Shown one piece after another: positions 1 to 64,000 of a stretch of 64,000 nt of DNA. Source of the DNA: Parvibaculum sp. (lineage in GTDB: Bacteria; Pseudomonadota; Alphaproteobacteria; Parvibaculales; Parvibaculaceae). The stretch is from NCBI GenBank assembly GCA_030645235.1, contig JAUSMV010000005.1, forward strand, positions 62,001 to 126,000, written 5' to 3'. The translations under genes were made by a program, and so were the position numbers. Within the stretch, counting starts at the first letter, position 1. Each line of letters starts with the position of its first letter. The notes under the pieces were generated by a model, which worked only from the letters and a program-made list of their open reading frames with translations, was not told where the DNA came from and did not search any database.

Positions 1-360
1 GTTGTGAAAATCACCAATGGCGAGTTCCTGGCGACAGGTCCCTTCTATGGCGGCACGCATATGTCGCTGGGCACCACGGCGCGGATCAGGTCCGGCGGTG
101 TTGAGGTCGTCGTTGCCTCACGCAAGGCGCAATGTGCGGATCAGGAAATGCTGCGCCATACAGGCATAGAGCCGTCAGAGCTCGCGCTGGTCGTGGTCAA
201 AAGCTCGGTGCATTTCCGGGCGCATTTTGAACCCGTCGCGAGCGAAGTGCTGATCGTCGAAAGCCCCGGCCCCAATATCGCGGACCATACCAAATTGCCG
301 TTCAAACATCTGCGCAAAGGCATTCGTCTGATGCCTGAAGGTAAGGCTTTTGCAGGTTAA
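1..360 (+). CDS. MlrC-like (M81) protein, C-terminal fragment
   Basis: The reading frame is open from the window edge, so only the last ~120 residues are visible and the real start lies upstream. The piece resembles the C-terminal domain of the microcystinase C (MlrC) / M81 metallopeptidase family: a VVKSSVHFRA segment, then PIA-like and SPGPN segments, then a LPF..LRKGIRLMP tail. MlrC was named for breaking down linearised microcystin, but most homologues are of unknown substrate and are often found near amidohydrolase or transport genes. The metal-binding N-terminal domain is outside the window, so activity cannot be judged. The stop overlaps the 3' end of the convergent xthA gene by about 4 bases. 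Confidence 0.7.
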   Translation, partial: VVKITNGEFLATGPFYGGTHMSLGTTARIRSGGVEVVVASRKAQCADQEMLRHTGIEPSELALVVVKSSVHFRAHFEPVASEVLIVESPGPNIADHTKLPFKHLRKGIRLMPEGKAFAG

Positions 361-1139
361 AACTTGAGTTCACACCAGATGGGCGTGTGATCCGACGGCT
401 TCTCCCGTCCGCGCGGCTCTTCGTCGATGTCGCAGGCGACCAGACGGTCGGCGGCTTGCGGCGATAAAAGCAGATGGTCGATGCGGATGCCCTGACCTTT
501 TTGCCAGCGACCGGCCTGATAGTCCCAGAATGTGTAGCGATTGCCCCCCTGGTGGAAAGCCCGGAAGGCATCGGTAAAGCCAAGGTTGCAGAGCGAACGA
601 AAACTCGCCTTTGCTTCGGGGTGAAAGAGCGCATCGTCGGCCCATGCCACCGGGTCGTAGCAGTCTTCATCCTTGGGAATGATATTGTAGTCGCCTGCCA
701 GAACAAGCGCCTCCTCATAGGTGAGCAGGGTTTGCGTGTGTTCTCTCAGACGGTCCATCCATTTGAGCTTGTAGGTGAATTTATCCGTACCAAGAGGATT
801 GCCGTTGGGGAGATAAATGGAGGCCACCCTGACGACCGTGCCGCCTGCGGGAATCACGGCCTCGATATAGCGCGCCTGCTCGTCGCCATCGTCGCCGGGA
901 AGGCCGATGCGGACATCTTCGAGCGGAAATTTCGAGAGAATCGCGACGCCGTTATAGGTTTTCTGGCCGTGAATCGCGAGGTTGTAGCCCAGATCTTCAA
1001 GCTCAGAGCGCGGGAAAGTGTCGTCTGTGGACTTGGTCTCCTGCAAACAGACAACATCCGGATCGGCATCTTTGAGCCAGGTTTTGAGGTTTTCGAGCCG
1101 TGCTTTGAGCGAATTGACGTTAAAACTGGCGATTTTCAT
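357..1139 (-). CDS. xthA: Exodeoxyribonuclease III (AP endonuclease)
   Basis: Cytoplasmic base-excision repair enzyme that cleaves abasic sites and removes 3'-blocking groups and nucleotides from duplex DNA. The 260 residues match the ExoIII/EEP family in length and layout: N-terminal SFNVNSLKAR, metal-binding Glu34 in QETKS, Tyr109 in IYLPNG, Asp150/Asn152 in GDYNI, and the C-terminal Asp250-His251 pair in SDHTP. All catalytic positions are intact. The start encodes the family-typical MKIASFNVN. It is transcribed alone, converging on the MlrC-like gene. Another EEP family member is possible but less likely given the close match to the XthA pattern. Confidence 0.95.
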   Translation of the reverse strand: MKIASFNVNSLKARLENLKTWLKDADPDVVCLQETKSTDDTFPRSELEDLGYNLAIHGQKTYNGVAILSKFPLEDVRIGLPGDDGDEQARYIEAVIPAGGTVVRVASIYLPNGNPLGTDKFTYKLKWMDRLREHTQTLLTYEEALVLAGDYNIIPKDEDCYDPVAWADDALFHPEAKASFRSLCNLGFTDAFRAFHQGGNRYTFWDYQAGRWQKGQGIRIDHLLLSPQAADRLVACDIDEEPRGREKPSDHTPIWCELKF

Positions 1140-1285
1140 GGAATTTCCGGAGTGATTTGCTGGCAGAGCTTAGCACGCCCGTTAAGGATTAAATCCATTT
1201 AGCTAAAAGGGAATTGACGTTCCCGCATGGGTGGCCCACCATTGTTCATTGCTATTTATTTGTTCACTCTGGGGAGGGAGCACAA

Positions 1286-1639
1286 ATGGGTACCCGTGCA
1301 GCTGGGCGAGTGATCGCCAGATCACATGCCAAGAAATACGACGCGCCTGCCAACCTGTCTTCGCGCTGCTTGCTCTGCATTGTCGGTGTCTTGGGTGGTT
1401 TTATGGCCCTTGTGCAAGGCATGATCGCCGTTCAGGCGCTCGAAGTGAACACCGCTTCCGAACTCAGCATCTACTGGACTGTCGCGATGCTCGGCATCTG
1501 GGTGCCCGCCATCGCCATTTTCGGTTCGATTGTCGGCGTGGTCATCCGCGATAAAGTGGCCATGCTGCTGCTGATCGCATCGCCGATTGCCACTTTGACG
1601 GGCTTTGCCCTGATCACATTCGGTCCGCTCGCCTCTTAA
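1286..1639 (+). CDS. Small three-helix membrane protein, unknown function
   Basis: Not recognised. The predicted 117-residue protein has a basic N-terminus and three hydrophobic segments at about residues 25-47, 60-85 and 90-115, so it is likely an inner-membrane protein. The start was placed at the ATG preceded by GGGGAGG with good spacing; an in-frame start 72 bases upstream would add a segment with no visible ribosome site. It converges on erpA across a 24-base gap with no clear terminator. No catalytic or binding motif is visible. Confidence 0.6.
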   Translation: MGTRAAGRVIARSHAKKYDAPANLSSRCLLCIVGVLGGFMALVQGMIAVQALEVNTASELSIYWTVAMLGIWVPAIAIFGSIVGVVIRDKVAMLLLIASPIATLTGFALITFGPLAS

Positions 1640-1663
1640 AGACCAGACCGAGCCCAACTTAAA

Positions 1664-2026
1664 CTAAACAGAAAACGACGTCCCGCAGCCGCATGAAGCG
1701 GTTGCGTTTGGATTCGTGATCTTGAAGGACGATCCGATGAGATCGTTCACAAAGTCGATCTCGGACCCCTCCAGATACATCACGGACACGCTGTCGATGA
1801 GCACGGTGGCACCATCGGTTTCGATCACGAGATCGCTCGAATCCTTCACGTCATCGAGCGTAAATCCATACTGGAATCCCGAACAGCCGCCGCCCGACAC
1901 CGAAACGCGCAGCATCGTACCGGCTTCCTCAGTTTTGAGGATTTCCGCCACTCTTTTGGCCGCACGGGCACTAACCGTGATCGGCTTGCCTGTACCGGGC
2001 ATCAGGTCTGTTGCTGTATCACTCAT
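1664..2026 (-). CDS. erpA: A-type iron-sulfur cluster insertion protein
   Basis: A-type carrier that receives Fe-S clusters from the assembly scaffold and passes them to target apoproteins in the cytoplasm. With the start at MSDTATDL the protein has 120 residues and the three conserved cysteines are at 48 (GGGCSG), 112 and 114 (SCGCG near the end), the usual ligand arrangement. An in-frame start 60 bases further upstream would add a non-conserved, cysteine-containing extension, so it was not used. ErpA, IscA and SufA are hard to tell apart; the lone position away from isc or suf genes and next to dgt, a common alphaproteobacterial arrangement, favours ErpA. It diverges from dgt. Confidence 0.88.
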   Translation of the reverse strand: MSDTATDLMPGTGKPITVSARAAKRVAEILKTEEAGTMLRVSVSGGGCSGFQYGFTLDDVKDSSDLVIETDGATVLIDSVSVMYLEGSEIDFVNDLIGSSFKITNPNATASCGCGTSFSV

Positions 2027-2148
2027 CGAAACACCTATATCCCCAACCTGAGCACCACGATAGCAAAACTGGCACTCTGGAACCATTCTCGTTATAGCGT
2101 ATCACTGATTTAGTTATTCCTAGCCCCAATTACAAACCGAGGCCCGCT

Positions 2149-3339
2149 TTGTCGCAAACAAACCCCGCCGCCACGGCCGTCTATGCCACGAAAGCGGAGG
2201 AGAGCCGCGGCCGCCTCTTTGACGAGCCGGAAAGCGCCACGCGCACGGCCTTCCAGCGCGACCGCGACCGGATCATCCATTCGGGCGCTTTCCGCCGCCT
2301 CAAATATAAAACGCAGGTTTTCGTCTATCACGAGGGCGACAATTACCGCACGCGCCTTAGCCACTCGCTCGAAGTGGCGCAAATCGCCCGTTCAATCAGC
2401 CGCGTGCTGGGCCTTGATGAAGACCTCGCCGAAACTTTGGCGCTGGCCCATGACCTCGGACACACGCCGTTCGGTCACGCGGGCGAGGACGCGCTTGATG
2501 CGTGCATGAAGGGTTTTCAGGGCTTTGACCACAACGCGCAAACGCTGCGCATCGTGACCAAGCTTGAGCATCGCTATGCCGAGTTCGACGGGCTCAACCT
2601 CACATGGGAAACGCTCGAAGGTCTCGTCAAGCATAACGGGCCGGTCATCACATCAAATTCACGCAAGCAAGACCTGCCGCGCGCGCTTACCGAATATGCC
2701 GAGATACAGGATCTGGAGCTGGCAACATTCGCCGGACCGGAGGCACAGGTCGCAGCCCTTGCTGACGATATTGCTTACAACAATCACGATATTGATGACG
2801 GGTTGCGCGCGGGACTTTTCACGATCAACGATCTGCTTTCGCTGCCTCATGTCGGGCAGATGTTCCAGTCTGTGCTCGACAAATACCCGTCGCTCGAAGA
2901 AACGCGCGTGATCCATGAAAGCGTGCGGGCACTGATCGGCAGTATGATTGGCGACGTGATCGGCGAAACGAAACGCCGCGTCGCGGAAGCCAACCCGCAA
3001 TCATCAGCCGATGTGCGTGCGATGACAAAGGCGCTGGTGAGCTTTTCGCCGGAAATGAACCAGCACAATCTCACGCTCAAGAAGTTCCTCTTTGAGCGTA
3101 TGTATCGCCATTACCGTGTCAACCGCTCGATGAGCAAGGCCAAGCGCATCGTGACCGACCTGTTCGGATTGCTGCATGGCGAACCAAACCTGCTACCGCC
3201 AGAATGGCAGCAAGGCTGCGACGGCGTGCGGGGTATGAAATCCGCACGCCGCGTCTGCGATTATATTGCCGGCATGACCGATAAGTTTGCGATAGAGGAA
3301 CACAAGCGGCTTTTCGATTTGAGCGATCCGCGCGCCTGA
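2149..3339 (+). CDS. dgt: Deoxyguanosinetriphosphate triphosphohydrolase-like protein
   Basis: HD-domain hydrolase that splits dGTP (and in many bacteria other dNTPs) into deoxynucleoside and tripolyphosphate, influencing dNTP pools. The 396-residue protein has the family signatures: RGRLFDEPES near the N-terminus, RDRDRIIHSGAFRRLKYKTQV, His72 in RLSHS, the His101-Asp102 pair in AHDLGHTPFGH, and a later ADDIAYNNHD segment. The start appears to be TTG, giving an N-terminus (SQTNPAATAVYA) of the usual length; no ATG fits. It is divergent from erpA and converges on the YcnI-like gene, leaving only 12 bases between the stop codons. Confidence 0.92.
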   Translation: MSQTNPAATAVYATKAEESRGRLFDEPESATRTAFQRDRDRIIHSGAFRRLKYKTQVFVYHEGDNYRTRLSHSLEVAQIARSISRVLGLDEDLAETLALAHDLGHTPFGHAGEDALDACMKGFQGFDHNAQTLRIVTKLEHRYAEFDGLNLTWETLEGLVKHNGPVITSNSRKQDLPRALTEYAEIQDLELATFAGPEAQVAALADDIAYNNHDIDDGLRAGLFTINDLLSLPHVGQMFQSVLDKYPSLEETRVIHESVRALIGSMIGDVIGETKRRVAEANPQSSADVRAMTKALVSFSPEMNQHNLTLKKFLFERMYRHYRVNRSMSKAKRIVTDLFGLLHGEPNLLPPEWQQGCDGVRGMKSARRVCDYIAGMTDKFAIEEHKRLFDLSDPRA

Positions 3340-3351
3340 GTTCCTGTCGCT

Positions 3352-3894
3352 TCAGTGATGCATACCTTCCATGCCGTCATGTTCCGGCATGAGATCGATA
3401 TAAGGCGCGGGGCGTTTCAGTGCATGGGCGTCTTCGCCGGGTTTGGCGATTTCGTTCCATTTCACTTCTGTTGCGCCGCAGGTTTGCGTGACGGGGAAGT
3501 AGATGCGCATGATTTCTTTGTCTTCAGGAAGTTTGACAAGGAACGCAAACTCATCGAAGCGATCATCCGCCACCTCGCCGCCGGACCATGCGATGGATTT
3601 CACGCCTTCGGTCACAGGTTTGCCGTGGATCGTATAAGTCGCGGCATATTTTCCGATCGTTGTTTTGATCGTCCAGCCCGACATATTTTTCGGCTTCACA
3701 GCAATGACGCCTTCGGGGATGTCAACGCTGAGACCTGTTGTGGTCGCGCCATCGCAGCCATGCGGTACGCGCAGCACGCCTTTATAGTATGAACCCCATG
3801 ACGACATCGCGGTTTCAAACGTCACATGGGCCGAGGCTGGCGTGACGAATGCGATAATCGCTGTCATTGCTGCAAGCATGATTTTGCTTTTCAT
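3352..3894 (-). CDS. YcnI-like (DUF1775) periplasmic copper-site protein
   Basis: Secreted protein of the YcnI/DUF1775 family. An N-terminal signal peptide ends in TPASA followed directly by HVTFE. In characterised YcnI the mature N-terminal histidine forms part of a copper-binding site, so the exact placement of this His is telling. The domain continues with VPHGCDG and a WSGGEV segment, and the C-terminus carries a His/Met-rich MPEHDGMEGMHH tail that could bind copper. The ATG start was preferred over a GTG nine bases upstream. It follows the TonB receptor with almost no gap, so the two are almost certainly co-transcribed. Copper specificity is inferred from the family, not shown. Confidence 0.82.
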   Translation of the reverse strand: MKSKIMLAAMTAIIAFVTPASAHVTFETAMSSWGSYYKGVLRVPHGCDGATTTGLSVDIPEGVIAVKPKNMSGWTIKTTIGKYAATYTIHGKPVTEGVKSIAWSGGEVADDRFDEFAFLVKLPEDKEIMRIYFPVTQTCGATEVKWNEIAKPGEDAHALKRPAPYIDLMPEHDGMEGMHH

Positions 3895-3905
3895 CTTAGT
3901 CACTT

Positions 3906-6059
3906 TCAGAATGAGGCGGTGAAGCCGGCATAAATGGCACGGCCGTCAGCGGGATAGAAGATGAGTGAGTTGGGCACATAGGTTGTGACCGTCGTGTAGC
4001 TGGTGACGGCATGTTCGTCGGTAAGGTTGCGGCCTTCGACAAAGAGACGAAGCGTCGGCGTCACATCAATGCCGCCTTCGATGCCGTACATCGCATAAGA
4101 AGGGGACTTCTGCGTGTTAGAATAATCGACGTAACCGCCATCGGGCACCCAATCGACCTTTGGCGCAATATCCCAGCCCTGTGATGAGCGATAGCGGATC
4201 GCGGCGGTGTAGACATGGGGTGTTGAGCCCGCGAGATCATTGTCGCCATAGACGGCATCACCTTCAAAACGGGCAACCGCATAGGTATAGACCTGCTCAA
4301 GAATGAGCTTGTCTTCATGCGTGATACGCGTGAGCGCACCGATGTCGAGCGAGAGCGCGGCTTCGATGCCCTGATGCAATGTATTGCGGGCATTAAAGGT
4401 AGAGGCCGGAATGCCCGGACCTGTGGTGAAGTTCACGAGCTCATCTTCGACTTTGGCACGATAAAGCGCGAGGTCCCATGCGACATGCTTTGTGGTGCCG
4501 CGCGTACCCATTTCAAATGTGACGGCACGTTGCGGATCCATCGGTGTGAAACTCGTACCGGCACCGAGAGTCTGCGTGAGGTCAGACATGATAGGTGGCT
4601 CATAGGATCGCGTGATATTGGTGTAAGCCTGCGCACCATCGGCAATATCCCAGAGCAGGCCAAGCTTGGGGCTGAGGGATGTGAAGTCAGCATCATCTTC
4701 CTTATGAACGCCGGTCAGTGCGACGGTTGATTCATATTTGCGTGTTGCATTGACGCCTTGCAGACCAGTGACGATCGCCAGATCGGACAGGGCATAGAAA
4801 GCATTTTCGGCATAGATCACAGAGGAAGTGGAATCCTGTGAGCTCTCCTGGATAAGCGCACCGCGATTGCCTGCTGCATTCACATAGTTATTGCCGGTCA
4901 ATGCCGTGTAACCCGCGCGCACGCCTGCTGTGACAACATTGCGCTTGCCGAACAATGTTCCTTCGTCGGTGTAGCGGGCAAAGAGACCTGTGCTCGAGGC
5001 GTCATAGTCAAGCGTCTGGAAAATCGGATGGAAGAGTGAGTTGTAACCGACATAACCGCCGACATCGAGCACCCCGTCGCTGCCAATGGCGAAGCTCGTC
5101 TTGTTAGCGAGGCGGATGGAACGGACATTGCGTTGCTGATCGCCGGCGAGAGAGCCCGGCGCGGCGGCTTCCGGATTGTTGATCGCGTTGCTGAGCGACA
5201 CTGTTCCCGGCAGGTCCTGATCAACAGAATTGTAATTGAAATAGAAGCGCGTCTCTGCTGTTTCATTCAAACGAATACCGAGATTGCCGTTGAAGCGCGC
5301 AGTATCTTCACGTGAGTGTTGACGAGCCCCGTCGGAATGAATGGCGGTCGTCGATGCGAAGAAATCAACATTGTCGATGATACGCGCGACTTCGGTATGC
5401 CCGCGGATTGTACCGAAACTACCACCGTCAATACGGATCAGATTTTCAGCTTTGGCTGTGTGCGCTGTGGGCGTCGCGAGATTAATCGCACCGCCGAGCG
5501 AGGCCGCACCGTAACGCAACCCGTCACCACCGCGATAGACTTCGATATGTTGGAGGATGAGCGGGTCCACATCCTGGAAATCGCCGCTGCCGTCAGCCTG
5601 CGTGAGCGGTATGCCGTCCTGCAAAAGCTCAATGCTGCGCAAATGGAAACCACGGCTGAGACCCGCGCCGCGAATGGTGAGGCGGACTTCCTGACCGTAA
5701 CGCTTGCGGGCAAAGACGCCGGGTGTGAAGGAGAATGTGTCTTCGAGGTTCGACGCGAACTTGTCGGAAAATTTTTCAGCAGGAATGATCGCAACAGCGC
5801 CCGGCATATGTGAGAAGTCGTCCTGCGCCTCGCCGACGCCCTGAGACGTCAGCGTGCCGGATTTGTAATCGGGGGCGTCGAGACCTTTCATGGGTGATGA
5901 TTTTTCACCCGTGATGACGAGCGGCGCGAGCGTCACTGCGTCGTCAGCACTTTTATCAGCGGCGACAGGTTCTGCTGCTTTTGCGTTTATGGCAGCAAAG
6001 GGAAGGGTAAGCGCGAAGGACAACGCAAGGAAATGCCGTTGGGCGGAATATTTTTTCAT
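3906..6059 (-). CDS. TonB-dependent outer-membrane receptor (FecA/OprC type)
   Basis: Energy-coupled outer-membrane importer of 717 residues. There is an N-terminal signal peptide (MKKYSAQRHF start, cut after NAKA), a TonB-box-like TLAPLVITG segment, and a plug domain with RLTIRGAG, LLQDGIPLTQADG and EVYRGGDGLRYGAASLGG. A long beta-barrel follows, ending in AIYAGFTASF with a terminal Phe as is usual for barrel assembly. The plug resembles Fe-citrate-type receptors, but the neighbours point to a metal such as copper: a DUF2946-like gene upstream and YcnI-like gene downstream on the same strand. The substrate cannot be settled from sequence. Confidence 0.9.
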   Translation of the reverse strand: MKKYSAQRHFLALSFALTLPFAAINAKAAEPVAADKSADDAVTLAPLVITGEKSSPMKGLDAPDYKSGTLTSQGVGEAQDDFSHMPGAVAIIPAEKFSDKFASNLEDTFSFTPGVFARKRYGQEVRLTIRGAGLSRGFHLRSIELLQDGIPLTQADGSGDFQDVDPLILQHIEVYRGGDGLRYGAASLGGAINLATPTAHTAKAENLIRIDGGSFGTIRGHTEVARIIDNVDFFASTTAIHSDGARQHSREDTARFNGNLGIRLNETAETRFYFNYNSVDQDLPGTVSLSNAINNPEAAAPGSLAGDQQRNVRSIRLANKTSFAIGSDGVLDVGGYVGYNSLFHPIFQTLDYDASSTGLFARYTDEGTLFGKRNVVTAGVRAGYTALTGNNYVNAAGNRGALIQESSQDSTSSVIYAENAFYALSDLAIVTGLQGVNATRKYESTVALTGVHKEDDADFTSLSPKLGLLWDIADGAQAYTNITRSYEPPIMSDLTQTLGAGTSFTPMDPQRAVTFEMGTRGTTKHVAWDLALYRAKVEDELVNFTTGPGIPASTFNARNTLHQGIEAALSLDIGALTRITHEDKLILEQVYTYAVARFEGDAVYGDNDLAGSTPHVYTAAIRYRSSQGWDIAPKVDWVPDGGYVDYSNTQKSPSYAMYGIEGGIDVTPTLRLFVEGRNLTDEHAVTSYTTVTTYVPNSLIFYPADGRAIYAGFTASF

Positions 6060-6156
6060 TTTTTAAATCTCTGACCTAATGCCAAAACGATTCCACGGTT
6101 CAGTCGCATGGAGATCGCCGAGGCAAATTGGAAGCTGAAGTGAAGGCCGGCTTCGG

Positions 6157-6567
6157 TCAGAAAGGGGGCGCGCGGGCCTGAGCGTGGCTGACGAACAGGC
6201 CAAGCGGATTACCTGTTGTGAGCGTCAGGCCAATATAAGCAACGACGCGCGGCAGCAGGGCGGCAACAGCAGGCAGGGCGAGCGCACCACAATGATTGAG
6301 GCAGCCATGGCAATTGTGGCCGTTCGAGGGAACTTCCTTGACCGGTTTGCCGCTCTCATCAATGAGAACTTGCTTGGATTCACCACCGGCGCAGATGGTC
6401 GTTTCCATCAGGCCCTGAATGGCGGGCGGCGCGAGGTCGTAAAGCGTCGGAATGGCGATGTGGAGGAAGATCGCAAAGAAGGCAAGCATGGCCGCCGCCT
6501 GTTGGCGGGCGGTCCGGTAACCGGTGCTCCTTATGGTGTCCCCTCTGTCCATAAGCCTTGATTTCAT
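6157..6567 (-). CDS. DUF2946-like small membrane-associated protein
   Basis: A 136-residue protein with one N-terminal hydrophobic segment (about residues 23-46), a mid-region TICAGGES and HNCHGCLNHCG cysteine/histidine cluster, and a second hydrophobic stretch near residues 95-120. This layout, with a C..G motif followed by HxCxxC, resembles the DUF2946 family, members of which sit next to copper-related TonB receptors. It is first in a three-gene minus-strand cluster, 97 bases upstream of the TonB receptor. Metal binding by the Cys/His cluster is inferred. The start could also be the in-frame ATG five codons downstream. Confidence 0.65.
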   Translation of the reverse strand: MKSRLMDRGDTIRSTGYRTARQQAAAMLAFFAIFLHIAIPTLYDLAPPAIQGLMETTICAGGESKQVLIDESGKPVKEVPSNGHNCHGCLNHCGALALPAVAALLPRVVAYIGLTLTTGNPLGLFVSHAQARAPPF

Positions 6568-6712
6568 GCTTTGGCCGACAACGGAAGCTGCATTTTGTCG
6601 CGCAACGGGGGGTGGGCGTCAATCCGGTGCTTGTTCGGGGATATGCGACTGGAAAGCAAAAGGCTGCGCGGTTAGAGTGCGCCCGAATTGTTGAGCTTAA
6701 GCGACGGACGAT

Positions 6713-8458
6713 ATGAACATTTTTCGGCATTTTGAGACACGGATCGAAGCGGCACTGAATGCTCTTGTGACGGAGGGCAAGCTACCTGCCGGTCTCGATT
6801 TCACGCGCATCTCTGTGGAGCCGCCGCGCGAGGCCTCACACGGCGATTTGTCGACCAATGCGGCCATGGTGCTCTCGAAGCCTGCAGGTATGAACCCGCG
6901 CACAGTGGCAGAGCTGCTGGTGGCCAAGCTCAGGAGCGAAACATCAGTCACAGAAGTCACGATTGCCGGACCTGGCTTTATCAATCTGCGCCTGACGAAT
7001 GAGGTTTGGCTCGGCGGCGTACTCGACGTACTGGCAGCAGGGCGTGCCTATGGCGCGAGTGATCTGGGCGCAGGCAAAGCGGTAAATGTTGAATATGTGT
7101 CGGCGAACCCGACGGGTCCGATGCATGTGGGCCATGTGCGCGGCGCGGTGTTCGGCGATGCGCTGGCAAACCTGTTGGAGAAGGTCGGCTACCGCGTGGC
7201 GCGCGAATATTACATCAATGATGCGGGCGGACAGATCGAGGTTCTGGCCCGCAGCGCCTTCATGCGGTATCGCGAGGCGTTGGGCGAGACGATCACGATC
7301 CCTGAAGGCCTCTATCCCGGCGACTATCTGATGCCGGTGGGGCAGGCGCTCGCCAAAACACATGGCGAGAAGCTCAAGGCCATGCCGGATGCCGAATGGA
7401 TGCCCATTGTCCGTGACACAACCATGGCAATGATGATGGACCTCATCCGGGGCGATCTTGCTGTTCTCGGCATCACGCATGAAGTATTTTTCTCTGAACG
7501 CTCGCTGCATCAAAGCGGTGCTGTGGACGCCGTGCTTAAGCTTCTGGACGACAAGGGCCTGATTTACAAAGGCGTGTTGGAGCGCCCCAAAGGCGATACG
7601 TCTGATGATTGGGAAGAACGTGAACAAACTCTGTTCCGTTCAACGCAATTTGGCGACGATCAGGACCGTGCATTGAAGAAGTCCGATGGCTCATGGACCT
7701 ATTTCGCGCCGGACATTGCTTATCATTTCGATAAGTTCAATCGTGGCTTCACCTCGATGATCGACGTCTGGGGCGCGGATCATTCGGGCTATATCAAACG
7801 CGTCAAAGCGGCCGTCGCGGCGGTTACGGACAACAAAGCCGAGATCGACGTCAAAGTGTGCCAGATGGTGCGCTTGTTCCGCGATGGCGAGCCTTTCCGC
7901 ATGTCGAAACGTGCAGGCGATTTCATCACGCTGCGCGATGTGGTGGACGAAGTCGGCAAGGACGCCGTGCGCTTTATGATGCTGACGCGCAAGAACGATG
8001 CCTCGCTTGATTTCGACTTTGCCAAGGTGATGGAACAGTCGCGCGATAATCCGGTGTTTTATGTGCAATACGCTCATGCGCGGATTTCATCGGTGCTACG
8101 CAAGGCGGCCGACGAGGGCTTTGACGTGTCGGAAGCAGCACTTGCCAAAGCGGACCTGTCGCTGCTGAAAGATGAGGCCGAGCTTGGCCTTGTGAAGTTG
8201 ATGGGCGCTTTCCCGCGTGCAATCGAACAGGCAGCACAGGCCCACGAGCCGCACCGGATCGCCTTTGCTCTCAATGATCTGGCCGCCGGATTTCATGGAT
8301 TGTGGAATAAAGGCAAGGACGACGCCGGATTGAGGTTTATTCTGGCGGACAACAGTGATGTTACCATGGCCCGATTGGCGCTGATTCGCGCTGCTGCGCA
8401 CGTGTTGGCAGCGGGGCTTGGCGTGCTTGGCGTGGAACCGGCAGAGGAAATGCGCTGA
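6713..8458 (+). CDS. argS: Arginyl-tRNA synthetase
   Basis: Class I synthetase charging tRNA-Arg in the cytoplasm. The 581-residue length is typical. Visible motifs are the N-terminal Arg-RS domain ([14 protein letters not shown]), the class I HIGH variant HVGH at residues 138-141 within [11 protein letters not shown], a KMSK variant in [10 protein letters not shown] around residue 397, and a DALR-type anticodon-binding C-terminus. It opens a long co-directional run reaching pcm and the LysM lipoprotein. Its stop TGA shares a base with the ATG of the following SPOR gene, so translation is likely coupled. Confidence 0.97.
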
Positions 8459-9252
8459 TGTCGCAAGGCGGACGACAGGAGCCGGGATACGGCAACGGCT
8501 ACGGCGATGACTACGCCGAGGACGATGACAACTATTACACCTACGATGCCACCGACGAAGAGGATGAGGGCCGTCGCCGTCCGCTCGTGATGTTTGCTAT
8601 ATTTGTGCTGATTTTCTTGTTCGCGGGCCTGGTCTTCCTTGCCTACAAGCAAGGCCTGAAACAAGGCGCAGAGGGCCAGCCGCCGATCATCCGCGCTGAT
8701 AGCAGCCCCATCAAAGCCGCACCGACAAATCCCGGCGGCATGGATATTCCCCATCAGGACCGCACAGTCTATGACCAGCTTTCGGGCAGCGGCGAGCAAC
8801 CTACTACAGCGGGTGATGACACCGAGCATCTCTTGCCCAAGGCGGAAGAGCCGATCGCAATGGCGGCCCCGAAGACCGTACCCGTTGAGCCTGCGCCGGT
8901 GACAACGGCACCTGTGGCACCCGTTGAGCAAGCCGCACCCATTGTGCCGGCACCTGTCATCGAAGCTGGCCCTGTTATTGAAACGCCTGCGCCTGTTGCA
9001 TCGACCGGCGGCGGCTTTGTCGTGCAATTGGCCTCGTTCCGAGACGAAGCTGCTGCACTGGTGTCCTTCAAAAAATTGCAGAAAAAATATCCATCTCTCG
9101 CTGGCCTCAGCGCTGATGTGCAGAAGGCGGACTTGGGCGAGAAGGGCATCTATTACCGGCTCAGGGCTGGTTATATGACAAAGCCCGACGCACAGGCTCT
9201 GTGCACAGAACTTGGTGCAAGCGGGCAGGCCTGTTTCGTCAGGGCTAAATAA
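8458..9252 (+). CDS. Single-pass SPOR-domain protein
   Basis: Bitopic inner-membrane protein of 264 residues. A Gly/Tyr-rich acidic cytoplasmic segment (1-42) is followed by a transmembrane helix at about 43-64 (MFAIFVLIFLFAGLVFLAY), a Pro/Ala/Val-rich periplasmic linker, and a C-terminal SPOR domain from about 182 (FVVQLASFRDEAAA to CFVRAK). SPOR domains bind denuded peptidoglycan glycans at division sites, so a role in cell division or septal wall remodelling is likely. It lies between argS and nagZ with one-base overlaps on both sides, a common alphaproteobacterial arrangement. It is not clearly FtsN; equivalence to a named protein is not claimed. Confidence 0.88.
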   Translation: MSQGGRQEPGYGNGYGDDYAEDDDNYYTYDATDEEDEGRRRPLVMFAIFVLIFLFAGLVFLAYKQGLKQGAEGQPPIIRADSSPIKAAPTNPGGMDIPHQDRTVYDQLSGSGEQPTTAGDDTEHLLPKAEEPIAMAAPKTVPVEPAPVTTAPVAPVEQAAPIVPAPVIEAGPVIETPAPVASTGGGFVVQLASFRDEAAALVSFKKLQKKYPSLAGLSADVQKADLGEKGIYYRLRAGYMTKPDAQALCTELGASGQACFVRAK

Positions 9253-10268
9253 TGCCTGCGCGGGCTGCACTCTTCGGATGTGCAGGCCTGCGACTGAGCG
9301 ATGCTGAACACGCTTTTTTCTCCGACGTCGAGCCTTGGGGCTTCATTCTCTTTGGCCGCAACATCGAAGGTCCCGCGCAAGTGAAAACACTGACCGACGA
9401 GTTGCGCGGTCTGACGGGCCGCGACATTCCCATATTGATTGATCAGGAAGGCGGGCGCGTGGCGCGGTTGAAGCCGCCATTGTGGCGCGTCTATCCGGCG
9501 GCGCGGCGCTATGGCGAACTATACGCGAAATCAAAATCAGACGGGTTGGAAGCTGTGCGCCTTGCGAGCCGCTTAATCGCGGTGGAACTGCAGGCGCTGG
9601 GCATCAATGCTGATTGCCTGCCGGTGCTCGATGTGCCGGTCGAAGGGGCGCATGACGTAATCGGCGACAGAGCTTACGGCACATCGCCTGAGCCGGTCAT
9701 CGCACTCGGACGCGCGGCGGCGGAAGGCCTGATGGAGGGCGGTGTGTTGCCCATCATCAAACATATGCCAGGGCACGGCCGCGCGGGCGTCGACAGTCAT
9801 TTGCACCTGCCTGTGGTCTCGACCGATGTTACGACACTAACCGCGACCGACTTCGCGCCGTTTCAGGCGCTGGCCGATATGCCGATGGCGATGACAGCAC
9901 ACGTTGTCTATGCGGGCATCGACAGTGACGCACCCGCCACGACCTCGCGCAAAGTCATTGCCGATATTGTCAGAGGCATTATCGGCTTCGATGGATTGCT
10001 CATGTCCGACGATCTGTCGATGCAGGCGCTCAAAGGCACGCTCGGCGAGCGAACGCGGGCAAGCCTTAAGGCAGGTTGCGACGTGGTTCTCCATTGCAAC
10101 GGCAAGATGGAGGAGATGGAAGCGGTCGCCGCAGAAACACCGGTTCTGGCAGGAGACGCGCTGCGCCGCGCGGGCGATGCGCTGGACCGTCTGGCCTTGC
10201 CGCAGGATTTCGACGAAAGGGCGGCTTTGGCCCGTTTTCAGACCCTCATGCACCCTTTCATCTGTTGA
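9252..10268 (+). CDS. nagZ: Beta-N-acetylhexosaminidase, peptidoglycan recycling
   Basis: GH3 cytoplasmic enzyme that removes N-acetylglucosamine from anhydromuropeptides taken up during cell wall turnover. The 338 residues include GFILFGRNI, LIDQEGGRVARL, the general acid/base loop KHMPGHGRAGVDSH near residue 171, and LMSDDLSMQAL near residue 251, which carries the catalytic aspartate. The short length (no second domain) fits NagZ rather than secreted GH3 glucosidases. The ATG overlaps the upstream TAA by one base. In bacteria with an AmpR/AmpC system NagZ products induce beta-lactamase; no such genes are in this window. Confidence 0.93.
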   Translation: MPARAALFGCAGLRLSDAEHAFFSDVEPWGFILFGRNIEGPAQVKTLTDELRGLTGRDIPILIDQEGGRVARLKPPLWRVYPAARRYGELYAKSKSDGLEAVRLASRLIAVELQALGINADCLPVLDVPVEGAHDVIGDRAYGTSPEPVIALGRAAAEGLMEGGVLPIIKHMPGHGRAGVDSHLHLPVVSTDVTTLTATDFAPFQALADMPMAMTAHVVYAGIDSDAPATTSRKVIADIVRGIIGFDGLLMSDDLSMQALKGTLGERTRASLKAGCDVVLHCNGKMEEMEAVAAETPVLAGDALRRAGDALDRLALPQDFDERAALARFQTLMHPFIC

Positions 10269-10318
10269 TAAACGCAAAACGGGGTACCGGACGTTTTCAC
10301 CACAAGGTATAAGGGCGG

Positions 10319-11185
10319 ATGCAAGAGACGACACCACATAACGAGGCTGATGCGCCTTCTGATGCTTTTATTGAGGGCGCGCCGCGTGGCGAGCCGGAGA
10401 GCGAAGCAGGCGAATCGCTTATTGTTGACCTCGACGGGTTTGAAGGCCCGCTTGATGTGTTGCTGACACTTGCGCGCAATCAGAAGGTCGATCTGACCCG
10501 CATCTCGATCCTTGCTCTGGCTGAACAATATCTCGAATTCATCAATCGCGCTCATAGGATGGAACTTGATCTAGCGGCCGACTATCTGGTCATGGCTGCA
10601 TGGCTCGCCTATCTCAAGTCGCGTTTGCTGCTGCCGCCACCAGATGTCGAAGAAGGCCCGAGCGGTGCAGAAATGGCCGCACGCCTCGCTTTCCAGCTGC
10701 AGCGCCTCGAAGCAATGCGCAACGCCAGCCAGACGATCTTTGCTCGTCAGCGTCTCGGTATGCACATGTTTCAGCGTGGCGCGCCGGAGGGTGTTCGTGT
10801 TGTTAAAACAAGCGAGTATCAGGGAACTCTTTATGAACTCCTGAAGTCTTATTCCGATCAACGCCTGAAAACCCATCACGTTTTTTGGGAACCCAAGCGT
10901 CTGCCGATTATGGCCATCGAACTCGCGCGCAAACGACTTGAGAGCATGCTGGGCATGATGTTTGATTGGGGCCGCATCGATGCCTATTTACCCACCGAAT
11001 ATATGTCCCCTGAGCTGCGCCGCTCTGCGCGGGCCAGCATGTTCAGTGCCGCGCTGGTTCTCGCCAAAAATGGTGAAGTTGAAATAAGACAATCAGGGGC
11101 TTACCAGCCTTTGTTCATGCGACGCACGACACAAGAAGCGCGCGATGCGCAACGCAACACTCCTGATGATAAGCCGGAAGAATGA
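10319..11185 (+). CDS. scpA: Segregation and condensation protein A (ScpA)
   Basis: Kleisin subunit of the SMC-ScpAB condensin, which bridges SMC heads and organises the chromosome. The 288-residue protein has an acidic N-terminal tail, the family signature FEGPLDVLLTLARNQKVDLTRISI, an LVMAAWLAYLKSRLLLP segment, and a C-terminal winged-helix region. It precedes scpB with a 4-base ATGA overlap, as usual. The partner smc gene is not in the window. The ATG follows GGGCGG, a reasonable ribosome site. Confidence 0.94.
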   Translation: MQETTPHNEADAPSDAFIEGAPRGEPESEAGESLIVDLDGFEGPLDVLLTLARNQKVDLTRISILALAEQYLEFINRAHRMELDLAADYLVMAAWLAYLKSRLLLPPPDVEEGPSGAEMAARLAFQLQRLEAMRNASQTIFARQRLGMHMFQRGAPEGVRVVKTSEYQGTLYELLKSYSDQRLKTHHVFWEPKRLPIMAIELARKRLESMLGMMFDWGRIDAYLPTEYMSPELRRSARASMFSAALVLAKNGEVEIRQSGAYQPLFMRRTTQEARDAQRNTPDDKPEE

Positions 11186-12027
11186 CAGAAGAAGAAGCCA
11201 TGACAACGGACGCGCCTGAAGCCGATGCTGAAATTGCCGATATGCTGGAAGCCGTTGATGGCGAAGTTATAGATGGCGAAGCGGAATCGACTGAAGAAGA
11301 TGAGGATGTTCAGGCCATTGCACCTGAACTTGAATCTAATATCGTAAGCTTTCCTGCCAATTCGGGCGACCATGAGCAGCTAATGCGCATGGCCGAAGCT
11401 CTGCTTTTCGCCGCTGCTGAACCGCTGGATCATGACACACTGGCCGCCCGCCTGCCTGCGGGCGCTGACGTCGGAGCACTGATCCAGGACCTTCAGGCGC
11501 TTTATGAAGCACGCGGTGTAAACCTTGTCTGTGTCGCCAATAAATGGATGTTCAGGACTGCGGCGGACCTGTCATTCCTCATGGAACGCAACGCCGTTGA
11601 ACAGCGCAAGTTGTCGCGTGCCGCAATGGAGACGCTCGCCATCATCGCCTATCACCAGCCGGTGACGCGCGCTGAGATTGAAGAAATCCGCGGCGTTTCT
11701 GTCTCCAAAGGCACGATCGACGTATTGATGGAAACAAGTTGGGTCCGTCTGCGGGGCCGCAAGCGCTCGCCCGGTCGTCCGGTGACTTATGGAACAACGG
11801 AGGCCTTCCTCGTGCATTTCGGGCTCGAAGCCGTGGGCGATCTACCGGGCCTTGATGATCTGAAAGCATCCGGCCTGTTGGATGGTCGCTTGCCGCCGGG
11901 ATTTGAAATCCCGATCCCGACCGAGGGCGGTGTCGAAGGCGACGGCGAGTTTGAGGACGATCCGGCTGAGGAATATGGCACCGCGATTGACCAGCATCTG
12001 GCCGGATCCGCCGACGAAACGGAATAG
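11182..12027 (+). CDS. scpB: Segregation and condensation protein B (ScpB)
   Basis: Kite subunit of SMC-ScpAB that dimerises and binds ScpA. The 281-residue protein has an acidic disordered N-terminus of about 60 residues, then two winged-helix domains with hallmark segments AMETLAIIAYHQPVTRAEIE, IRGVSVSKGTID and GRPVTYGTTEAFLVHFGL. A second acidic tail (EGDGEFEDDPAEE) ends the protein. Both long acidic tails exceed the compact ScpB core, which is common in Alphaproteobacteria. It overlaps scpA by four bases, so translational coupling is likely. Confidence 0.93.
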   Translation: MTEEEAMTTDAPEADAEIADMLEAVDGEVIDGEAESTEEDEDVQAIAPELESNIVSFPANSGDHEQLMRMAEALLFAAAEPLDHDTLAARLPAGADVGALIQDLQALYEARGVNLVCVANKWMFRTAADLSFLMERNAVEQRKLSRAAMETLAIIAYHQPVTRAEIEEIRGVSVSKGTIDVLMETSWVRLRGRKRSPGRPVTYGTTEAFLVHFGLEAVGDLPGLDDLKASGLLDGRLPPGFEIPIPTEGGVEGDGEFEDDPAEEYGTAIDQHLAGSADETE

Positions 12028-12102
12028 ACATGGTCGGCCAAACCATTGTTTTGGTTCAGCCTCTCGAAAACCGGAACAAAACACACTACATGTAGGCTAG
12101 AC

Positions 12103-12130
12103 TTGCCGCACTAGAACCGGCGAATAAAGT
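12103..12130 (+). promoter_or_regulatory. Possible sigma-70-type promoter before tatA
   Basis: TTGCCG and TAAAGT are separated by 16 bases and lie 28 bases upstream of the tatA ATG, within the 130-base gap after scpB. The match to consensus is moderate, so this is a candidate only. It would allow tatABC to be transcribed apart from scpAB. Confidence 0.3.
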
Positions 12131-12157
12131 TGGCTTTGTCTTTTAGGGGTACCTGAA

Positions 12158-12391
12158 ATGGGAATCGGTCTGCCGCATCTGTTACTCTTGCTCGTGGTCG
12201 TCATTCTGCTTTTTGGACGGGGTAAGATTTCCGATCTCATGGGCGACGTGGCCAAGGGCATCAACAGTTTCAAAAAGGGGCTCGCGGACGGTGATGCGCC
12301 GAAATCCCCGACCGACGCCAAAATCATCGACGGCGTCGCGACGCACGAACCAACGGCCACTGAAACCAAAGACAAGTCTGCAAATGGCTAA
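12158..12391 (+). CDS. tatA: Twin-arginine translocase subunit TatA
   Basis: Pore-forming subunit of the Tat system, which exports folded proteins across the inner membrane. The 77-residue protein has a short N-terminal transmembrane helix ([12 protein letters not shown]), the hinge [17 protein letters not shown] forming the start of the amphipathic helix with the conserved Phe-Gly, and a polar tail. TatB is the alternative family member, but TatB follows separately downstream. A Tat substrate (PhoD) is encoded in the same window. It is first of tatA-tatB-tatC. Confidence 0.95.
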
Positions 12392-12459
12392 GCCTTAACA
12401 CCCCTGTTTGGCCCGCCTCGCATCCTGGGTCGGGCTGACCCCTTTTCGGGAATGTACCG

Positions 12460-12798
12460 ATGTTCGATTTGGCCTGGTCAGAACTGCTGCTCGTGGCGGT
12501 GCTTGCCATTGTTTTTGTCGGGCCGAAAGACTTGCCGAAACTGATGCGCTCAGCCGGACAATTCGCCGCCAAGATGCGCGCAATGGCCCGCGAGTTCCAA
12601 ACCGCCTTTGACGATATTGCCCGCGAAAGTGAACTCGACGAATTGCGCAAGCAGGTCGCCGAATTGCGCGACGGCGCAATGAAACCGTTAACTGATGTGG
12701 AACAGTCAATCCGGCAGGCGGCAATCACCGCGCCCGATCCGATCGTTGAGCCTGCGGACTCTGAGCAAACTGTGCCTGCCGAAAGCGGCAAGCCATGA
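12460..12798 (+). CDS. tatB: Twin-arginine translocase subunit TatB
   Basis: Receptor-complex subunit that binds Tat signal peptides together with TatC. The 112-residue protein has an N-terminal MFDLAWSELLLVAVLAIVF helix with the Glu typical of TatB, then VGPKDLPKLMRSAGQF and a long amphipathic/charged region (FQTAFDDIARESELDELRKQ), longer than TatA. The C-terminus is Pro/Glu-rich and disordered. It overlaps tatC by an ATGA. Confidence 0.95.
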   Translation: MFDLAWSELLLVAVLAIVFVGPKDLPKLMRSAGQFAAKMRAMAREFQTAFDDIARESELDELRKQVAELRDGAMKPLTDVEQSIRQAAITAPDPIVEPADSEQTVPAESGKP

Positions 12799-13598
12799 AC
12801 GAGCAAATCAAACAATCGATTGAGGATGAGATCGACGCGACGCGCGCGCCCCTGCTTGATCATCTGATCGAACTGCGCTCGCGCCTCATCAAAGCGATGA
12901 TCGCGATCACCATATGCTTTGTGATTTGTTTTTCCTTTGCCACTGAAATTTTCAACATCCTACTGCGGCCTTATGAAATGTCGGTCGGCGTCGGTGCCGC
13001 CAAGCTCATTTACACAGCGCCGCAGGAATACTTCTTCACGGAAATGAAACTCGCCATGTTCGGCGCGGTCTTTCTGGCCTTCCCGATCATCGCTGTACAG
13101 ATCTACATGTTTGTGGCCCCCGGCCTCTATAAAAGCGAGCGCGGGGCGTTTTTGCCTTACCTCATCGCAACGCCGGTTTTGTTTCTGATCGGGGCGGCAC
13201 TCGTATATTTCGGTATTATGCCGCTCGCCTTGCATTATTTCTCATCGATGCAGCAACTGGGCGGCGACGGCAAAGCGACCATCGAGTTGCTGCCGCGCGT
13301 CAGTGAATATCTCGGTTTCATTATGAGCCTGATCATGGCCTTCGGAATTTGTTTCCAACTGCCCGTGATCCTGACGCTCCTCGCCAAAATCGGCATTGTA
13401 AATGCCGATATGCTGCGCAAGGGGCGGCGCTACGCCATCGTTGTCGTATCAGCGGCGGCCGCTGTTCTGACACCGCCCGATATTCTCAGCATGATCAGCC
13501 TCGCTGTACCGACTTACATGCTTTATGAGATTGCGATTTTTGCTGTGGTGTTTGTAACACGCGGGCAGACGAAGGACGAGACGGCCAAGGCGGAGTAG
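12795..13598 (+). CDS. tatC: Twin-arginine translocase subunit TatC
   Basis: Polytopic receptor of the Tat export system that recognises the twin-arginine motif. The 267 residues predict six transmembrane helices. Conserved features include the cytoplasmic N-terminal [12 protein letters not shown] and the first periplasmic loop, [23 protein letters not shown], with the conserved Glu. A periplasmic FPxxxxQ-type segment and a late [16 protein letters not shown] segment are also visible. It overlaps the end of tatB, giving a tatABC operon. Confidence 0.97.
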
Positions 13599-13681
13599 GG
13601 ATCTGCCCTATTTCTGGACGCTTCCACCCCTTTACGCGTATACAGAAGTCGCCCGCAAATCACCTTGCCACGACGGACTCC

Positions 13682-14986
13682 ATGCACGACATCAAGATCA
13701 TCCGCGACGACCCCGAAGCCTTTGACAAGGGGCTCGCCAAGCGCGGGTTGCCGCCGCAATCAGTACGCCTTATTGAGCTCGATGAGCGCCGCCGTGCGGT
13801 CATAACCTCGGTGCAGGACATTCAGCAGAAGCGCAACGACGCCTCGAAGCAAATTGGTGCTGCCAAGGCGAAGAAAGACGATGCGCTGGCGCAAAAGCTG
13901 ATGGATGAAGTGGCCGCGCTCAAAGGCGCACTCACGCGGGGCGAAGATGATGAGCGGCGTCTGACGGCGGAGCTCGACACAGAGCTTGCCGCAATCCCCA
14001 ACATTCCGTTTGAAGACACACCTGTCGGCAAGGACGAACACGGCAACGTGGTGCGGCACATCATCGGCAGCCCGCGCGCGATGAACTTCGCGCCGAAAGA
14101 ACATTTCGATCTCGGCGAAGGCGTTGGTCAGATGGACTTTGAAGCTGCCGCGAAACTGTCCGGTTCGCGCTTTGTTGTATTGAAAGGCCAACTCGCGCGG
14201 CTTGAACGCGCGATTGCGAGTTTCATGCTCGATCTGCATACCGGCACGCATGGCTACGAAGAAGTGTCGCCGCCGCTGCTCGTCAAAGACCACACGATGT
14301 TTGGCACGGCGCAGCTGCCAAAATTCGCCGACGATCAGTTCGCCGTTTACAAAGGCGGCTCGACCGACGAGCAGGATAAGTTCTGGCTGATACCGACAGC
14401 CGAAGTGTCGCTCACCAATCTGGTGCGCGAGAGCATTCTCTCGGAAGAAGAATTGCCCAAACGCTACACGGCCTACACGCCCTGCTTCCGCGCCGAAGCG
14501 GGATCGGCCGGCCGCGATACGCGCGGTCTCATTCGCATGCATCAGTTCCCCAAGGTCGAACTTGTCTCCATCACGACGCCGGAAGCAGCGATTGAAGAGC
14601 ACGAGCGGATGCTCGCTTGCGCCGAAGAGGTGCTGAAGAAGCTCGATCTGCATTATCGCGTGATGACGCTTTGCACCGGCGATATGGGTTTCTCCGCGCG
14701 CCGCACCTATGACATTGAAGTCTGGTTGTCAGGTCAAAATGCGTTCCGTGAAATCTCGTCCTGCTCAGTCTGCGGCGACTTTCAGGCGCGGCGAATGCAG
14801 GCGCGCTACAAGCCTGCGGGCGCGAAGAACACGCGCTTTGTGCATACGCTTAACGGCTCGGCGCTGGCGGTGGGCCGCACCATGGTCGCTATTCTCGAAA
14901 CCTATCAGCAGGCTGATGGTACCATTAGCGTGCCTGACGCATTGAAGCCTTATATGGGCGGACTGGATACAATCTCAAATGGCTAA
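13682..14986 (+). CDS. serS: Seryl-tRNA synthetase
   Basis: Class II synthetase that charges tRNA-Ser (and tRNA-Sec where present). The 434-residue protein has the N-terminal antiparallel coiled coil that grips the long variable arm (about residues 30-105, charged and Ala/Lys-rich). The class II core follows, with motif 2 in [27 protein letters not shown] and a motif 3-like [19 protein letters not shown]. Length and motifs are normal. The last 8 bases overlap surE. Confidence 0.97.
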
Positions 14987-15788
14987 ATTACCGGCCAAAA
15001 AATCAATTAAAAAGCTCCCGTTGCGTATTCTCGTTACCAACGATGATGGTATTCATGCGCCGGGATTGGCAGCCCTTATCCGCATCGCCCGGAAGCTTTC
15101 GAGCGACGTATGGGTTGTGGCACCGGAAGAAGAACATAGTGGTGCCGGGCATTCACTGTCGCTGGCAGAGCCCGTACGCCTTCGTAAGATCGGCCCGAAG
15201 AAATATGCCGTTAAAGGTACGCCGACAGACTGTGTGCTGATGGCAATCCGGCATGTCATGACGGAACGGAAACCCGACCTCGTGCTGTCAGGGATCAATC
15301 GCGGACAGAACATTGCCGACGACGTAACGTATTCAGGTACGATTGCTGCCGCTATGGAAGGCACACAACTTGGTGTGCCGTCGATTGCGCTCAGTCAGGC
15401 TTTTGGGTTTTCGGAGAGCAAGAAAGTGAAATGGGCAACGGGGGAACATTATGCACCCGCCATTTTGAAGAAGCTCATCAAGGCCGGTTGGCCGCAGGAT
15501 GTGCTCATCAATATCAATTTCCCTGATGTCAACGTCGATGCCGTCAAAGGCGTGCTGGTGACAGCACAAGGCAAGCGCGATCAATCGCTGGTGCGGGTTG
15601 AAGAGCGTATCGACGCGCGCGAAAAGCCCTATTACTGGTTCGGCTTTGAACGTATTGCGAGCAATCCACCGGAAGGCACCGATATTCGTGCGATCTATGA
15701 CGGCTATATTTCGGTCAGCCCGTTGCATATGAACCTCACGCATACACGCACGCGCGCCGCGCTAGTAACGGCTTTGGGCAAGGCGTGA
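14979..15788 (+). CDS. surE: 5'/3'-nucleotidase SurE
   Basis: Metal-dependent phosphatase acting on nucleoside monophosphates and other phosphoesters; a stationary-phase survival protein often found with pcm, as here. The hallmark [15 protein letters not shown] carries the two metal-binding aspartates, with later S(S/G)GxGxS-like [10 protein letters not shown] and [25 protein letters not shown]. The chosen ATG overlaps serS and adds a basic 14-residue leader ([14 protein letters not shown]) before the usual N-terminus. A TTG at 15021 would give the canonical MRILV start, so the true start is uncertain. Confidence 0.93.
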
Positions 15789-15795
15789 CAATGTG

Positions 15796-16503
15796 ATGAA
15801 CGGCGGACCGCCTGATTTTGACGATGATGCAGAAGGCACAGATGGCGCGCCGCTCAATGCGATTGAGCAAGGCAAGATTGAGCTTGTCATGTCATTGCGT
15901 CGTCAGGGTATTCGCGACAAGCGTGTGTTGAATGCGGTTGAGCGCATTCCGCGCGAACTATTCATCAACGCATCATTTCGCAAACAGGCTTACGAAGACC
16001 ACGCGCTGCCCATCGAATGCGGACAGACGATCAGTCAACCTTTTGTTGTGGCCTATATGACCGAGCAATTGCAGGTCGGCGACCGCATGAAGGTACTGGA
16101 GGTGGGCACGGGTTCCGGCTATCAGGCCGCCGTTCTGTCGAAACTCTGTCGCCGCGTCTATACGATTGAGCGATACCGCACGCTGCTGCGCGATGCGGTA
16201 AAACGGTTTGACGATTTGGGTTTACATAATATCACCACGAAAGTGGGCGACGGCGCGGAAGGCTGGATAGAACAGGCACCGTTTGATCGAATCATCGTGA
16301 CGGCCGCAGCGTCTTCGGTGCCGCAAAAGCTTGTCGAACAACTCAAACCTGGCGGAATTATGATTATTCCGGTCGGGATTGCGGGCGGGCGCGGCGACCA
16401 ACATCTTGTCCGGATCGAACGAACAGGGGAAGGTGTTAAGCGTGAGGAGCTTATGCCGGTGCGATTCGTGCCTCTGGTTGAAGGCGTGGCGAAAGAATCC
16501 TGA
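15796..16503 (+). CDS. pcm: Protein-L-isoaspartate O-methyltransferase
   Basis: Repair enzyme that methylates isoaspartyl residues in aged proteins using SAM. The 235-residue protein has the family signatures ALPIECGQTISQP and the SAM-binding VLEVGTGSGYQAAVLS, then VYTIERYRTL and later GGIMIIPVG. It sits directly after surE, the classical survival gene pair. The ATG is preferred over a GTG immediately upstream; a further ATG at 15791 is out of frame and stops at once. The stop overlaps the next gene by one base. Confidence 0.95.
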   Translation: MNGGPPDFDDDAEGTDGAPLNAIEQGKIELVMSLRRQGIRDKRVLNAVERIPRELFINASFRKQAYEDHALPIECGQTISQPFVVAYMTEQLQVGDRMKVLEVGTGSGYQAAVLSKLCRRVYTIERYRTLLRDAVKRFDDLGLHNITTKVGDGAEGWIEQAPFDRIIVTAAASSVPQKLVEQLKPGGIMIIPVGIAGGRGDQHLVRIERTGEGVKREELMPVRFVPLVEGVAKES

Positions 16504-17543
16504 TGGGGTTGCTGTTGAATAGCAAAGTGCGGAGACCGGTCTGCAATGTGAGGCAGATAACGGGTCTCGTGCTGATTTGCCTCGTGCTGGCAGGTTGCGC
16601 CACCCGTTCCGACAATTGGTGGGACGAGAACGGCGCGGCGCGCTCTGGCGATGGTCGCTATGTCGAGGGCACTCCTTTACCGCCGCCCAACCGTTATGGC
16701 TCGTCATCCGGCAGCGGTGGCACCTATATCGTGAAAAAGGGCGAGACGCTTTATCAGGTCTCACGCGAACAGAATGTGCCGATCCGCTCTCTGATCGACG
16801 CGAACAATCTCAACGCGCCATATGATCTGCGCGCCGGACAGAGGCTGAAAATCCCGTCCGCGCGCTATCATGTCGTGGTGCCGGGCGACACGGTCTATTC
16901 GATTTCACGGACCTATGGCGTCGATATGTCAACGCTGACAACCACCAATCACATCCCGCAGCCCTACACGATCAAAGTCGGCCAGCGTTTACAATTGCCG
17001 TCCAAGGTCAATAATCAGGTGGCGGCGGCTGTCGATGAACAAAGCCAGTCGCGACCGTCCGGCGTACCTATAAGGCGTCCGGACAGTGAGTACACGTCCT
17101 CCGCCGCGCGGCCTACGGCAGCATCGGGGGGCAACAAAGCGCCGTTGCCCGCGCCGCCTGTACCTGCAGGCGATTTCATCTGGCCCGTGCAAGGCAAGAT
17201 TCTTTCAGCCTATGGCGCGAAAGAAGGCGGCACGCATAATGACGGCATCAACATAGCGGTGCCTGCGGGCGCGCCGGTTAAGGCCTCACAAAACGGTGTG
17301 GTCGCCTATGCAGGCAATGAACTTAAAGGCTATGGCAACCTGCTGCTGGTCCGCCACGCGAACGGCTGGATGACGGCTTATGCGCATAACAGCAAGTTAC
17401 TGGTGAAGCGTGGCGATACGGTGAAACGCGGCCAGACGATTTCACAGGCTGGCAGCACGGGCAGCGTAACGAGCCCTCAGGTACATTTTGAAGTGCGCAA
17501 AGGCGCAAAGGCCGTTGATCCGCGTTCAGTGATAGGTAGCTGA
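16503..17543 (+). CDS. LysM/LytM (M23) lipoprotein, DipM/NlpD-like division factor
   Basis: Probable lipoprotein: N-terminal hydrophobic helix ends in the lipobox LAGC (about residues 30-33). Two LysM peptidoglycan-binding domains follow (about 76-120 and 121-166), then a Pro/Ala-rich linker and a C-terminal M23 LytM domain (about 220-340). In that domain the first zinc motif reads HNDGIN: His245 is kept, but Asn250 replaces the usual Asp ligand. The second motif QVHFE (His328) is kept. Degenerate LytM factors of this kind activate amidases at the division site rather than cutting wall themselves, so a DipM/NlpD-like role is inferred. It ends the argS-to-LytM run, next to the convergent DUF815 gene. 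Confidence 0.88.
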   Translation: MGLLLNSKVRRPVCNVRQITGLVLICLVLAGCATRSDNWWDENGAARSGDGRYVEGTPLPPPNRYGSSSGSGGTYIVKKGETLYQVSREQNVPIRSLIDANNLNAPYDLRAGQRLKIPSARYHVVVPGDTVYSISRTYGVDMSTLTTTNHIPQPYTIKVGQRLQLPSKVNNQVAAAVDEQSQSRPSGVPIRRPDSEYTSSAARPTAASGGNKAPLPAPPVPAGDFIWPVQGKILSAYGAKEGGTHNDGINIAVPAGAPVKASQNGVVAYAGNELKGYGNLLLVRHANGWMTAYAHNSKLLVKRGDTVKRGQTISQAGSTGSVTSPQVHFEVRKGAKAVDPRSVIGS

Positions 17544-18398
17544 TCAGAGCTTCTGCCCAAGACGTCCTGCCAAATCCTGAATGAATTGCCACGCGACACG
17601 ACCCGAACGCGAGCCGCGCGTGGCCGACCATTCGATAGCTCCCGCATGCAACTCGTCTTTAGACGCCTTCAGACCGAAATGCGCGGCATAGGCTTCGACC
17701 ATCTCAAGATAGTCGCTCTGGCTACAATTGTGAAAACCGAGCCAAAGACCAAAACGGTCTGACAACGAGACCTTTTCCTCAACCGCTTCAGCCGGATTGA
17801 TCGCCGTGGAGCGCTCGTTTTCAATCATGTCCCGCGGCATCAAATGACGGCGGTTCGATGTGGCGTAGAACAGCACATTGGCGGGGCGGCCTTCGATGCC
17901 GCCGTCGAGCACGGCTTTGAGCGATTTGTAGCTTGTGTCGTCATGGTCGAATGACAGGTCATCGCAGAAAATCAGCACCCTCTCGGAGCGGCCCCGAAGC
18001 TGGGCCATGAGATGCGGCAGGCTCTCAATATCCTCGCGGTGGATTTCAATAAGGATGAGACTGTGCGGCTTGGCTTGATTTATCGACGCATGGGCGGCTT
18101 TGACGAGTGAGCTTTTGCCCATGCCGCGCGCGCCCCAAAGGAGCGCATTATTGGCAGGAAGGCCTTCGGCAAAACGGCGCGTATTGTCCAGCAGCAGGTC
18201 CCGGACATGATCGACGCCCTTCAGGAGCGTGAGATCCACCCGTGAGACATCGCTGACCGGATCAAGCGCATTGCGACCCGCATTCCAGGTGAAAGCGTCA
18301 GCGGCCTCCAGACTGGCCGCTTGCACGGCGGGCGGCGCAAGGCGTTCCAGCGCATCGGCAATGCGGGCGAGTAGGGGCGCGAGCTGATCTTGTGCCAT
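17544..18398 (-). CDS. DUF815 family AAA-type ATPase
   Basis: Cytoplasmic ATPase of the DUF815 family with the Walker A loop GARGMGKSS, a Walker B-like VLIFCDDLSF, and an ATSNRRHLMPRDM sensor-type segment; function unknown. The start chosen (MAQDQLAPLL) has an upstream GAAG-type site; an in-frame ATG 39 bases upstream is possible. It converges on the LysM/LytM gene with abutting stops. In many Alphaproteobacteria a DUF815 gene lies by the sec cluster, matching the yajC-secD-secF genes that follow divergently. No partner is visible. Confidence 0.85.
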   Translation of the reverse strand: MAQDQLAPLLARIADALERLAPPAVQAASLEAADAFTWNAGRNALDPVSDVSRVDLTLLKGVDHVRDLLLDNTRRFAEGLPANNALLWGARGMGKSSLVKAAHASINQAKPHSLILIEIHREDIESLPHLMAQLRGRSERVLIFCDDLSFDHDDTSYKSLKAVLDGGIEGRPANVLFYATSNRRHLMPRDMIENERSTAINPAEAVEEKVSLSDRFGLWLGFHNCSQSDYLEMVEAYAAHFGLKASKDELHAGAIEWSATRGSRSGRVAWQFIQDLAGRLGQKL

Positions 18399-18523
18399 AA
18401 GAAAGGACTTCACCGGTTGGAATCCAAGAGCGAACATGGCGGACCCTAGCACCGGACTCACCCCGAAGAAAACTCCCTAAAACCCAAGGGTTAAGCCTGT
18501 TTAGCTAATGCGTCATGGTCAGT

Positions 18524-18551
18524 TTGCAAATCGCCCTATGATCTTTATAGT
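18524..18551 (+). promoter_or_regulatory. Candidate sigma-70-type promoter for yajC-secD-secF
   Basis: TTGCAA and TATAGT are separated by 16 bases, about 65 bases upstream of the yajC start, in the gap between the divergent DUF815 gene and yajC. The -10 element matches well and the -35 moderately. A promoter at this divergent junction is expected. Confidence 0.45.
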
Positions 18552-18615
18552 CCCGCCGGAATATGACTGCGCACCTAAGCCCCTGGAGGCTCACGTGCGG
18601 TAACCGGAGAGACCT

Positions 18616-18939
18616 ATGTTTGGTGGCACTGGCGGCGGTAGCAGCGACTTTCTGATCTCGCTGTTTCCCTTTATCGCGCTGTTCGCGATTATGTATTTCC
18701 TTGTATTGCGGCCCCAGCAGCGTCGCCTGAAAGAACACCAGAACATGATCGCCAATGTGCGTCGTGGCGATGTTGTGGTCACGTCGGGCGGCATTGTTGG
18801 CAAAGTCAGCAAGGTTGAAGATACCGAAGTGCAGGTTGAGATTGCCGAAGGCGTCAAAATCCGCGTTATCAAGAGCACGCTGACCGAAGTGCGCTCCAAA
18901 TCAGAGCCGGTACCGGCCAACGCGAACACGCCGTCCTGA
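18616..18939 (+). CDS. yajC: Sec translocon accessory protein YajC
   Basis: Small inner-membrane subunit that associates with SecDF. The 107-residue protein has a Gly-rich N-terminus, one transmembrane helix (about 13-34, with FLVLRPQQRR at its end), and a soluble domain with VRRGDVVVTSGGIVGKV. All are standard for YajC. It opens the yajC-secD-secF operon, 40 bases before secD. Confidence 0.95.
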   Translation: MFGGTGGGSSDFLISLFPFIALFAIMYFLVLRPQQRRLKEHQNMIANVRRGDVVVTSGGIVGKVSKVEDTEVQVEIAEGVKIRVIKSTLTEVRSKSEPVPANANTPS

Positions 18940-18979
18940 GCCATTATTAGCTCGGATCGCCCGGGGGAAATGAGCCGAT

Positions 18980-20590
18980 ATGCTGCACTTTGAACGCTGG
19001 AAGATTGCGCTGATCGCGCTCGTGACGCTGACAGGCATTCTTTTTACGATTCCAAACTTCTTAAACAAAGAAACATTGGCGTCGGTCCCGGCCTTTCTGC
19101 CAAGCAAGCAGGTCAATCTGGGTCTCGACCTTCGCGGCGGTTCTTATCTGCTGTTACGTGTGGAAACCGAAGGCATCAACAAAGATCGCCTGCAGTCGCA
19201 AATGAATGATGTGCGTCGCGCGCTACGTGACGCCAAAGTGCTTTATACCGGCCTTGGCGTACAGGGCGACTCCATTGTCGTCCGCATCACCAAGCAGGAA
19301 GATATCGAAGCGGCTGAAAAGGCCATCGAAGCTCTCAGCACGCTGATTGCGGGCAACGTGCTCACCGGCAGCATCGGCGAGCGCGATATTGCGGTCGCGG
19401 TGGACGGAACACAAATCACAGTCACCAACACACCGGCCGCCATCCTTGCCCGCGCTCAATCGGCCATTCAGCAATCGATGGAAATCGTGCGTCGCCGCGT
19501 TGATGAAATGGGCACGACCGAACCCGTCATTCAGCAGCAGGGCCTTGACCGTATTCTCGTGCAGGTGCCCGGTCTCGACGATCCGCAGCGTTTGATCAAA
19601 ATTCTGGGTCAGACAGCGAAACTCAACTTCCGTCTGGTGGATACATCGACAACAGCGCAGCAGGCGTTGCAAACACGCGTTGTGCCCGCCGGTTCCGAAG
19701 TCCTCTACATGACGGAAAGTCCGGATACGCCTATCCTCGTCAAACGCCGCATCATGGTCGGCGGCGACAGCCTGAAAGACGCGCAGCCGGGCTTTGACTC
19801 ACGTACCGGCGAACCTGTCGTCAATTTCAGTTTCGACAATACAGGTGGTCGTCAGTTCGGCGATGTGACGCGTGAAAATGTGGGCCGTCCTTTTGCCATC
19901 GTGCTCGACGATAAGGTGATCAGTGCCCCTGTGATCCGCGAAGCCATTTTGGGCGGATCGGGCCAGATCAGCGGCAACTTCACTGTGCAGCAGGCCAACG
20001 ATCTTTCGATCCTGCTCCGTGCTGGTGCCTTGCCTGCACCTCTTACAATTCTTGAGCAACGCACCGTCGGCGCGAGCCTTGGCGCGGACTCGATCCGCTC
20101 CGGCATCATCGCCTCCATCATCGGTTCAGTTGCCGTTGTCATCTTTATGGTGGCGTCCTATGGCATGTTCGGCGTGTTCGCTAACATTGCGCTCATCGTC
20201 AACGTATTCCTGATCCTGGGCGCGCTGTCACTGCTGCAGGCAACACTGACCCTGCCGGGCATCGCAGGCATCATCCTCACCATCGGCACGGCGGTTGACG
20301 CCAACGTGCTGATCTATGAACGCATCCGCGAAGAGTTGCGCTCTGGCAAGACAGTGATTGCAGCGCTGGATGCGGGCTATAACCGCGCGTTGGCGCCCAT
20401 TATCGACGCCAACGTAACGCACTTTATTTCAGCCGCTGTGCTCTTTGAATTGGGTTCCGGCCCTGTGCGCGGCTTTGCTGTCACGCTCGCCATCGGCGTT
20501 CTCACATCGGTCTTTACTGCTGTGACCGTCAACCGCTTGATCGTTTCGACCTGGGTGCGTCGCGCACGTCCCAAGTCGCTCGTACTCTGA
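18980..20590 (+). CDS. secD: Protein translocase subunit SecD
   Basis: Inner-membrane subunit that uses proton-motive force to aid late steps of Sec export. The 536 residues include a first transmembrane helix, the periplasmic P1 head beginning with NLGLDLRGGSYLLLRVE, and a C-terminal bundle of five helices containing GIAGIILTIGTAVDANVLIYERIREEL, the conserved RND-type D-A-N-V segment. It lies directly before secF. A good GGGGAAATGAG ribosome site precedes the ATG. Confidence 0.97.
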   Translation: MLHFERWKIALIALVTLTGILFTIPNFLNKETLASVPAFLPSKQVNLGLDLRGGSYLLLRVETEGINKDRLQSQMNDVRRALRDAKVLYTGLGVQGDSIVVRITKQEDIEAAEKAIEALSTLIAGNVLTGSIGERDIAVAVDGTQITVTNTPAAILARAQSAIQQSMEIVRRRVDEMGTTEPVIQQQGLDRILVQVPGLDDPQRLIKILGQTAKLNFRLVDTSTTAQQALQTRVVPAGSEVLYMTESPDTPILVKRRIMVGGDSLKDAQPGFDSRTGEPVVNFSFDNTGGRQFGDVTRENVGRPFAIVLDDKVISAPVIREAILGGSGQISGNFTVQQANDLSILLRAGALPAPLTILEQRTVGASLGADSIRSGIIASIIGSVAVVIFMVASYGMFGVFANIALIVNVFLILGALSLLQATLTLPGIAGIILTIGTAVDANVLIYERIREELRSGKTVIAALDAGYNRALAPIIDANVTHFISAAVLFELGSGPVRGFAVTLAIGVLTSVFTAVTVNRLIVSTWVRRARPKSLVL

Positions 20591-20610
20591 TCCGAACGAG
20601 GAAATTGACT

Positions 20611-21555
20611 ATGATGCGTCTGAAACTCGTCCCGGATAGTACAAAAATTCCGTTTGTACGGTATCGCCATCTTGCTGTCGGACTCTCGTTCGTGGTGGTG
20701 ATCGCGGCCTTTGCGTTCATGTTCACGAAGGGATTTAACTTCGGCATCGACTTCAAAGGTGGCACCGTCATTGAGATCGCGACCAAGGAACCTGCCAACC
20801 TGACCGATCTGCGCTCTCGTCTCGGTAAGCTCGAGCTCGGCGAAGTGCAGTTGCAGCGTTTTGGTGATGACCATAACGTCCTGATCCGCGTTGGTGCTTC
20901 AACGGATATTACCGAAGCCGATGCAGGCGACAAGATCGTCAACAAGGTGAAGGCTGAACTTGGAAGTGAAGTCGAATATCGCCGCATTGAAAGTGTCGGC
21001 CCGCAAGTATCCGGCGAACTCGTCAAAGCCGCAACGCTCGCCGTTATCGTCTCGGTGCTGGCAATGTTTGTTTACATCTGGTTCCGTTTCGAATGGCAGT
21101 TCGGCCTTGGCGCCGTGCTCTCCATCGTCCATGACGTGATGGCGACGATCCTTGTCTTCTCGGTGTTCCAGCTTGAGTTCAATCTGACCACCATCGCCGC
21201 GCTTCTGACCATTGTCGGCTATTCGATGAACGACACCGTTGTCGTGTTCGACCGTATTCGCGAAAATCTGCGCAAGTATAAGAAGATGGACTTGGGCGAG
21301 CTGATCGACCTATCGCTCAATGAAACATTGTCGCGCACGATCATGACATCGGTGACGACACTTATCGCGCTCTTTGCCTTGTTCATCTTCGGCGGCGAAG
21401 TGATCCGCAGCTTCACCTTCGCCATGATCTTCGGCATCCTCATCGGCACCTATTCGTCAATCTATGTGGCCGCGCCTGTTCTCATGGCCATCGGTATCAC
21501 GCGCGATTGGAGCATCACTCAGCTGACTCGCGCGAAAAACAACGCCGGAAAATAA
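20611..21555 (+). CDS. secF: Protein translocase subunit SecF
   Basis: Partner of SecD with six transmembrane helices. The 314-residue protein shows FNFGIDFKGGTVIEIA in the P1 domain, GYSMNDTVVVFDRIRENLRKYK (the SecF counterpart of the SecD D-A-N-V region) and a C-terminal bundle. The ATG at 20611 is chosen because GAGGAA lies 7 bases before it; a TTG two codons upstream was not used. A TTG-started gene follows almost immediately. Confidence 0.97.
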   Translation: MMRLKLVPDSTKIPFVRYRHLAVGLSFVVVIAAFAFMFTKGFNFGIDFKGGTVIEIATKEPANLTDLRSRLGKLELGEVQLQRFGDDHNVLIRVGASTDITEADAGDKIVNKVKAELGSEVEYRRIESVGPQVSGELVKAATLAVIVSVLAMFVYIWFRFEWQFGLGAVLSIVHDVMATILVFSVFQLEFNLTTIAALLTIVGYSMNDTVVVFDRIRENLRKYKKMDLGELIDLSLNETLSRTIMTSVTTLIALFALFIFGGEVIRSFTFAMIFGILIGTYSSIYVAAPVLMAIGITRDWSITQLTRAKNNAGK

Positions 21556-21556
21556 G

Positions 21557-21928
21557 TTGATAAAGCCGCGCTTCGAGGGACAACCTCTGATCGACGCTTA
21601 TGGCGCCTACAAGTTTCGTCTGGCTGAACAAGAGTTCGACGGATCGCTTCTGCTGACACCCAAAGGCGCATATCCTTGGGGCGTTAGTAAAATCGAAGAA
21701 GCAGATGTCGCCTCGCTCGCGCAGCTCGTCGCAGTGGCCGACTCATTTGATTTTCTGATTGTCGGCGCGGGTCCCCAATTTGGCCGCTGGTCGAAGAATC
21801 TCACGGCGCATTTGCAGAACTTGAGAATCATTCCCGACTTCATGGACACCGGCGCAGCGGCACGCACCTACAACGTGCTGCGCGCAGAGAATCGCAGGGT
21901 GGCTGCGGCTCTCATTGCTGTTCTTTGA
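21557..21928 (+). CDS. Mth938-like domain protein (DUF498 family)
   Basis: 123-residue protein of the Mth938/DUF498 fold (related to NDUFAF3-type proteins), with IDAYGAYKFRL, the PKGAYPWGV segment and FDFLIVGAGPQFGRW. Members commonly follow secF in Alphaproteobacteria, as here, one base after the secF stop. The start is a TTG preceded by a GGAAAA-type site. Molecular function is unknown; in mitochondria the related NDUFAF3 is a complex I assembly factor, which may be relevant because an NDUFAF6-like gene is encoded 0.8 kb downstream. Confidence 0.85.
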   Translation: MIKPRFEGQPLIDAYGAYKFRLAEQEFDGSLLLTPKGAYPWGVSKIEEADVASLAQLVAVADSFDFLIVGAGPQFGRWSKNLTAHLQNLRIIPDFMDTGAAARTYNVLRAENRRVAAALIAVL

Positions 21929-22080
21929 GTAATTCTCACGCGCAAATGCTTGGCTTTTCTTTCCGGAAATTCTAGCTTCATAGGAAGGTTGCGACTCGCT
22001 GCCACGGAACACAGAGCAGACAATTCCGGCTCGCCGACATTCCGCGCCGTGACCAACGAAATTCAATAAGGGGAACAATC

Positions 22081-22683
22081 ATGGCTGCTATTCTGACCTC
22101 ATTGCGAAACACGGTGATCGCCGGTTTCGTGCTCGCGCTGGCTCTGCTTTTACTGACGATCGATCTCGGTGTGACGCTTGACTACGGCTTCTGGACCTTC
22201 ATCGTCCGTTGGGCTCATGTCATCTGCGGTATCATGTGGATCGGCATGTTGTGGTACTTCAACTTCGTCCAGATGCCGTCCATGCCGAAAATTCCGGATG
22301 AGCAGAAGCCTGCCATCGGCAAAGTCATCGCGCCGGAAGCACTGTTCTGGTTCCGCTGGGGTGCCATGGGCACAATCGGCTTCGGCATCATCCTCGCCCA
22401 TCTGAACGGATATCTGCTCGATGCCTACACGCTGGGCGCGTGGGAAGGTTTTGCTGTACCGAAGAACATCGCCATCGGCGTCGGCATGTGGCTTGGCACG
22501 ATCATGTGGTTCAACGTCTGGTTCATCATTTGGCCGAACCAGAAGGTGGCACTCGGCATCGTTGACGGCCCCGCCGACAAGAAGCCTGCCGCGGCCCGCA
22601 CCGCGATGCTCTTCTCGCGCACCAACACAATGCTGTCGATCCCGATGCTCTTTTCGATGGTTGCCGCACAGAACATCTTTTGA
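22081..22683 (+). CDS. PuuD-like membrane protein (Urate_ox_N family), lacking cytochrome domain
   Basis: 200-residue membrane protein with about five transmembrane helices, resembling the membrane half of urate hydroxylase PuuD (Urate_ox_N, formerly DUF989). It includes the family-like FIVRWAHVICGIMWIGMLWYFNFVQ with a conserved His, and IMWFNVWFIIWPNQ. Full-length PuuD carries a C-terminal cytochrome c domain; none is present here, there is no CXXCH, and the gene ends normally. No purine catabolism genes are near, so urate as substrate is doubtful. The ATG is preceded by AAGGGG. It is a monocistronic-looking gene closed by a terminator. Confidence 0.75.
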   Translation: MAAILTSLRNTVIAGFVLALALLLLTIDLGVTLDYGFWTFIVRWAHVICGIMWIGMLWYFNFVQMPSMPKIPDEQKPAIGKVIAPEALFWFRWGAMGTIGFGIILAHLNGYLLDAYTLGAWEGFAVPKNIAIGVGMWLGTIMWFNVWFIIWPNQKVALGIVDGPADKKPAAARTAMLFSRTNTMLSIPMLFSMVAAQNIF

Positions 22684-22710
22684 TCTTGTCTGGTTTGAGC
22701 TGAATATGAC

Positions 22711-22742
22711 GGGGCTGTCGAAAGACGGCCCCGTTTGTTATT
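22711..22742 (+). terminator. Rho-independent terminator after the PuuD-like gene
   Basis: GGGGCTGTC, loop GAAA, GACGGCCCC (one G-T wobble) form a 9-bp stem followed by CGTTTGTTATT. It is 28 bases after the stop codon. The U-run is interrupted but the placement is right for the end of the PuuD-like transcript. Confidence 0.75.
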
Positions 22743-22760
22743 GCTGAAAGCGAAATATAT

Positions 22761-23621
22761 ATGAGCGATTTGCCGCTCGATCAATCTTTGGTGACATGTC
22801 TTGAGACGGTAAAACGTCTCGATCCTGATCGCTATCTGACCGCGTTGCTGGCACCGGAAACCGCGCGCGCGAAACTCATCGCACTTTATGCCTTCAACAC
22901 CGAGATTGCCCGCGTCCGTGAAACAGTGAGCGAGCCGATGCTGGGGCAGATCCGGCTGCAATGGTGGCGCGAGACGGTGGACGCAATTGCCAAAGGCGAA
23001 GCTCGCGGACACGAAGCGGCTGTGGCCTTGGCATCGGCATTCACGGCGGATGAGTTTGATGCAAACGGTCTGACAGAACTGATTGATGCACGTGAACGCG
23101 ATCTCGATGATGAACCGTTTGAGGATATGGAAGACCTCTTGCGCTATTGCGCAGGCACATCTTCCGGCCTGATGGAACTGGCGGCGAGGGCGGTGTCACC
23201 TGATTATGCCGGTGCTGCAAAGGGCGTTATCAAATCTGCCGGCATTGCCTATGCGTTGACGGGCTTGCTGCGCGCGCTGCCGTTGCACGCCTCGCAAGGA
23301 CGGCTCTATGTGCCCCTGTCATTGTTGCGACAGAATGACATTGATCCGCACGAGATTTTTGCAGGCAAATACACAGATGGTTTGCGCTCTGTCGTGCAGC
23401 TTTATGTGGATGAAGCGCGGCACAATCTGAAGTCGGCACGGCAGGCACGAAACAGTATGGCGCGTGAAGTCTTGCCCGCGCTCTGGCCCGCATCATTGTG
23501 TGATGCGTATCTCAGCGTCATTGCAAAACCCGACTTCAATCCCTTCCGCGACGCCGTAACCCTGCCGCCGCTGCGCTTGCAGATGCGGCTAATGGGGCGG
23601 AAGTTGCTCGGCAGGTTCTGA
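22761..23621 (+). CDS. NDUFAF6-like squalene/phytoene-synthase-fold protein
   Basis: 286-residue all-alpha protein of the trans-isoprenyl-diphosphate synthase fold. It is unlikely to be a phytoene or squalene synthase. The first Asp-rich motif is replaced by AFNTEIARVRETVSEP (about residues 44-59), and the second region reads AYALTGLLRALPLHASQGRLYVP, without the NxxxDxxxD-type acids. Both changes, with a later RERDLDD segment, match what I recall of human NDUFAF6 (complex I assembly factor) and its bacterial relatives. An assembly or other non-synthase role is therefore inferred. It abuts the convergent trmFO stop. Confidence 0.8.
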   Translation: MSDLPLDQSLVTCLETVKRLDPDRYLTALLAPETARAKLIALYAFNTEIARVRETVSEPMLGQIRLQWWRETVDAIAKGEARGHEAAVALASAFTADEFDANGLTELIDARERDLDDEPFEDMEDLLRYCAGTSSGLMELAARAVSPDYAGAAKGVIKSAGIAYALTGLLRALPLHASQGRLYVPLSLLRQNDIDPHEIFAGKYTDGLRSVVQLYVDEARHNLKSARQARNSMAREVLPALWPASLCDAYLSVIAKPDFNPFRDAVTLPPLRLQMRLMGRKLLGRF

Positions 23622-25016
23622 TCACTCAGCAGCGTCAGCACGCGGGTTAAGCCAGGCATCCACCTCACGCAATGCGCGCGATGTATAAGCCCGCTTGCGC
23701 GCCGGACCCTTTGCCTTGCCGCGCGGACGCTTACCGTCGGCATCGAGCGGCGTTTCAACTTCGGGAAACAATCCGAAATTGACGTTCATCGGCTGGAACG
23801 TCTCAGCATTCGCTTCACCCGTGATGTGGGCGAGCAGCGCACCCAGCGCCGAGTTGCGCGGCGGCATGGACTGCGCGGTACCGAGGCGTTCGGCGGCGGC
23901 AAAACGACCGGCCAGCAATCCCATCGCGGCGCTTTCGACATAACCTTCAACGCCCGTGACCTGACCGGCAAAACGCAAACGCGGCTGATTTTTCAGGCGC
24001 ATAACGCTGTCGAGCAGCTTCGGGCTGTTGAGAAATGTGTTGCGATGTAAGCCACCGAGGCGCGCAAACTCTGCACCTTCAAGGCCGGGGATCATGCGGA
24101 AAACACGTGTTTGTTCGCTGTGCTTCATCTTGGTCTGGAAACCGACCATATTGTAAAGCGTGCCCAACGCATTGTCCTGACGCAGTTGAATAATCGCATA
24201 GGGCTTCACCTGCGGATCATGTTCGTTAGTGAGACCCACAGGCTTCATCGGGCCGAAGCGCAAGGTTTCGATGCCGCGTTCGGCCATAACTTCGATGGGA
24301 AGGCAGCCTTCAAAATAAGGCGTGTTCTTTTCCCACTCTTTGAAATCGCCTTTTTCGCTTTCAATCAGCTCACGGATAAACGCCTCATACTGCTCGCGCG
24401 TCATCGGACAGTTGATATAATCCTTGCCTGTACCACCGGGGCCCACCTTGTCATAGCGCGATTGAAACCAGCAAACCGACATATCAATGCTGTCGCGGTA
24501 AACGATGGGCGCAATGGCGTCGAAAAAGGCAAGTTCCTCCGCGCCGGTTAACGATGCAATGGCCTCGCCCAGCGCCGCGGACGTCAGCGGGCCGGTAGCG
24601 ATAATCACATTGTCCCAATCAGCAGGCGGCAGCCCCGCCACTTCGCCGCGCTCAATGGTGACGAGCGGATGATTGGTAAGCTTCTCGGTGACAAAAGCCG
24701 AAAAATTATCGCGGTCAACGGCAAGCGCGCCACCGGCAGGCACTTTGGCAACTTCGGCCGCTGCCATGGTGAGCGATCCGGCGCGACGCATCTCTTCGTG
24801 CAGCAGACCCACAGCGTTTTGTTCCGCATCATCCGAGCGGAACGAATTGGAGCAGACAAGCTCGGCAAAGCCGTCGGTCTGGTGCGCGTCAGTTTGCACA
24901 ACGGGGCGCATCTCATGCAGCACAACAGGCACGCCCGCATGGACAAGCGCCCAGGCAGCTTCCGAACCGGCCATGCCGGCGCCAATCACGTGTACAGGTT
25001 TTACGGTCTGGGTCAT
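23622..25016 (-). CDS. trmFO: Folate/FAD-dependent tRNA m5U54 methyltransferase TrmFO
   Basis: Flavoprotein that methylates U54 in the T-loop of tRNAs using methylenetetrahydrofolate. The 464-residue protein has the N-terminal FAD-binding [19 protein letters not shown] with the Thr/His-rich [21 protein letters not shown] carrying a conserved Cys region, [15 protein letters not shown], and a C-terminal [20 protein letters not shown]. All are standard. Its start follows 45 bases after the amidase stop, so it may be read as the last gene of a minus-strand series. Confidence 0.96.
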
Positions 25017-25061
25017 GGGCGCTTTATAAAGCCAACTGCGTCAAAGCCCAAGTGCGTCCAA

Positions 25062-26492
25062 TTATCCCCAAATCTTCGGCCGTCTATCCGCCCAGGGCAG
25101 CTCTTTCTCCAACTGTGCCGCCAACCGATAAAGCGTCGCCTCGTCGCCATAACGCGCCGTGAACATCATGCCAATGGGCAGGCCGGATGCGCTCATATGC
25201 AGCGGCAGTGACAGCGACGGCTGGCCGGTGAAGTTGAACGGCGGCGTAAACGGAAAAACCTTCCCCTGACGCTTATTCACTTCGCGCGCCTCAAGATTGA
25301 CTGGATCAATGAAGCCGATTTCGGGCGGCGGAGTTCCCATGACAGGCGTGAGATAGACGTCGAACTCCTCAAAGGTTTCGAGCACCTGACGGTTGATGAG
25401 GCGCAGCGTCTGCCAGCCCCACATCGCTTGCTCGCCCGTCACCTTGCGCCCGCCTTTAAGCGCGGCCCATGTGAGACCTTCCAATTCATCCGGCTCAGGT
25501 TCGCGGCCTTTAACAGCAATGCGGCGCGCCATGCCCGCGGCAAAGTTGGTGGCCCCGACCGCCGATTGCGCCTGATAGTAAGTGCGATAATCCACGCCCA
25601 GCCCCTTCGGCACCATCGCATGACCGAGATGTTTGAGCGCGTCGGCTGTGCGTTCCAGCGCGGCCTGTACTTCCTCGTCGATAGGGCGGCCATTCGGCGT
25701 TTCGCTCGACCATGCAATTTTGAGTTTGCCGGGTGAGGCTTTGATCTCGTCCATATAGGGCCGCGCCTTGGGCGGCGGCGCATAGGGCGAGGCGCGTTCA
25801 GGGTATCCGGTGGCGTCCAGCATCGCAGCGCTGTCGCGCACTGTGCGGCTCACCACATGATCGACGCTGAAGCCGATAGCGCGGTCATAGTCGTTCGGTC
25901 CCTGCGGGTTACGATCGCGCGTCACCTTCATGCCGACGAGACCACAGCATGCAGCGGGAATGCGGATCGAGCCGAGCCCGTCGCTGGCATGCGCAAGCGG
26001 TACAATACCCGCAGCAACCGATGAGGCCGCCCCGCCGGATGAACCGCCGGCAATATGATTGGTGTTCCACGGACTACGGCACGGCCCAAGCAACGCACTT
26101 TCGGTTGTGCCGGTGATGCCATATTCCGGCGTATTGGTTTTGCCGACCAGCACAACGCCCGACGCGCGAAAGCGTTTGACGAGTTCGCTGTCGTGATCAT
26201 CCACAATATCGCTGACAAAGCGCGAGCCACTGGTGCGCGGCCAGCCTTTGACCTCGGTGCCGAGATCTTTGATGAGGAACGGCACACCTTTGAACGGACC
26301 GTCCGGCAACTCTGCTTTAGCGGCGGCGCGCGCATCGTCATAGGCCTTATGGACAACGGCATTAAGTGCGGGATTATGTTTTTCGATCCGCTCAATCGCC
26401 GCTTCGGTGAGTTCCAGCGGCGTCACATCGCCTTTTTTGACGAGTTCGCCCAAACCCAGACCATCATATTTTGTGTAGTCGGAAAAGCTCAT
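25062..26492 (-). CDS. Amidase-signature family amidase (NylA-like), copy 1
   Basis: Serine amidase of the AS family, 476 residues from the chosen ATG, which has AGGA nine bases upstream. The Ser-cisSer-Lys triad is intact: Lys75 in [12 protein letters not shown], the GGSSGG loop at 149-154, and Ser175 in GSIRIP. The N-terminal pattern ([31 protein letters not shown]) resembles 6-aminohexanoate-cyclic-dimer hydrolase NylA and related enzymes rather than GatA; no gatB or gatC is near. Its start overlaps no gene but lies 10 bases past the stop of the paralogous amidase upstream. Substrate unknown. Confidence 0.88.
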
Positions 26493-26502
26493 AGCAGATG
26501 TC

Positions 26503-27930
26503 CTATCCCCAAATTTTCGGATGCTTATTAAGCCACGGCTTTGCGGCCTCAAGCTGGGCAGCGAGCCGGAACAAAGTCGCCTCGTCCCCAAAGCGACCGG
26601 AAAACAACATACCCACAGGCAATCCGTCGGCTGACCAATGCAAGGGCAATGAAATCGAAGGTTGGCCGGTCAGGTTCTGCAACGGCGTAAACGGCGTATA
26701 ATCCGCTAACGGAAGAAATCCCTTCATCGCATCGCGCTCAGCAAGATCGAGTACACCGTTGCGCACGGGCAGTTGCGCCAGCGTCGGCGACAGCGTCACG
26801 TCATAAGATTGCATGAACTGCGCAATGCGGCGCGACATGGCCTGCGCCTTGGTGCGCAGATCAAGAAACTGGCCCGCTGTGATCGTTTTGCCGATTTCAT
26901 AAAACCCCCATGTGAGACCCTGCAACTCGTCATCCTTTGGCGGACGCCCGCGCCGTTCGGCTTCGGCGTCAATGTCCCATGCAAGATAAGCCGCCCACAT
27001 CGGCAGAAAATAGGCAGCCGCCTCGCCAGCTGCGAGAGGCGGGCGGGCTTCTTCAACATCATGGCCGAGGTCAGCCAGAAGCTTTGCGGTTTCTTCAACG
27101 CCTGCCGCACATTCGGGATGGATGGCCTTACCGTCAGGATCAGTCTTGCAATAAGCGATGCGCAACCGTCCCGCTTCGCGGAAAACTTCGGCGAGATAAG
27201 GCTGCTCAACCGGCGGCGCATAGAACGGATCACCGATCTCCGCGCCATGCGTGCAATCAAGCATAGCCGCACTGTCGCGCACGCTGCGCGTCAACACATG
27301 CTCGCTGCAAAGACCGGCCACAACGTCGCCGTAATCAGGCCCGAGCGGATTGCGCCCGCGTGTCGGCTTCATCCCGACAAGACCGCAAGCAGAAGCCGGA
27401 ATGCGAATGGAACCACCGCTGTCATTGGCATGAGCGATGGGCACCAGACCGGCGGCAACCGCCGCGCCTGCGCCACCCGACGATCCGCCCGTTGAATGCG
27501 CCGTGTTCCAAGGATTGCAAGCCGCACCATAAAGTGCGGATTCAGTCGTCGGCAGCAGCGTGTATTCCGGCACATTGGTTTTGCCGAGGACCACGACGCC
27601 CGCTGCTTTGAACCGCGCGGCCAGCGTCGAGTCATGCTTGGCCGGTTCACCGGAGCGAAAACGCGAGCCGTCGCGCGTCGCTGTTCCGGCAAGATCACCG
27701 AACGCGTCTTTCAGCAGAAAGGGGACACCCTCAAAGGCCCCTTCGACCGGCGCTTTGGCCATGTTGCGACCAAGGTCATAAAGCTTGAGGACTACGGCAT
27801 TGAGCGCCGGATTGTGCTTCTCAATCCGTGTGATGGCCTCTTCGGCAAGTTCGGCAGCGCTGACGTCGCCTGCTTTGACCAAAGCGGCAAGTCCCAGCCC
27901 GTCATATGACGCATAGTCCGAAATCGCCAT
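26503..27930 (-). CDS. Amidase-signature family amidase, copy 2
   Basis: 475-residue AS-family amidase and tandem paralogue of the downstream gene: the N-terminus [36 protein letters not shown] is nearly co-linear with it. The triad is present: Lys74 in [18 protein letters not shown] at 148-153, Ser174 in [10 protein letters not shown]. Sequence between the copies diverges clearly, as expected of a not-recent duplication that could have different substrates. It follows phoD with a 41-base gap on the same strand. Substrate unknown. Confidence 0.88.
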
Positions 27931-27971
27931 GCCTTGTTCCCCCCAAAACCTGATGCTTGCGTTGCACCAGC

Positions 27972-30098
27972 TTAGGCAGAAGGAAGCGCATAGGGGAAGG
28001 GCGGAATGCCCTCAAAAACGGGTTCGCTTAACCGCGGTTCTTCATCCGGCCCCCAGGGCACGACCTCAAAGCGCGACCGCCGCAGCACCGCCGAGCCTTC
28101 GGGACCGGCATCCTTGGACACATCACCGACATTGACCAGTTCCACCACCATCTTGTCATTGGTGGCATGGACGATGGCATAGCCATGCGATTTGGAATCA
28201 AGGAACGAAAGACCGGGACTCGCGCGCTCATTGCGGAACATCGCGCCGACAGCGGCGGAGTTCGTGTAATTGGTCAGCACGCCTGCGCGCAATCCGTTGA
28301 CGACTGTGTTGTTGAAGTTTTCCACGATCGTCTCGCTGTCTTCGATCACAACCATACGGCGGAAAAAACCGTTGGATTTGGACGCGCGCTCAGCCCCGTC
28401 AAACAAGGAGCCGGAGCTGATGCCCGTTGCCGCAAATTCAACGGCGGAAAATGAAAGCACTTCGGCATCGGGATCAACAGGCAGGCGTCCGGCGGCATGG
28501 GTGTGATAGTCACCCGCGCAGGAAATGACATTGGTGATTTTCTCGGCCTTGAGATAACCCATCAGCTCCTGCAGCTCATGCGGGAAACCCTGCCAGCCAT
28601 CGGTGCCCATATAGCCGGTTTCGAGCCCCGCAAACGGAATGCTGGCAAAGTCGAGCCGCATGGCGAGCGCCGGTGTGCTGTTCGCCCAGATGCGCCAGCG
28701 CGCTTTGGAGCCTTTCATCACAGCCTTGAACCATGTCTTTTGCGGCCCGCCCATATGCGTGCCCGCAGGCGACGCACGGCGTGGATTGGGCATTGAGCGG
28801 TCGGCATAGGTCAGCACCTCAGGCGGCGTGCCGCCATTGGCCGTCCGGCCCGCATCAAGCAGTTTCACGATGCGCACCGGCGGCACGGGCGCGCCTTTGA
28901 TAAACTCTTTGACCTCTGCGCTGAGCACGGGCTGGCTGCGATAGCTGCGCAAATCGGTGATGATGAGATCGATCAACCCGCCCCATGAAAAAGCCCGATA
29001 AATCGTGAGGCTTGAGAGCGCCTTGATATTGTCCGCGCCCTGATAAAGCAGGTTCTCGTCCACCGTGCCCATCGGCGCGTTTTCGACTTTCGCCGTGTTG
29101 AAATCATGCGCCTCCGAATTAACGCCCGCAAATTTCGGCGCTTCGGTCAGCACGGCAGGAATGAACTCAAACCACGCCTGATTGGCCGCAAGCTTGCGCA
29201 CCTGCGCCGGTTCGCCGTCGCCGAAATACGTATCATGCGACTGCCATGCGTCATTCGTAAACTCGTGATCGTCCCATGTATGGATGAACGGGAAACGCGC
29301 ACGGGCGGCCTGCAGATCGGGATCGGTTAGATATTTCTTGTAGAGAAACCGATAATCCGCCAGCGACACGGGCGATTGCCCGCCGCGCTGCCACCACGGA
29401 TGCGTGCCGTCCGGCTCCCAGGGCTTCGAACCATCCGGCATCGGCCCGACAAGGCGCGACGGCGTTTCCGTTTCCGGCACGTCGCCCGTGCGTTCATAGA
29501 TGAAATCGCCGAGATGCAGCACAAACTCAATGCGGTTTTCGGGTGCAGCCGCAATGTCATCATTCACAAGACGACGCAGCGCGCCGTAAAAACCCTGTTC
29601 GTAATTCTGACACGACAAAAATGCGTAGCGCACAGGCCGCAGATCGGTGGGCGAGGGCGCGGTGCGTGTGCGACCGATAAAGGGTGTCGTGTCGCTGCCC
29701 GCAAAGAAACGGTAATAATAAAAGCTGTCAGGCTTCAGATCGCGCAGAAAAATCCGCACAGTGTGGTCGCTCTTCGGATCGGCCCGCAACATACGCTCGA
29801 CAATGAGTGACGAGAAACTCTCATCCTCAGAAACCTGCAACACAAGATCGATAGGTTTTGTGAACGATGGCATAGGCTCGTCCGACCCGCCGACCAGCGG
29901 CTCAACCCGCGCCCAGAGCATCACTGCATCAGGTTGCGGATCGCCCGACGCGATCCCTTGCGGGAAATGATAAAGACCCGCCGCAGCCCTTGCAGGCGAC
30001 AGACCGGACAGGAAGGGCGTAGGCGTTGCCGACAGGGCATAGCAACCCGCAGAAGCCGCGAATAATTTCAGAAATTCGCGGCGATCAAGACCCTGCAT
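27972..30098 (-). CDS. phoD: PhoD-type alkaline phosphatase/phosphodiesterase, Tat-exported
   Basis: Metallophosphoesterase of the PhoD family. It has a twin-arginine signal at the N-terminus (LDRREFLKLFAASAG followed by a hydrophobic stretch), so it should be exported folded by TatABC, also encoded here. Metal-site motifs are LSCQNYEQGFYG, LHLGDFIYE, HTWDDHEFTNDAW and CAGDYHTHAAGRL. The start chosen (MQGLDRR) has GGGGGAG just upstream, though an in-frame ATG seven codons earlier is possible. Phosphate-starvation control is plausible for the family, but no pho box was identified. Confidence 0.92.
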   Translation of the reverse strand: MQGLDRREFLKLFAASAGCYALSATPTPFLSGLSPARAAAGLYHFPQGIASGDPQPDAVMLWARVEPLVGGSDEPMPSFTKPIDLVLQVSEDESFSSLIVERMLRADPKSDHTVRIFLRDLKPDSFYYYRFFAGSDTTPFIGRTRTAPSPTDLRPVRYAFLSCQNYEQGFYGALRRLVNDDIAAAPENRIEFVLHLGDFIYERTGDVPETETPSRLVGPMPDGSKPWEPDGTHPWWQRGGQSPVSLADYRFLYKKYLTDPDLQAARARFPFIHTWDDHEFTNDAWQSHDTYFGDGEPAQVRKLAANQAWFEFIPAVLTEAPKFAGVNSEAHDFNTAKVENAPMGTVDENLLYQGADNIKALSSLTIYRAFSWGGLIDLIITDLRSYRSQPVLSAEVKEFIKGAPVPPVRIVKLLDAGRTANGGTPPEVLTYADRSMPNPRRASPAGTHMGGPQKTWFKAVMKGSKARWRIWANSTPALAMRLDFASIPFAGLETGYMGTDGWQGFPHELQELMGYLKAEKITNVISCAGDYHTHAAGRLPVDPDAEVLSFSAVEFAATGISSGSLFDGAERASKSNGFFRRMVVIEDSETIVENFNNTVVNGLRAGVLTNYTNSAAVGAMFRNERASPGLSFLDSKSHGYAIVHATNDKMVVELVNVGDVSKDAGPEGSAVLRRSRFEVVPWGPDEEPRLSEPVFEGIPPFPYALPSA

Positions 30099-30147
30099 CT
30101 GCTCCCCCAAACATTGCACCCGCCCTGATCTGTGTCAGGGCCTGGCC

Positions 30148-30176
30148 TTTATAAGGGGTTCCCCACGGCGTGGAAA
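30148..30176 (-). promoter_or_regulatory. Candidate sigma-70-type promoter before phoD
   Basis: On the minus strand TTTCCA and TATAAA are separated by 17 bases, in the gap between the uvrA stop and phoD. The -10 match is good. It lies 50 bases upstream of the phoD start, consistent with phoD being transcribed apart from uvrA. Confidence 0.45.
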
Positions 30177-30203
30177 CGCAGAACGTGTGAAACTTATTCT
30201 CTG

Positions 30204-33170
30204 TTACTTTTTAGCCGCGAGTTTCGCTTTGGGCTTTGCTGCCGGAGCCGCCTTCACGGCCTTGACCGGCGCATGGCCCGGCCGCCGCTTGAACAGCTCT
30301 TTCAGATAATGACCGGTATAAGACCGCGGCTCTTTCGCCACGTCCTCCGGAGTACCTGCCGCCACAATCTCGCCGCCGCCGTCGCCGCCTTCAGGACCAA
30401 GATCAAGGATCCAGTCGGCCGTCTTGATGACTTCGAGATTGTGCTCGATCACGACGACCGTGTTGCCTTGCTCCACCAGCTCATGCAGCACTTCAAGCAG
30501 CTTTGCGACATCGTGGAAATGAAGCCCCGTTGTCGGCTCGTCCAGAATATAGATTGTGCGGCCCGTGGCGCGGCGCGCGAGTTCCTTGGCGAGCTTGATG
30601 CGCTGGGCTTCGCCGCCCGACAGCGTCGTCGCCTGTTGCCCGACCTTGATATAACCAAGCCCGACGCGCTGCAGCACTTCCATCTTCTCACGCACGGCCG
30701 GCACGGCTTTGAAAAAGTCTGCGGCCTCATCAACCGTCATTTCGAGCACATCGGCAATCGACTTGCTCTTGAACTTCACTTCCAGCGTTTCGCGATTGTA
30801 GCGGTGCCCGTGGCAAACATCGCATTCGACATAAACGTCCGGCAGGAAATGCATTTCGATTTTGATGACGCCGTCACCCTGACAGGCCTCGCAGCGCCCG
30901 CCTTTGACGTTGAACGAAAACCGTCCGGGCTTGTAGCCGCGCGCACGCGACTCCGGCAGTTCCGCAAACCAGTCGCGGATAAAGGTAAACGAACCGGTAT
31001 AGGTCGCGGGGTTCGAGCGCGGTGTGCGCCCGATGGGTGACTGGTCAATGTCGATAATCTTGTCGAGATATTCCAACCCAAAAATCTCATCGAAGGTGCC
31101 CGGATGCTCGCGCGTATTGTTCAGGCGGCGCGCCACAGCCTTGTAGATCGTTTCGATGAGCAGCGTGGACTTGCCGCCGCCGGAAACGCCGGTGACACAG
31201 GTAAACGTGCCGAGCGGAATCTCCGCACTCACATTTTTGAGGTTGTTCGATTTCGCTCCCGTCACCTGCAACACTTTGCCATTGCCTTTGCGACGTTTGG
31301 CGGGCACCTCGATCTGCAACATGCCGGTGAGATACTGACCGGTCAGGCTTTTCGGGTTGGCCATGATGTCATCGACCGTGCCTTCGGCCACGACTTCGCC
31401 GCCATGAATACCGGCCCCCGGACCAATATCCACCACATGATCGGCCATGCGGATCGCATCTTCGTCATGTTCCACAACGATCACCGTATTGCCGAGATCG
31501 CGCAGCCGCTTCAGCGTTTCCAGCAACCGGTCATTATCGCGCTGATGCAACCCGATGGACGGCTCGTCGAGTACATAGAGCACGCCGGTCAGACCCGAAC
31601 CGATTTGCGAGGCGAGGCGAATGCGCTGGCTTTCGCCACCGGACAAAGTGCCGGAGTTGCGCGCCAGCGTGAGGTACTCAAGCCCCACATTGTTGAGGAA
31701 ATGCAACCGGTCGCGGATTTCTTTCAGCACGCGTCCGGCAATTTCATTTTGCTTGGATGTGAGCTTCGGCGACAGTTCTGAAAACCAGCGGTCAGCCTCG
31801 CGGATCGACATGTCGGTCACTTCACCGATATGTTTCATGGCGATCTTAACGGCCAGCGCTTCGGGCTTCAGACGAAAGCCGTTGCAATCCTCGCAACGCG
31901 TGATGCCCTGAAAGCGCTCAATCTCTTCGCGCGACCATGTACTGTCCGTCTCGCGCCAGCGCCGTTCGAGATTGGGAATGACACCCTCAAACGGCTTCGA
32001 TGTTTTATAAGACCGCATCCCGTCATCATAGGCAAAGGTCACAGACTCCTCGCCCGTGCCGTTGAGAATGACATCCTGCGCCTTCTCCGGCAGTTGCGCC
32101 CACGGCACAGTGACCGAAAATTTGAAATGCTTGGCAAGGCTATCGAGCGTCTGCGTGTAATAGGGCGAGGAGGATTTTGACCACGGCGCGACGGCCCCAT
32201 TGCGCAATGACAATCCGTGATCCGGCACCACCAGATCAGGGTCCATATAATGCTGTGTGCCAAGCCCGCTGCACGCTGGGCAGGCACCGAACGGATTGTT
32301 AAACGAGAAGAGCCGCGGCTCAATCTCGTCAATCGTGAAACCCGAAACAGGGCAGGCGAAACGCGACGAGAAAATAATGCGCTCAGGCTCCGCGCCTTTT
32401 TTGGCATCGGCGAATTCAACCGTCGCAATCCCGTCGGCAAGTCCGAGCGCAATTTCAAAACTATCAGCGAGACGATTACCGAGATCGCCACGCACAACGA
32501 TGCGGTCAACAACCACATCAATATCGTGCTTCAGTTTCTTGTTGAGCACCGGCACGGCGTCAATCTCATGGAACGTCCCGTCCACTTTAACGCGCTGAAA
32601 ACCCTTCTTCTGCAGGTCAGCAAATTCTTTGCGGTACTCGCCTTTGCGTCCGCGGATCATCGGCGCGAGCAGATAAAGCCGTGTACCCTCCGGCAGCGCC
32701 ATCACGCGGTCCACCATCTGCGTCACAGTCTGGCTCTCAATGGGCAGACCTGTCGCGGGCGAATAAGGAATGCCGATACGCGCCCAGAGCAGACGCATAT
32801 AGTCATAAATCTCGGTGACAGTGCCGACCGTCGAGCGCGGATTGCGCGAAGTGGTTTTCTGTTCAATGGAAATAGCAGGCGACAACCCGTCGATCTGGTC
32901 AACGTCCGGCTTCTGCATCATCTCAAGAAACTGCCGCGCATAAGCCGACAGGCTTTCCACATAGCGCCGTTGGCCCTCGGCATAGATCGTGTCGAAAGCG
33001 AGCGAGGACTTGCCCGAACCTGACAGGCCCGTAATGACGATCAACTCGTCGCGCGGCAGGTCGATGGAAATATTCTTGAGATTATGTTCGCGTGCGCCGC
33101 GCACCGACAACATCTTGGCATGCGGATCACGACGTTTGGCGGCAGCAGACAACTTGACGGAGGTGCTCAT
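30204..33170 (-). CDS. uvrA: Excinuclease ABC subunit A
   Basis: Damage-sensing ATPase of nucleotide excision repair. The 988-residue protein has tandem ABC modules: Walker [10 protein letters not shown] and GVSGGGKST, signatures [12 protein letters not shown] and [12 protein letters not shown], and a C-terminal zinc finger ([11 protein letters not shown] with a later [11 protein letters not shown]). In the first zinc module one of the four cysteines reads as Ser: CPVS where many UvrAs have CxxC, with the other pair ([10 protein letters not shown]) kept. A basic Ala/Lys-rich tail follows. A LexA-type box lies about 165 bases upstream, suggesting SOS induction. Confidence 0.97.
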
Positions 33171-33334
33171 GGATACCTGAAACAGACGATGGGAGGCGTC
33201 AGAAATAAACGCGACGCGACAATGGGGGTGGTTTGGAGTTGCATCAAGTATGCGATGCAGCTTGTCTCAACGGATAGTCGATTGTTCTCACGGCGGCTCA
33301 TCACGAATCTGTTGCGTGACGCTCCGGTATATGA

Positions 33335-33349
33335 GAACATAAAGAGAAC
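33335..33349. promoter_or_regulatory. LexA (SOS) box, GAAC-N7-GAAC
   Basis: GAAC ATAAAGA GAAC, i.e. GTTC-N7-GTTC on the minus strand, is an exact match to the direct-repeat LexA box known in Alphaproteobacteria. It lies about 165 bases upstream of uvrA (minus strand) and 22 bases upstream of the VOC start (plus strand). Being between divergent genes it could control one or both. uvrA is a well-established SOS gene in this class, which supports the call. Confidence 0.7.
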
Positions 33350-33371
33350 AATAAATCAAAGGGCCGACCGG

Positions 33372-33797
33372 ATGGATGCACGTATCAGCCTGATCACCCT
33401 CGGCGTTGCAGATGTGGCGCGTGCGAGGCGGTTTTACGAGTCCCTCGGCTGGAAAGCGTCTGGCGCCAGTCAGGATGAGGTGGCTTTCTTTCAGGCCGGT
33501 GGCATGGCGCTGGGCCTGTTCAGCCGTGCGGCCCTCGCCGAGGACGCTCATTTGACCGATACGGGCGGCTCGTTCGGCGGCATAACGCTGGCACAGAACA
33601 TGGCGAGTGAAGAAGCTGTGGATCAATTGCTTGAAGAGGCGAAGCAGGCTGGCGCGACGATCCTGAAACCGGCACAAAAGGTTTTCTGGGGTGGCTATAG
33701 CGGCTATTTCGCCGATCTCGACGGACACCCCTGGGAGGTCGCCTATAATCCGGGCTTCAAACTTGAAGCAGACGGCAGTTTGCGGCTACCCGCTTAA
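33372..33797 (+). CDS. VOC (glyoxalase/bleomycin-resistance) family protein
   Basis: 141-residue protein with the vicinal-oxygen-chelate fold: the pattern ISLITLGVADVARARRFYESLGW, then GMALGLFS, ..ILKPAQKVFWGGYSGYFADLDGHPWEVAYNP. The start is the ATG giving MDARIS; longer in-frame extensions are not conserved-looking. No ribosome site stands out. It sits just after the LexA box, so SOS control is possible but unproven. The substrate is unknown and the family covers many reactions. Confidence 0.85.
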   Translation: MDARISLITLGVADVARARRFYESLGWKASGASQDEVAFFQAGGMALGLFSRAALAEDAHLTDTGGSFGGITLAQNMASEEAVDQLLEEAKQAGATILKPAQKVFWGGYSGYFADLDGHPWEVAYNPGFKLEADGSLRLPA

Positions 33798-33848
33798 GGG
33801 AGATCGATCGGTCTCCGGTGATTATTGGAACGATGAAGGAATAATGCG

Positions 33849-34331
33849 ATGGCTGGCAGCGTCAACAAAGTGATTTTGGTCGGGAACGTCGGCAAAGACC
33901 CCGAAATCCGCCGCACACAGGACGGCCGCCCGATAGCGAACCTCAGCATCGCCACATCCGAAACATGGCGCGACAAAAACTCCGGCGAGCGCAAAGAAAA
34001 AACCGAATGGCACCGCGTCGTCGTCTTCAACGAAGGCCTCTGCAAAGTCATCGAGCAATACGTCAAGAAGGGCGCCAAGCTCTACATCGAAGGCGCGCTC
34101 CAGACCCGCAAATGGACCGATCAGGCCGGTGTTGAAAAATACTCGACCGAAGTTGTACTGCAGGGCTTCAACTCAACACTGACCATGCTCGACGGCAAAG
34201 CCGGTGGCGCAGGTGCTTCAGGCGGTGATTACGGCAGCAGCGACGACTACGGCTCCGGCGCCCCCGCCCGCAGCTCCGGCGGCGGCAAAGCCAACTTCGC
34301 CGCCGACCTCGACGACGAAATTCCGTTCTGA
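33849..34331 (+). CDS. ssb: Single-stranded DNA-binding protein
   Basis: Homotetrameric OB-fold protein that coats single-stranded DNA in replication, recombination and repair. The 160-residue protein has the conserved N-terminus [57 protein letters not shown], a Gly/Ser-rich disordered linker and the acidic C-terminal tip DLDDEIPF that binds partner proteins. It follows the VOC gene by 51 bases, with AAGGA overlapping the gap. Divergent uvrA and ssb are a common alphaproteobacterial layout; here VOC lies between them. Confidence 0.97.
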
Positions 34332-34347
34332 GGTTTAAGCGGGGTCG

Positions 34348-35223
34348 ATGCTCCAAATCCTTGAGACCTTTTCCGATCCCGGCAATGCGGCCAAACCCAA
34401 CGAAGACACGTTCGGCCACACGGAAAATCATGCCTGGGTGATCGACGGCGCGACCGGCGTGGCCGACAGCGAGTTGATGCCCGCCCTGAGCGACGCGCAT
34501 CCCATAAGTGATGCGAAATGGCTTGCTGAAACGGCAAGCACCGAACTCGCCGCCCATGCCGCAGAGTTCGGCGCAGACTTGCCGGGCCTGATGCGCCACG
34601 TCATCGAAGCCTTGGCCCAGAAGTTTGAAGCAGGCCGCACGCGTGAACTCAACGGCCGCTACGAACTGCCCAGCGCCGCCATGGTGCTCGCCCATTGCGC
34701 AGGGGGCACGCTCACCGTCGCGAACTTTGCCGATTGCCGTCTCGTCCTGCTGAGCGACGATGGCGAAATGACCCAGTTCGGCGACAAGCACAGCGACCGC
34801 TCGCCTGCGTCCAGAGCCCGCACGGCGGCTTTGCTCGACAAGGCGGGCGAGGGCGGCGACCCCTTCGCGCTGCCCGAAGTCATGGCCTATCTGCGCAAAC
34901 AGCGAAGCTACCAGAACCGCGAGGACGGCTATTGGATCCTGGGGCTCGATCCCGCCGCCGTCAGCCATATGCGCAACTGGACGATGACGCTGACAAAACC
35001 CGTGACGGGCCTGCTGATGAGCGACGGCTTTGCCTCGCTCGCTTATGACTACCAGCAGATCACGCCCGCTGATCTCGTCACCATGGCGCGCGATCAGGGG
35101 CTTGAAAGCGTCATCCGCGCGGTCCGCAAATTCGAGCGCGAGGACGATCCGCTGAAGAAAATCTACCCCCGTTTCAAGGGCAGCGATGACGCCACGGCAC
35201 TGCTTTTCCGCGTCGCCCCCTAA
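34348..35223 (+). CDS. PP2C-like serine/threonine phosphatase-fold protein
   Basis: 291-residue cytoplasmic protein with PP2C-type signatures: NEDTFG, VIDGATGV with the metal-binding Asp-Gly, LMSDGFASL and a C-terminal DDATALLF. These metal-site motifs are recognisable although the rest is divergent. It starts 16 bases after ssb, suggesting co-transcription. No kinase or anti-sigma partner is visible nearby, so the target is unknown. Confidence 0.75.
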   Translation: MLQILETFSDPGNAAKPNEDTFGHTENHAWVIDGATGVADSELMPALSDAHPISDAKWLAETASTELAAHAAEFGADLPGLMRHVIEALAQKFEAGRTRELNGRYELPSAAMVLAHCAGGTLTVANFADCRLVLLSDDGEMTQFGDKHSDRSPASRARTAALLDKAGEGGDPFALPEVMAYLRKQRSYQNREDGYWILGLDPAAVSHMRNWTMTLTKPVTGLLMSDGFASLAYDYQQITPADLVTMARDQGLESVIRAVRKFEREDDPLKKIYPRFKGSDDATALLFRVAP

Positions 35224-35304
35224 GCGCTCTGACGCGCCGCAAAACCGGCCTTATTTAGCCAATAAAATCAATATGTTATAAGGCTTCTTTGGTACTGTTT
35301 CGGG

Positions 35305-35333
35305 TTGCCGCTCAAGACCGGACCTGATAATCT
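35305..35333 (+). promoter_or_regulatory. Possible sigma-70-type promoter before gyrA
   Basis: TTGCCG and TAATCT are separated by 17 bases, about 110 bases upstream of the gyrA start, in the 220-base gap after the PP2C-like gene. Consensus match is moderate. No terminator was recognised in the gap. Confidence 0.3.
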
Positions 35334-35443
35334 CCGCAGATCAATTTTGAGGGGATTCGGCGCGTGCCGGATTTCTGTAATTCAGGTCCGAACGGGCGGC
35401 GCTCAACGTAAGTTTTGCGTGCCCTCAAACGTCAGAAGAACCC

Positions 35444-38311
35444 TTGTCCGACACAACAGACAACGACATCCCGGGCGACGAGCCATCACCCCCCAATGGT
35501 GGCCCCGCCAGCGGCGACGGTATGGGCGCGGGCACGCCGCCCGTGCCGCCAGCGGGCGGTGGCCTGCCGCCGGAGCGCGACGTCGCCCCCGTCACCATCG
35601 AAGATGAAATGCGCCGCTCTTATCTTGATTACGCGATGAGCGTCATCATGAGCCGTGCGCTGCCCGATGCGCGCGACGGTTTGAAGCCCGTGCATCGCCG
35701 CATTCTCTTTTCGATGAGCGAAAACGGCTACGACTGGAACAAGCCCTATCGCAAATCGGCCCGCGTCGTCGGTGACGTGATCGGTAAATATCATCCGCAT
35801 GGCGACCAGTCGATTTACGACGCGCTGGTGCGTATGACGCAAAAGTTTTCAATGCGTCTGCCGCTCGTTGATGGTCAGGGCAACTTCGGCTCGGTGGATG
35901 GCGACGCCGCCGCCGCGATGCGTTACACCGAAGTGCGCATGGCAAAATCCGCCCATGCCCTCGTCAACGACATCGACAAAGACACGGTTGATTTTCAGGA
36001 CAATTATGACGGCTCGGAGCGTGAGCCCAAAGTTCTGCCCGCTGAGTTTCCCAATCTCCTCGTCAATGGCGCGGCGGGCATCGCCGTCGGCATGGCGACC
36101 AATGTCCCGCCGCACAATCTCGGCGAAGTCATCGACGCCTGCATTGCCTTGATCGACAATCCCGCCATCTCCATCGACGACCTGATCGACTTCATTCCGG
36201 CTCCTGATTTCCCGACCGGCGGCATCATGCTCGGTCGCGGCGGCGCCCGCTCGGCCTATCACACAGGCCGCGGCTCCGTCATCGTGCGCGGTCGTGTTTC
36301 GATTGAAGAAGGCAAGCGCGACAAGGTCTCGCTCATCATCAGCGAAATTCCCTATCAGGTGAACAAGACCACGATGATCGAGCGCATTGCCGAACTGGTG
36401 CGCGACAAACGCATCGAAGGCATTTCCGATCTGCGCGACGAATCTGACCGCGACGGTATGCGCGTCGTCATCGAACTAAAGCGCGACGCTGTGCCCGACG
36501 TTGTGCTCAATCAGCTTTATCGCTTCTCGCCGCTGCAATCGTCTTTCAGTGCCAACATGATGGCGCTGGATCGCGGCAAGCCGGAACTGATGAACCTGAA
36601 GCAGCTCATTTCGGCCTTCACGAATTTCCGCGAAGAAGTCGTCACCCGCCGCACCAAGTTTGAACTGAGCAAGGCGCGTGACCGTGCCCATGTCTTGGTC
36701 GGTCTCGCCATCGCGGTGGCCAATATCGACGAAGTCATTCACGCCATCCGCACCGCGCCCGATCCGGCAACAGCGCGCGAGCGTTTAATGACGCGCGACT
36801 GGCCCGCCAAGGACATTGAGCCGCTGATCGTGCTCATCGCCGACCCGCGTCATGCCCTGTCGGCAGAAGGCACCTACCGCCTGTCGGAAGCCCAGGCCCG
36901 CGCCATTCTCGATCTGCGCCTCCAGCGTTTGACGGCTCTTGGCCGCGACGAAATCGGCGACGAGCTGACAGCCCTCGGCGTCAAGATCGCCGACTATCTC
37001 GACATTCTGCGTTCGCGCGCCCGCGTCCTCACCATCATCCGCGACGAACTCGCCGTCATCCGCGCCGAATTTGCCACCCCGCGCCGCACCGAAATCACCG
37101 ACATCGAAGACGATTTCGAAGACGAGGATCTCATCCAGCGCGAGGACATGGTCGTCACGGTGAGCCATCAGGGCTACATCAAGCGCGTGCCGCTCTCGAC
37201 CTATCGCGCCCAGCGTCGCGGTGGTCGCGGTCGGGCGGGCATGGCCACGAAGGACGAAGATTTCGTCACGCGTCTTTTCGTCGCCAACACGCACACGCCC
37301 ATGCTGTTCTTCTCCTCCATCGGCATGGTCTACAAGCTCAAGGTCTGGCGTCTGCCGGCTTCGACGCCGCAGGCGCGCGGCAAGGCGATGATCAATATAT
37401 TGCCGCTGAAAATCGGCGAAACCATCACCACCATCATGCCGTTGCCCGAAGACGAAGCCAGTTGGGCGCAGATGCATGTGATGTTCGCCACCCGCAAGGG
37501 CAATGCGCGCCGCAATGAACTGTCCGACTTCGTGCAGATCAACCGCAACGGCAAGATCGCGATGAAGTTTGAAGGCGAGGACGAAGATGACTCGATCATC
37601 GGCGTCTCAACCTGCACCGAGGATGATGACGTCTTGCTGACAGCCGCCAATGGCCGCTGCGTCCGCTTCCCCGTGACACAGGTGCGCGTCTTCTCCGGCC
37701 GCTCGTCCACAGGTGTCCGCGGCATCCGCCTCGAAGGCGACGACCGCATCATCGCCATGTCAATTCTGCGCCATGTCGATGTGACACCGGCAGAAGCCCG
37801 CGCCTATGCCAAACAGGCCAGCGCCGCGCGCCGTGCCGCAACAGGCGAGAGCGAAGAGCCGGAAGCCGAAATTGTTGAAGTCGATGACACAGAAGATGAT
37901 GCGTCAGAAGAACTGACCCTGTCGTCCGAACGCTACATCGAGCTTGGCGCACGCGAGCAATTCGTGCTCACCGTCAGCGAAAAAGGCTTCGGCAAACGCT
38001 CATCGTCTTACGATTACCGCACATCCGGTCGCGGCGGCAAAGGCATCATCGCGATGACCGTGACGCCGCGCAACGGCAAGCTCATCGCCTCCTTCCCCGT
38101 CGAAGATCAGGACCAGATCATGCTGGTGACGGATGCCGGTCAGCTGATCCGTTGCCCGGTGGATGATGTGCGTGTCGCCGGTCGCGCGACGCAGGGCGTC
38201 ACAATTTTCCGCACCATGGCAGATGAGCAGGTCGTGTCTGTCGAGCGCATCGACGAGTCGTCTGACGGCGGCGACGATGACGGCGCTGACACAGCACCCA
38301 CTGAAAGCTGA
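35444..38311 (+). CDS. gyrA: DNA gyrase subunit A
   Basis: Cleaves and religates DNA in type II topoisomerase gyrase, introducing negative supercoils. The 955-residue protein has a Pro/Gly-rich N-terminal extension (to about residue 45), then the core EEM-type [25 protein letters not shown], the catalytic Tyr161 in RYTEVR, and the GyrA box RRGGRGRAG in the C-terminal domain. A low-complexity acidic insertion interrupts that domain. At the position of E. coli Ser83 in the quinolone region there is Gln122, with Asp126 at the Asp87 position. The start is TTG; an ATG at 35522 is the alternative. Confidence 0.97.
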
Positions 38312-38328
38312 TCGGGAGAGATGCATTG

Positions 38329-38856
38329 ATGGCTGTGAAAAAACTTCGCACGGGCCTCTATCCCGGCACATTTGATCCGATGACCAACGGGCATATCGAC
38401 ATCATCCGTCGCTCGCTTTCCCTCGTCGATCATCTCGTGATCGCCATGGGCGTCAACGCGACCAAAGCGCCGCTCCTCACCTTTGAAGAGCGCGTGGCGC
38501 TCATCGACAGCGAAATCGGCCCCATGGCGAAAAAGCTCGGCGCGAAAATCTCGACCGTCTCCTTCACAGGTCTCGTTGTTGACGCAGCCGACGATCACGG
38601 CGCCAGCGTCATTATTCGCGGTCTTCGCGGCAGCGTGGATTATGAATATGAAGCCCAGATGGTCGGCATGAACCGCATCATGAATCCGAAAGTCGAAACC
38701 ATCTTTCTCTCCGCCTCGCCCGACACGCAGTTTATTTCGTCAACTTTGGTGCGTCAGATCGCATCCATGGGCGGCGACATTTCGCCTTTCGTCCCCAAAC
38801 GCGTCGAGAAAAAAGTCTTTGCCGCCATTGCCAAAAGTCGCAAAACCCAAAAGTGA
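38329..38856 (+). CDS. coaD: Pantetheine-phosphate adenylyltransferase
   Basis: Fourth step of coenzyme A synthesis, adenylating 4'-phosphopantetheine to dephospho-CoA. The protein has the nucleotidyltransferase GLYPGTFDPMTNGHIDII (T/HxGH motif) and ISSTLVRQIASMGGDISPFVP, with the IIRGLRGSVDYEYEAQM region. The ATG is preferred over a TTG just upstream, with GGGAGAG 8 bases before it. It sits 17 bases after gyrA, a common gene order in this class, and precedes the two cyclophilins. Confidence 0.96.
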   Translation: MAVKKLRTGLYPGTFDPMTNGHIDIIRRSLSLVDHLVIAMGVNATKAPLLTFEERVALIDSEIGPMAKKLGAKISTVSFTGLVVDAADDHGASVIIRGLRGSVDYEYEAQMVGMNRIMNPKVETIFLSASPDTQFISSTLVRQIASMGGDISPFVPKRVEKKVFAAIAKSRKTQK

Positions 38857-38866
38857 GGAAACAGTG

Positions 38867-39412
38867 ATGCGTCGTTTACTTCAGCTAGCTCTTATCGCGC
38901 TCGCCGTGTTCGGCCTGATGCGTCCGGCCTTTGCCGCGTCTGATCCGGAAAACACGATCTATCTCGACCTGAAAGACGGTCGCGTGGTGATCGAGCTTCT
39001 GCCCAATGTTGCGCCCGAACATGTCGCGCGCATCAAGGAGCTGACGCGCAAAGGCTTCTATGACGGTATCGTTTTCCACCGCGTCATCGCGGGCTTCATG
39101 GCCCAGACAGGTGATCCGACCGGCACAGGCACAGGCGGCTCGCCGCTGCCCGACCTGAAAGCCGAGTTTAACGACGAAACATTCTGGCGCGGCACGCTGG
39201 GCATGGCGCGGTCAAGCGATCCCGACAGCGCCAACAGCCAGTTTTTCATCTGCCTTGATACGGCTGATTTCCTTGATGGTGACTACACGCTCTTCGGGCG
39301 CGTCACTGAGGGAATGGAATTTGTGGACAATATTGCCAAAGGCGAACCGCCCGTAAATCCGGACAAGATTATCCGGATGCAGGTGGCCGCTGACGCAGAC
39401 AAAAAGAATTGA
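38867..39412 (+). CDS. Peptidyl-prolyl isomerase, cyclophilin type, exported
   Basis: Cyclophilin catalysing proline cis-trans isomerisation. An N-terminal signal peptide (LLQLALIALAVFGLMRPAFA) predicts a periplasmic location. The core shows FHRVIAGFMAQTGDPTGTGTGG, GTLGMARSSDPDSANSQFFI and LFGRVTEGMEF, with the catalytic Arg in FHR. The ATG has GAGGAA upstream. It is a paralogue of the cyclophilin immediately downstream, which lacks the signal. Confidence 0.92.
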   Translation: MRRLLQLALIALAVFGLMRPAFAASDPENTIYLDLKDGRVVIELLPNVAPEHVARIKELTRKGFYDGIVFHRVIAGFMAQTGDPTGTGTGGSPLPDLKAEFNDETFWRGTLGMARSSDPDSANSQFFICLDTADFLDGDYTLFGRVTEGMEFVDNIAKGEPPVNPDKIIRMQVAADADKKN

Positions 39413-39420
39413 GGAACTAA

Positions 39421-39885
39421 ATGAGCGACTTAGAAAATACGCTCTATCTGGACATCACCCATGGCCGCGTCGTGATCGAGCTTCTGCCCGATCTCGCCCC
39501 GAAACATGTGGCGCGCATCAAAGAACTGGCGCGTGAAAAATTCTATGACGGCATCGTCTTTCATCGCGTGATCGACGGTTTCATGGCGCAGGGCGGCGAT
39601 CCGACCGGCACCGGCACCGGCGGTTCCGGCAAAAAAATTCCGCAGGAATTTTCCGCCGAGCCCCATGTGCGCGGCATTTGCTCGATGGCCCGCTCGCAGG
39701 ACCCCAACAGCGGCGACAGCCAGTTCTTCATCGTCTTCGATGAGGCCCGCTTCCTCGACAAGCAATACACCGTCTGGGGCCGCGTCACCTCCGGCATGGA
39801 ATTTGTGGACAAGATCAAACGCGGCGAACCCGTCCGCGACCCCGACCGCATCATCACCATGCGCGTCGCCGCCGACGCTCAATAA
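39421..39885 (+). CDS. Peptidyl-prolyl isomerase, cyclophilin type, cytoplasmic
   Basis: 154-residue cyclophilin without signal peptide: FHRVIDGFMAQGGDPTGTGTGG, SMARSQDPNSGDSQFFIVF and WGRVTSGMEF. The active-site residues are intact. It starts 8 bases after its exported paralogue, and both share the ARIKEL..FYDGIVFHR segment, so tandem duplication with loss or gain of the signal peptide is likely. After it comes a palindromic repeat element and then queA. Confidence 0.93.
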   Translation: MSDLENTLYLDITHGRVVIELLPDLAPKHVARIKELAREKFYDGIVFHRVIDGFMAQGGDPTGTGTGGSGKKIPQEFSAEPHVRGICSMARSQDPNSGDSQFFIVFDEARFLDKQYTVWGRVTSGMEFVDKIKRGEPVRDPDRIITMRVAADAQ

Positions 39886-39927
39886 CCCCGTCATTGCGAG
39901 AGAAGCCATGGATTGCTCGGCTTCTCT

Positions 39928-40081
39928 TCAACCCTCCCCTTGAGGGAGGGTCAAAAAATCATCTTTGATTTTTTGGGGCGGGGTCTGAGTCTCTCGTACA
40001 ATTCCGAATTCTCAGTTTCCTTCGTTCCCCCTCCCCAAACGGCAAAGGTGCCGTTTGACCCTCCCTCAAGGGGAGGGTTGA
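39928..40081. repeat. Multi-hairpin palindromic element, copy A
   Basis: A perfect 28-bp terminal inverted repeat (39928-39955 and 40054-40081) encloses further hairpins. Left: CCCTCCC with GGGAGGG (5-base loop), then AAAAAATC with GATTTTTT (loop ATCTTT), then GGGGCGGGG. Right: CCCCCTCCCC, then AAACGGCA with TGCCGTTT (loop AAGG), then the second CCCTCCC with GGGAGGG. It lies between ppi and queA, with no coding content. Copies B and C share this order but differ in stem sequence. Confidence 0.85.
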
Positions 40082-40133
40082 TTAAGATAAGTTGCCGCGT
40101 CGCCGCACCTTACATTGTCGTATAAACAACTTC

Positions 40134-40151
40134 GGGGGCCGTCAGGCCCCC
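40134..40151 (+). other. Isolated hairpin upstream of queA
   Basis: GGGGGCC, loop GTCA, GGCCCCC forms a strong 7-bp stem 26 bases before the queA start. No T-run follows on either strand, so it is not a convincing terminator; a role in queA expression is possible but unsupported. Confidence 0.4.
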
Positions 40152-40176
40152 GCACCATTTGAAAACCAAAAAACCC

Positions 40177-41232
40177 ATGCGCGTTGACGACTTCGATTTC
40201 GATCTCCCTGAAGAGCTGATCGCGCTGCGCCCCGCACGCCCGCGCGACAGCGCCCGCATGCTCGTCATCGGCCCCGGTCACAATGCGCTTGCCGATCACA
40301 GCGTCAGCACCTTGCCCTCCTTCCTGCGTCAGGGCGACGTCCTCGTCTTCAACGACACCCGCGTCATCCCCGCCCGCCTCTTCGGCACGCGCCTGCGCGC
40401 TGAGGCCCGCGCCAAAATCGAAGCGCTCCTGCACAAACGCGAAACAGGCGACACATGGCGCGCCTTCGTGCGTCCGGCGAAAAAACTCAAAACCGGCGAA
40501 CGCATCGACTTCGCAAACGGCCTCACAGCCCGCGTCGAAGAAAAAGGCGAGGGCGGCGAAGCCCTCCTGCGCTTCTCTGAAAACGCCGCAGCCCTCGACG
40601 CCGCCATAGCCCATGCAGGCGAGATGCCGCTCCCGCCCTATATCGCGCGCAAACGCCCGACCGATGAGGCAGACTTCAGCGACTATCAGACCATGTATGC
40701 CAAACATTTAGGCGCGGTCGCAGCCCCCACAGCAGGCCTCCATTTCACCCCGAAGCTGATGGCCGGTCTCGAAACGCGGGGCGTCACCACCGTGCGCCTC
40801 ACGCTCCATGTCGGCGCAGGCACATTCCTCCCCGTGGCCGTCGATGACACCGACGCCCATAAGATGCATGCCGAATGGGGCGAGATCACAGCCGCCGCCG
40901 CCGCAACCATCAATGAGGCGAAAGCCCAGGGCGGGCGCATCATAGCTGTCGGCACAACGTCAATGCGCCTGCTCGAATCCGCTGCCACCGAAGACGGCCT
41001 CGTCAACGCTTTCAGCGGCGACACCGATATTTTTATCACGCCCGGCAAAACCATCCGGGTCGTGGACATGCTGATGACAAATTTCCATCTGCCGCGCTCA
41101 ACACTTTTCATGCTCGTCTCCGCCTTGCGCGATACCGACGAAATGAAACGCGCCTATGCCCACGCCATTGCGCACAAATATCGTTTCTATTCTTATGGCG
41201 ACACGAGCCTGATTTATCGTGCAGGTACTTAA
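40177..41232 (+). CDS. queA: SAM:tRNA ribosyltransferase-isomerase, queuosine pathway
   Basis: Penultimate enzyme of queuosine synthesis, adding the epoxycyclopentane ring from SAM onto preQ1 in tRNA. The 351-residue protein starts [20 protein letters not shown], the family-typical N-terminus, and includes [36 protein letters not shown] and [14 protein letters not shown]. The ATG at 40177 was chosen over a TTG six codons upstream. It is followed with no gap by tgt, so the two queuosine genes are co-transcribed. Confidence 0.96.
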
Positions 41233-42372
41233 ATGAGCGAATTTAGTTTCACGCTGAAAGCAACCGACGGCATGGCCCGTACCGGCGCGGTCCACACGCC
41301 GCGCGGCGACATCCGCACGCCTGCGTTTATGCCGGTCGGCACAGCCGCCACCGTCAAAGCGCTTTACATGGATCAGGTGCGCGACGCAGGCGCCGATGTG
41401 ATCCTCGGCAACACCTATCACCTGATGCTCCGTCCGGGCGCTGAGGAAGTGCATGCGCTTGGCGGCTTGCATAAATTTGCCAACTGGCCTTATCCGATCC
41501 TGACCGACAGCGGCGGCTTTCAGGTCATGTCGCTCACATCCTTGCGCAAAATGACGGAGGAGGGCGTCACCTTCGCCTCCCACATCGACGGCTCGCGCCA
41601 CATGCTGACGCCGGAACGCAGCATCGAAATTCAATGCCTCTTGGGCTCCGACATTCAGATGCAGCTTGATGAATGCACGCCGTTCCCCGCGACCCATATC
41701 GAAGCCGAAAAATCGATGGAACTGTCGCTCCGCTGGGCCAAACGCTCGCGCGCAGCCTTTGAAACGCAGCCGCACCGCACAGAGGGTCAGGCGCTCTTCG
41801 GCATCGTGCAGGGCAGCACCTATCCCGATCTGCGCAAACGCTCAATCGAAGGCCTCACCGATATCGGCTTTGAAGGCTATTCCATCGGCGGACTGGCGGT
41901 CGGCGAAGGTCAGGAGATGATGCTCCGCACCCTCGACACGACAACGCCGCTCATGCCACGCGACAAACCGCGCTATCTGATGGGCGTCGGCACACCGGAC
42001 GATCTTGTCGAGAGCGTCCGTCGCGGCATCGACATGTTCGATTGCGTGATGCCCACGCGCAACGGCCGCCACGGGCTTGCTTTCACGCGGTTCGGCAAAG
42101 TTAATTTCAAGAACGCCCGCCACGCCAAAGACAACCGCCCGCTCGACGAACAGAGCACATGCCCCGCCGCGCGCGACTATTCGCGCGCCTATCTGCACCA
42201 CCTCATAAAGTCGGGTGAAATGCTCGGCTCCATGCTCGTGAGCTGGATCAACATTGCCTACTATCAGGACCTGATGGCAGGCATGCGCGCCGCCATTGCC
42301 GAAGGCCGATTCGACGCTTTTGTGGCTCAATTCAAAGCCGATCAGGCCGCAGGCGACATCGAAAAGCAGTAG
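41233..42372 (+). CDS. tgt: tRNA-guanine transglycosylase, zinc site degenerate
   Basis: Exchanges guanine-34 of target tRNAs (Asp, Asn, His, Tyr) for preQ1. The 379 residues keep both catalytic aspartates, Asp92 (LTDSGGFQV) and Asp270 ([11 protein letters not shown]). Using a constant 10-residue offset to the Zymomonas enzyme numbering (Asp102 and Asp280), its zinc ligands Cys318, Cys320, Cys323 and His349 map to Ser308, Cys310, Ala313 and Ile339 here, so three of four are lost. The structural zinc site is therefore likely absent. The gene starts one base after queA and ends before tRNA-Lys. Confidence 0.93.
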
Positions 42373-42416
42373 GAAACGGCGACAACACGCCCCACCAAAA
42401 TAAGCGCCATATCCGG

Positions 42417-42445
42417 TTGACCCGGACAGCAGTCGCCGTTAGGTT
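42417..42445 (+). promoter_or_regulatory. Candidate promoter for tRNA-Lys
   Basis: TTGACC and TAGGTT are separated by 17 bases, 15 bases before the mature tRNA start, with a strong -35. Placement is right for a separate tRNA transcript after tgt. Confidence 0.55.
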
Positions 42446-42460
42446 CCGCCCACTTGTTGA

Positions 42461-42536
42461 GGGTCCGTAGCTCAGCTGGTAGAGCACTCGACTTTTAATC
42501 GAGTTGTCCCGGGTTCGAGCCCCGGCGGACCCACCA
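42461..42536 (+). tRNA. tRNA-Lys, anticodon UUU
   Basis: 76-base cloverleaf with encoded CCA. Acceptor stem GGGTCCG pairs with CGGACCC; the D-arm is GCTC..GAGC; the anticodon stem CTCGA/TCGAG encloses loop CTTTTAA, giving anticodon TTT (UUU, lysine); the T-arm is CCGGG TTCGAGC CCCGG. All stems pair fully. The position after tgt is notable only by adjacency; Lys is not a queuosine tRNA. Confidence 0.98.
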
Positions 42537-42633
42537 AGATCTCCAAATCTATTCGCCGCCATTCCCTCCAGGCCATGCGCGGGTTCGACCCGCGTATCCA
42601 CGTCTTCCTGATTTTCATCCGTCTTTCTCTTCA

Positions 42634-42809
42634 CCTCCCCCTTGTGGGGAGGTCAAAATTTCACTTGAGAAATTTTGGGTGGGGGGAACGACATTCAATA
42701 TGTGCTGCGCCTTCTCGATGGACAGCGACCCCCACCCAAAAAATCTAAGCAGATTTTTTGACCTCCCCACACCTTGCGCGTAGGCGCAAAGAAAAGGAGA
42801 GGGGAGGTC
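42634..42809. repeat. Multi-hairpin palindromic element, copy B
   Basis: Same modular order as copy A with different stem bases. Left: CCTCCCC/GGGGAGG (loop CTTGT), AAAATTTC/GAAATTTT (loop ACTTGA), GGGTGGGGGG. Right: CCCCCACCC, AAAAAATC/GATTTTTT (loop TAAGCA), then CCTCCCC and GGGGAGG separated by 32 bases that hold an extra TTGCGC/GCGCAA hairpin. It occupies most of the roughly 300-base gap between tRNA-Lys and the convergent GreA/Rnk-like gene, where no gene is visible. Confidence 0.85.
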
Positions 42810-42837
42810 AAAAGACGTTAGAGACAATACTCAGCCC

Positions 42838-43299
42838 TCACGCCGCCCCCGGCCCATCATCGTCCGGCCTCAAGCTCGAGCGCCGACGCACTTCCGCTTC
42901 GGGTTGAAACTCCACATCAAGCAGATGCAATTCCAAAGCACCGCCATCAACAAGCGGCGCAGTAAGCTTGTCACCCGCGCGACAGCCGAGCAGCGCGAGA
43001 CCCACAGGCGTCAGCAGATTGATGAACTGCCCATTGGGATGCGACACATCCGGCAGAGACAAAGTGCGCCTCTGGATCGCACCATCGCCGATCTGGTAGC
43101 GCAGCACGCTGCCGATCGTGGCGATGTCATCGGCAATGTCATTGCCGTTTATGAAAAGCGCATTGTCGAGCTTGGCCGAGATCTGCTGTCGCAAATCGCC
43201 TCCCGCTTCAAGCGCCATCGTTTCGAGGCGGGCCGCATCATGCGCAGACAAGACGAGACCCTTCGCTGCGGCGCGTGCCGCATCATGAATTTGAGACAT
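42838..43299 (-). CDS. GreA/GreB C-terminal-domain protein, Rnk-like
   Basis: 153-residue protein resembling the C-terminal half of transcript cleavage factors GreA/GreB and the nucleoside-diphosphate-kinase regulator Rnk. It has an N-terminal helical segment and a FKBP-like core with VLRYQIGDGAIQRRTLSLP, the INLLTPVGLALLGCRAGD segment, and a short charged C-terminal tail. Lacking the long coiled-coil with the two acidic tip residues, it should bind RNA polymerase without stimulating cleavage, as Rnk does. GGAG lies 9 bases before the ATG. It converges on tRNA-Lys. Confidence 0.78.
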   Translation of the reverse strand: MSQIHDAARAAAKGLVLSAHDAARLETMALEAGGDLRQQISAKLDNALFINGNDIADDIATIGSVLRYQIGDGAIQRRTLSLPDVSHPNGQFINLLTPVGLALLGCRAGDKLTAPLVDGGALELHLLDVEFQPEAEVRRRSSLRPDDDGPGAA

Positions 43300-43614
43300 G
43301 GAAATGCTCCGTCAGGACAGCGGCTCACAAAAAGCGGCTGTCTGAGTCAGAATGGATTGGATTGAGGATGGGGTGACGTTCACCGGATCGCGGACAGGCA
43401 ATAGCGTGCCGGACCCGGCTTACGCTCCTGCGAGAAGCGTACCGGGTATATCGCGACGTGTGCCCGCGGCGAAGCCGCATGCTGCACATGAAAAAATGGC
43501 GAACGTGATCATCATGGGGATAATGTTAGGTCGGGCAGGGGATAAGTCAACCGTCACGACCGGACATAAGGTAGCAGCGAAAACGGGCATAAGTTTTCGA
43601 CATGTGACCCTTCA
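43300..43614. other. Intergenic region upstream of the GreA/Rnk-like gene
   Basis: Leader of the GreA/Rnk-like gene and spacer before element C. I see no gene with a credible ribosome site, no RNA gene and no confident promoter. A short GACAGC/GCTGTC inverted repeat near 43318-43344 is the only local feature. Confidence 0.6.
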
Positions 43615-43758
43615 CTTCCCCCTATGGGGGGACAAAAAATCCTCTTAGGGCTTTTGGGTGGGGGTAACTAAAGTCACTGCAGTTTCAGATTTTGACGTGA
43701 GGCAATGTCCTCCGCCCAAAATATTCAAAGATGAATATTTTAATCTCCCCGCCTGAGG
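43615..43758. repeat. Multi-hairpin palindromic element, copy C (degenerate)
   Basis: A worn relative of copies A and B. Left: CCCCC/GGGGG with loop TAT, an imperfect AT-rich stem, then GGGTGGGGG. Right: a CCGCCC tract, a perfect 9-bp AAAATATTC/GAATATTTT stem (loop AAAGAT), then a decayed CTCCCC..GAGG. The A/T stem differs from A and B yet pairs fully. It lies in the gap between the carbonic anhydrase and the GreA/Rnk-like gene. Confidence 0.75.
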
Positions 43759-43859
43759 ATTTCTCCAAAAGCCCATCACGCCCGCACTCGACGAACGGAA
43801 CTACAATCTCTGCATGGAAACACTCGATCTCTTGCAAGAAACACTGACTGATCGACGAG

Positions 43860-44498
43860 CTATTCGAGTTCGCTGAAGCGATCCGTCTTCGGGTCATAGA
43901 TCGACAAGAGGCCCGTCGCGATGCCGTAGAACCAGCCATGGAGACGCAACCGGCCATCCGCTTCCCGTTCACGAATGAACGGGAAGGTGCGGAGCTGTTC
44001 GAGCGATGACACCACCGCGCGCATCTCCATCATCCGCACCATCTGGGCGGGATCGAGATGGGCATGGGTCTTCTGCACGTCATCGGCGACATTTTTCACC
44101 AGCGACATCCAGCCCGACACAAAATCACCCTTGGGCGGATTGCCTTTGGTGCTTTCGTAAAGCGCATTAATACCGCCGCAGCGTGCGTGACCCATCACGA
44201 TAAGGTCTTGAATACCAAGACCTTCAATGCCGAATTCAATCGCCGCACTGGTGCCGTGATAATGCGTGTCCGGCTCATAGGGCGGCACGAGATTGGCGAC
44301 GTTGCGCACAACGAAGAGTTCGCCGGGGTCCGCCGAGAACACCATGGCCGGATCAGCGCGGCTGTCACAACACGCGATGATAAGGGCTTTGGGTTTCTGA
44401 ACTTTCTCGCCGAGTTCGCGATAACGTTCGACGTTTTGGCTATAGGTTCCGCTTCGAAAGGCTCTGTAGCCTTCGATCAGACTTTCAATCGCGTCCAT
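43860..44498 (-). CDS. Beta-class carbonic anhydrase
   Basis: Zinc enzyme interconverting CO2 and bicarbonate in the cytoplasm. The 212-residue protein has the zinc and dyad motif ACCDSR (Cys43, Asp45, Arg47) and the second ligand pair His104 and Cys107 in GHARCGG. Length is normal. It lies 16 bases downstream of the lipase-like gene on the same strand. Several bacterial beta-CAs support anaplerosis or pH homeostasis; nothing here is specific. Confidence 0.95.
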   Translation of the reverse strand: MDAIESLIEGYRAFRSGTYSQNVERYRELGEKVQKPKALIIACCDSRADPAMVFSADPGELFVVRNVANLVPPYEPDTHYHGTSAAIEFGIEGLGIQDLIVMGHARCGGINALYESTKGNPPKGDFVSGWMSLVKNVADDVQKTHAHLDPAQMVRMMEMRAVVSSLEQLRTFPFIREREADGRLRLHGWFYGIATGLLSIYDPKTDRFSELE

Positions 44499-44514
44499 GA
44501 ATACCGGTTATGTG

Positions 44515-45393
44515 TTAGGCCGCTTGCGGCGCGAGACGGGACGGGTAGAAAAAACGCGAGGCCAGACGAGCCGGACCAACCGCGTATTTCCCAACAGTAT
44601 ATTTCATTGCGTCGAAACGTACCCAATTTGTCTTGTCTTCCGCAAGCCTGTCTGCAATCGCAAGCAACACAAGCGGATTAACGCCCATGCCGCAATGCGA
44701 GCAGACAATCTCTATGTTTTCGCGCGGTGTTCCGTCACTCGCCTTCAAAAATTCTTCCGGAATCTTTGTTGTCGATTTTGGTGCAACACCATCATAGGGA
44801 CTGAAAATCGAAACAACCGGCACACCGGCGGGCGGTTCCGACATGTTGAATTTCAGCGCCTGAACTTCCTGCAACAGATCTTCAACCGCGCGACCCGTAT
44901 AGAGCGCCATGATGCGCGCGACCATTGCATTGACGTTCTTGGCATCCGCACTGAAATGCGCAGGACTGCCGAGCGTGATGACACGGTCAACGACGTCGGG
45001 GAAACGCCGCGCAAGTTCACGCGCGAACACGCCGCCGAGGCTCTGTCCGATCAGCGCCACTTTGCGTTGATGCTTGTCGGCCATGCGCTGCACATTGGTG
45101 CCGAGCACAGCAGAGATGTTTTCCATGTGCTCCATATCGCGCACACCGCGATTGGAACCCATGCCCCATGACTCAGCGATGTAGCCATTCGTATTGAGGA
45201 AGTTATTGAGCGGGCTGAGCGATGCTTCCGGCGCCGTGAAACCCGGCAGCGTCATCACCGGCGTTTTGTTGTCGCCCTTGGGAGCCACCATCGCCAGATA
45301 AGGCGCACTGACAAGCTTGGCCGTCAGCTCAGCCCCTGCCCATACAACGTCGCCCTGAAGGCGGAGCAGGTCGATACCCGTTTGAAGTATCAT
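44515..45393 (-). CDS. Alpha/beta-hydrolase, lipase-like
   Basis: 292-residue protein with the catalytic-triad pattern of an esterase/lipase: Ser118 in GQSLGG, Asp201 in FSPYDGVAP and His233 in CSHCGMGVNP. It includes VMTLPGFTAPEASL and AESWGMGSNRG segments, seen in lipases that need no helper. No signal peptide is visible. It is upstream of the carbonic anhydrase on the minus strand with a 16-base gap. The substrate (acyl ester or triglyceride) is not determined. Confidence 0.82.
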   Translation of the reverse strand: MILQTGIDLLRLQGDVVWAGAELTAKLVSAPYLAMVAPKGDNKTPVMTLPGFTAPEASLSPLNNFLNTNGYIAESWGMGSNRGVRDMEHMENISAVLGTNVQRMADKHQRKVALIGQSLGGVFARELARRFPDVVDRVITLGSPAHFSADAKNVNAMVARIMALYTGRAVEDLLQEVQALKFNMSEPPAGVPVVSIFSPYDGVAPKSTTKIPEEFLKASDGTPRENIEIVCSHCGMGVNPLVLLAIADRLAEDKTNWVRFDAMKYTVGKYAVGPARLASRFFYPSRLAPQAA

Positions 45394-45789
45394 TCAACAC
45401 ACCAATCCCGCTCATCGCGGGCCTTTGTTACGGCGCGGCATGAGAGCAAGCGACTCGCCCCCTTGGACCGGATCGGAACGAGTCTGCCTGAAATCAAATG
45501 GGGTCACACTCCCAAAAAGCCACAAATTTCTTTTGACAGGCGAAACCTCCGCGTCACCAATACTCTGCGACGGAAAAGTGAAACAAAAGAGGCGCGTGGG
45601 GCGTCATCACTCTTAAGAGCCTATTAAATAGGCAAATGCTTTCAAAACAGACGTTTTGGAAGCCAAAATAGCGCCGGATTGTGCCGTTTTTGGCTGAATT
45701 CTCTCATGTTGAGGGAAGGCCCGAAAACTGCAATGGTTTCCGCATTATCGGGTGCTGCGCGTAAAATGACGGGCCTTGTTGGGGGAACT
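45394..45789. other. Intergenic region with no gene
   Basis: About 400 bases between the divergent lipase-like and small membrane protein genes. Open frames are present but have no ribosome sites, domains or consistent composition. A short CAAAAC/GTTTTG hairpin lies near 45643-45658 with no T-run. It probably holds both genes' promoters, which I could not pinpoint. Confidence 0.6.
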
Positions 45790-46098
45790 ATGACTATTGC
45801 TGAGTATCTAGAGAGCTTTTCGGTCGAAAGCCTTGGCCTCGCTGCCGGATTATTGGGCCTCTTTCTAATCGTCGTCGTCCTGCATATCAGAAACGGCCGC
45901 TGGGTGCGGGACCTGACCTACAAACAGAACACCAGCGAAGCCAAGCAGCGCATTGAGAAACTGATCAATTCCGTCGAGAAGATGACGGCAAATCCGAAAA
46001 CCGTCTCAAAGAAGGCGCGTCCGCTCAACAAGGGCCGCAAATTCGTATCCGCTTTACGGACCACCAAGGCCGTCGAACCACGCCGCAAGCGCCGCTGA
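45790..46098 (+). CDS. Small single-pass membrane protein, unknown function
   Basis: Not recognised. The start is an ATG with GGGGGAA 3 bases upstream, giving a 102-residue protein MTIAEYLESF with a transmembrane segment near residues 14-32, followed by a highly basic region rich in Lys/Arg (NPKTVSKKARPLNKGRKF and a RRKRR end). This resembles a membrane anchor with a nucleic-acid-binding or anionic-lipid-binding tail, but that is inference only. It lies 172 bases before cysD. A longer frame from upstream ATGs lacks a ribosome site. Confidence 0.55.
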   Translation: MTIAEYLESFSVESLGLAAGLLGLFLIVVVLHIRNGRWVRDLTYKQNTSEAKQRIEKLINSVEKMTANPKTVSKKARPLNKGRKFVSALRTTKAVEPRRKRR

Positions 46099-46192
46099 CA
46101 TGTAAGGTTACTCATTCTGTCGCATCATGCGGCTCATTCGATTTTGGGCCTTGCAATAGGGCTGTTGCGGCGCTAAATCACACGCAAATGTA

Positions 46193-46211
46193 GGGTTTGA
46201 AAATTAAACCC
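46193..46211 (+). repeat. Short inverted repeat in the cysD leader
   Basis: GGGTTT, 7-base spacer, AAACCC, 60-78 bases before the cysD start. It could be an operator for sulfur regulation, but no known site (e.g. CysB) was matched. Chance occurrence is possible at this length. Confidence 0.3.
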
Positions 46212-46270
46212 AAATTTCTTGTGTATTATTGCGCGACGGGCTGAAAAAACCACGTCACGGAAAGGCCACC

Positions 46271-47065
46271 ATGGACCGCTTGGATCAGCTCGAAAGCCAG
46301 AGCGTTTACATCTTCCGCGAAGCCTTCAACCGCATCGAAAATATCGCGATGCTGTGGTCACTGGGCAAAGATTCCAACGTGATGATCTGGCTCGCGCGCA
46401 AGGCCTTCCTGGGCCATGTACCGTTCCCTGTGATGCATGTCGATACCGAACGCAAGTTCCCCGAAATGTATGAGTTCCGTGATCGCTACGCGAAGGAATG
46501 GGGCCTCAATTTCATCCGTGAGTTGTGCCCACCGATTGAATCAACCGACGAGACGCTGCCGCCCGCCGCACGCTCCGCCGCCCGCAAAACCGAAGGCCTG
46601 AAGCTCGCGATCAAGAAGCACGGTTTCAACGCACTCTTTGCCGGCATCCGCCGCGACGAAGAAGCAACCCGCGCCAAAGAGCGTGTGTTCAGCCCGCGCG
46701 GCCTTGCCGGTCAGTGGGACTTCAAGGATCAGCCGCCGGAATTCTGGGACCAGTACAAGACCGATTTCCCGCCGGGAACCCATATCCGCGTGCATCCGCT
46801 GCTGCATTGGACAGAGATCGACATCTGGCTCTACACGCAACGCGAGCAGATCCCGACCATCCCGCTCTATTTTACTAATAATGGCCTGCGTTACCGTTCG
46901 CTCGGCGACAAGGACATCACCAATCCGGTGAAGAGCAACGCCTCGACCATCGAAGAGATCATTCAGGAACTGCGCACGACCAAAGTGTCTGAACGCTCCG
47001 GTCGCGCGATGGATCATGAGTCCGAAGACGCATTTGAGCGTCTCCGCGCTGACGGCTACCTGTAA
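46271..47065 (+). CDS. cysD: Sulfate adenylyltransferase subunit 2
   Basis: ATP sulfurylase subunit forming adenosine phosphosulfate with CysN. The 264-residue protein has the PP-loop variant [19 protein letters not shown], the [15 protein letters not shown] segment, [19 protein letters not shown] and [21 protein letters not shown] lies upstream of the ATG; an earlier in-frame ATG was rejected. An inverted repeat GGGTTT/AAACCC (46193-46211) is in the leader with unknown role. It is followed by cysNC 10 bases later. Confidence 0.96.
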
Positions 47066-47075
47066 GGAACGGACG

Positions 47076-48986
47076 ATGACTGACGTAACTGCAAAAATCG
47101 CCCCGACCTCATCGGAAATCGCCTCTGTGCGCGACCTGATGCGCATTGTGATCGTCGGCCACGTGGACCACGGCAAATCAACGCTGGTGGGCCGCCTGTT
47201 TCATGACACGGGCTCGCTGCCGGATGGCCGCTTCGAAGCCATCAAGGCGCAATCTGAGAAGCGCGGCGTACCGTTTGAATGGGCCTTCCTCATGGATGCC
47301 CTCCAGGCCGAACGCGACCAGGGGATAACCATCGACACGAGCCAGATCTGGTTCAAAACCGATGCCCGCGACTACACGATCATCGACGCGCCGGGCCACA
47401 AAGAGTTCCTGAAAAACATGATCACGGGTGCCGCGCAATCCGATGCCGCACTCCTCATCATCGACGCCCATGAAGGCGTCAAAGAACAATCAAAACGCCA
47501 CGGCTATTTGCTGCATCTGATGGGCATCAAACAGGTCGCCGTCGCTGTCAACAAGATGGACCTCGCGGGCTACGATCAAAAGAAGTTTGACGACATCGAA
47601 CGCGAGTACCGCGCCTACCTCACATCAATCGGCGTTACGCCCACATTTGTTATCCCCGTGTCAGCGCGCGAAGGCGACAATATCGTCACCCAGTCCGCCA
47701 CAATGAGCTGGTACAAAGGCCCGACAGTCGTCAAAGCGCTCGACAGCTTTATAAGCGGCAAGCCCGAGACAGAAGCCCCGCTGCGCCTGCCTGTGCAGGA
47801 CGTCTACAAATTCGACCAGCGCCGCATCATTGCGGGCCGCATCGAAACAGGCCGTATTGCGGTCGGCGACGAACTCATTTTCTCGCCGTCGAACAAAAAA
47901 GCCCGCGTAAAGACCATTGAATACTGGTCCACAATCCCCGGTGCCAAGGCCCCCACAGCGAGTGAAGCCGGGTATTCGGTGGGCATAACACTGGACGAGC
48001 AAATCTTCGTTGAGCGCGGCGAAATCGCCAGTCACGTCGAGACAGCACCCGTTGAAACAGACGTGTTCCGCGCCCGCATCTTCTGGCTCGGCCATGAACC
48101 GATGGTGCTCGGCAAGGCCTACAAGCTGAAACTCGGCACACTGGAAGCCCAGGTCACTGTTCAGTCCATCGAACGCATTATCGATACGTCAGATCTCTCC
48201 AACAGCGCATCGTCGCAAGTTGAGCGCAATCAGGTGGCCGAAGTCGTACTGCGCTCGCGCCGCATGCTGGCCCTCGACAGCTTCATTGATCTCCCGGCCA
48301 CGGGCCGCTTTGTGCTCGTCGAGAAATTCGACATTGCCGGCGGCGGCATCATCTCGATGGACGGTTATTCCGACCAGCGTGACGCTATCACCGCCCGCGG
48401 CACCAACATCACGCGCGCCGAACACACGATCACCGAGGAGGCGCGAGCTTTCCGCAATGGTCACAAAGGCGGCGTGCTCTGGTTCACCGGCCTTTCCGGC
48501 GCTGGCAAATCCACACTCGCCATGGCGCTCGAAAAGCGTCTGTTCGACAAGGGCTACCATGTCTATGTGCTCGACGGTGACAATGTGCGTCACGGTCTCA
48601 ACGCCAATCTGAGCTTCTCGCCGGAAGACCGCACGGAAAACATCCGCCGCGTCGGCGAAGTGGCCGCCTTGTTTGAACGCGCCGGCACATTGGTCATCAC
48701 GGCCTTCATCTCACCCTATCGCTCCGACCGCGACCGCGCCCGCGAGGCGGCAGGCACAGGCTTCCACGAAATCTACGTAAAAGCCGACGTCGCGACCTGC
48801 GAGACCCGCGACCCCAAGGGTCTCTATGCCAAGGCGCGTTCCGGCGAAATTAAAGATTTCACAGGCATCTCAGCACCCTATGAAGCGCCCGAGACACCCG
48901 AACTGGTGATTGATACGGCCTCTACCGATTTGGAGGAATGTCTCCACCAGCTTGTTAGCTATGTGGAAGCAAAATTCAGGGTATAA
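47076..48986 (+). CDS. cysNC: Bifunctional sulfate adenylyltransferase subunit 1 / APS kinase (CysN-CysC)
   Basis: Fusion that drives ATP sulfurylase by GTP hydrolysis (CysN part) and phosphorylates APS to PAPS (CysC part). The 636-residue protein has the GTPase Walker [10 protein letters not shown] at about 28-36, DAPGHKEF and NKMD, then the APS kinase domain from about residue 460, with GLSGAGKST near 474 and [10 protein letters not shown]. Such fusions (NodQ-like) are common in Alphaproteobacteria. Its start was set at the ATG giving MTDVTAKI, after GGAACGG, rather than an upstream in-frame ATG inside cysD. Confidence 0.95.
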
Positions 48987-49023
48987 GAATCAGGCTTATT
49001 GAGCCCGAACCCGGAGTTTTTGC

Positions 49024-50010
49024 ATGAGTGTTCTCGTCACTGGCGGTGCCGGATATATCGGCTGCCATATGGTGATTGATCTGTTGAATGCCGGTGAAGA
49101 GGTTGTCGTAATCGACAATCTCACTACCGGATTTGACTGGGCCGTTCAGGTTCCCGAAAAGCTGATAATCGGCGACATCGCGGACGAAACACTGGTGAAC
49201 AAGATCATCGCCGACCACAAGGTTGAGGCAGTAATCCATTTTGCCGGTTCGGTGATCGTGCCGGAATCTGTTTCTGATCCACTTAAATACTATCTCAACA
49301 ATACATCCAAATCGCGCAGTCTTATCGAGACCTGCGTGAAAGCGGGCGTCAAACATTTCATCTTCTCGTCGACTGCAGCCGTCTATGGCATGCCCGATCA
49401 GGCCTCCGTTGATGAAGACGTGCCGCTCAACCCGATGTCGCCCTATGGCCGTTCCAAGCTGATGACCGAATGGATGCTGCGCGATATGGCAGCGGCTCAT
49501 GATATGACCTATGTTGCCTTGCGCTATTTCAATGTGGCGGGCGGCGACCCCAAGGGCCGCGTCGGCCAGTCAACAGCGAACGCGACCCATCTCATCAAAG
49601 TGGCTTGCCAGACAGCGCTGGGTGTCCGCGATCACATCGACGTCTTTGGCAGCGACTACCCAACGCCCGACGGCACATGTATCCGCGATTATATTCACGT
49701 CAGCGACCTCGCCGCCGCCCATACCGCTGCCCTCAATTACTTGCGCGGTGGCGGCGACAGTCTGGTGGCCAATTGCGGCTACGGACACGGTTTTTCCGTG
49801 AACCAAGTATTGGAATCTGTCAAACGCGTCGCGGGCCATAACTTTGATATAAGGCACGTACCAAGACGACCCGGCGATCCGGCTTCGGTCGTCTCCAATC
49901 CGGCGCGCGCCAAAGCGGTATTGGGCTGGAAACCGAACTACGACAATCTTGATTTAATTGTAAGCCATGCCATGGCCTGGGAAAACCATCTCCGCTTGCG
50001 TAATTCATAG
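49024..50010 (+). CDS. galE: UDP-glucose 4-epimerase
   Basis: SDR-family epimerase converting UDP-galactose and UDP-glucose. The 328-residue protein has the N-terminal NAD-binding GGAGYIGCH, IDNLTTGF, the catalytic SPYGRSKLMTE with Tyr and Lys, and RYFNVAGGDP..IRDYIHVSDLA. Substrate specificity (Gal vs GalNAc) cannot be called. It lies 37 bases after cysNC, beside further nucleotide-sugar genes, suggesting a polysaccharide-related role. Confidence 0.92.
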   Translation: MSVLVTGGAGYIGCHMVIDLLNAGEEVVVIDNLTTGFDWAVQVPEKLIIGDIADETLVNKIIADHKVEAVIHFAGSVIVPESVSDPLKYYLNNTSKSRSLIETCVKAGVKHFIFSSTAAVYGMPDQASVDEDVPLNPMSPYGRSKLMTEWMLRDMAAAHDMTYVALRYFNVAGGDPKGRVGQSTANATHLIKVACQTALGVRDHIDVFGSDYPTPDGTCIRDYIHVSDLAAAHTAALNYLRGGGDSLVANCGYGHGFSVNQVLESVKRVAGHNFDIRHVPRRPGDPASVVSNPARAKAVLGWKPNYDNLDLIVSHAMAWENHLRLRNS

Positions 50011-50076
50011 GTAGAATCCGCACGTTGAGCCACATTTTTTAGAAGTAGTACGGCCAAAATAAGGGTAGCCTTACCC

Positions 50077-52014
50077 ATGTTCAAAATTGCACCCCGTACA
50101 GCTTGCATATTCGCTTTTGATCTGTTGCTCGCCTCGGTGTCACTACCGCTGGCCGCGCTGCTGCGGCTGAACTGGGAGCGGTTCCTTTCGGTTCAACCAA
50201 TTCTTGTAGAGATGACAATCGTCTTCACGGCGGTCAGCTTCGTCGTGTTACTTTTCGCCCGCCTTCATCGTGTGGCGTGGCGTTTTATCTCCGTCAATGA
50301 TGCCCTGCTGATCACCTCGACAGTCGCGGCCATCAACGTCATTTTCCTAACGATAATGTTTATGTGGATACGCCTTGATGGTGTGCCGCGCGCGATCATC
50401 CCCATCAATATTTTTGTGCTGACCTCCACCATGATTGGCAGCCGCCTGGTCTTGCGCCTGTGGCATGAGCGCCGCGTTTCTAAATCTTCGATGGAGCTCG
50501 ACGGACAAAAAGCAGCCTATGTCTTGCTCATCGGCGCGACCGACGCGGCCGAAGCTTTCATTCTCACCAATCTGCGCGACCACCAAAAAACCTATCGTGT
50601 CATCGGCGTTCTCGACTCCGGCCAGCGTCCAAAAGGCAGCCTGATTCGCGGCGTATCCGTGATCGGCAGCGTTGATGAGCTGGACGAAAAATTTGCCTTC
50701 CTAACGCGACGCGGCATGCGTCCCGATATTTTTGTGGTGGCTGATCAGAAAGTGCGCGGTGAAGCGTTGCAACAGATCGTCGATGTTGCGAATGCACATG
50801 CCGTTCGACTTTTCCGGCTACCCGATGCCAACGAGTTGCGCCGCGCCAACCATCCGCCGGCCATGCGCCCGATTGAGCTGGAAGAATTGCTGAGCCGCAG
50901 CGAAGCGCAGCTCGACCATTTTGCCATGCTACGCCTCATCGGCGGCAAAAACGTATTAGTAACGGGGGCAGGGGGCAGCATCGGTTCGGAGCTCGTAAAG
51001 CAAATTGCTGCACTCAGCCCCGATCACATCACGCTTGTCGAAATGTCGGAGTTTAATCTCTACGAGATTGACCGCTATCTTGCCGGACGTTTCCCGCATA
51101 TTTCACGGTCTGCTTTGATAGCGGACGTACGTGACGAAAGCGTCATACAGCACATTTTTGAAAAGCAAAGCCCCGAGATTGTCTTTCATGCCGCCGCACT
51201 TAAACATGTGCCGCTGCTCGAAGATCAGCCATCGCAAGCCGTTCTGACCAACATTAAAGGCACACGCAATGTGGCTGATGCTTGCGTTGCCTTTAATGTC
51301 GAGACGATGGTCATGGTATCGAGCGACAAAGCCGCCCATCCTGTAAGCATCATGGGTGCAACCAAACGACTTGCCGAGAGCTATTGCCAGTCACTGGACC
51401 TTGAAGTGGACCCGACAAAGCAAACGCGCTTCATCACGGTGCGATTTGGCAATGTTCTGGGCTCGGCAGGATCAGTCGTTCCGCTGTTCCAGAAGCAACT
51501 GGCCGAGGGCGGTCCCATCACCGTCACTCATCGCTCAATGACACGCTATTTCATGACTATCCGTGAGGCCGTGCAACTAGTTCTCCAGGCCGGTACGCTC
51601 AACTATGACGAACTCGAACGCGGTCGCATCGTCGTGCTTGATATGGGCGAACCAATCAACATTCTCGATATGGCGACGCAACTCATTAAACTCGCCGGGT
51701 TACGTCCCTACAAAGATATTGAAATTGTATTTACGGGCCTCCGCCCCGGCGAACGTCTCACCGAATCGCTATTTCAGGCGGACGAAGAACTCGTGGGCAC
51801 GAGCTATGACGGCCTGCAGATCGCCAATGCCAAAGTCGGTGGTCACGCCTTTGTACGCCGCCTGGTCGATCAGCTCATTCTGACTGCCTCAAGCCACAAT
51901 GATGACGCCGTCAAAGACCTGCTTGATGTTGCCATATCCGATTTCGCGACACGTCGGGCGGTCATGCATAGGGGTGAAGACGAGCATTCCGCTGCGCAAC
52001 ATAGTGAAATATAA
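50077..52014 (+). CDS. Polysaccharide biosynthesis protein, FlaA1/CapD (WbpM-type) dehydratase
   Basis: 645-residue membrane-bound nucleotide-sugar dehydratase. About four transmembrane helices form the N-terminal 130 residues; a CoA-binding-like fold follows to about 280; the C-terminal SDR domain has TGAGGSIGSELVKQIA, VFHAAALKHVPLLE and MGATKRLAESYC. This resembles UDP-GlcNAc 4,6-dehydratases that start synthesis of rare amino sugars for O-antigen or capsule. It is 66 bases after galE. The sugar made is not known. Confidence 0.9.
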   Translation: MFKIAPRTACIFAFDLLLASVSLPLAALLRLNWERFLSVQPILVEMTIVFTAVSFVVLLFARLHRVAWRFISVNDALLITSTVAAINVIFLTIMFMWIRLDGVPRAIIPINIFVLTSTMIGSRLVLRLWHERRVSKSSMELDGQKAAYVLLIGATDAAEAFILTNLRDHQKTYRVIGVLDSGQRPKGSLIRGVSVIGSVDELDEKFAFLTRRGMRPDIFVVADQKVRGEALQQIVDVANAHAVRLFRLPDANELRRANHPPAMRPIELEELLSRSEAQLDHFAMLRLIGGKNVLVTGAGGSIGSELVKQIAALSPDHITLVEMSEFNLYEIDRYLAGRFPHISRSALIADVRDESVIQHIFEKQSPEIVFHAAALKHVPLLEDQPSQAVLTNIKGTRNVADACVAFNVETMVMVSSDKAAHPVSIMGATKRLAESYCQSLDLEVDPTKQTRFITVRFGNVLGSAGSVVPLFQKQLAEGGPITVTHRSMTRYFMTIREAVQLVLQAGTLNYDELERGRIVVLDMGEPINILDMATQLIKLAGLRPYKDIEIVFTGLRPGERLTESLFQADEELVGTSYDGLQIANAKVGGHAFVRRLVDQLILTASSHNDDAVKDLLDVAISDFATRRAVMHRGEDEHSAAQHSEI

Positions 52015-52158
52015 ATTCATTTATTGTTGAATGCCGTCTGTGGCACGGTCCTGACCATTCGTCAGCATGTGACCCCTTGAGAGTGCCGATACATCAACGC
52101 GACTCGTTGTAGGCTGGTCACGTCGCCCAACTGATATGCACACATGACGTAAGGCCAG

Positions 52159-53514
52159 ATGAAAACCGAAAACGTGACAATCATTCTTGCTGCCGGAAGA
52201 AGCACGCGAATGAAATCAGCACTCCCTAAGGCGCTCCATCCGATCGCTGGCCTATCAATGCTCAGCCACGTCCTGAAATCCGTTTCGGCGCTTGAAAATT
52301 CGGCATCCGTTCTGGTCGTCGGCCCAGATATGGACGCTGTTTCCGCCCATGCGGACGAGTTTGCGCCGGGCATCAAAATTGCCATCCAGCAATATCAACG
52401 CGGCACAGGCGATGCGGTGAAGTCTGCTTTACCGTCCATCACAACAAAATCGGGCGTCGCACTGGTGGTCTTCGGCGACACGCCGCTGGTGCGCACCGAG
52501 ACATTGGCCGACATGACTGCCGCCTGCACCAACGACACCTCGATCGTCGTACTAGGTTTCAACTCACAAAACCCCGCACCCTATGGTCGCCTCGTTCTTG
52601 ACCGCGATGGCAGCCTAAGCAAGATCGTTGAGGCGAAAGACGCGAACGACGAAGAGCGCACAATCAGCCTTTGCAATGGCGGCGCAATGGCTATCCGTGT
52701 GGAGCATCTGGCAACACTTCTCGCCAAGCTAAGTGACGGCAACAAAGCAGGGGAATTTTATCTGACAGATGTGGTGGTTCATGCCCGTGCGGCAGGTCTC
52801 ACATGCAAAGTTGTGCAAGCGCCCGAAGCCGATATTCAGGGCGTCAACAGCCGCGCGGATCTCGCCGTCGTCGAAGCCGAAATGCAACACCGCTTGCGCG
52901 CCAAGGTCATGGCCGACGGCGTCACGCTTGCTGACCCCAATACAGTCTATCTCTCCGCCGATACTGTCATAGGACAAGACGTCACCATCGGCCAGAATGT
53001 TGTCATCGGCACAGGCGTTACCATTGCATCCGGCGTAACCATCAAACCGTTCACGCATCTAGAAGGTGCTACCATTCAGGAAGGCGCGCTGATCGGTCCC
53101 TTCGCGCGTATCCGTCCCGGTTCAGAAATCGGGCGCGACGTGCATATCGGTAATTTCGTGGAAACAAAGAAAGCCAAGATCGAGCAGGGCGCAAAGATCA
53201 ATCATCTGACCTATATCGGCGACGCGCGCATTGGCGCTCGCTCCAATATTGGTGCAGGTACGATCACCTGCAACTATGACGGCTTCAACAAGCACTTCAC
53301 CGATATCGGCGCAGACGCTTTCATCGGCTCCAATACATCCCTCGTCGCCCCCATCAAAATCGGTGACGGCGCTTATACAGGTTCGGGTAGCATTCTCACC
53401 AAAGATGTTGCACCTAACGCACTCGCCGTTGAACGCACCAAACAAGTTGAAAAACCGGGCTGGGCAACTAGCTTCCGTGCGAAATTCCAACATATGAAGA
53501 AGGCTCCCAAATAA
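52159..53514 (+). CDS. glmU: Bifunctional UDP-GlcNAc pyrophosphorylase / GlcN-1-P acetyltransferase
   Basis: Makes UDP-GlcNAc from glucosamine-1-phosphate, acetyl-CoA and UTP. The 451-residue protein has an N-terminal uridylyltransferase domain (LAAGRSTRMKSALPKALH, with Ser in place of the usual second Gly of the GxGTR loop), and a C-terminal left-handed beta-helix of hexapeptide repeats ending with NIGAGTITCNYDG and FIGSN. It overlaps the glmS start by one base, giving a glmU-glmS operon. Confidence 0.96.
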   Translation: MKTENVTIILAAGRSTRMKSALPKALHPIAGLSMLSHVLKSVSALENSASVLVVGPDMDAVSAHADEFAPGIKIAIQQYQRGTGDAVKSALPSITTKSGVALVVFGDTPLVRTETLADMTAACTNDTSIVVLGFNSQNPAPYGRLVLDRDGSLSKIVEAKDANDEERTISLCNGGAMAIRVEHLATLLAKLSDGNKAGEFYLTDVVVHARAAGLTCKVVQAPEADIQGVNSRADLAVVEAEMQHRLRAKVMADGVTLADPNTVYLSADTVIGQDVTIGQNVVIGTGVTIASGVTIKPFTHLEGATIQEGALIGPFARIRPGSEIGRDVHIGNFVETKKAKIEQGAKINHLTYIGDARIGARSNIGAGTITCNYDGFNKHFTDIGADAFIGSNTSLVAPIKIGDGAYTGSGSILTKDVAPNALAVERTKQVEKPGWATSFRAKFQHMKKAPK

Positions 53515-55337
53515 TGTGCGGCATCGTTGGCGTTTTGGGAGAGAAGGCTGCCGCACCGATTATTCTGGATGCGCTGAAGCGACTTGAATATCGCGGCTAT
53601 GACAGCGCAGGCGTAGCGACCCTGATCAACGGCAACATCATGCGTCGGCGCGCTGAAGGAAAATTGTTTAATCTGGAAAAAACGCTTAGTGACAACCCGC
53701 TCGATGGCACCATCGGCATCGGCCACACTCGATGGGCAACGCATGGCGCTCCTAATGAAAACAATGCCCATCCGCATGCAACGGACCGCGTTGCCGTTGT
53801 CCATAACGGTATCATCGAAAATTTCCGCGAGTTACGCGAACGTCTAACCAAAGACGGCGCGCACTTTTCCACCGAGACAGATTCGGAAGTCATCGCCCAT
53901 CTCGTCACACATAATCTCAACAAAGGCCTCACACCGCGTGAATCGGCGCGCCAAGCCCTGCTCGAGCTTGAAGGTGCGTTTGCACTCGGCATCATCTTCA
54001 AAGGCGAAGCCGATCTCATCATCGGCGCGCGTCGAGGCTGCCCGCTCGCTGTCGGCTATGGTAATGGTGCTATGTATCTCGGCTCCGATGCTTTCGCGCT
54101 GGCTCCCATGACCAACCGCATTGCCTTCATGGAAGAAGGTGACCGCGTTGAAGTTACCCGTGGCGGTGCCAAATTCTTCGACGCCGACAACAAAGTCGTT
54201 GAACGCGCCATTCGCCTCACCGACGTCAACAGCGCGATGGTGGACAAAGGCAATTACCGTCACTTCATGGCGAAGGAAATCTTTGAACAGCCCGAAGTCA
54301 TCGGCCACACGCTGAGCGAATATATCAACCCGATTGACGACACGCTCCGCTTACCCGCTCTACCGATTGATCTCGCCACGATCCCGCGCATCACTATAAT
54401 TGCCTGCGGCACAGCCTCCTATGCCGGCCATATCGCAAAATACTGGTTTGAAAAATACGCCCGCGTTTCGGTCGAAGTCGACATAGCCTCCGAGTTCCGC
54501 TACCGCGAAGCGGCGCTGCCTAAAGGTGGCCTTGCCATCTTTATTTCACAATCGGGCGAAACAGCCGACACGCTGGCGGCACTACGTTACTGCAAATCAC
54601 AGGGCCAAACCATTCTCTCCGTCGTCAACGTGACGGAAAGCTCCATTGCGCGCGATAGCGATGTTGTGATGCCGACCTACGCCGGACCTGAAATCGGCGT
54701 GGCTTCCACTAAAGCCTTTACCTGCCAGCTCACAGCCCTCGCGGCCCTGGTCATCGCCATCGCGCAGGCACGCGGCAACCTTTCCAAGAACGAAGCCGTG
54801 CGCCTCGCCCGCGTCCTCATGGAAACACCGCGCCATGTCGCCGAAGCATTGAAACAGGATGATGCGATCCGTGTGCTCGCCGCCGAGATCGCCAAGGTGC
54901 GCGACGTGCTCTATCTCGGCCGCGGACACTTTTTCCCGATTGCACTGGAAGGCGCGTTGAAGCTAAAAGAAATTTCTTACATCCATGCAGAAGGCTACGC
55001 CGCCGGTGAGTTGAAACACGGACCCATTGCGCTGATCGACGAGAATGTACCTGTCATTACAATCGCACCGGTCGATGCACTGTTTGAAAAAACCGTATCT
55101 AATATGCAGGAAGTCATCGCACGTGGCGGCAAAGTCGTGCTGATCTCCGACAAAGCGGGCATCGCGCGCGCAGGCATGGACGCATGGGCTACTATTGAGG
55201 TGCCGTCCGTCGATCCGCTCATCGCCCCCATCGTCAATGCGATACCGGTGCAATTGCTCGCTTATCACGCAGCCGTGTCAAAGGGAACGGACGTGGATCA
55301 GCCGCGCAATCTGGCGAAATCAGTCACTGTCGAATAG
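53514..55337 (+). CDS. glmS: Glucosamine-6-phosphate synthase (isomerizing)
   Basis: Converts fructose-6-phosphate and glutamine to glucosamine-6-phosphate, first committed step of amino-sugar synthesis. The 607-residue protein has the N-terminal nucleophile Cys2 (MCGIVGVLG), glutaminase segments GHTRWATHG and HNGIIENF, and tandem SIS domains with ACGTASYAG and SQSGETADTL. No glmS ribozyme candidate was recognised upstream, and the start overlaps glmU. Confidence 0.97.
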   Translation: MCGIVGVLGEKAAAPIILDALKRLEYRGYDSAGVATLINGNIMRRRAEGKLFNLEKTLSDNPLDGTIGIGHTRWATHGAPNENNAHPHATDRVAVVHNGIIENFRELRERLTKDGAHFSTETDSEVIAHLVTHNLNKGLTPRESARQALLELEGAFALGIIFKGEADLIIGARRGCPLAVGYGNGAMYLGSDAFALAPMTNRIAFMEEGDRVEVTRGGAKFFDADNKVVERAIRLTDVNSAMVDKGNYRHFMAKEIFEQPEVIGHTLSEYINPIDDTLRLPALPIDLATIPRITIIACGTASYAGHIAKYWFEKYARVSVEVDIASEFRYREAALPKGGLAIFISQSGETADTLAALRYCKSQGQTILSVVNVTESSIARDSDVVMPTYAGPEIGVASTKAFTCQLTALAALVIAIAQARGNLSKNEAVRLARVLMETPRHVAEALKQDDAIRVLAAEIAKVRDVLYLGRGHFFPIALEGALKLKEISYIHAEGYAAGELKHGPIALIDENVPVITIAPVDALFEKTVSNMQEVIARGGKVVLISDKAGIARAGMDAWATIEVPSVDPLIAPIVNAIPVQLLAYHAAVSKGTDVDQPRNLAKSVTVE

Positions 55338-55458
55338 GCCATGGCGCCGTATATGATTCGTTTCGCTGAATCACAAAATTTGATCCATTTCAAGATGCCC
55401 CATGAATGTCGGATGATTTGTCAACACATGTTAATATGCGTGTGATGGGAGAGATTCG

Positions 55459-56745
55459 ATGCGCGGTTCGGAATACAGACAAATGCTAAAAGGTGTGGCT
55501 GTTGCCGCCCTCATGCTCTTACCTGTTCCGGCCACATCCGTCACCAATGCACCGAGTGCGACGCCGGAACTGCCGCCCGCGACAGCCGCGTCCGATCTGA
55601 GCGCGGGGGCCACGGCGGTTGAGAAACGTCAATATGATCTAGCCATCAAGCACCTCTCACGCGCCATCGACAGCGGCACATTGAGCGAAGACGCGCAGGC
55701 GCTCGCACTGCACCACAGGGGCATTGCGCAGCAAAAACTGGGCTTCGATGGCTTGGCTATTTTTGATTACACAAAGGCGCTGGAGCTTAACGCGCTGCCT
55801 CGCGATGTGACCGCGCGCGCCTATTACAATCGCGGTCTTGCCAAGACTCAAGGCGGCGATTTGATCGGCGCAGAGCTTGATTACTCCCATGCCATTGAAT
55901 TCAATCCATTCTATGCCGCCGCCTATCACAACCGCGCCAACCTTGAGCGCGAACGTCACGACTATCCGACTGCCATCCGCGATTACTCCGTTGCGCTCGC
56001 CAATTTACAGGGCAGGGACCGTGCATTACCTCTGATGGGGCGCGCTATTTCTCATCGCAAGGCAGGTGACATCGCCTCGGCATCCTCTGATCTCGATCAG
56101 ATTATCGCAATCGACCCCACCTATGTTGCTGCCACCAGAATGCGCCGGGAACTGGCTGCCATTCCCGCACCGCCATCGACAGCCTTTAATGCCTCCGCCG
56201 ATGCGCTTGAAACAGCCTCGATTGCGCCACGACACGGCGAAGTCATTTCAAAGTCCAATCAGGGTGGTTGGCAGACAAGCACAGTGCGCTACAACAAACT
56301 GACACAGCAAGTCTCAGCAGAACATTCAAACGACGATCTTGTTACCGGCGCTTTGCGTGACATTGACATGGTACCGGCACCTGGCAGTGCTGCACCTGTA
56401 ACAGGAGTTGCCACGCAGACTGAGCAACCTATTGACCCCAAACCGACACAAATAGCAGCCCTCACGCCTCCCGAGCCGATCATAAATAAAGCAACCGGTC
56501 GTTACAAAGTCCAGTTGGGCGCCTTCCGTGCGCCGGAACTCGCCACGCAAGCATGGAACCAAATCAGCAGGCGTAATACACAATTGGTCGAGGCGCTGGA
56601 CCACTCGATTGAGGAAGCTGATCTCGGCGCCCGCGGCACCTATTTCCGCCTACAGGCAGGATCATTTGAGACAGTCGAAGCGGCAAAATCCCGCTGCTCC
56701 GATTTTGTTGCCCAGAAAATCGATTGCATCGTTGTCGCTCGCTGA
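55459..56745 (+). CDS. Secreted TPR and SPOR-domain protein
   Basis: 428-residue protein with a signal-peptide-like N-terminus (LKGVAVAALMLLPVPATS). It has a TPR array of about four repeats at residues 45-200 (AKHL-type helices, ALALHHRGIAQQKLG, AYYNRGLAK, AAYHNRANLERE), a disordered Pro-rich section, and a C-terminal SPOR domain (YKVQLGAFRAPELA to IDCIVVAR). SPOR suggests septal peptidoglycan binding, and TPRs suggest protein interaction. GGAGAG lies upstream of the ATG. Stand-alone after glmS; function unknown. Confidence 0.82.
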   Translation: MRGSEYRQMLKGVAVAALMLLPVPATSVTNAPSATPELPPATAASDLSAGATAVEKRQYDLAIKHLSRAIDSGTLSEDAQALALHHRGIAQQKLGFDGLAIFDYTKALELNALPRDVTARAYYNRGLAKTQGGDLIGAELDYSHAIEFNPFYAAAYHNRANLERERHDYPTAIRDYSVALANLQGRDRALPLMGRAISHRKAGDIASASSDLDQIIAIDPTYVAATRMRRELAAIPAPPSTAFNASADALETASIAPRHGEVISKSNQGGWQTSTVRYNKLTQQVSAEHSNDDLVTGALRDIDMVPAPGSAAPVTGVATQTEQPIDPKPTQIAALTPPEPIINKATGRYKVQLGAFRAPELATQAWNQISRRNTQLVEALDHSIEEADLGARGTYFRLQAGSFETVEAAKSRCSDFVAQKIDCIVVAR

Positions 56746-56902
56746 GACACAAATCTCCGTTTCCTCGCTATTTTATGCCTAAATTCCACATTGACGTAGC
56801 GGCGGAGCACGCCTCTGCCTGTTGTCGAAACGCCCGGATGGCCGGTAAACTCCCTATCAAATAACGACTGCTCAAGCGGTCAGCTAAAAGGGAGCTTAAA
56901 CG

Positions 56903-58411
56903 ATGGCACAGCAGTCAATCGGTCTGACAGGTTATGGTGGATATGTCCCGCGTTTACGTCTCCAGCGCAAAGCAATCGCACAGGCAAATGCTTGGGTCGC
57001 CCCGAACTTTCTCGGTAAGGGCAAGGGCGAACGCTCCATGGCAAATTGGGACGAAGACGCAGTCACCATGGCCGTCGAAGCCGCGCGCGACCTTCTCGGT
57101 ACGGATGATGATCGCTCGCATGTCGATGCGCTGTTCTTCGGCTCCACTACCATGCCGTTCAAAGATCGCCTCAACGCGGGCATCATCTCAGCCGCATTAA
57201 CGCTGGGTGAAAACATCCGCGCCGTTGACGTCGCCTCGACACAGCGCGCCGGAACATCGGCACTCATGCAGGCGCTCACCACAGTTAAAGCCGGCGAGGC
57301 TAAGCACGCCATCGTCGTCGCGTCCGACCATCGCAAAACCCGCGCCGCCAGCGCGCAGGAAATGGATTTCGGCGACGGCGCAGCCGCGCTCTCCGTCGGT
57401 ACAGAAAATGTCATCGCCAAGTATCTCGGCGGCACGAGCCTGACCATCGATTTCGTCGATCACTTCCGTGGCAGTACAGACGACTTTGACTACAACTGGG
57501 AAGAGCGCTGGATTCGTGACGAGGGCTATACCAAAATCGTACCCCGCGCCGTCAAGGCCGCACTCACCGAAGCCAACGTCTCTGCTGGAGACATCAAACA
57601 TTTTGTCCTGCCAACCACATTCGGCGTCAAATTTGTCCAGCAGCTCGCCAAGATGAGCGGCATCGCGCCGGAGGCAGCGCGCGATACGCTGGATGCAAAT
57701 TGCGGTGAAACAGGTGCCGCTCATTCGCTCGTTATGCTCGTCCATACTTTGCAGAAAGACGTGAAGCCCGGCGAGAAAATCATGGTCCTGCATTTCGGCG
57801 GCGGCTGCGATGTGATGATTTTCGAGGCAACCGACAAACTCTCAACACAAGCCGACAAACGCGGCATCGTCGGCTCGCTGGCTCAAGGCACGCCAGAGAA
57901 CAACTACATGAAGTTCCTCACCTACAATGGCCTCGTTGAGTGGGAAAAGGGCATGCGCGCCGAGCAAGACAAAAAAACCGCGCTCACCACGCTCTATCGT
58001 AACGAGGACATGCTGATGGGTCTCGTCGGCGGCCGCTGCACCGAAACCGGCGTCGTCCAGTTTCCACGTTCACGCATCTCAGTGAACCCCAACAGACACA
58101 CAGTCGATACGCAGGAGCCTTACAAATTTGCTGATCGAAAGGCGAAAATCTTGTCTTGGTCAGCCGACTTCCTGTCCTTCTCAATGAGCCCGCCTAACCA
58201 TTACGGTATGGTCGTATTCGATGAAGGCGGACGCATTATGATGGATTTCACCGACGTCGAGCAAGGAACTGTCGATAGCGGCATGGAAGTGCGTCTCGTC
58301 TTCCGCATCAAAGACGTCGATGAAAAACGTGGCTTCCGCAAATATTTCTGGAAAGCCGTTCCCGTCACCAGCACAAGTGCTAACAGCAAAACAGGCCAGG
58401 CGGCTGAATAA
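56903..58411 (+). CDS. HMG-CoA-synthase-like protein fused to a DUF35 OB-fold, nucleophile Cys replaced by Gln
   Basis: 502-residue fusion. The N-terminal ~350 residues resemble HMG-CoA synthase/KAS III-type condensing enzymes (VDALFFGSTTMPF, DFGDGAAALSVG, DANCGETGAAHSLVMLV, LHFGGGCDVMIF), and the C-terminal ~130 residues resemble a DUF35 OB-fold. At the usual nucleophile Cys the sequence reads DVASTQRAGTSA, with Gln114 in its place. The zinc-ribbon pairs of DUF35 are reduced to one Cys (GGRCTETG). It precedes a thiolase gene by 31 bases. Together they resemble the thiolase/HMGCS/DUF35 and PhlACB complexes, in which catalysis can rest on the thiolase-type subunit. Activity is unknown. Confidence 0.8.
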   Translation: MAQQSIGLTGYGGYVPRLRLQRKAIAQANAWVAPNFLGKGKGERSMANWDEDAVTMAVEAARDLLGTDDDRSHVDALFFGSTTMPFKDRLNAGIISAALTLGENIRAVDVASTQRAGTSALMQALTTVKAGEAKHAIVVASDHRKTRAASAQEMDFGDGAAALSVGTENVIAKYLGGTSLTIDFVDHFRGSTDDFDYNWEERWIRDEGYTKIVPRAVKAALTEANVSAGDIKHFVLPTTFGVKFVQQLAKMSGIAPEAARDTLDANCGETGAAHSLVMLVHTLQKDVKPGEKIMVLHFGGGCDVMIFEATDKLSTQADKRGIVGSLAQGTPENNYMKFLTYNGLVEWEKGMRAEQDKKTALTTLYRNEDMLMGLVGGRCTETGVVQFPRSRISVNPNRHTVDTQEPYKFADRKAKILSWSADFLSFSMSPPNHYGMVVFDEGGRIMMDFTDVEQGTVDSGMEVRLVFRIKDVDEKRGFRKYFWKAVPVTSTSANSKTGQAAE

Positions 58412-58442
58412 GCCCGCAACAGAGCAATAGGGAGAAACGACG

Positions 58443-59645
58443 ATGGCGTCAGGTATTAAAGACAAGGTTGCGATCCTCGGCATGGGCTGCTCGAAATTCG
58501 GCGAGCGTTGGGATGCCGGTCCAGAAGAGCTCATGGTCGAGGCTTATCTCGAAGCCATGCAGGATGCAGGCATTGAGCCGACGCAGATCGATGCGGCTTG
58601 GTTCTCAACCCACATTGACGAAACCGGCACAGGCAAAGGCGGCACGCCGTTGTCAATGGCGTTGCGTCTACCCAACATCGCCGTCACACGCGTTGAAAAC
58701 TTCTGCGCCGGTGGTTCCGAAGCGCTCCGCGGCGCGGTCTATGCCGTTGCTTCGGGCGCAGCCGACATCGCGCTCGCTCTCGGCGTCGAGAAGCTGAAAG
58801 ACACAGGTTACGGTGGTCTCCCTGTCGGCAATGCAGGCACGCTCATCCCGCAATGGGCGCCATCAGGCTCCGCACCAGGCAACTTCGCACAGCTCGCATC
58901 GGCCTATCGCGCCAAACACAATGTGTCAAAGGAAGACCTTAAGCGCGCCATCGCGCATGTATCGGTAAAAAGCCACGCCAACGGCGCCTTGAACCCCAAG
59001 GCCCATTTGCAAAAAGCCATCACCGAAGAGCAGGTAATGAACGCTCCGATGATTGCAGAGCCGCTTGGCCTCTTCGATTGCTGTGGTGTATCAGACGGCG
59101 CAGCCGCTGCCATCGTCACTACACCTGAAATCGCCAAAGCACTTGGCAAGAAAAACATCGTTACCGTGAAGGCAATGCAGCTTTCCGTCTCGAACGGCCT
59201 CGAAAGCCAACACAATTCATGGGACGGCAGCTACTTCCACACGGCCCGCATCGCCGCGAAGAAGGCCTATCTCGAAGCCGGTATCCAGAACCCGCGTGAT
59301 GAGGTCAGCATGATGGAAGTGCATGACTGCTTCTCGATCACTGAACTCGTCACGATGGAAGATCTATTCATTTCCGCCGAAGGTCAGGCCGTCAAAGACG
59401 TGATGAACGGTTTCTATGACGCCGACGGCAAAGTACCATGCCAGATCGATGGCGGCCTCAAGTGCTTTGGCCACCCAATCGGCGCGTCGGGCCTACGCAT
59501 GGCCTATGAAATGTACTTGCAGCTTCAAGGCAGAGCCGGCGCACGCCAACTCAAAGACCCCAGGATTGGCCTCACACACAATCTCGGCGGCGCACCGTCA
59601 CAAAACGTTTGCTCTGTGACGATCATCGGCGCACATGGCGCTTGA
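58443..59645 (+). CDS. SCP-x-type thiolase/acetyltransferase
   Basis: 400-residue thiolase-superfamily protein of the SCP-x/PhlC type. The likely nucleophile Cys88 is in VENFCAGGSEAL, with VHDCFSITE and KCFGHPIGASG later, so the catalytic set looks complete, unlike its upstream partner. GGAGAAACG precedes the ATG. Thiolase-type subunits paired with DUF35 proteins also serve as aldolases in steroid side-chain breakdown (Ltp2-like), so the reaction is not fixed. A strong terminator follows 20 bases after the stop, marking the end of a two-gene unit. Confidence 0.85.
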   Translation: MASGIKDKVAILGMGCSKFGERWDAGPEELMVEAYLEAMQDAGIEPTQIDAAWFSTHIDETGTGKGGTPLSMALRLPNIAVTRVENFCAGGSEALRGAVYAVASGAADIALALGVEKLKDTGYGGLPVGNAGTLIPQWAPSGSAPGNFAQLASAYRAKHNVSKEDLKRAIAHVSVKSHANGALNPKAHLQKAITEEQVMNAPMIAEPLGLFDCCGVSDGAAAAIVTTPEIAKALGKKNIVTVKAMQLSVSNGLESQHNSWDGSYFHTARIAAKKAYLEAGIQNPRDEVSMMEVHDCFSITELVTMEDLFISAEGQAVKDVMNGFYDADGKVPCQIDGGLKCFGHPIGASGLRMAYEMYLQLQGRAGARQLKDPRIGLTHNLGGAPSQNVCSVTIIGAHGA

Positions 59646-59664
59646 GGACCTGATCAGCTAAAAT

Positions 59665-59694
59665 AAAGGGCCGGGAGCAATCCCGGCCTTTTTT
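59665..59694 (+). terminator. Rho-independent terminator after the thiolase gene
   Basis: GGCCGGGA, loop GCAA, TCCCGGCC followed by six T's; flanking A-rich bases before the stem also pair with the T-run. A textbook terminator closing the HMGS-like/thiolase transcript. Confidence 0.92.
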
Positions 59695-59740
59695 GTGGAC
59701 TGTGGCATCCCATGGTCCGGCACGATTCCAGAGAGTCTTC

Positions 59741-61249
59741 ATGCTATTTAACTCGCCGGTTTTTCTGTTCGCGTTTCTGCCGCTCACAGCCGCGATCTGT
59801 TTTCTGCTGCGCGCCACCGTCGACCGAAATGCAAGTCTGGCCTTTCTCGTCGCCGCTTCGCTCTTTTTTTATGGCTGGTGGAACCCAGCTTATCTACCGC
59901 TCCTGATTGGACTGGCAGTTTTCAATTTCTTGCTGGCGCGCATTATTCTTATCGAGCGCACGAGGCCGAATGGTGGATGGAAAAATATTCTCGTCACATT
60001 CGGTGTAGCCGTCGATCTCGGCGCATTAGCCTATTTCAAGTACACAGACTTCCTTATCACATCGGTGAATACGGTCGCGGGCACTGACTGGAACCTGCAA
60101 CACATCGTGTTACCGCTCGCCATTTCCTTTTTTACCTTCCAAAAAGTCGCCTATCTGGTCGATGCAGGCAGGGGACATGTCGAACCGCACAGTTTTCTCG
60201 AATACTGCTTCTTCGTGATGTTTTTTCCCCAACTCATCGCAGGACCTATCGTTCATCATCACGAAATTTTTTCGCAAACCAAAAAAGACAAGAGCTTCCG
60301 CTTCGACCGACTGAACATCACAATCGGTCTCACGATCTTCCTGATAGGCCTCTTCAAGAAAGTTGTGCTGGCCGACAATTTCGCGCCACTTGCTTCGTCC
60401 GTTTTTAATCAGGCCGGATCGGGGCAAGAAGTCGACTTCCTGCGTGCATGGGAAGGCATGATCGCCTACACATTGCAGCTTTATTTCGACTTTTCCGGCT
60501 ATTGCGACATGGCAATTGGTGCATCGCGTATCTTCGGCATTAAGTTACCGCTCAATTTTCATTCGCCTTATCAGGCCACCAGCATCATCGACTTCTGGCG
60601 CCGCTGGCATATGACCTTGTCGCGCTTCCTGCGTGACTATCTTTACATTTCGCTCGGTGGCAATCGCAAAGGTCCCGCACGCCGCTATCTCAATCTCTTT
60701 CTCACCATGGCCATCGGTGGTCTTTGGCATGGTGCGGCATGGACATTCGTTTATTGGGGTGCGATGCATGGCGCTATGCTAATCGTCAATCACGGCTGGC
60801 GCGCCGTCTGGAAGACACCCGTCAATACATGGTGGTCGCGCGGCATCGCACGCGCCATCACATTCCTCTGCGTCGCTCTTGCATGGGTGTTCTTCCGCGC
60901 GCCGAGCACAGACGCTGCGCTCGCCATCTATAGCGGTCTCATTGCATGGTCGCCGGAAGTTTCAACCCGTGCGTTGCTGACTAATTTCGCATGGCTTATC
61001 TTCTGGGTCAGCCTATTGTGGCTCTGGCCCAATACACAGCAATGGCTCGCCCGCTTGCGACCCGCTTTCGACTTCTCCTTCAAAGATATGAAGGTTGACC
61101 CGTTGTTGTTCCCTATCAATAGCGAACTTTGGCACCGTGTGCTGGCATGGCGTCCCACACCCATTCATGCCGTTGTCATCGGCATAGCCACAGCGGTTTC
61201 TCTCCTAAGTCTTCAGCGCGTTAGCGAATTTCTCTATTTCCAGTTCTGA
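59741..61249 (+). CDS. MBOAT-family O-acyltransferase (AlgI/DltB-like)
   Basis: Polytopic membrane protein of about 502 residues transferring acyl groups to extracytoplasmic substrates, typically acetylating polysaccharide. It has about ten transmembrane segments and the MBOAT signature region DFWRRWHMTLSRFLRDYLY with the catalytic-type His, followed by TMAIGGLWHGAAW. The ATG giving MLFNSPVFLF has AGAGAG upstream and is preferred over a longer in-frame start. The gene ends 12 bases before an SGNH-like partner. Confidence 0.88.
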   Translation: MLFNSPVFLFAFLPLTAAICFLLRATVDRNASLAFLVAASLFFYGWWNPAYLPLLIGLAVFNFLLARIILIERTRPNGGWKNILVTFGVAVDLGALAYFKYTDFLITSVNTVAGTDWNLQHIVLPLAISFFTFQKVAYLVDAGRGHVEPHSFLEYCFFVMFFPQLIAGPIVHHHEIFSQTKKDKSFRFDRLNITIGLTIFLIGLFKKVVLADNFAPLASSVFNQAGSGQEVDFLRAWEGMIAYTLQLYFDFSGYCDMAIGASRIFGIKLPLNFHSPYQATSIIDFWRRWHMTLSRFLRDYLYISLGGNRKGPARRYLNLFLTMAIGGLWHGAAWTFVYWGAMHGAMLIVNHGWRAVWKTPVNTWWSRGIARAITFLCVALAWVFFRAPSTDAALAIYSGLIAWSPEVSTRALLTNFAWLIFWVSLLWLWPNTQQWLARLRPAFDFSFKDMKVDPLLFPINSELWHRVLAWRPTPIHAVVIGIATAVSLLSLQRVSEFLYFQF

Positions 61250-61261
61250 GCAAGTATCAAA

Positions 61262-62320
61262 ATGCGATCACCAAATCTCACGCGCTACCTCACAACCGTT
61301 ACTGCCACGACTCTCTTGTGTCTTGCTGCCGCGTTTACTTTCAATGCTTTGGTTGATCCTCTTTGGTATTACTCCGGCAACCGCTTTGCCCCGATTAATT
61401 TCGCGTTCAACGAGCGCCTTTCAAAAGTCAATCTCATCGCCGGACGCGAGAGCGAGTATGACTGCGTGATCTTCGGCGACAGCCGCGTCACATTGTTGCC
61501 CGCCGACAGGATTGCGGACTACAAGTGTTTCAACTTCGCTTTCTCCGCCGGAGCGGTGAATGAATTTGTCGCCTATTCAAAATGGTTACAAACGCGCGGC
61601 TTCGCACCGAAGCTCGTCATCGTCGGCGTGAGCGCGGGTGATTTTCGCAGGCGCACACCGCCGCGCAACATTCCGGAGATTATTTCTGAGAACCGAAATC
61701 CGACACCTGCGATTATTAAGTACCTCTCGCTTGATGTGATAGGCATGTCTTGGCGCACATTGTTTGGTACTACGCCTATCGACCGGATTTACAATCGCGA
61801 CTTTCAATGTCTCGTCGCAGTGACAACGCCTTACGATACGCGCAAGCCAATCCGCGACATTCATTCCGGTCCCTTCGATACGCGCGAACCATTGGATCAA
61901 TACCGCGCCCTGCGTGAGATATTTCCCTCAGCCAAATTTGTCGGCTACACACCACCGATTTCCGCATGGGCGATTGCTGATTATGCCAAGATCAACTGGC
62001 TCGAAAGCTATGTGCACGCGCTCATTGACGCCGCATCTGTCTTTGACGCATTTGTTGATGCGAGCGTCCCGTCGGACATCACCGTCGAGCCGGCTAATAC
62101 GTATGACGGCACGCATTATTCGAGCGGCGTGAATGCAGAGATTGCATCAAAGCTGCTGTCGAACGCTACCGCACCAGCGCTTAATCTTAAAGGAATGGAT
62201 ATAGAAGGTGTACTGAGCGTCTATCACGAACGTCTCAAAACATACTCAAACGTGATTGCTGCTGGTGAGTCCGTGCCACCTGTCGGGACGTCTCCAACGC
62301 AAGGTCTTCCTTCGCGATAA
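61262..62320 (+). CDS. SGNH-like membrane-anchored protein, MBOAT partner
   Basis: 352-residue protein with an N-terminal membrane anchor (about residues 10-32) and an extracytoplasmic domain. It shows a GDS-type block FGDSRVT (Ser74) and a late YDGTHYS (Asp282, His285), matching the Ser-Asp-His order of SGNH hydrolases and AlgX/AlgJ-type acetyltransferases. Adjacent MBOAT and SGNH-like genes usually co-operate in polysaccharide O-acylation, so that is the inferred role. Its last 86 bases overlap the convergent PAS gene. Confidence 0.72.
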   Translation: MRSPNLTRYLTTVTATTLLCLAAAFTFNALVDPLWYYSGNRFAPINFAFNERLSKVNLIAGRESEYDCVIFGDSRVTLLPADRIADYKCFNFAFSAGAVNEFVAYSKWLQTRGFAPKLVIVGVSAGDFRRRTPPRNIPEIISENRNPTPAIIKYLSLDVIGMSWRTLFGTTPIDRIYNRDFQCLVAVTTPYDTRKPIRDIHSGPFDTREPLDQYRALREIFPSAKFVGYTPPISAWAIADYAKINWLESYVHALIDAASVFDAFVDASVPSDITVEPANTYDGTHYSSGVNAEIASKLLSNATAPALNLKGMDIEGVLSVYHERLKTYSNVIAAGESVPPVGTSPTQGLPSR

Positions 62321-62765
62321 CGACGAATATCTGATCTATGTGATTGCCGTTAAGGCTCACGGGGAACACTCCGCGATAGACATTGATGAAACTGCGCTCA
62401 GCAATCGGTAGATGGCTGGACGAATAGATGACCTTGCCTGTCTCAACCACTTTCTGAAATTCCAGTTTACGCGCCTCGGCTCCATCGGGCATCAGGCCTT
62501 CGCCCAACAGCTTGCCGGTATAATCGATCCCAAAAATATCACGGCACCCTGTACCGGACAGTCGGTAGCGAAATTGTTGTTTACCGTCAATCATCACAAC
62601 TTCGAGCAAGAGCAACCAGGGCAGGATCGCAGGAATTTTTGTAGGCTCAATAGCTGAACGCAGCGGCACCAGCGCATCGCCTTTTTTGTCGAACCAAAAA
62701 TTGGAAAAAAGTGAGACTGGATGGTAATTTGGGACATCAGAAATATCAACTTCACGATACGACAT
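62235..62765 (-). CDS. PAS-domain (PAS_5 type) protein
   Basis: 176-residue PAS-like protein: a SLFSNFWFDKKGDALVPLRSAIEP..IPAILPWLLLLEVV pattern, then FRYRLSGTGCRDIFGIDYTGKLL, typical of the PAS_5 family common in Alphaproteobacteria. No output domain is present, so it may act through partner proteins. The ATG was chosen because GGGA precedes it; a GTG eight codons upstream is possible. The 3' end overlaps the SGNH-like gene by 86 bases on the opposite strand, unusual but both frames look real. Confidence 0.75.
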   Translation of the reverse strand: MSYREVDISDVPNYHPVSLFSNFWFDKKGDALVPLRSAIEPTKIPAILPWLLLLEVVMIDGKQQFRYRLSGTGCRDIFGIDYTGKLLGEGLMPDGAEARKLEFQKVVETGKVIYSSSHLPIAERSFINVYRGVFPVSLNGNHIDQIFVVIAKEDLALETSRQVARTHQQQSRLSMF

Positions 62766-62902
62766 GTCAGGTCCCACACTCAATTTCACAGTTCAGCTCC
62801 GCCCGGCACTTTATTTACCTGCAAACCTAGTGCTCAAAACTTACCAGTAGGTCACCAAATGTCGGTGAAATGACAGCTTTCACGGTATTTTATCGGCACT
62901 CG

Positions 62903-62937
62903 CGATATTCAATTCATTAAAGTTATATTGAATATCG
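62903..62937. repeat. Inverted repeat in the PAS/enoyl-CoA hydratase gap
   Basis: CGATATTCAA and TTGAATATCG are a perfect 10-bp inverted repeat with a 15-base AT-rich spacer, inside a 200-base intergenic gap. No T-run follows on the minus strand, so it may be an operator for the PAS gene rather than a terminator of the enoyl-CoA hydratase transcript. Role unproven. Confidence 0.5.
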
Positions 62938-62966
62938 TTGAATGAAGGTAATCAGCTCTCTGTCTA

Positions 62967-63776
62967 TCAATGCTTGTTGATGTCTTCGCCGGTAACAAGG
63001 AACCGCTGCATCGCCGCAACCGAGCCCTCGTCCTGCGCAATCAGGACACTGAACCGACCGCGTCCCGTCGCGCAGGCCGCATCAAGCGTCCTTTCCGTCG
63101 TGCGCTTGACCAAGGCTTTGGCCTCGGCAATACCGCGCGGGGGCATGACTGCGAGCTCACGTGCAATCTCTCGCGCACGAGCAAGGGCAGAACCCTCCAC
63201 CTCATGTACCATGCCAAGCGACAGCGCCTCTTCAGGACCCACCGTCCGCCCGCGCAAGATGAGCTCAAGCGCCTTCGCCTCACCTATGACGCGCGGCAAA
63301 CGCTCTGTGCCACCAGCACCGGGAAAAATGCCAATATTCGTTTCTGGTAAACCGATCCTGTAGTCGCCCTTTTCCGCGATGCGCAGATCGCAACAGAGTG
63401 CAAATTCAAAGCCACCGCCTTGCACAAAGCCGTTGATCGCTGCGATGGTCGGCTTTGCCATGCGGTCCACTTTGTCGAACACCGCCGAAATCGCATTGCC
63501 GCGCTCACCTGCCGCCATGAGTTCGCCTTCGCTGCGACCACTATCCTTAATCATCTTCGCGACGGCGACAATCTCGGCTACATCATAATGGCAAACGAAA
63601 ACACCAGCCACGCCACCGGTGAAAATAACAACGCGCACATTATCATCGGCAGCAACCCTATCAACGATGACATCAAGCTCAGCCACCTGCGCCGCGTTCA
63701 TGTAACCACGCGGTGGATTGTCGAATGTAACCGTCGCAATATTCTCAGCGATCTCAAGCCGTACAAGCGCGCTCAT
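62967..63776 (-). CDS. Enoyl-CoA hydratase/isomerase family protein
   Basis: 269-residue crotonase-fold protein. Catalytic-type Glu residues are kept in the GGGFEFAL and LPETNIGIFPGAGGT segments, so hydratase activity is plausible; crotonase members also catalyse isomerisation or hydrolysis. The ATG overlaps the stop of the upstream DUF6285-like gene in an ATGA arrangement, so they are co-transcribed. Substrate not known; a role in acyl-CoA metabolism is inferred from family. Confidence 0.88.
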   Translation of the reverse strand: MSALVRLEIAENIATVTFDNPPRGYMNAAQVAELDVIVDRVAADDNVRVVIFTGGVAGVFVCHYDVAEIVAVAKMIKDSGRSEGELMAAGERGNAISAVFDKVDRMAKPTIAAINGFVQGGGFEFALCCDLRIAEKGDYRIGLPETNIGIFPGAGGTERLPRVIGEAKALELILRGRTVGPEEALSLGMVHEVEGSALARAREIARELAVMPPRGIAEAKALVKRTTERTLDAACATGRGRFSVLIAQDEGSVAAMQRFLVTGEDINKH

Positions 63777-64000
63777 TGCCCATAGCCTTCTTCCAGTGCA
63801 CGCACATAGCCTGAATATTTCGGCTGATTGATCGAAAGCTTTGTCATCGTGATCGCCCAGAGATGATCGGCAAGACCTTTTGTCTCGAGGGTCAATTCAC
63901 CGCTTTCAATCTTCGCGCAAAGTTCGCGATTGAGATCTTCCAGCGTACCGTCGTGTCCGAGCAAAGCACGCAGACGCTCCATCTCTTCGCTGGTTGCCTT
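63773..64000 (-). CDS. DUF6285-like protein, N-terminus beyond window
   Basis: Partial gene running off the window end; the visible 75 C-terminal residues contain SEEMERLRALLGHDGTLEDLNRELC and end in KYSGYVRALEEGYGQ, matching as I recall DUF6285 proteins that sit with phosphotransferase-family and acyl-CoA dehydrogenase genes. The frame stays open to the edge, so the ATG inside the window is not the true start. It overlaps the enoyl-CoA hydratase ATG. Confidence 0.6.
   Translation of the reverse strand, partial: KATSEEMERLRALLGHDGTLEDLNRELCAKIESGELTLETKGLADHLWAITMTKLSINQPKYSGYVRALEEGYGQ

Follow-up and report, generated by a model that had tools for sequence, protein, structure and literature searches.

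REPIN-like palindromic elements in Parvibaculum and their association with genes for DUF559 nucleases

The REP and REPIN repeats of bacterial genomes are usually regarded as the business of RAYT transposases. They are high-copy intergenic palindromes, often found as inverted pairs about a short spacer, the transposase gene is itself flanked by inverted copies, and one genome may hold several distinct enzymes, each paired with a repeat type of its own (parts of PMC2817692 and PMC3116915); these features recur in the elements reported here. Similar in being high-copy palindromes are the GTAG- and CGTC-tagged REPs, of which the CGTC-tagged ones are mostly alphaproteobacterial (passages of PMC3733652), and similar in being multi-stem palindromic repeats with fast turnover are Br-REP1 and Br-REP2 of Bradyrhizobium (passages of PMC5082802). 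On the enzyme side, the DUF559 domain shares a fold with the Vsr mismatch endonucleases and is related in sequence and fold to the catalytic domain of I-Bth0305I, a homing endonuclease of Vsr-like fold, and the DUF559-domain protein VsrA of Caulobacter has been interpreted as a nuclease of mismatch repair (part of PMC12907096). The elements described below, found across many Proteobacteria, look like another and so far unrecognised form of the partnership between REP repeats and their transposases, one in which an unrelated enzyme fold seems to underlie the REP/REPIN lifestyle.

The window analysed here is a 64,000-nucleotide stretch of a Parvibaculum sp. genome (contig JAUSMV010000005.1, positions 62,001 to 126,000), in which the initial annotation had noticed three multi-hairpin elements, A, B and C; their extents and order of parts were right on re-reading of the sequence, and the half coordinates given here are covariance-model placements. 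Element A has a type V2 left half at 39931..39983 on the plus strand (R1 score 72.1 bits), made up of an outer hairpin ACCCTCCC/GGGAGGGT, an inner hairpin CAAAAAATCA/TGATTTTTTG and the tract GGGCGGGG, followed by a strandless 44-nt spacer (39984..40027) and a V2 right half at 40028..40078 on the minus strand (63.6 bits), the inner hairpin of which, CAAACGGCA/TGCCGTTTG, is unlike that of the left half. Element B has a type V1 left half at 42633..42685, plus strand (72.6 bits; outer hairpin ACCTCCCC/GGGGAGGT, inner hairpin CAAAATTTC/GAAATTTTG, tract GGTGGGGG), a strandless 43-nt spacer at 42686..42728 that starts with GAACGA, as do a number of copies, and a V1 right half at 42729..42808, minus strand (57.5 bits), with the inner hairpin CAAAAAATCT/AGATTTTTTG and an outer-hairpin loop larger by about 26 nt, the extra nucleotides forming a small hairpin of their own as in some other copies. 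Element C consists of a decayed left half at 43617..43664, plus strand (32.3 bits), a strandless 44-nt spacer at 43665..43708 and a decayed right half at 43709..43760, minus strand (26.9 bits), with a weak outer hairpin. The claim that the inner stems always pair holds for the right inner stem of C (AAAATATTC/GAATATTTT) and fails at its left inner stem (AAAAAATCC/GGGCTTTT), which pairs incompletely.

Elements A and B are intact and C is decayed. The ends of A are complementary over 28 nt (100%) and the arms of B over 43 nt (81%); folded as single-stranded DNA, A and B give z values of -9.6 and -9.8, equalled by 0/200 shuffles in either case, and C gives only -3.2, equalled by 1/200. The halves of C score 32 and 27 bits against the covariance model, versus 57-73 bits for those of A and B. 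All three are intergenic, position having been checked for these three copies. At the Rfam gathering score no RNA family matched the elements, a tRNA being the sole match in the window. The closest relative (G003) carries none of the three at the corresponding sites, where the spacers are too diverged to fix the ends.

The surmise that these copies belong to an amplified, dispersed family was borne out by a covariance-model search of the genome and its relatives, which returned many more copies: 94 half-elements of at least 45 bits in the 3.83-Mb genome, and the family in 24 of 26 same-genus genomes. The repeat unit is the half-element, composed of an outer GC hairpin, an inner hairpin of variable sequence and a G-rich tract, and a full element is two inverted halves about a spacer of about 44 nt (43-45 nt in 33 of the 38 full elements of the genome, which were catalogued after three partial matches of 124 had been set aside). 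Omission of one full element without sequence left 37 for analysis, and one of these without a parsed left inner stem left 36 that were classed, in 35 of which the inner stems differ between the two halves. For one strand of 30 of the 37 elements a four-way junction is predicted, in which the ends would pair together, the two unlike inner hairpins would form side arms and the G tract would pair with the C tract. The idea that compensatory change had kept the fold rather than the sequence is borne out by an alignment of 45 halves (39 distinct) from this genome, which were taken from BLAST matches to B and are therefore related copies: 97.4% of the cells pair versus 86.2% in shuffles, both sides have changed in 11 of 18 stem pairs, and the covariation score is 0.346 versus 0.129, each of these values being reached by 0/500 shuffles; the number of pair types in the same alignment showed no excess over shuffles (176/500), and G-U pairs are few (7 of 682 paired cells). 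Orthologous sites give some independent support. Five species have unlike right inner stems at a single site (starting GAAAAA or GAGAAA); each is matched by its partner strand, leaving 1 or 2 of the 11-13 positions unpaired. In three relatives (G007, G017 and G016) one G-C pair of the A site is now A-T.

The partner of the elements had been invisible in the initial annotation: genes for DUF559 nucleases that are flanked by such elements. The genome holds three DUF559 (PF04480) genes, each with a different flanking element type. The gene at C58:780257-780577 is flanked by V1 halves, of which the left-hand one (32.9 bits) has no clean outer hairpin; that at C58:417658-417972 lies between two V2 elements, the outer end of the left element being degraded; and that at C58:1287392-1287706 lies between V3 halves. 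When 121 of the 124 model matches were used, three partial matches being left out, the sole adjacent plus/minus pair in the genome 100-3000 bp apart encloses a DUF559 gene. The genome also carries 42 V4 palindromes, yet no DUF559 gene with V4 flanks. The nucleases are about 110-120 residues long, and four proteins score 114-144 bits against the PF04480 profile (curated cut-off 20.6). Of the Vsr profiles, TIGR00632 gave only 19.8 bits for one of the three proteins (cut-off 97.85) and PF03852 gave no match in the genome; defence-system profiles gave only weak partial DpdF matches to two of the three. Relatives in sequence and fold are 3hrl, 3r3p (I-Bth0305I) and Vsr, the catalytic domain of I-Bth0305I matching DUF559 in sequence with E 1.3e-5. 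Purifying selection acts on the nuclease in the three groups examined (dN/dS 0.03-0.17, 18 pairs).

Within the genus, each DUF559 lineage matches its own flanking element type. A protein tree of 31 of the 35 same-genus DUF559 proteins, omitting the four loci without a typed half (L137, L139, L349 and L351) and counting as V3 one locus (L089) whose two sides gave V3 and a V1-like match, sorts by flank type without exception: the four types, assigned by half-element patterns in place of looser patterns that were ambiguous between V1, V2 and V3, need 3 changes, the minimum possible, with 0/200 shuffles as low, and 3 changes again when each of 19 sites is given one row. Over a wider set, DUF559 genes sit between inverted halves or between two full elements. 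Flanking inverted repeats (score of at least 14) were found at 60 of 99 DUF559 loci (beyond the genus, at 38 of 66) and not at the other 39, the loci being for the most part the top-scoring one of each genome, with 40 more picked by place among the matches listed, rather than a random draw; the corresponding values are 0/56 for windows 750-1100 bp off at the same loci and 28/300 for mismatched pairs. In a smaller set such repeats flank 28 of 54 DUF559 genes versus 0 of 30 genuine Vsr (PF03852) genes. A hairpin motif at a distance of up to 350 bp, on one side or both, occurs at 54 of 102 DUF559 loci, the other 48 having no hairpin of the searched motif, and at 0/30 Vsr loci, 0/12 RAYT loci (12 of 16 rows) and 2/56 distant windows. 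Short flanks had removed 1 of 55 loci from the smaller set and 3 of 102 from the enlarged one, and the Vsr control covers the smaller inverted-repeat set and the hairpin-motif set, as distinct from the enlarged 99-locus set.

Palindromes and DUF559 genes also occur together across genomes. In a set of 299 genomes from the phylum, three or more copies of a related palindrome are present in 70 of 86 with DUF559 versus 13 of 213 without (stratified by the 13 families holding both kinds, OR 50, p 6e-11). The suggestion of related GC palindromes elsewhere holds for other families of the class and for other classes of the phylum. One of the 13 DUF559-negative genomes has 134 palindromes, and 8 of the 86 DUF559 genomes have none of the searched kind. 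RAYT/Y1 transposases (PF01797) number 0 in the present genome and are found in 1 of 26 same-genus genomes, and among the 299 genomes they go in the opposite direction (19/111 versus 64/188); a RAYT/Y1 partner was ruled out on these three grounds. Within the genus, 8 of the 9 genomes without a DUF559 match still hold halves, five of these eight being less than 90% complete, and one genome (G018) has DUF559 with a V4 flank and no R1 half. The asd site, compared over 15 stretches and L153, is empty in nine species (L332-L340) and filled in five, with a different half in L341 and other sequence in L342; gene and element are there jointly present or jointly absent. Of the target duplications that had been sought as a sign of insertion, none stands clearly above shuffles: the 37 elements have no exact direct repeats of at least 4 nt, looser matches are near the shuffled level, and the filled and empty asd alleles differ by replacement, with no clean insertion.

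The results are best read as a REPIN-like system with a PD-(D/E)XK nuclease as its enzyme, and we think it probable that A, B and C belong to a population of mobile, non-coding palindromes that resemble REPINs and are partnered by a DUF559 nuclease, not by a RAYT transposase. We infer that the nuclease mobilises them. With its I-Bth0305I/Vsr fold it would recognise folded halves of its own type once these were exposed in single-stranded or extruded DNA and would cut there, after which repair or rejoining might copy or move the element; the unlike inner stems would prevent one long perfect palindrome and force the junction, and elements without a gene would be the non-autonomous majority. Counting against nuclease-driven spread are the elements without a gene, the DUF559 loci and genomes without repeats, the lack of duplications in the 37 elements, the replacement at the asd site and the mismatch-repair reading of Caulobacter VsrA.

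Part of the same evidence could be read another way, with the elements spreading by some other route and DUF559 acting as a homing endonuclease parasite that cuts an element and inserts its own gene. Its kinship to I-Bth0305I, the position of the gene in the spacer at several loci and the large excess of element-only copies over gene copies agree with this, but a pure parasite would not cause palindromes to be rare where DUF559 is absent, and at several loci full elements stand on either side of the gene with no split element, so we regard a parasite as unlikely. The mobile-element reading was also set against a housekeeping or repair nuclease acting in Vsr-like fashion on cruciforms or palindrome mismatches, with the nearby elements as safe sites or regulatory targets. 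Template switching that corrects quasipalindromes is a mechanism that keeps stems matched and would account for the pairing here, and the scarcity of G-U pairs is expected if pairing is maintained at the DNA level. The Vsr-like fold and the report on Caulobacter VsrA (part of PMC12907096) point the same way; the patchy presence of the gene, the several diverged copies per genome with their own flanking types, and the joint presence or absence of gene and element at the asd site make such a role quite improbable.

Selection for RNA pairing, in 3'-UTR stem-loops with a role in transcript stability or termination, would suit the intergenic position of A, B and C and their strong folds. It is very hard to reconcile with the lack of an Rfam family, the absence by eye of a T-run following the hairpins in A and B, the few G-U pairs and the missing copies in the closest relative, and it leaves the nuclease gene unexplained. 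Size, inverted repeats and intergenic dispersal would likewise fit MITEs of the usual insertion-sequence kind, or REPINs served by a RAYT that had gone unseen; given no target-site duplication, a genome in which a search for the Y1 family found no transposase and the negative association across genomes, we attach almost no weight to either.

Beyond this genome, the chances seem evenly balanced that, throughout the Pseudomonadota, DUF559 proteins serve as cognate enzymes for an entire class of elements that resemble REPINs but have no relation to RAYT/REP, the nuclease recognising a Holliday-junction-like single-strand fold of the element and driving the element's copying, with the GGGAGAGGG...GGGTGAGGG palindromes of many of these bacteria as its substrates. 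If true, this would give the widespread unknown domain DUF559 a function as a repeat-dispersal nuclease, account for a type of GC palindrome that is common in the Alphaproteobacteria and in further classes of the phylum, and provide an independent replicate for the question of why bacteria retain such repeat populations; it may also alter the reading of DUF559 proteins such as Caulobacter VsrA.

The CIRs of Caulobacter are defined by a CcrM (GANTC) site within the repeat. The present elements, which like CIRs are intergenic inverted repeats of Alphaproteobacteria (Chen and Shapiro 2003; review literature), are set apart from them by description, GANTC occurring in only 5 of 37 full elements. 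The printed consensus of Br-REP1 and Br-REP2 is different, and the section describing them names no partner enzyme (PMC5082802). Unlike the gene of I-Bth0305I, that of DUF559 goes with a family of dispersed palindromes. In common with REPINs, the elements are inverted doublets with a short spacer in many copies (intergenic position checked for A-C); they differ in that neither a 5' GTAG/GTGG head nor a CGTC tag is seen by eye at the palindrome ends of the halves, that the hairpins are followed on their 3' side by the tract GGGTGGGGG (by eye, A2), that each half has two hairpins and a G tract with inner stems unequal between halves, and that the enzyme is a DUF559 nuclease in place of a Y1 transposase.

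The three multi-hairpin palindromic elements A (39931-40078, type V2), B (42633-42808, type V1) and C (43617-43760, decayed) all lie between genes, as the initial annotation had stated. A is flanked by what we take to be a ppiB-like gene and queA, B by a tRNA-Lys located after tgt and presumably a greA-like gene, and C by this same gene and one that we assume to be carbonic-anhydrase-like (gene names assigned from the protein sequences). A, B and C are all missing in G003, the closest relative by tgt (93%). The ppiB-queA spacer that carries A also holds a V2 element in three other genomes (loci L123, L126 and L127 in G007, G017 and G016, respectively); its inner hairpin is much longer there, and the species differ by a compensatory change.

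A full element consists of a spacer enclosed by two inverted halves. Read in one direction, each half contains an outer GC hairpin (ACCTCCCC-CTTGT-GGGGAGGT or ACCCTCCC-CTTGA-GGGAGGGT), a sequence-variable inner hairpin whose stems are mostly AAAAAATC, AAAATATTC or AAACGGCG, and a tract (GGTGGGGG or GGGCGGGG, GGGAGGGG). In some copies the outer loop contains a further, small hairpin. Across 37 full elements, the bases just outside tend to be TTCA at the left end and TGAA at the right end.

The elements form a dispersed family. A model built from 45 halves and searched at E up to 1 against the own genome (3.83 Mb; the window is 62001-126000 of contig C36) detected 124 matches, among which 94 scored at least 45 bits; 38 full elements have both halves above 45 bits, and the spacer is 43-45 nt in 33 of them. 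At E ≤0.01, halves were found in 24 of 26 same-genus genomes, in none of 10 genomes from other genera of the family, and in 8 of 24 genomes from other families of the class. Thus the proposals of an amplifying element and of related palindromes elsewhere in the class were both borne out. Scanning named genomes with a pattern yielded 89 stretches, and all 80 titles listed were proteobacterial, mostly MAGs labelled Alphaproteobacteria or Proteobacteria.

Base pairing of the stems is conserved. Across 39 distinct halves 97.4% of the cells are paired and 11 of 18 pairs are changed on both sides; the paired fraction, the two-sided changes and the covariation score all exceed 500 shuffles, which upholds the earlier suggestion of compensatory change with the fold kept, while the number of pair types is not above the shuffles (176/500). 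Since G-U accounts for only 7 of 682 paired cells, the evidence points to stem pairing kept in DNA. The stems had been described as changing yet always pairing, which fails for the left inner stem of the decayed C. Orthologous stems likewise vary and pair for the most part. In the spacer preceding an asd-like gene, five species have differing right inner stems, which pair except at 1-2 of 11-13 positions, and among the A-site elements of G007, G017 and G016 there is one two-sided change, with one mismatch in each. The inner-stem class differs between the two halves in 35 of 36 elements (0 of 20000 random pairings), and in the remaining one the two inner stems are unlike as well. Descent of the copies from V1 and V2 as two founders may account for this difference; unlike stems were also read in several copies from other species. 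The full element is predicted to fold as a junction: a four-way junction is the minimum-energy DNA fold in 30 of 37 elements, B falling outside by the criterion used, with its left inner arm unformed in the predicted fold.

Reading of the flanks located reading frames of the small nuclease family DUF559 between halves. The own genome has three DUF559 genes, in V1, V2 and V3 surroundings respectively, and the V1 reading frame runs into its right half, where its stop codon falls in the inner loop. Two arrangements are seen repeatedly, half(+)-gene-half(-) and full element-gene-full element; other loci have an element at one side only. At L168 (G230), the DUF559 match (1501-1806) has an inverted repeat on its flanks that scores 98 and contains a long, nested inner part. 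When the two 350-bp flanks of each gene were compared, an inverted repeat was present at 28 of 54 DUF559 loci and 0 of 30 Vsr loci in the first set, and at 60 of 99 DUF559 loci in the enlarged set versus 28 of 300 mismatched flank pairs, with 0 of 56 in distant windows. Genuine pairs thus stand about six times above mismatched pairs (61% vs 9%); a motif common to the families explains why the latter do not fall to zero. The hairpin motif occurs at at least one side of 54 of 102 DUF559 genes (both sides in 29), at 0 of 30 Vsr and 0 of 12 RAYT genes, and in 2 of 56 distant windows. Element type is coupled to nuclease lineage: the four groups in a tree of 31 DUF559 proteins equal flank types V1-V4 (0 of 200 shuffles as low), and a 19-site tree gave the same groups (0 of 200) with modest supports (bootstrap 66-96) and a V1 group of two sites only.

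The asd spacer holds both a full V1 element and a DUF559 gene in five species, and both are missing in nine of the species fetched; L341 (G009) carries a different, V4-like half there, a repeated use of this spacer. Among 299 genomes, 109 contain the pattern CCTCTCCCN{3,8}GGGAGAGG, and the backwards-read control occurred in 6 genomes among those listed with at most 7 copies. At least three palindrome copies were found in 70 of 86 genomes with DUF559 versus 13 of 213 without; within families the odds ratio is 50, a figure that still contains kinship inside families. RAYT was negatively associated. The fourth type, V4 (CCTCTCCC..GGGAGAGG), has 42 outer-hairpin copies in the own genome (places listed include C24, C36 and C55), where no V4-flanked DUF559 gene was found; such genes are present in the relatives G004 and G015. 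V4 counts are very high in G268 (503), G117 (324), G332 (301), G121 (204) and G284 (197), each with only 1-2 DUF559 genes, making these good test genomes. G304, G113 and G273 have 134, 57 and 34 V4 palindromes and no DUF559 match; a lost or replaced partner is conceivable. Elements persist without the gene in 8 of 9 same-genus genomes lacking DUF559, as does V4 in the own genome; by analogy with what may happen to REPINs, these may be left after enzyme loss, or the assemblies may be incomplete.

Nine columns are invariant in 54 DUF559 sequences (R13, E20, W24, F37, Q40, F50, E60, R78 and G86) and six are nearly so (D49, D62, H66, D75, W93 and N94). The structure model (pLDDT 84.9) matches 3hrl (gonococcal NGO0050) and the homing endonuclease I-Bth0305I, both also recovered by sequence with the DUF559 profile, and matches Vsr more weakly; a weaker Pfam match is the restriction-enzyme-like MTES_1575. 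The nuclease is under purifying selection, with dN/dS of 0.03-0.17 (18 pairs in three groups, dS being saturated in some pairs), and the protein therefore works for something; some copies, e.g., in G012 and G013, have an in-frame stop. We propose as the probable mechanism that the DUF559 nuclease cuts its own folded element and that such cutting drives element copying.

Searches with the motif letters returned only papers titled on other organisms or topics, and none of 14 papers mentioning DUF559 was on repeats as judged by titles and abstract starts, subscription journals being mostly outside the search; within that coverage the DUF559-palindrome system was not found described. Membership in the REPIN/RAYT partnership of palindromes and Y1 transposases was rejected, as tests for both found neither its enzyme in the own genome nor its head motif in these elements. 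In its layout, the DUF559-linked system nevertheless works like REPIN/RAYT.
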